Shown: positions 1 to 14,723 of the stretch, piece by piece
Layout: each line of letters begins with the position of its first letter
Position numbering within the stretch: the stretch's first letter is position 1
Assembly: GCA_030630395.1 (NCBI GenBank)
Contig: DAOVNE010000009.1
Location: 1 to 14,723 of the forward strand
DNA: 14,723 bases
Origin: Candidatus Eiseniibacteriota bacterium
Lineage (GTDB): Bacteria; Joyebacterota; Joyebacteria; Joyebacterales; Joyebacteraceae
Reading direction: 5' to 3'
Position numbers and translations under genes: made by a program
The notes under the pieces: model-generated
What the model was told of the DNA's origin: nothing
Databases searched by the model: none
What the model saw: the letters and a program-made list of their open reading frames with translations, nothing else

Positions 1-84
1 CAGCTCTTCTTCTGTGCTTGAGAAGAAAAGATGGGATACGTCAGCGAGGCTCTTCGGCGTCTTTTCGCTTGTGCTGCTGCTCAT
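1..84 (-). CDS. Hypothetical protein, N-terminal 28 residues only (cut by window edge)
   Basis: An ATG at 84-82 opens a frame that runs off the left edge. The visible protein begins MSSSTSEKTPKSLADVSHLF and continues with a Ser/Glu-rich stretch. An in-frame TGA lies two codons upstream of this ATG, so it is the first possible start. The ribosome binding site is weak. The gene follows parA on the same strand after a 45-nt gap, so the two are probably co-transcribed. The N-terminus is polar and has no signal peptide, which fits a cytoplasmic protein. A short Ser/Thr/Lys-rich leader followed by a hydrophobic SLADVSHLFF patch could be a docking peptide for the neighbouring ATPase, but this is inference. 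I do not recognise the family. The opposite strand is also open here and would encode a hydrophobic segment, which is the main alternative reading. Confidence 0.55.
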   Translation of the reverse strand, partial: MSSSTSEKTPKSLADVSHLFFSSTEEEL

Positions 85-129
85 CTTGATTCAGCCCGAA
101 GATCTCTCTAGGTCCTGTTGCACAGGCTG

Positions 130-1251
130 CTAGCCGCGCCTGTACACCTCTATTATGCAATCCTCATTCGGATCTGTTCTATTCCCGTTCGCGGGGTCCG
201 GTCTCCACGCCCCATCGACAACGAACTTGTACAGATGGCGTCCCGGCCCAAGATCCACCGTCGTATGCCACACACCATTGGATTCGCGCTTGAGCACAAC
301 ACCATGCTCGCGATCCCAGTTGTTGAAGCTCCCGATCAGCTCGACATCGTTGGCCTCTGGAGCCACGAGTGAGAAGAGGATCCCCCCTTCCACGAAGTGC
401 GGACCGGGTTGCGACAGAATCCAGTCGTCCATCCCGCGTTCCAGCCCTGACGTCTCGGCCTCCTTCACGGGCTCGAACTCCTCGCTCGTGAGGCGCTCCT
501 CGTCCGCGATCACCTCCTGGGTCAGCGCCTTGTAGTCGCGGGCACCGGTGCACGTCCGCGCGTAGTGCGAAATCGCGACTCCCCAGTTCGCGGCCTCCCG
601 GAAGCGAACGGTCCGTCTGATGACGGTATCAAACATCTCGCGCCCGAAGCGGATCTGGGCCTCACGAAGAAACTCCTGCGAAAAGCGAGTTCGCTTGTCG
701 AACATCGTGAGAAGCACGCGGATGCGCTTCTTGAGACCGAGCTGCTCACGCACAAGGTTGATTGAATCTGTGACCTTGAGGGCGCCGTGCAGTGAGTAGA
801 ACGAAGGTTCCATCACCACCATGGCCTCGTCGCAGGCTACGATGGCATTGAAGGTCAGAAGTCCCACGCTCGGCGGACAGTCTACGATTGCGTAGTCGAA
901 GTTGCCCTCTACGACGTCGAGCTTTCGTCTGAGACGATTCTCCCTATCCGGCTGGCCCGACAGCTGCTGCTCGGCAGCCGACAACACCACGTTCGATGGA
1001 ACCACGTGCAGGTTCTCAGTAACCTCCACTGACACGTCATCGATCGACACCTGTGGGTTCATCAGAACGTCGTAGGTGGAGGTGGTGAGGTTATCCGTGT
1101 CGACACCGAGGCCGATCGAAGCATGGGACTGCGGATCGCAGTCCACGAGCAGGACTCTCTTCCCGAAATCGGCAAGATACGATGCGAGGTTCACTGCGGT
1201 AGTTGTTTTGCCGCAACCACCCTTCTGGTTGACGACCGCAATCGACCGCAT
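130..1251 (-). CDS. ParA/Soj-type partitioning ATPase with C-terminal CBM48-like glycogen-binding domain
   Basis: This 373-residue protein has two parts. Residues 1-250 form a ParA/MinD P-loop ATPase: deviant Walker A KGGCGKTT at 10-17 with signature Lys10 and catalytic Lys15, Walker A' VDCDPQ at 36-41, and Walker B AIVDCPP at 121-127. Such ATPases dimerise on ATP, bind DNA or membrane, and position chromosomes, plasmids or protein assemblies. After an acidic linker (251-283), residues 284-370 match the CBM48/AMPK-beta early-set fold: VELIGSFNNWD near 303, then GPGRHLYKFVVDGAW at 335-349 and an Asp/Asn-rich end. That fold binds glycogen or starch. A plain chromosomal ParA is about 250-260 residues, so the tail is extra. 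The start has a near-perfect ribosome binding site (AAGGAGGT, 8 nt upstream), and a TTGACA-type promoter lies in the gap after pmbA. No parB or parS-like site is visible. The ATPase call is firm; glucan binding by the tail is predicted from fold motifs only. Confidence 0.93.
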   Translation of the reverse strand: MRSIAVVNQKGGCGKTTTAVNLASYLADFGKRVLLVDCDPQSHASIGLGVDTDNLTTSTYDVLMNPQVSIDDVSVEVTENLHVVPSNVVLSAAEQQLSGQPDRENRLRRKLDVVEGNFDYAIVDCPPSVGLLTFNAIVACDEAMVVMEPSFYSLHGALKVTDSINLVREQLGLKKRIRVLLTMFDKRTRFSQEFLREAQIRFGREMFDTVIRRTVRFREAANWGVAISHYARTCTGARDYKALTQEVIADEERLTSEEFEPVKEAETSGLERGMDDWILSQPGPHFVEGGILFSLVAPEANDVELIGSFNNWDREHGVVLKRESNGVWHTTVDLGPGRHLYKFVVDGAWRPDPANGNRTDPNEDCIIEVYRRG

Positions 1252-1321
1252 TCCAGACCTCCTTAAGTGTAGAGAGCATCGTTCGAGAGAGTAGTGCTAG
1301 AGTGAGAAATCTGGTGAACGA

Positions 1322-1350
1322 AGCGTAGACGTTCTGCGCGGCATTGTCAA
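1322..1350 (-). promoter_or_regulatory. Candidate sigma70 promoter for parA
   Basis: Reading the minus strand in the 120-nt gap between pmbA and parA, a perfect -35 TTGACA (1345-1350) is followed after exactly 17 nt by TACGCT (1322-1327). Transcription would start near 1315, giving a leader of about 60 nt before the parA ribosome binding site. The -10 is a poor match, so confidence is moderate. It would let parA and the gene after it be expressed apart from the amylase-tldD-pmbA genes. Confidence 0.45.
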
Positions 1351-1371
1351 GACGGATGTCAGACAAACGGG

Positions 1372-2709
1372 CTACCCGCACGTGATGGTCACACCGTCGA
1401 ACGATATGTACGGGACAACGACGCTGAAGAGACGCTCCGTCTCTCGCGAGACAGCCGTGATGCCCGGGAGAAGCTCGAATATGTCGCCCGCGATCATGGT
1501 CCCAGAGAGTGGCTCTGCCAGCTTGCCCCCCCGAATCATGTGGCCTCCCTTGACGACTCCCGAGAAGTCCCCGCTGACCGGATCGACGTTCCCGGAGAAC
1601 CTCGTCACGAGAACTCCTCGATCCGTTCCCGCTATCATGTCCTCGAGAGCGGTCTCCCCCGCCTTGACGACGACGTTGGTCGTGGAGACAGACGGAACCG
1701 ATGAGGCCCCTCCGCCGGCGTGACCGTTGCTCGCTCTGCCGTCCTTCCGTCCCGTGTAGGAGTCGAATATGTAGTTCCGGAGCACTCCGCTTTCGACCAG
1801 CGGCAGGGTCTTGGGAGCGATGCCCTCGCGGTCGAACGATGTGGTCGCGAATCCGCCCGGAAGGGCCGCATCGTCCGTGACCGTCAGGATGTCACCGGCG
1901 ACGCTCTTCCCCAGGAGATCACAGAACCTGCTCGTTCCCTTCTGCACGGCAGACGCATTCACGGAGTGTTCGATCGGATAGACGACGATGTCGGCCGCGG
2001 CCTTGGGCGCGAGTATAACCGTTCCATTGAAGCTCTCACCTTTGACCGCGCCCAGCGAATCCACGACCTTGGCCGCAAACACCCTCGCCACAGACGCCGG
2101 GTCGATTCCGGAGGCCGAACGGGAGCTGTCAAACTGGTAGTCGAACGATGAGATCTCCTCGCCGTCCCTCGCCATGCCCATGATGTAGCAGTAGATGCTG
2201 CTCTCAGTCTCTATGGCCCGCACGCCCTTTGAACTCACGATCGCCTTCGTCCCGAACTCCGCGGCCACTCCGCCGCCATCGATCGTCACTCGCTCATCGT
2301 ACTGCCTCGAAGCGTGAAGCATCGCCAGGGCGTCTTCGACAGCGTGCTCCACACCGTAGGACTCCATTGCCGGATCGAAGATCCCGTCTCGCTTTGAGAT
2401 CGGTGTCGGATCCGGAAGCCCGTTGTGGCTGTCGGGAGGAGCCGCGGCCGCTATACCGAGCGCGCGCTCCACCGACGTGCGTGCGTCTTCCTCCCTGAGG
2501 CTATTGACATAGGCGAACCCAAGACTGCCACCCCGGAAGACCCTTATGCCCAACCCGTCCGTTCCCATGCTCTTTGCGATCTGGATGTCGTTCTTCTGCA
2601 GATCGGCATCGACCTGTCTGCCGGTCACGGCATATGCCTCGGCCTCATCCGCACCGGCGCTCTTGGCCATCTCCACGGCCGCATCGCAGATCATCAGAAG
2701 ATCGTTCAT
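1372..2709 (-). CDS. pmbA: PmbA/TldE, non-catalytic partner of the TldD metalloprotease
   Basis: This 445-residue protein is the second half of a TldD/PmbA pair. The family forms a TldD-TldE heterodimer that degrades unfolded or modified peptides; in E. coli it matures microcin B17 and helps remove the CcdA antitoxin. PmbA shares the TldD fold but lacks zinc ligands. Here the segment matching TldD's HEAIGH reads HSVNAS, as expected for the inactive partner. Other family traits are the N-terminal AxxAGADEAEAY region, GRKDGRASNGHAGGG in the C-terminal half, and SGDFSGVVKGGHMIRGGK near the end. The open frame extends upstream, but the ATG at 2709 is chosen because it has GGGGAGA about 6 nt upstream and gives the usual family length (about 450); the upstream extension is Arg-rich and unlike the family. 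The gene lies 101 nt after tldD on the same strand. Confidence 0.93.
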   Translation of the reverse strand: MNDLLMICDAAVEMAKSAGADEAEAYAVTGRQVDADLQKNDIQIAKSMGTDGLGIRVFRGGSLGFAYVNSLREEDARTSVERALGIAAAAPPDSHNGLPDPTPISKRDGIFDPAMESYGVEHAVEDALAMLHASRQYDERVTIDGGGVAAEFGTKAIVSSKGVRAIETESSIYCYIMGMARDGEEISSFDYQFDSSRSASGIDPASVARVFAAKVVDSLGAVKGESFNGTVILAPKAAADIVVYPIEHSVNASAVQKGTSRFCDLLGKSVAGDILTVTDDAALPGGFATTSFDREGIAPKTLPLVESGVLRNYIFDSYTGRKDGRASNGHAGGGASSVPSVSTTNVVVKAGETALEDMIAGTDRGVLVTRFSGNVDPVSGDFSGVVKGGHMIRGGKLAEPLSGTMIAGDIFELLPGITAVSRETERLFSVVVPYISFDGVTITCG

Positions 2710-2810
2710 CCGCTTCTCCCCTCGTGGTTCGTGGTCTTGCCCGTCAGACTCGTTTTCAGTCACTACCAGTGTGTCCCGGCGCGAGAGCCGTGTAGAGAGC
2801 GCCGAGTGAT

Positions 2811-4199
2811 CTAGCGCCCGCCGACGACGACCTTGCACCGGACATGGGGCCCGCCCCCATCCACTTTCGCTGGCTGTCCCTTGCCGCAGTGACCGGTTCC
2901 TATCGCCCACTCGAAATCGGAGCTCACGCTGTCTACACTCTTCAGCACATCAAACGCATCGCCGGAGATCGAGGCGCCACGCAGGAGCTTCCCAACCTTG
3001 CCGTTCTTGATCTCGTAGGCCTCCTGCACGCCGAACATGAACTCGGCGTTTGAGTCGGCCTGACCGCTTCCCGCACCCCGCATCAGAAGCCCGTTCGCCA
3101 CTCCCCCAACCATCTCGTCAAACGAATCCTCCCCTGGCTCGAGGTAGGTGTTCCGCATTCTAATGAGCGGCTCGTCCCGGTAGAGCCAGGCTCTCGCGTT
3201 CCCGGTCGGCGCGACGCCGAACCTCGCCGCCGACTCGCGATCGTGCAGGTACGACGTCAGAACGCCACCGTCAATGATGACGGTCTTCTGGGCGGGCACT
3301 CCCTCGTCGTCGACCAGGACCACTCCGCCCGCGCACTTCACCCCCATGTAGACGGGTCCGCTGTCGACCAGCGTCACGAGTTCGCTGGCAACTTGCTTCC
3401 CCAGCTTTCCCGCCGCGGCAGAGCCCGAGAGAACGAAGTCGGCCTCCACGGTGTGGCCTATCGCCTCATGCGCAAGCAGGCCGACAAGATCGGGCGCCAT
3501 AACGACCGTGGTCATGCCTCCCGGAGCGTACGGCGCTGAGAGAAGGTCTACCGCCACCCTTCCTACGTGTTCCGAGAGCGACTCCGGCGTCCATCGCGTG
3601 AAGAGATCCGACCATCCTCCGGTGACTCCGTCACCGTGATAGCTGAAGGTCATCTCGTCGCCCTCTGCGGCGACGGCGCTCGCGACGAACTCCAGTTTCG
3701 TGTCCTCTATATGAGCGTCGGCCCCATCAGTTGAGACGATCCACTTCTCATCCACGAGTTCGGTGTACCTGCACATGGCGGAGCGGATCTTGGAGGACGA
3801 CTCACGTGCGCGCTTCTCTGTCTCCACGACGAGGGACGTCTTCTCCTCGGTCGAGTGCGAAGCGACATCCTCTGCGTCACCGCTTCTGAAGTCACCGACG
3901 GCAAGCTCACAGTCGGCCAGTCGTTCGATTTTCTCGCTCCTGCCCCCGGACGACTGCTCCGCGGCTACCGTAGCGTCCCGGACCGCCGTCTTGATGCTCG
4001 ATACGTCCATGTTCGACGTACTGGAGAACCCCCACGTTCCATTCACGAGGACTCTGACGCCGACCCCGCAGGTCTTCCTGTAGGCGGCCGCCTCAAGCTC
4101 CCCCTTGCGGACGACGATCTGAAGCGAGCGGCGGTCGTGCATCCGGAGTTCAGTCCAGTGCTTCGCATCCGCCACCACCATTTTGAGCACATCCCGCAT
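2811..4199 (-). CDS. tldD: TldD, catalytic zinc metalloprotease subunit
   Basis: This 462-residue protein is the catalytic subunit of the TldD/TldE protease. The family motif HEAIGHTVEAD is complete: His244, Glu245 and His249 provide metal ligands and the catalytic base. A conserved cysteine in GHCGKGQ (Cys438), near the C-terminus, is the expected further zinc ligand. The enzyme is cytoplasmic and takes an extended peptide into the cavity between the two subunits. The length agrees with the family (about 480). The ATG at 4199 has GGGGGAG about 7 nt upstream and starts only 24 nt after the amylase stop codon, so amylase, tldD and pmbA look like one transcript. No RiPP precursor, toxin-antitoxin pair or other known substrate is encoded in the window, so its substrate here is unknown. 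Confidence 0.96.
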   Translation of the reverse strand: MRDVLKMVVADAKHWTELRMHDRRSLQIVVRKGELEAAAYRKTCGVGVRVLVNGTWGFSSTSNMDVSSIKTAVRDATVAAEQSSGGRSEKIERLADCELAVGDFRSGDAEDVASHSTEEKTSLVVETEKRARESSSKIRSAMCRYTELVDEKWIVSTDGADAHIEDTKLEFVASAVAAEGDEMTFSYHGDGVTGGWSDLFTRWTPESLSEHVGRVAVDLLSAPYAPGGMTTVVMAPDLVGLLAHEAIGHTVEADFVLSGSAAAGKLGKQVASELVTLVDSGPVYMGVKCAGGVVLVDDEGVPAQKTVIIDGGVLTSYLHDRESAARFGVAPTGNARAWLYRDEPLIRMRNTYLEPGEDSFDEMVGGVANGLLMRGAGSGQADSNAEFMFGVQEAYEIKNGKVGKLLRGASISGDAFDVLKSVDSVSSDFEWAIGTGHCGKGQPAKVDGGGPHVRCKVVVGGR

Positions 4200-4223
4200 C
4201 TTCCACTCCCCCGCTTGCGACGG

Positions 4224-6611
4224 TCATCGGCTCTGAGGCACAAGAACGGCTCCCCCGAACGGACCGAGACGAACAGTAACAACGACCCCATCTCCCACCT
4301 TCTCGATCGGGTACTGCTCACCGTCCAGAAGGCTATGCATCGAACCCGACGAGCCCCCGGCTGCCAGGAAGGCAGCGGCGCTCGCGGCCCCTATGGGAAT
4401 ATGCACGGTCACCTCACGACCCCGCGCGTTTAGGGCGACCACGGCCACATCCTGATCGCTCTTCCTCAGGAACGCGTAGACGCCGTCGTCGGCAAGAAGC
4501 GTCTCGAACGACCCGCGTCTGAGACACACATGCTCCTGTCTGATTGCCAGGAACTCCCGGAAGTCATCGTGGAGTGCGACGCGCGGTGGATCCTCGGCCC
4601 ACTCCCAGTTGAACGTCCTGCGGCAGTCCGGATCGCCACCGCCATCCATCAGCACCTCGTCCCCGTAGTAGATGTGAGGAGCTCCAACGTTTGTCGCGGC
4701 GAATAGAAACGCCAGACGGACCTTCCTCGCGTCTCCGCCGCAGACTCGCAGGAACCGCTCTGTGTCGTGGCTGCCGACCAGGTTCATCATGGCTTGGGCG
4801 CCCTCGTCGGTGTAGGTGAACCTGCCCAGGGCGAGCGCCCTGCCGAAATCCGGTGCCTTCATGCTCCCCTCGGCGATGAAACTCGTCACCGGGTCACGAA
4901 AGGACTTGTAGTTCATGACGGCGTCGAAATAGCGCCCGTTCACGTGGTCGGGAGAGGCGCCCCAGAGCTCTCCGACGATGTAGGCGTCAGGCTTGACGCC
5001 CTTCACGCGCTCGCGGAAGAGCTCCCAAAACCAGAACGGCACCTCGCCGGCAACATCGAGGCGATAGCCATCGACGCCGGCATCGACAAGCCAGTACTCG
5101 GCCATGTCGAGGAGGTGGTCAACGAGCGGCCAGTTCGGTTCCGCCTCGGCAATGTCCGTGATCGAGTTCTCCTCCGGGTTCGGGCGAGAGAGGTCGAAAT
5201 TCAGATTGGGCATCTGGCCGAATCCCCACCAGCAGTCGTAGTCGTCCCCCCCACCGCTCAGCTGTCCGTCCGGAAGCGGCCAGCGGTGCCACTCGTACCA
5301 GTCCCAGTACTCGGACTCGTCGCCTTTCTCCCGGGTGTCCACGAAGGCCCAGTGCGTCTCACCCGTGTGGTTGATGGCGAGATCGAGCACGACCCGCATG
5401 CCCCGCTCATGGCAGTCATCGACAAAGGCCGCGAACTCCTCGTTCGTCCCCATGTGCGGGTCGATGATGCGATAGTCAGCGGCATCGTACTTGTGGCTGC
5501 TCTTCGACTCGAAGATCGGGTTCAGGTAGATGATGGTTATCCCAAGGTCCTCAAGGTAGTCGAGTCCGTCGCGGAGTCCGGCGACGTCCCCGCCATAGAA
5601 CGAGTACCAGTCCGGCTTCCCGTCCGTGCGGTACGGACTCGCGGAGAGCCCGGACACGTCGTGCCAGTCGTCGACAAGGTGGAAGTACTCATCGTCGAGC
5701 TTCCCCGATTCCGGCAGGTCGGTGAGCCCTTCGTAGTACGCCTCGGAGAAGTCCGGATCGTTGTCCGGGTTCCCATTGGCGAAGCGCTCGGGGAAGATCT
5801 GGTAGAAGACACCATCCTTGACCCAGTCGGGCGTCTCGAAGATGACGTTCTCATCTACTACGAAATCGTAGTGCCCCACACCCTCCTCTGCGCCGGCCTC
5901 GGCAATCCCGTCCGGTCCAAGCCAGATCACCGTCTCGCCGTCGACAAGCGCGAACCGATACTCAAGGCGCTCATCCAGTTCAAGTCTGCGCGCGTAGTAG
6001 TCGTGTTGCCCATCGCTACCGGTAAGCTCCATCCGAAACCCGGAGGAAGCTCCGGAGACGAGCCAGATCGAGACGCGCTCGATGTCCCCCGCCCAGGTCT
6101 TCAGCCGCAGGGTGACAGTCCCGTCGGCATTGAGAGCACGGCTCCAAGCTCCCGTGCCGTGTTCGAGACCCTCGGTCAGTACCTGACCGTCTCCGCGACT
6201 GAGGATTATCGATTCGAACGTGTCGTCGACAACGATGACCGAGTTGTTCCCCCCGAATCCGTCCGGGTGAAAGCCCTTGGCGGTCATGTCGGTGATCCAC
6301 GCGCCGTCCGCGACGAACTTGTACTGGTACTCCCCCGCGGGAAGCGGAAGCACAGCCTGGAATCGGCCGGACACTGCCCGCATCGGGGTGGCGTCGGTAC
6401 TCCAGTCATTGAATGTCCCGGCAAGGAAGACCTGTCGGTAGGTCTCCTCTGTTTCGAAATCGAACCGGACCTTCTTGAGAATGCCGGCCTGGTCCTTGTC
6501 GTCAGAGACGTCTGCAGAGACGTTTGCCGAACCCGCGGCTGCGAAGAGAAGAAGCGCCGCCAATGCGACGATGAAGGCGGTCGTGCCCCTCAGTGCGCGT
6601 GACGATAGCAT
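4224..6611 (-). CDS. Secreted GH13 alpha-amylase-family glycosidase with N-terminal CBM48 and CBM34-like domains
   Basis: This 795-residue protein hydrolyses or rearranges alpha-glucosidic bonds outside the cytoplasm. A Sec signal peptide covers residues 1-29 (hydrophobic 12-26, likely cleavage after GSA). Residues about 44-128 form a CBM48-like early-set domain with VFLAGTFNDW and GEYQYKFVADGAW. Residues about 131-255 look like the CBM34-type N-domain of neopullulanases and cyclomaltodextrinases. The GH13 barrel starts at GVFYQIFPERFANG (267) and carries all four signature regions: DLAINH (410-415), GYRLDV with nucleophile Asp519, VGELW with acid/base Glu548, and GSHD with transition-state stabiliser Asp616. 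A beta-sandwich C-domain follows from about 700. The architecture favours a neopullulanase- or maltogenic-amylase-like enzyme, but specificity cannot be fixed by eye. The start has AAAGGAGG about 6 nt upstream. A 24-nt gap precedes tldD. Confidence 0.95.
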   Translation of the reverse strand: MLSSRALRGTTAFIVALAALLLFAAAGSANVSADVSDDKDQAGILKKVRFDFETEETYRQVFLAGTFNDWSTDATPMRAVSGRFQAVLPLPAGEYQYKFVADGAWITDMTAKGFHPDGFGGNNSVIVVDDTFESIILSRGDGQVLTEGLEHGTGAWSRALNADGTVTLRLKTWAGDIERVSIWLVSGASSGFRMELTGSDGQHDYYARRLELDERLEYRFALVDGETVIWLGPDGIAEAGAEEGVGHYDFVVDENVIFETPDWVKDGVFYQIFPERFANGNPDNDPDFSEAYYEGLTDLPESGKLDDEYFHLVDDWHDVSGLSASPYRTDGKPDWYSFYGGDVAGLRDGLDYLEDLGITIIYLNPIFESKSSHKYDAADYRIIDPHMGTNEEFAAFVDDCHERGMRVVLDLAINHTGETHWAFVDTREKGDESEYWDWYEWHRWPLPDGQLSGGGDDYDCWWGFGQMPNLNFDLSRPNPEENSITDIAEAEPNWPLVDHLLDMAEYWLVDAGVDGYRLDVAGEVPFWFWELFRERVKGVKPDAYIVGELWGASPDHVNGRYFDAVMNYKSFRDPVTSFIAEGSMKAPDFGRALALGRFTYTDEGAQAMMNLVGSHDTERFLRVCGGDARKVRLAFLFAATNVGAPHIYYGDEVLMDGGGDPDCRRTFNWEWAEDPPRVALHDDFREFLAIRQEHVCLRRGSFETLLADDGVYAFLRKSDQDVAVVALNARGREVTVHIPIGAASAAAFLAAGGSSGSMHSLLDGEQYPIEKVGDGVVVTVRLGPFGGAVLVPQSR

Positions 6612-6674
6612 GATGGCCCTCCTTTTGGCCGTGCTCGAGACTGAATCGTGTGCCTGAAGGATCCTCTCCGCACG

Positions 6675-6704
6675 ATACTACCGAACGGTGCGACAAGACC
6701 GCAA
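6675..6704 (-). promoter_or_regulatory. Weak candidate promoter for the amylase-tldD-pmbA transcript
   Basis: On the minus strand, TTGCGG (6699-6704) is separated by 18 nt from TAGTAT (6675-6680), about 64 nt before the amylase start codon. The -10 matches at four of six positions and the -35 at three. It sits just after the putative terminator of the rubredoxin operon, which is the expected place for a promoter, but the boxes are not strong. Confidence 0.28.
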
Positions 6705-6712
6705 CGCCAAAG

Positions 6713-6753
6713 AGATGCGCCCCCGGATCTCATCGACCAGAGGGCGCACATCT
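6713..6753 (-). terminator. Candidate terminator hairpin after the rubredoxin gene
   Basis: An inverted repeat pairs AGAT-GCGCCC (6713-6722) with GGGCGC-AC-ATCT (6742-6753). There are ten paired bases, one 2-nt bulge and a 19-nt loop. On the minus strand the stem is followed by CTCTTTGG, a short T-run; on the plus strand by TTTAGG. It lies 20 nt after the rubredoxin stop and before the amylase promoter region, which fits the end of the ferritin-like/rubredoxin operon. The long loop and short T-run keep confidence moderate. Confidence 0.4.
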
Positions 6754-6772
6754 TTAGGGCATTATGAGGCTG

Positions 6773-6928
6773 CTACTCCTCTTCGAACTGATCCTTGCCC
6801 GCACCACAAACCGGACAGACCCAGTCGTCGGGGAGCGCATCGAATGCCGTCCCAACCACAACGCCGTTATCCGGATCACCCTGGTCCGGGTCGTATATGT
6901 ACCCACAGATGAGGCACTTGTACTTCAT
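6773..6928 (-). CDS. Rubredoxin
   Basis: This 51-residue protein has the complete rubredoxin Fe(Cys)4 signature: Cys5-x-x-Cys8 in CLICGY and Cys38-x-x-Cys41 in CPVCGA, with the family-typical [11 protein letters not shown] and [11 protein letters not shown] segments. It is a small cytoplasmic electron carrier. The open frame extends further upstream, but the ATG at 6928 is correct because GGAGGGATCCC precedes it directly and the protein then has the standard rubredoxin length. The gene follows the second ferritin-like gene after 19 nt. By context it is the electron donor to one or both of the diiron proteins, so the module corresponds to a rubrerythrin split into separate diiron and rubredoxin polypeptides. 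Confidence 0.97.
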
Positions 6929-6947
6929 GGGATCCCTCCAGTTACGG

Positions 6948-7457
6948 CTACTTAGCCTTCTCCTTGTCCTTGAGGATCTTGTCCAGACGCTTCGTGATCT
7001 GGACGACGTGACTCTTCTCCTCATCGATCAGACGCGCGAGAGCCTTCTTCGCCCCGCTCTTGGTGTTCACCCGAAACGCCTCCGTGTAGTACAGAACGGC
7101 GTCTTTCTCGACTGCCAGAGCGAGTTCCAGTGCGGTCTCGGCGTTGTACTTCCTTCTAGTGACCTTCGCCATCTTGGCGATACCCCTGAAGATCCCGCCA
7201 TCCACGAGTGAGCTGATGTAGGCCGACGTCTCCTTGTCCTGCTCCGCCGTCTGCTTGCCCATCCCCCCTGAGGTCTCGAGCTCAAGGGTCTCGAAGAAGG
7301 CCAGATGCTGCTTTTCATCTCGCGCGAGCCTTCTGAAGATTCGCTTCGTGGCCGCGTCATCTGCTTTCTCAGCCATCGTCGTGTAGAAATCCAGACCCGC
7401 CTCTTCGATGGCTATACCGACGCGATAGATCTCGTCCTCACTCAAATACTCGATCAT
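6948..7457 (-). CDS. Ferritin-like diiron protein (rubrerythrin-family four-helix bundle)
   Basis: This 169-residue mostly helical protein has two copies of the E...ExxH pattern that builds a carboxylate-bridged diiron site: Glu19 in IEEAG, Glu48-x-x-His51 in DEKQH, Glu117 in VEKDA, and Glu147-x-x-His150 in EEKSH. This is the rubrerythrin-like ferritin superfamily, whose members reduce hydrogen peroxide or oxygen in anaerobes. It lacks the C-terminal rubredoxin domain of classical rubrerythrin, and a free rubredoxin gene follows 19 nt later. The C-terminus is Lys-rich. The ATG at 7457 has TTGGAGG about 7 nt upstream, and the gene starts 20 nt after the preceding ferritin-like gene, so all three are clearly one operon. 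Whether it acts as a peroxidase, in iron storage or as an oxygen sensor cannot be decided from sequence. Confidence 0.9.
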
Positions 7458-7477
7458 CAGGAACCTCCAAGTGCAGC

Positions 7478-7930
7478 CTAGTTCTCCGTCAGAATGTGCT
7501 CGTCGTACTCCTTCTCAAGAGCAAGCTTGTGCTTGGCCTCTTCCTGAGCCAGGAACTCGAACAACTGTCTGATCTCGGGCTCGTCACTTATAGATGCAAG
7601 TCGGGAGTAGAGGTTGTGCGCGACTTCCTCACGCTTCATCGCGATCGTGAGCAGGTCCTGGTAGCTCATGTCGGCCGTGATCTGGACATCGTCGGTGTAG
7701 TCGGAGATCTTGAGGTCCGGGATCTCCTTCAGGCTCGTCTCAGGAAGGCTCTCAGAATCGATGCCCATGAGCTTCTGTTTGTGTCCTTCTTCCTGCTTGG
7801 CGAGACCAAGAAGCATGCCTCGCACGTTCGCGTGCTTGACCATGCCCGCCGCCGCAGTGTACGCGTCGACCGCTTCCTGCTCCTTCAGAATGGCAAACGC
7901 CACAATTTCCCCAAAGCTTTCCTTCTCCAT
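7478..7930 (-). CDS. Ferritin-like diiron protein, first gene of the rubredoxin operon
   Basis: This 150-residue helical protein also has two metal-binding pairs: Glu19 in KEQEAVDAY, Glu47-x-x-His50 in QEEGH, Glu101/Glu102 in KREEVAH, and Glu131-x-x-His134 in QEEAKH. It belongs to the same rubrerythrin-like superfamily as the next gene, but the two are clearly diverged rather than recent duplicates. A 6-codon longer start at 7948 is possible. I chose the ATG at 7930 because the sequence between the two (GAGGAGAGACCG) is itself the ribosome binding site, and the upstream ATG has none. A candidate promoter lies about 95-125 nt upstream, and a palindrome shared with the divergent regulator gene lies about 180 nt upstream. 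Likely role: scavenging peroxide or oxygen with electrons from the rubredoxin. Confidence 0.88.
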   Translation of the reverse strand: MEKESFGEIVAFAILKEQEAVDAYTAAAGMVKHANVRGMLLGLAKQEEGHKQKLMGIDSESLPETSLKEIPDLKISDYTDDVQITADMSYQDLLTIAMKREEVAHNLYSRLASISDEPEIRQLFEFLAQEEAKHKLALEKEYDEHILTEN

Positions 7931-8024
7931 CGGTCTCTCCTCGTGCATGCGGCAACGCCATCGAACAGCCAGAGCCAGTGGTTGTGCGACAGCCCCTCAC
8001 CAATGCTGTCTGGAGTTCGCGCCA

Positions 8025-8053
8025 AGGATAGCCAAGCCCGCTCTGGCGCGCAA
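8025..8053 (-). promoter_or_regulatory. Candidate promoter of the ferritin-like/rubredoxin operon
   Basis: On the minus strand, TTGCGC (8048-8053) is spaced exactly 17 nt from TATCCT (8025-8030). The -10 matches sigma70 at four of six positions and the -35 at three. Transcription would start near 8017, leaving a leader of about 87 nt. The weak -35 would suit an activated promoter, and the TCCCTTGGGA palindrome lies about 55 bp upstream of it. Confidence 0.35.
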
Positions 8054-8103
8054 TCGGAATTCAGCGCCGACCCCGAGATCAAGACATGGCCAAACAGAGC
8101 GAC

Positions 8104-8123
8104 GCGGATCCCTTGGGACCCGC
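8104..8123. promoter_or_regulatory. Candidate operator: inverted repeat with TCCCTTGGGA core (copy 1)
   Basis: An inverted repeat of 9-bp arms with one A/C mismatch (GCGGATCCC and GGGACCCGC) is centred on the palindromic core TCCCTTGGGA at 8109-8118. The same core recurs at 8629-8638 next to the regulator start. It sits upstream of the ferritin-like operon promoter, a position suited to an activator. Confidence 0.4.
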
Positions 8124-8267
8124 GCCACAAACAGCTTCGTACTCACTCAGTTGAATTTGCCTCCGGAGGTACGGTCGCCAAGGTAAGGTTGGGCTGCGGC
8201 TGACGCATTCCTGGCACCTAGAATTTTGCCCATCTTCCTATCGACGTACCTCCAGAGAAACCGAAAA

Positions 8268-8294
8268 CGGCCGTGGGACTAAGTCCCCCGGCCG
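8268..8294 (-). terminator. Strong GC-rich hairpin, possible minus-strand terminator or attenuator
   Basis: Eleven of twelve possible pairs form: CGGCCG, a T/C mismatch, then GGGAC pairing with GTCCC, around a 3-nt loop. On the minus strand the stem is followed by TTTTCGGTTT, a plausible though interrupted U-tract; on the plus strand no T-run follows. A minus-strand terminator here has no annotated gene upstream of it, which suggests a short non-coding transcript from 8295-8660, or an attenuator in a long leader of the ferritin-like operon. Confidence 0.5.
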
Positions 8295-8626
8295 CATTAG
8301 AACTATAGGAATGTCTCAACAGAGACGATACCAGCGACAGATCTCGCGATAGACTCCATGTTCACGGTGCCTCTTCCGATCCCCCGGATGGCTCAAGGGG
8401 ATGCCGGTGGGAGTCCTGACTTCGAAAATCAGGGTGCGTACGACACTCATTGTGCAGGACCATGCACGTGTGGTCAAGGTCTTTCCTTGCAGACGAGCAC
8501 AGGACCGACCGCAATGGCCGGCGAACCGGTCCTGGTCCATGGTCCCGGAAACGCCCACTGGCTGGGCATTCCGATCCCCCGCCGTTCGGCACACTACTTG
8601 CTTCTTTGTAACAACAGAACTGACCC

Positions 8627-8640
8627 GTTCCCTTGGGAAC
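8627..8640. promoter_or_regulatory. Candidate operator: near-perfect palindrome with TCCCTTGGGA core (copy 2)
   Basis: GTTCCC-TT-GGGAAC lies 37 bp before the start codon of the orphan regulator. Its central ten bases are identical to copy 1 at 8109-8118. The placement fits autoregulation of the regulator gene. I see no clear -35/-10 pair here. Confidence 0.4.
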
Positions 8641-8677
8641 GCTGAGACATAGACTTCCTACATGGGGGCCCTGAGAA

Positions 8678-9388
8678 ATGGGTGTTCCGAGAAGAATCCT
8701 GATCGCGGAGAAGGACGCCAGAACACGTGGACAGATCTCGCACGTACTATCCGCGGCGGGGTATGCAATCTGCGAGGCAGAGACCGGGCGCGAGGCGCTG
8801 AGATCCGTTCAGCTGCTCACTCCTGATCTGGCACTCGTCGGACTGGTTCTCACGGATATCGGCGGCAAGGACCTTGCGAGGATCCTGGCGTCGAACGGAG
8901 ATTCCACGCCTGTGCCGACTCTGGTGCTCGCCGGACCGGGGACGCATCACGATGACGTGCTCGTCGCCGGTGGCGCTCCGGAGAAGCCGGTCGAAAGATG
9001 GGCAAGTCCCGACGAGGTCGTCACGCTCGTCAACCGGTTCTTCGAGACGTCGGAGGAGGACGATCCCGGTATGTTCGCGAGAACCCTCCGCTTCGACTGC
9101 ATCACCATCGATCCTTCCACGACGGTGGTGACAGTGAACGGCGAGACGATCGAGCTGACCGACAAGGAGTTCAGATTCCTGCACGTGATCGCGGTCAACG
9201 GCGAGCGAACCTGCACACGCGAGGAACTCAAGCGCCTCGTGTGGGGGCAGGATCTGGAAGTCATCGGACGGACAGTCGATGTGCTGGTGAGCAGACTCCG
9301 ATCGAAGCTGGTCGCGGCCTCAGGAAGTGAACTCATCTCCACGGTCCGAGGTGTGGGCTATCGCTTCACCGGGGAGCGCCTGACCTAG
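8678..9388 (+). CDS. Orphan OmpR/PhoB-type transcriptional regulator with degenerate receiver domain
   Basis: This 236-residue protein is the only plus-strand gene here. Residues 5-120 have the fold pattern of a response-regulator receiver: acidic pair Glu11/Asp13 and Lys103-Pro104 at the usual places. The phospho-acceptor Asp expected in PDLALVxL is instead Gly55, and the switch Thr/Ser is Ala85. Residues about 133-231 form an intact winged-helix Trans_reg_C domain: ELTDKEFRFL, the GRTVDVLVSRLRSKL recognition-helix region and the closing TVRGVGYRF. It should bind DNA as a dimer without normal phosphorylation. No histidine kinase gene is nearby. An in-frame TGA lies two codons before the ATG, so the start is fixed despite a weak ribosome binding site. 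It is divergent from the ferritin-like operon and convergent with the peptidase gene, so those are candidate targets. Confidence 0.93.
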   Translation: MGVPRRILIAEKDARTRGQISHVLSAAGYAICEAETGREALRSVQLLTPDLALVGLVLTDIGGKDLARILASNGDSTPVPTLVLAGPGTHHDDVLVAGGAPEKPVERWASPDEVVTLVNRFFETSEEDDPGMFARTLRFDCITIDPSTTVVTVNGETIELTDKEFRFLHVIAVNGERTCTREELKRLVWGQDLEVIGRTVDVLVSRLRSKLVAASGSELISTVRGVGYRFTGERLT

Positions 9389-9399
9389 GAATGCGGGAG

Positions 9400-9417
9400 G
9401 CGCCGGCTCGCCGGCGC
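9400..9417. repeat. GC-rich hairpin after the regulator gene
   Basis: GCGCCGG (9400-9406) pairs perfectly with CCGGCGC (9411-9417) around a CTCG loop, 12 nt after the regulator stop codon. No T-run follows on either strand, so it is not a canonical intrinsic terminator, but it could stop or stabilise the 3' ends of the convergent transcripts. Confidence 0.4.
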
Positions 9418-9461
9418 TCGAGCGAACGCCACGCCGACGCTCGGGCAAGCGCCACGTCGAC
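9416..9461. repeat. 23-bp tandem repeat, two copies
   Basis: Units 9416-9438 and 9439-9461 both read GCTCGxGCxAxCGCCACGxCG with a shared AC end. They differ at four of 23 positions. They lie between the two convergent genes, directly before the 31-bp repeat array. Confidence 0.55.
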
Positions 9462-9480
9462 GCGCGCCTATCTGTAGCTC

Positions 9481-9573
9481 GCGTGGGCGCGCTTAATCTT
9501 CTCTATACAGCGCGTGGGCGCGCTTAGTCTTCTCTATAAAGCGCGTGGGCGCGCTCAATCTCGTTTATGTAGT
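9481..9573. repeat. 31-bp tandem repeat, three units, overlapping the 3' end of the peptidase gene
   Basis: Units start at 9481, 9512 and 9543. The first two differ at 2 of 31 positions; the third begins with the same 13 bases (GCGTGGGCGCGCT) and then diverges, with about 7 mismatches overall. The peptidase stop codon lies in the middle unit, so the last codons of the gene (Leu-Tyr-Arg-Glu-Asp-stop) and the stop are duplicated just beyond it. Each GCGCGCCCACGCGC block can fold as a 5-bp stem with a 4-nt loop. Confidence 0.8.
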
Positions 9574-11104
9574 AGGTCGAGTCGAGACCCTCGAATCCCA
9601 TTCTCTGTGCAATCTCCTCAACGGACAGCTCGGCCCCGAAACCCCACAGATCTCGCATGAATGCTCCGGCGTCCTCCGAGTTCCACCAGTGCGCCCCGAA
9701 GCGCTCGGTGAGCGCATGCCTCAGCTGGGCAGCGAGGAACCACGCCTCCAGATAGTTGACGCCGTAGAAGTCCTCGTTGCTGTCGAGGTACGCAAACTCC
9801 GGATGCTCAACTGGGACGAGTCGGGATTCGCCCATGATCCGCGCGTACTCCTCCCTAAGCTCCTCATCATTCAGCTCCTGCGCGTGAAGCAGGCGCTCGT
9901 AGCGGAAGAGCCCGGCGTAGTACCGCGCGCTGCCTAGATCGCTCATGAGCTGATTCTTGAGATAGCGGCGTCTGACATCAGGATCGGGAATGAGGTCATA
10001 ATCCTCCAGGAACAGAGGATCGGACAGGAGTCCTTCAGGAAGATATGCGTAGGTTTCGGTAACACCGTAGTCACCCAGCCGCTGGAACTCGTACTCATCC
10101 ACGCGCACGAGGCCGTCGTGCAGTGCATGTCCCATCTCGTGAAACAGGCTCTCGTAGTCGTCAACCCCGCCTGACGGTTTGACAAGCACGCGGACATCCT
10201 CTCCGGGCACGATGGGGTATGTGGCGGGTCGGGGTTCCTTCTCGGGTCTGTCTTCGACATCGATGTCGATCATCGGGAGCGCCGAGAGATCGATGCCCAT
10301 TCCCGACAGCGTCTCCTCGAGCAGTGGGATCATGCCATCCGCGGGGAAGTACTCATCGAACTCCGCACCACGGAAGATCCGACCTCTATCGTAGTCGGGC
10401 ACCTCCGTGACATCCACACCAAGCACATCGTGCGCCGCGTCGTTCGTGAGTTCAAAGTAGATGTCTCGCGTGGCGTCGAGGAATGCGACAACCGTCTCCT
10501 CCAGACGGTCGTGGCTGATACCTCGTCTCGCGGCTTCAAACTCGCCCAGGCCGGAGTAACCAAGCTCGCAGAGCCGCTCGTGCCCCTCCCGGACGGCACG
10601 CGCGCGGGGCGGGTTCAGCTCCTCGACGCTGAAGCGCCCGATGGCCAGGTAGTAGTCCTCTCTCAGTGCGCTATCGGTCTCATTGTAGAGCGCGATCCCC
10701 GCATCGCGATAGGCGAGCGTATCTCCACCCACGATGATGTGCCCACTGGTCTCTTTGTTCAGAATCTCATCCTCGATTGCCACCAGTTCATCGTAGATGG
10801 CCGTCCCGGCGAGATCGTAGAAGAGGTAGTCGAGCGCCTTCCTTCTGCGAACATCGCTCTCGGCGTTTCGCATCCGGTCCACGTACGGGGCGAGGTCCGG
10901 ATCGGTCAGGTCCGAGTACTCACTCCAGATCTCAGCAAGTCTCGATTCCTCACCGTAAGCGTCGGTGTTGTAGTACGCCTCCATTATCCTCGCCGACATC
11001 TCATCAGAACGAGACCTGACGTCATCCAGATCGAAGCCGGTCGAACATCCGGACAGCAGTAGAGCGACTGCGATAAGCAGGGACACGATCACCGGTCTAT
11101 TCAT
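9524..11104 (-). CDS. Lipoprotein HExxH metallopeptidase, M3/M2-like
   Basis: This 526-residue protein is a membrane-anchored zinc peptidase. Its signal peptide ends in a lipobox, LLLSGC, with Cys20 as the lipidated residue, so it should face the periplasm or be surface-exposed. The catalytic motif FHEMGHALH gives ligands His322 and His326 and base Glu323; Glu350 in YGVTETYAYL, 24 residues later, is the likely third ligand. This gluzincin spacing and the mainly helical sequence fit oligopeptidases of family M3 (thimet/PepF) or the ACE-like family M2; I cannot choose between them by eye. The ATG overlaps the preceding nucleotidyltransferase gene by 8 nt (11097-11104), implying coupled translation. 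The C-terminal codons and stop lie in a 31-bp tandem repeat, so the last residues may vary between strains. Confidence 0.88.
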   Translation of the reverse strand: MNRPVIVSLLIAVALLLSGCSTGFDLDDVRSRSDEMSARIMEAYYNTDAYGEESRLAEIWSEYSDLTDPDLAPYVDRMRNAESDVRRRKALDYLFYDLAGTAIYDELVAIEDEILNKETSGHIIVGGDTLAYRDAGIALYNETDSALREDYYLAIGRFSVEELNPPRARAVREGHERLCELGYSGLGEFEAARRGISHDRLEETVVAFLDATRDIYFELTNDAAHDVLGVDVTEVPDYDRGRIFRGAEFDEYFPADGMIPLLEETLSGMGIDLSALPMIDIDVEDRPEKEPRPATYPIVPGEDVRVLVKPSGGVDDYESLFHEMGHALHDGLVRVDEYEFQRLGDYGVTETYAYLPEGLLSDPLFLEDYDLIPDPDVRRRYLKNQLMSDLGSARYYAGLFRYERLLHAQELNDEELREEYARIMGESRLVPVEHPEFAYLDSNEDFYGVNYLEAWFLAAQLRHALTERFGAHWWNSEDAGAFMRDLWGFGAELSVEEIAQRMGFEGLDSTYYINEIERAHALYRED

Positions 11105-11837
11105 CTTCTATGAGTCCTTCCAGCTCCAGTGCATCCTTGCCGGCTCCGGCGAGGTCCTCGGGTGTGCCGACATCCCGCCAGTAGGACACCAATTCGAACG
11201 CGCGTACATCCAGGCCACCCTCGATCATCATCCTGATGGCGTCGGGCAGTTCATACTCGCCTCTCTTGGAGAGTTCGAGCCGGGAGGTGTAGTCGAAGAA
11301 CACGGGGGATGTGATGAATATCCCTGCGCTGATGAGATCCGTCTCTGAGCTTCCCTGTGGAGGCTTCTCCACTATGTCCGTCACGCGGTCGCCGTCGGTG
11401 TAGACGGCGCCCCCGCGGCAGGGATCATCGACGCGTCTTACTGCGAGAAGAAGATCGGTCGGGGTCTCGACGAATGCGCGGGCCATATCGGCGTAGGCCT
11501 CGGCCTTGGTGAGGATGTCGCCGAACGTGAAGAAGAACGGACCGTCACTCAAGTACTCGCGCGCCGGCTCGGCCGCGCGGCCGGTCCCGTCCTGGACCTC
11601 CTGCGTGAAGTAGCTAAGCTTGAGGTCCACGTTCTCACCCCCGCCGAAGTAGTCGCGGATGCTGTCAGCCTTGTAGCCGACGATCACGGCCGCCTCCCGA
11701 ACGCCGGCTCCTGCGAGTGCCCGCAGGACGTGCCAGAGCATGGGCCGTCCACCGACATCCACCATCGGTTTGGGGATGGCATCTGTTATCTCACGCATGC
11801 GAGTGCCCTTGCCTGCTGCCAGAACGACGGCCTTCAT
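11097..11837 (-). CDS. NDP-sugar nucleotidyltransferase (RmlA/GlmU-N-like)
   Basis: This 246-residue cytoplasmic enzyme transfers a nucleotide to a sugar-1-phosphate. It begins with the hallmark MKAVVLAAGKGTRM loop and has KPMVDVGGRPMLWHVL next to it, then FTFGD (metal-binding Asp), VEKPP, and SAGIFI in the expected order. No left-handed beta-helix acyltransferase domain follows, so it is not full-length GlmU. The size matches single-domain sugar-phosphate nucleotidyltransferases; sugar and nucleotide are undetermined. The frame is open further upstream, but the ATG at 11837 is taken because GGGAGATCAC precedes it and the family's N-terminal loop starts there. The stop codon overlaps the start of the peptidase gene. 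A role in cell-surface glycan or cofactor sugar supply is likely but unproven. Confidence 0.92.
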   Translation of the reverse strand: MKAVVLAAGKGTRMREITDAIPKPMVDVGGRPMLWHVLRALAGAGVREAAVIVGYKADSIRDYFGGGENVDLKLSYFTQEVQDGTGRAAEPAREYLSDGPFFFTFGDILTKAEAYADMARAFVETPTDLLLAVRRVDDPCRGGAVYTDGDRVTDIVEKPPQGSSETDLISAGIFITSPVFFDYTSRLELSKRGEYELPDAIRMMIEGGLDVRAFELVSYWRDVGTPEDLAGAGKDALELEGLIEDE

Positions 11838-11887
11838 GTGATCTCCCGTTTCAGAGTCGCTCGCCTCGTTGTCAGCCTTCACTACGG

Positions 11888-11916
11888 ATGGTACAGCCGG
11901 GGTCAACATCCAACAA
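11888..11916 (-). promoter_or_regulatory. Weak candidate promoter before the nucleotidyltransferase gene
   Basis: In the 91-nt gap after mnmA, minus-strand TTGTTG (11911-11916) is followed after 17 nt by TACCAT (11888-11893). The -10 matches at four positions. An overlapping TTGACC box is an alternative -35. The evidence is box spacing only; read-through from mnmA is equally possible. Confidence 0.25.
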
Positions 11917-11928
11917 GCGCCGCGCAGG

Positions 11929-13029
11929 TTATCTGATGGCGCGGTCGATGACCCCTCCCCCGAGCACGATGTCTTCATCGTACAACACAATGAACTGGCC
12001 GGGAGTTATCGCTCGCTCCGGTTCATCGAACCGAACCGTCATCATGTCGCCGTCGAGAGCCACATCGCATGCAACCGGTTGACTCGCGTACCTTATCTTC
12101 GCCCGCGCGCGGAACCGAGCAGGGGGAGCGCCCGACGGCCAATTGAGCTCGCTCGCCTCAAGCGTGTCGCAGTAGAGATCCTCATCGTCGCCAACGATTA
12201 TCGCGTTTCGCTCAGGCACAATCTCAATTACGTAGGTGGGTCTTGGACGCGAGATACCCAGCCCCCCACGCTGTCCGACGGTGTACGATGCGATGCCTCT
12301 GTGCTCGCCGAGGACGCGGCCTTCCGCATCCTCGATGGGCCCAGCTCGCACGCCGCCCGGAGCATGCTTAAGAAGAAACTCCGACAGAGGACGACCCGAT
12401 AGAAAGCAGATATCCGCGCTCTCCCGGGCAGCCGCCGGCAGTCCAGCGTCGCGCGCGATCGCACGCACGTCGTCCTTCATGAACTCGCCCACCGGCATCA
12501 GCGTCGCTCCGAGCTGCTCGCCGGTGAGCCTGTGCAGGAAGTACGATTGGTCCTTCGAAGGATCGCGCCCCATCGCGAGTCGTGGAGCGCCTCCCCCATC
12601 GTCGCGAATGATGCGCGCGTGATGACCGGTCGCGAGGAACTCCGCTCCGAGCTTGCGGGCTTCGTCGAGAAGATGTCCGAACTTGATGAGTCTGTTGCAG
12701 ACGACACAGGGATTGGGTGTTCGACCGGAGGCGTACTCAGTCAGGAGGTATGAAAGGACGCTCTCTTCGAAGGCGGAGCTAAGATCGACAACGTGGTGCT
12801 CGACACCGAGGAATTCGGCCGTTCTCGCGGCGCTGTCGGCCCATCCATCCGCCGGCCGATCCGGCTCAGCATCGCCGTCGGGGCCGGCGCCAGGAGCGAA
12901 GCCGTCGCTGCCGCCCACGAGATCACCCAACGTCATCGTCAGACCGACAACATCGTGACCTTCGCGAAGAAGAATGAGAGCGGCTACCGAACTATCGACA
13001 CCACCGCTCATCGTAACGACGATTCTCAT
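11929..13029 (-). CDS. mnmA: tRNA-specific 2-thiouridylase MnmA
   Basis: This 366-residue enzyme makes the 2-thio group on wobble uridine 34 of Lys, Glu and Gln tRNAs, using ATP and persulfide sulfur. It has the PP-loop SGGVDSS at 8-14, the NPCVVCN segment whose Cys111 matches the conserved first catalytic cysteine, and Cys208 in ADICFLSGR as the second cysteine. GHHAR (135-139), KDQSYFLHRL (159-168) and YTVGQRGGLGI (249-259) are also typical, followed by the C-terminal beta-barrel. The frame is open further upstream, but the ATG at 13029 gives the standard length and places MRIVVTMSGGVDSS at the N-terminus. It overlaps the porin stop as TGATG, so it is probably translated by re-initiation. 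Residues 35-62 form an unusual Gly/Asp/Pro-rich loop. Confidence 0.96.
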   Translation of the reverse strand: MRIVVTMSGGVDSSVAALILLREGHDVVGLTMTLGDLVGGSDGFAPGAGPDGDAEPDRPADGWADSAARTAEFLGVEHHVVDLSSAFEESVLSYLLTEYASGRTPNPCVVCNRLIKFGHLLDEARKLGAEFLATGHHARIIRDDGGGAPRLAMGRDPSKDQSYFLHRLTGEQLGATLMPVGEFMKDDVRAIARDAGLPAAARESADICFLSGRPLSEFLLKHAPGGVRAGPIEDAEGRVLGEHRGIASYTVGQRGGLGISRPRPTYVIEIVPERNAIIVGDDEDLYCDTLEASELNWPSGAPPARFRARAKIRYASQPVACDVALDGDMMTVRFDEPERAITPGQFIVLYDEDIVLGGGVIDRAIR

Positions 13030-14192
13030 CAGAAGACGTAGCCGATCGAGGTGTAGAGCCCGGAGTTCGTCACCTGAGCCGTCTCGCCCCCTTCGGAGAA
13101 CTGCTCCCGAACGAAGGCCGCCTCGAGGACGTACTGTTCGAAGCTCCACGCGCCACCAAGCCCCATCGAGTTCTCGGGGACGATCCCGTGGTCGATCTCC
13201 CCACCCACTGCGATGGAGTAGCCGGCCCTGAGAGTGAGCTTCCCATCGAGAAGGACACTCTCGACGCCGACCGCCGCGGTCGCAGGTGACGCGTCATACT
13301 CATCCCTGGCGCCATCATCTTCCTTGTAGGCCGAGAGCGTGGAACTCACCTTGTCCCAGCCGTTCTGCACATAACTTGCGTGGACCGAGATGATCTCGTT
13401 CGGGCTGTAAGTCACTCCGGCAACTGCCGTGGCCTGCGTCTTCGTCTTTTCATCCCGACGATCCTCGCCGTACCAGTCATCGCTCCTCACATTGATCGAG
13501 GAACCCCAGCGATAGCCGAGACCCAATGCAAGCGACTCCGTGGCGTCAAAGAGGAAACCCGCGGCCGCCGTAAACCCAACACCCCTCACTCGTGCCTTCT
13601 CCAACTCGTCACCGACGAACTCGTCACGCACCGATTCCTCGAGCGACACGACTCCGGCCGAGAATCCGAGGATGCCCTGCTCCGTGTCTCCGATGCGAGC
13701 GGCGACGATGGCTTCGAAGAACCGAAGCGAACCCGTGAAGGACCCCTTGTACTGCTTGTACACCGTAACGGTGTCCTCCATCGTCGGCCTCATGCCCGTG
13801 AGTTCGAGCTGTCTGTACGAAGGGCACGCGTAGCCGAAGCCGAGCGTGAGGTTCTGGGTGCTCTTGGCTGCAACGGCGTGAGAGAACAGGAATCCATCGT
13901 CGCTTGATTCGTAGCGCTCATCGCCGTCGGGGAAGTAGTCTCGGTTCTTCAGATTCAGACGGACCGTGGCCTGACCACTGATCCCCTCGCGCTGAGAGGC
14001 GGCGGCCGGGTTGTAGAAACAGGCGGAGACACCACCCGTGGCGATGCTTGCACCGCAGAGGGCAGCCTGCTGGGAATTGAGATAGTGGGAGTATGTGCGT
14101 GGGGCGTCGCCGATCGACGTCCGGGTGTCGTCAGCATTGACGGTCCCTGACGCAAGTACGACGAACACCAGGATCAGGATCGCATACCGCAT
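13029..14192 (-). CDS. OmpP1/FadL-like outer-membrane beta-barrel protein
   Basis: This 387-residue protein is predicted to be an outer-membrane transporter for hydrophobic molecules, or a structural barrel. A signal peptide covers residues 1-20 with likely cleavage after VNA. The N-terminal segment has the FadL/OmpP1-style ASIATGGVSACFYNPAAAS (NPAA at 61-64). The remainder alternates polar and hydrophobic residues in strand-length runs, with many Gly and aromatic residues, and ends in the outer-membrane C-terminal Phe (GYVF). The start has CAGGAGGGACG directly upstream. Its stop overlaps the mnmA start by one base, an unusual pairing of an envelope gene with a tRNA-modification gene. The substrate is not predictable; FadL family proteins move fatty acids or aromatic compounds. 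A candidate extended -10 promoter lies 46 nt upstream. Confidence 0.85.
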   Translation of the reverse strand: MRYAILILVFVVLASGTVNADDTRTSIGDAPRTYSHYLNSQQAALCGASIATGGVSACFYNPAAASQREGISGQATVRLNLKNRDYFPDGDERYESSDDGFLFSHAVAAKSTQNLTLGFGYACPSYRQLELTGMRPTMEDTVTVYKQYKGSFTGSLRFFEAIVAARIGDTEQGILGFSAGVVSLEESVRDEFVGDELEKARVRGVGFTAAAGFLFDATESLALGLGYRWGSSINVRSDDWYGEDRRDEKTKTQATAVAGVTYSPNEIISVHASYVQNGWDKVSSTLSAYKEDDGARDEYDASPATAAVGVESVLLDGKLTLRAGYSIAVGGEIDHGIVPENSMGLGGAWSFEQYVLEAAFVREQFSEGGETAQVTNSGLYTSIGYVF

Positions 14193-14237
14193 CGTCCCTC
14201 CTGTGTCACGGGCGTGTCCGACTCGCTGACCGCCGGC

Positions 14238-14246
14238 AGTATATCA
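14238..14246 (-). promoter_or_regulatory. Candidate extended -10 promoter for the porin-mnmA genes
   Basis: The minus strand reads TGA-TATACT, an extended -10 (TGnTATAAT) with five of six -10 bases matching, in the 62-nt gap before the porin. No convincing -35 lies at the right distance. Transcription would start about 39 nt before the start codon. Confidence 0.38.
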
Positions 14247-14254
14247 CGAACTGC

Positions 14255-14723
14255 CTATCTGTAGAGTGCTTTTATGAGACCCCAGCGGGACTCAGCATCG
14301 GGGTCGACTGCGGTGGTCTCCGCCGACAGTTCGACGTAGTCCACGAGCGCGAATGAGCCTGAGGTCAGCTCGATCCGAAGGATGTAGGTGCCTTCTTTGA
14401 CGCAGATGTGTCCGCTCCCGGCGGCGTAGGAGAAGGGGCCTCAACCAAGCCCCATGCCGATGAGGGAGAACTCCCTCTCGGCGTCGACGCTCTGGTGCGC
14501 ATCGTCGAAGACCGTGAGAAGCATGCCGATCGTCTCACCATATGGCGCCTGGTAGCAGAGCGTCAGATCGTAGCAGGACTCCGCGGGGAGCGTTGCCTTC
14601 ACCTCGATCCACTCACCTACGATGTCAAGCCCGTCCACTGCCAGCTCTCCGCTCGCACTGCTGCAATAGACGAATGCGATCTCCGCTCCACCCTCATTGT
14701 AGAAATCCGTGTAGGACTCGCAC
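14255..14723 (-). pseudogene. Secreted beta-sandwich (CBM6/35-like?) protein gene, 3' part, interrupted by in-frame TGA
   Basis: One continuous minus-strand frame runs from the right edge to a TAG at 14255-14257, broken only by a TGA at 14441-14443. There are 93 residues before the TGA and 61 after it, and both halves read as protein: YNEGGAEIAFVY and GLDIVGEWIEVKATLP before; GPFSYAAGSGHICVKEGTYI and FALVDYVELS after. The alternating strands and the C-terminal G-T-Y-x-L-R-I...DYVEL resemble jelly-roll carbohydrate-binding modules such as CBM6 or CBM35; this is inference. The end SRWGLIKALYR looks like a conserved tail. TGA is a normal stop elsewhere (amylase, porin), so a Trp-to-stop mutation (TGG to TGA in GLG-x-GPFS) or a sequencing error is the simplest explanation. 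The 5' end is outside the window. Confidence 0.7.

What the first reader, a model, noticed from the sequence alone, without database searches (positions are those of the whole stretch)
130..1251. ParA ATPase fused to a CBM48-like glycogen-binding domain
ParA-family ATPases normally consist of one P-loop domain of about 250 residues. Here a complete ParA (deviant Walker A, A' and B all intact) continues through an acidic linker into a module with the CBM48/AMPK-beta pattern: GSFNNWD, GxHxYKFVVDGAW and an Asp/Asn-rich end. In AMPK-beta and branching enzymes this fold binds alpha-glucan. A positioning ATPase with a glucan-binding tail could partition or place storage granules, or tie chromosome or protein positioning to carbohydrate reserves. 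The fusion is seen in the sequence; the function is inferred. No ParB partner is visible nearby.
Basis: partly seen in the sequence, partly recalled or inferred. Interest (0 to 1): 0.78.

Follow-up and report, generated by a model that had tools for sequence, protein, structure and literature searches.

The report
ParA partition ATPase with glycogen-binding tail
Bacteria of many phyla carry a ParA-type positioning motor whose tail looks built to grip glycogen, usually next to a gene for a likely partner protein, hinting at a way to place or share out sugar stores that I could not find described.

Summary
Confirmed and extended. The 373-aa gene (130-1251, minus strand) is an intact Soj-type ParA, a low-confidence linker and an AMPK-type CBM48 (Pfam 6.8e-13). 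It is no artefact: 18 of 20 searched genomes of its phylum have it (13 of 13 near-complete, one copy each), and the 80 best loci kept from a species-wide scan all have it, under more than ten phylum labels. In 94 aligned copies three CBM tryptophans are invariant. 'No ParB partner' is wrong: the window's first 84 bases encode the start of one. In 18 of 18 loci of this lineage (window included) and 35 of 76 distant loci the next gene opens with a motif (LGRGLEDVSHLFLS and variants) whose head resembles ParB's ParA-binding peptide; the rest is not ParB (a MinD-like P-loop domain or a nuclease fold without its catalytic residues). The chromosomal ParA-ParB pair is separate. Best reading: an extra ParA positioning system coupled to alpha-glucan, by carrying or sensing it. 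Glucan binding and cargo are untested; glucan-enzyme neighbours occur in some lineages only, and one lineage has ParA and partner without the CBM. Eight literature searches found no description.

The parts
130..1251 (-). ParA-CBM48 fusion gene, 373 aa + stop
496..1251 (-). ParA (Soj-type) ATPase domain, residues 1-252
1201..1224 (-). deviant Walker A, residues 10-17 KGGCGKTT
   Evidence: residues 8-15 invariant in 78 of 78 rows; NQKGGCGK was itself a scan pattern, so this is partly selected
406..495 (-). acidic linker, residues 253-282, mostly low confidence
   Evidence: pLDDT below 50 at 255-264 and 266-274
133..405 (-). AMPK-type CBM48 domain, residues 283-373 (core 299-362 at 166-357)
316..318 (-). 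Trp312 (AMPK-beta1 W100 position, numbering recalled)
   Evidence: 94 of 94 rows
268..270 (-). Trp328
   Evidence: 94 of 94 rows
226..228 (-). Lys342 (AMPK-beta1 K126 position, numbering recalled)
   Evidence: R 45, K 41, Q 8 of 94 rows
205..207 (-). Trp349 (AMPK-beta1 W133 position, numbering recalled)
   Evidence: 94 of 94 rows
1..84 (-). first 28 codons of the partner gene (MinD-like P-loop protein with N-terminal motif), cut by the contig end
   Evidence: a 90% match to the rest of the G004 partner is at G000:C62:2819-3757
19..63 (-). partner motif KTPKSLADVSHLFFS
   Evidence: motif in the same place in 17 of 17 near relatives with downstream sequence
1372..2910 (-). TldE/PmbA-like gene upstream on the same strand (start codon uncertain)
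2811..4199 (-). TldD-like gene
4224..6611 (-). GH13 amylase-family enzyme with its own AMPK1_CBM; hydrophobic N-terminus, read by eye, suggests export
   Evidence: family found near ParA-CBM in 7 of 17 lineage loci, window included, several of them too short to reach it

Best explanation
This is the ParA of an extra, non-chromosomal positioning system. SHOWN by sequence: a Soj-type ParA with an AMPK-type CBM48 tail; an adjacent partner whose N-terminus carries a short motif headed like ParB's ParA-binding peptide but with its own tail (DVSHLFLS); both found under more than ten phylum labels; a separate chromosomal ParA-ParB pair. INFERRED: ATP-ParA dimers coat the nucleoid (the Arg at 187 is invariant); the CBM48 holds alpha-glucan, so that ParA tethers glycogen (or a glucan-bound enzyme complex) to the nucleoid; the partner peptide enters the ParA dimer pocket, triggers hydrolysis and releases the tether, so that glucan stores are spread and shared between daughters. 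Here the glucan-binding part would sit on the ATPase itself and not on an adaptor. An allosteric version, in which glucan loading only tunes ParA, is the nearest rival.
For: W312, W328, W349, F309, Y341 and D352 in 94 of 94 rows, position 342 R/K in 86 of 94, position 364 N/D in 94 of 94. Partner motif: a leave-one-out matrix scores 12 bits or more within 400 nt downstream in 36 of 76 distant loci (35 after dropping L122, where it falls in a different protein), against 8 positions in 7 loci elsewhere among about 1.9 million two-strand base positions; 7 of 13 further loci outside the training set; 17 of 17 near relatives. In 34 of 35 the third position is R/K, and LG[RK]G[LIMF] occurs in 12 of 35 against 1 of 872 other genes. 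Control: 9 of 11 canonical ParA loci have LG[RK]G[LI] in the same place and none scores above 0 with the matrix; in this genome that gene is ParB by Pfam. PMC12462528 (passages and section 8 read): in Myxococcus, hydrophobic residues L11, L15, L18, I19 of ParB's peptide are needed for ParA binding, R13 is its central basic residue, and the ParA pocket is V116, L150, L152, L155, L187, L192. By the alignment these are Q95, V129, L131, F134, L166, L171 here; Q95 is family-specific (85 of 94; V/L/I/S in 8 canonical rows). Glucan-enzyme neighbours: GH57 in 10 and GlgB in 2 of 90 distant loci, searched with three query enzymes only.
Against: No binding, ATPase or localisation data. G103 and G237 (one genus) have a related ParA (48% identity) and a motif partner but no CBM, so the CBM is not needed in every version. 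A second copy in G150 lost W349 (L159) and L164 has F at position 328. Pocket position 171 is variable (L 44, I 11, C 11, T 10 of 94) and Q95 is polar, so the ParB pocket is only partly kept. Only the head of the motif resembles ParB; the matrix does not recognise ParB. Glucan-gene neighbours are limited to few lineages. 13 of 76 distant loci show no recognisable partner, one of them with 354 nt of downstream sequence, and 6 of 13 further loci do not pass. NQKGGCGK was a scan pattern, so those loci are biased towards that Walker A.
Confidence: 0.42

Rival explanations
1. Glucan sensor, not glucan carrier: CBM48 occupancy by glycogen tunes ParA dimerisation or ATPase activity, as the AMPK-beta CBM lets a kinase read glycogen (recalled), and the real cargo is whatever the partner protein binds.
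For: Partners differ widely in their bodies (MinD-like P-loop, nuclease fold without catalytic residues, HTH, Cys-rich) while the motif stays, so the cargo may differ. The CBM is absent in one lineage that has the partner.
Against: No partner body points to a common cargo; the CBM follows a low-confidence, probably flexible linker, which suits tethering as well as sensing.
Confidence: 0.28
2. Cell-surface polysaccharide system: ParA-CBM regulates synthesis or export of an exopolysaccharide, as BcsQ does for cellulose, and the CBM48 touches a nascent glucan or a glycosyltransferase.
Against: In the window's lineage the families scanned next to it are TldD/TldE, a transglutaminase and others, with no glycan synthase (the window has a sugar-type nucleotidyl transferase about 10 kb away). 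NCBIfam BcsQ is not reached (66.6 bits, cut-off 157.85).
Confidence: 0.12
3. The CBM48 no longer binds sugar and serves as a protein-protein module; the system positions an unrelated cargo.
For: The CBM is absent in G103/G237 and altered in L159 and L164. AMPK1_CBM occurs 8 times in this genome, once as a pair without an enzyme domain.
Against: Binding-site Trp invariant in 94 of 94 rows, with best-segment identities to the window's protein down to 35%.
Confidence: 0.15

Closest known systems
ParABS chromosome segregation (Soj/Spo0J)
   Same: Soj-type ParA fold and motifs; next-door partner with a short basic-aliphatic N-terminal peptide
   Different: ParA carries a CBM48; no ParB domain found in the partners scanned; motif tail DVSHLFLS in place of ALI; a true ParA-ParB pair lies elsewhere in the same genome, beside MnmG and RsmG
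McdAB carboxysome positioning and other ParA/MinD cargo systems (PMC10241942: section 6 and passages read; PMC6328274: listing only)
   Same: an additional ParA-type ATPase beside the chromosomal one, with its own partner
   Different: in those the cargo link is, as recalled, a separate adaptor; here a glucan-binding domain is part of the ATPase. 'glycogen' and 'carbohydrate' occur 0 times in the main text of PMC10241942
AMPK-beta glycogen-binding domain (AMPK1_CBM)
   Same: the W100, K126 and W133 positions kept (alignment; numbers recalled)
   Different: joined to a ParA, not to a kinase subunit
BcsQ/BcsR cellulose regulators
   Same: ParA-like fold linked to polysaccharide
   Different: as recalled BcsQ has no CBM48; NCBIfam BcsQ model not reached
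NucS/EndoMS nuclease C-terminal domain
   Different: no E/D-x-K in any of 13 aligned rows (read by eye), so probably not a nuclease

Membership tests
ParA/Soj ATPase | deviant Walker A, A', B | tested here: met
   K10 to K15, D37, D39, D124 invariant in 78 of 78 rows (partly selected by the scan pattern)
ParA/Soj ATPase | Soj-like fold | tested here: met
ParA/Soj ATPase | non-specific DNA-binding Arg (role recalled) | tested here: met
   R187 in 94 of 94 rows and 8 of 8 canonical
ParA/Soj ATPase | NCBIfam ParA equivalog NF041546 over its cut-off | tested here: not met
   111.4 bits against 180; this model is 203 positions long, and none of the 25 NCBIfam rows shown reached its cut-off
ParABS partition system | ParB-domain CTPase partner | tested here: not met
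   no ParB domain in the partner proteins scanned by Pfam, whereas the canonical locus has it
ParABS partition system | ParA-binding peptide at the partner's N-terminus | tested here: inconclusive
   head LG[RK]G[LIMF] in 12 of 35, basic third position in 34 of 35; the tail differs and the matrix does not score ParB
ParABS partition system | parS centromere sites | not tested
   no search made
CBM48 / AMPK1_CBM | profile match above cut-off | tested here: met
   49.1 bits against 26.8; CBM_48 44.2 against 22.4
CBM48 / AMPK1_CBM | glucan-binding Trp/Lys/Asn residues | tested here: met
   W312 and W349 94 of 94; position 342 R/K 86 of 94; position 364 N 58, D 36, D in the window (AMPK numbering recalled, N150 lies outside the printed alignment)
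CBM48 / AMPK1_CBM | binds alpha-glucan | not testable with these tools
   needs a pull-down
BcsQ | NCBIfam equivalog cut-off | tested here: not met
   66.6 bits against 157.85; Pfam CBP_BcsQ is over its cut-off but also hits canonical ParA
NucS nuclease (partner body) | catalytic E/D-x-K (recalled) | tested here: not met
   0 of 13 rows of alignment A3 (read by eye)

The most novel reading that the evidence does not exclude
A widespread bacterial machine that partitions glycogen: a ParA that holds the storage polysaccharide by its own CBM48 and spreads it over the nucleoid under control of a ParB-like activating peptide. It would be, to my knowledge, the first ParA system whose cargo is a polysaccharide.
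Probability: 0.3. Interest if true: 0.92.

Novelty: new variant of a known kind. Interest (0 to 1): 0.76.

Why it matters
How bacteria place and share out glycogen did not turn up in my searches. A conserved ParA subfamily with a glucan-binding tail and a dedicated partner gives named genes and residues with which to test it, and could widen the range of ParA cargo systems from DNA and protein bodies to a polymer of sugar, or to a sugar-sensing switch.

Tried and rejected
Assembly artefact or chance: rejected. One shared motif for Omnitrophota f2 (IYEHLAKIYLD) and motif A: by eye they line up, but a matrix trained on A scores f2 hardly above ordinary genes (22 f2 genes, -7.4 to 4.8, on average above 69% of genes), so they are kept apart. 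ParB homology of the partner body: none found. f44 was thought to share the f5 fold; hhalign does not support it. Hits of the window's GH13 in distant loci cover only its CBM part and mostly fall on ParA-CBM itself; they were dropped as neighbour evidence. In the ParA tree 3 of 11 canonical loci dropped out because my pattern missed them, 10 near-lineage copies were left out as redundant, and the method was 'quick'. No CBM48 structure appears among the rows, since the ParA half fills the list; the CBM rests on sequence profiles. Alignment A2 held a mistaken two-base stretch and was not used. One search, a first motif scan, mis-assigned partner frames that open upstream and was replaced.

Papers. 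I saw listings (for example 20 of 184 papers and 20 of 96) and nothing there described the fusion; PMC5814915 and PMC11046441 were looked into by passages, which do not treat it. Subscription papers are mostly not held.

Full report

NOT AN ARTEFACT. 17 of 19 same-family relatives hold the fusion; the two without it are incomplete assemblies. In the phylum 18 of 20 genomes, the window's own included, have exactly one copy, 13 of 13 near-complete ones. Phylum labels of those records include Latescibacterota, Zixiibacteriota, Omnitrophota, Thermodesulfobacteriota, Rokuibacteriota, Acidobacteriota, Krumholzibacteriota, Planctomycetota, Myxococcota, Nitrospirota, Auribacterota, Eiseniibacteriota, Pseudomonadota and Effluviviacota (metagenome bins, so labels may err). 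One scan pattern was NQKGGCGK, which biases the Walker A. In a sample of 386 genomes not chosen by that pattern, 17 of the 370 outside the family matched at 1e-66, and 15 of these carry the tail; four of the 15 are records also seen, judged by equal contig length, and fusions more distant than the cut-off, such as that in G043, are not counted.

THE SUGAR SITE. In 94 aligned fusions (77 distant, 17 near) W312, W328, W349, F309, Y341 and D352 are invariant; position 342 (AMPK K126) is R, K or Q (45, 41, 8); position 364 is N or D (58, 36). Exceptions seen later: the second G150 copy lacks W349 and L164 has F at position 328.

THE PARTNER. Its first 27 residues are identical to the start of a 337-residue protein of relative G004; residues 25-331 of that protein match contig C62 of the window's assembly at 90%. 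In all 17 near relatives with downstream sequence the motif is in place (13 by strict pattern; three variants; G015), so 18 of 18 with the window. In distant loci the downstream proteins are of many families, yet 36 of 76 have a motif scoring 12 bits or more within 400 nt downstream (35 without L122), against 8 such positions, in 7 loci, elsewhere among about 1.9 million. Six more show weaker variants read by eye (L050, L072, L078, L090, L101, L128), 22 instead have upstream f2 with an IYEHLAKIYLD-type start, and 13 have no recognised partner (L066, with only 354 nt downstream, L073, L092, L093, L098, L103, L110, L116, L117, L125, L134, L135, L136). L104, with 152 nt downstream, was not counted. 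In 13 further loci found by whole-genome search 7 pass and 6 do not (four duplicates dropped). Many loci are close kin, so counts are not independent events.

WHAT THE MOTIF RESEMBLES. Canonical ParA loci of other genomes, and of this one (G000:C279, beside MnmG and RsmG, with ParB by Pfam), have an LG[RK]G[LI] peptide at the same place (9 of 11). Motif A shares the head (12 of 35 exactly; basic third residue in 34 of 35; 1 of 872 other genes has the exact head) and differs in the tail; the matrix scores none of the 11 canonical loci above 0. In Myxococcus, ParB L11, L15, L18 and I19 with R13 form the ParA-binding peptide, and ParA V116, L150, L152, L155, L187 and L192 the pocket (PMC12462528, section 8 and passages). 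By the alignment, counted by hand, these are Q95, V129, L131, F134, L166 and L171 here. Q95 stands in 85 of 94 fusions, in place of V, L, I or S in eight canonical ParAs, which also have N where 84 of 84 fusions have H43; position 171 is variable. That a changed pocket goes with a changed peptide is an inference.

EVOLUTION. A quick tree puts 84 fusion ParAs on one side of a branch (SH-aLRT 98) from 8 canonical ParAs. G103 and G237 have a related ParA (48%) and a motif partner but no CBM by Pfam; whether it was lost or never gained is not known, as they were not in the tree.

GLUCAN LINKS. GH57 enzymes stand beside ParA-CBM in 10 of 90 distant loci (all with f2) and an N-terminal GlgB part in 2. 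The window has a GH13 enzyme with its own CBM48, near ParA-CBM in 7 of 17 lineage loci. Glycogen synthase (GT5) is in 18 of 20 phylum genomes, though not found in the window's own incomplete one; since 12 of 14 control genomes have it too, this is weak evidence.

VERDICT. Identity and conservation are firm; the partner link is strong by position and sequence; glucan cargo or sensing is an inference that simple bench tests can decide. Eight literature searches of open-licence PMC papers, seen as listings, showed no description; they miss most subscription journals.

Noticed in passing
4224-6611 (-): GH13 amylase-family enzyme with a hydrophobic N-terminus and an AMPK1_CBM, in the same orientation as ParA-CBM.
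   Followed up: partly
G000:C7 (L056:1636-2538 -): 301-residue protein with two CBM48/AMPK1_CBM copies and no enzyme domain found; 8 AMPK1_CBM matches in this genome.
   Followed up: partly
9524-11104 (-): 526-residue protein with an HEMGH motif and a lipoprotein-like start (by eye); only a sub-threshold Peptidase_M3 match (17.5 bits, cut-off 27).
   Followed up: no
6773-7948 (-): Rubredoxin and two rubrerythrin-like genes in a row.
   Followed up: no
L165, L166: ParA close to this subfamily with the motif partner but an unrelated tail of about 70 residues in place of the CBM.
   Followed up: partly
L159: Second ParA-CBM copy in genome G150 that lost W349 (VDGVQT).
   Followed up: no
L097, L106 and other Omnitrophota loci: Upstream protein f2: N-terminal EIYEHLAKIYLD-type start, a hydrophobic stretch, then an unassigned C-terminal domain; downstream f3 has a Lys-rich start and a weak EF-Tu domain 2 match.
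   Followed up: partly
L073 and L082: L073 is labelled Methanomassiliicoccales archaeon but holds a GlgB part 89% identical to one in a Desulfobacterota record; label or binning may be wrong.
   Followed up: no
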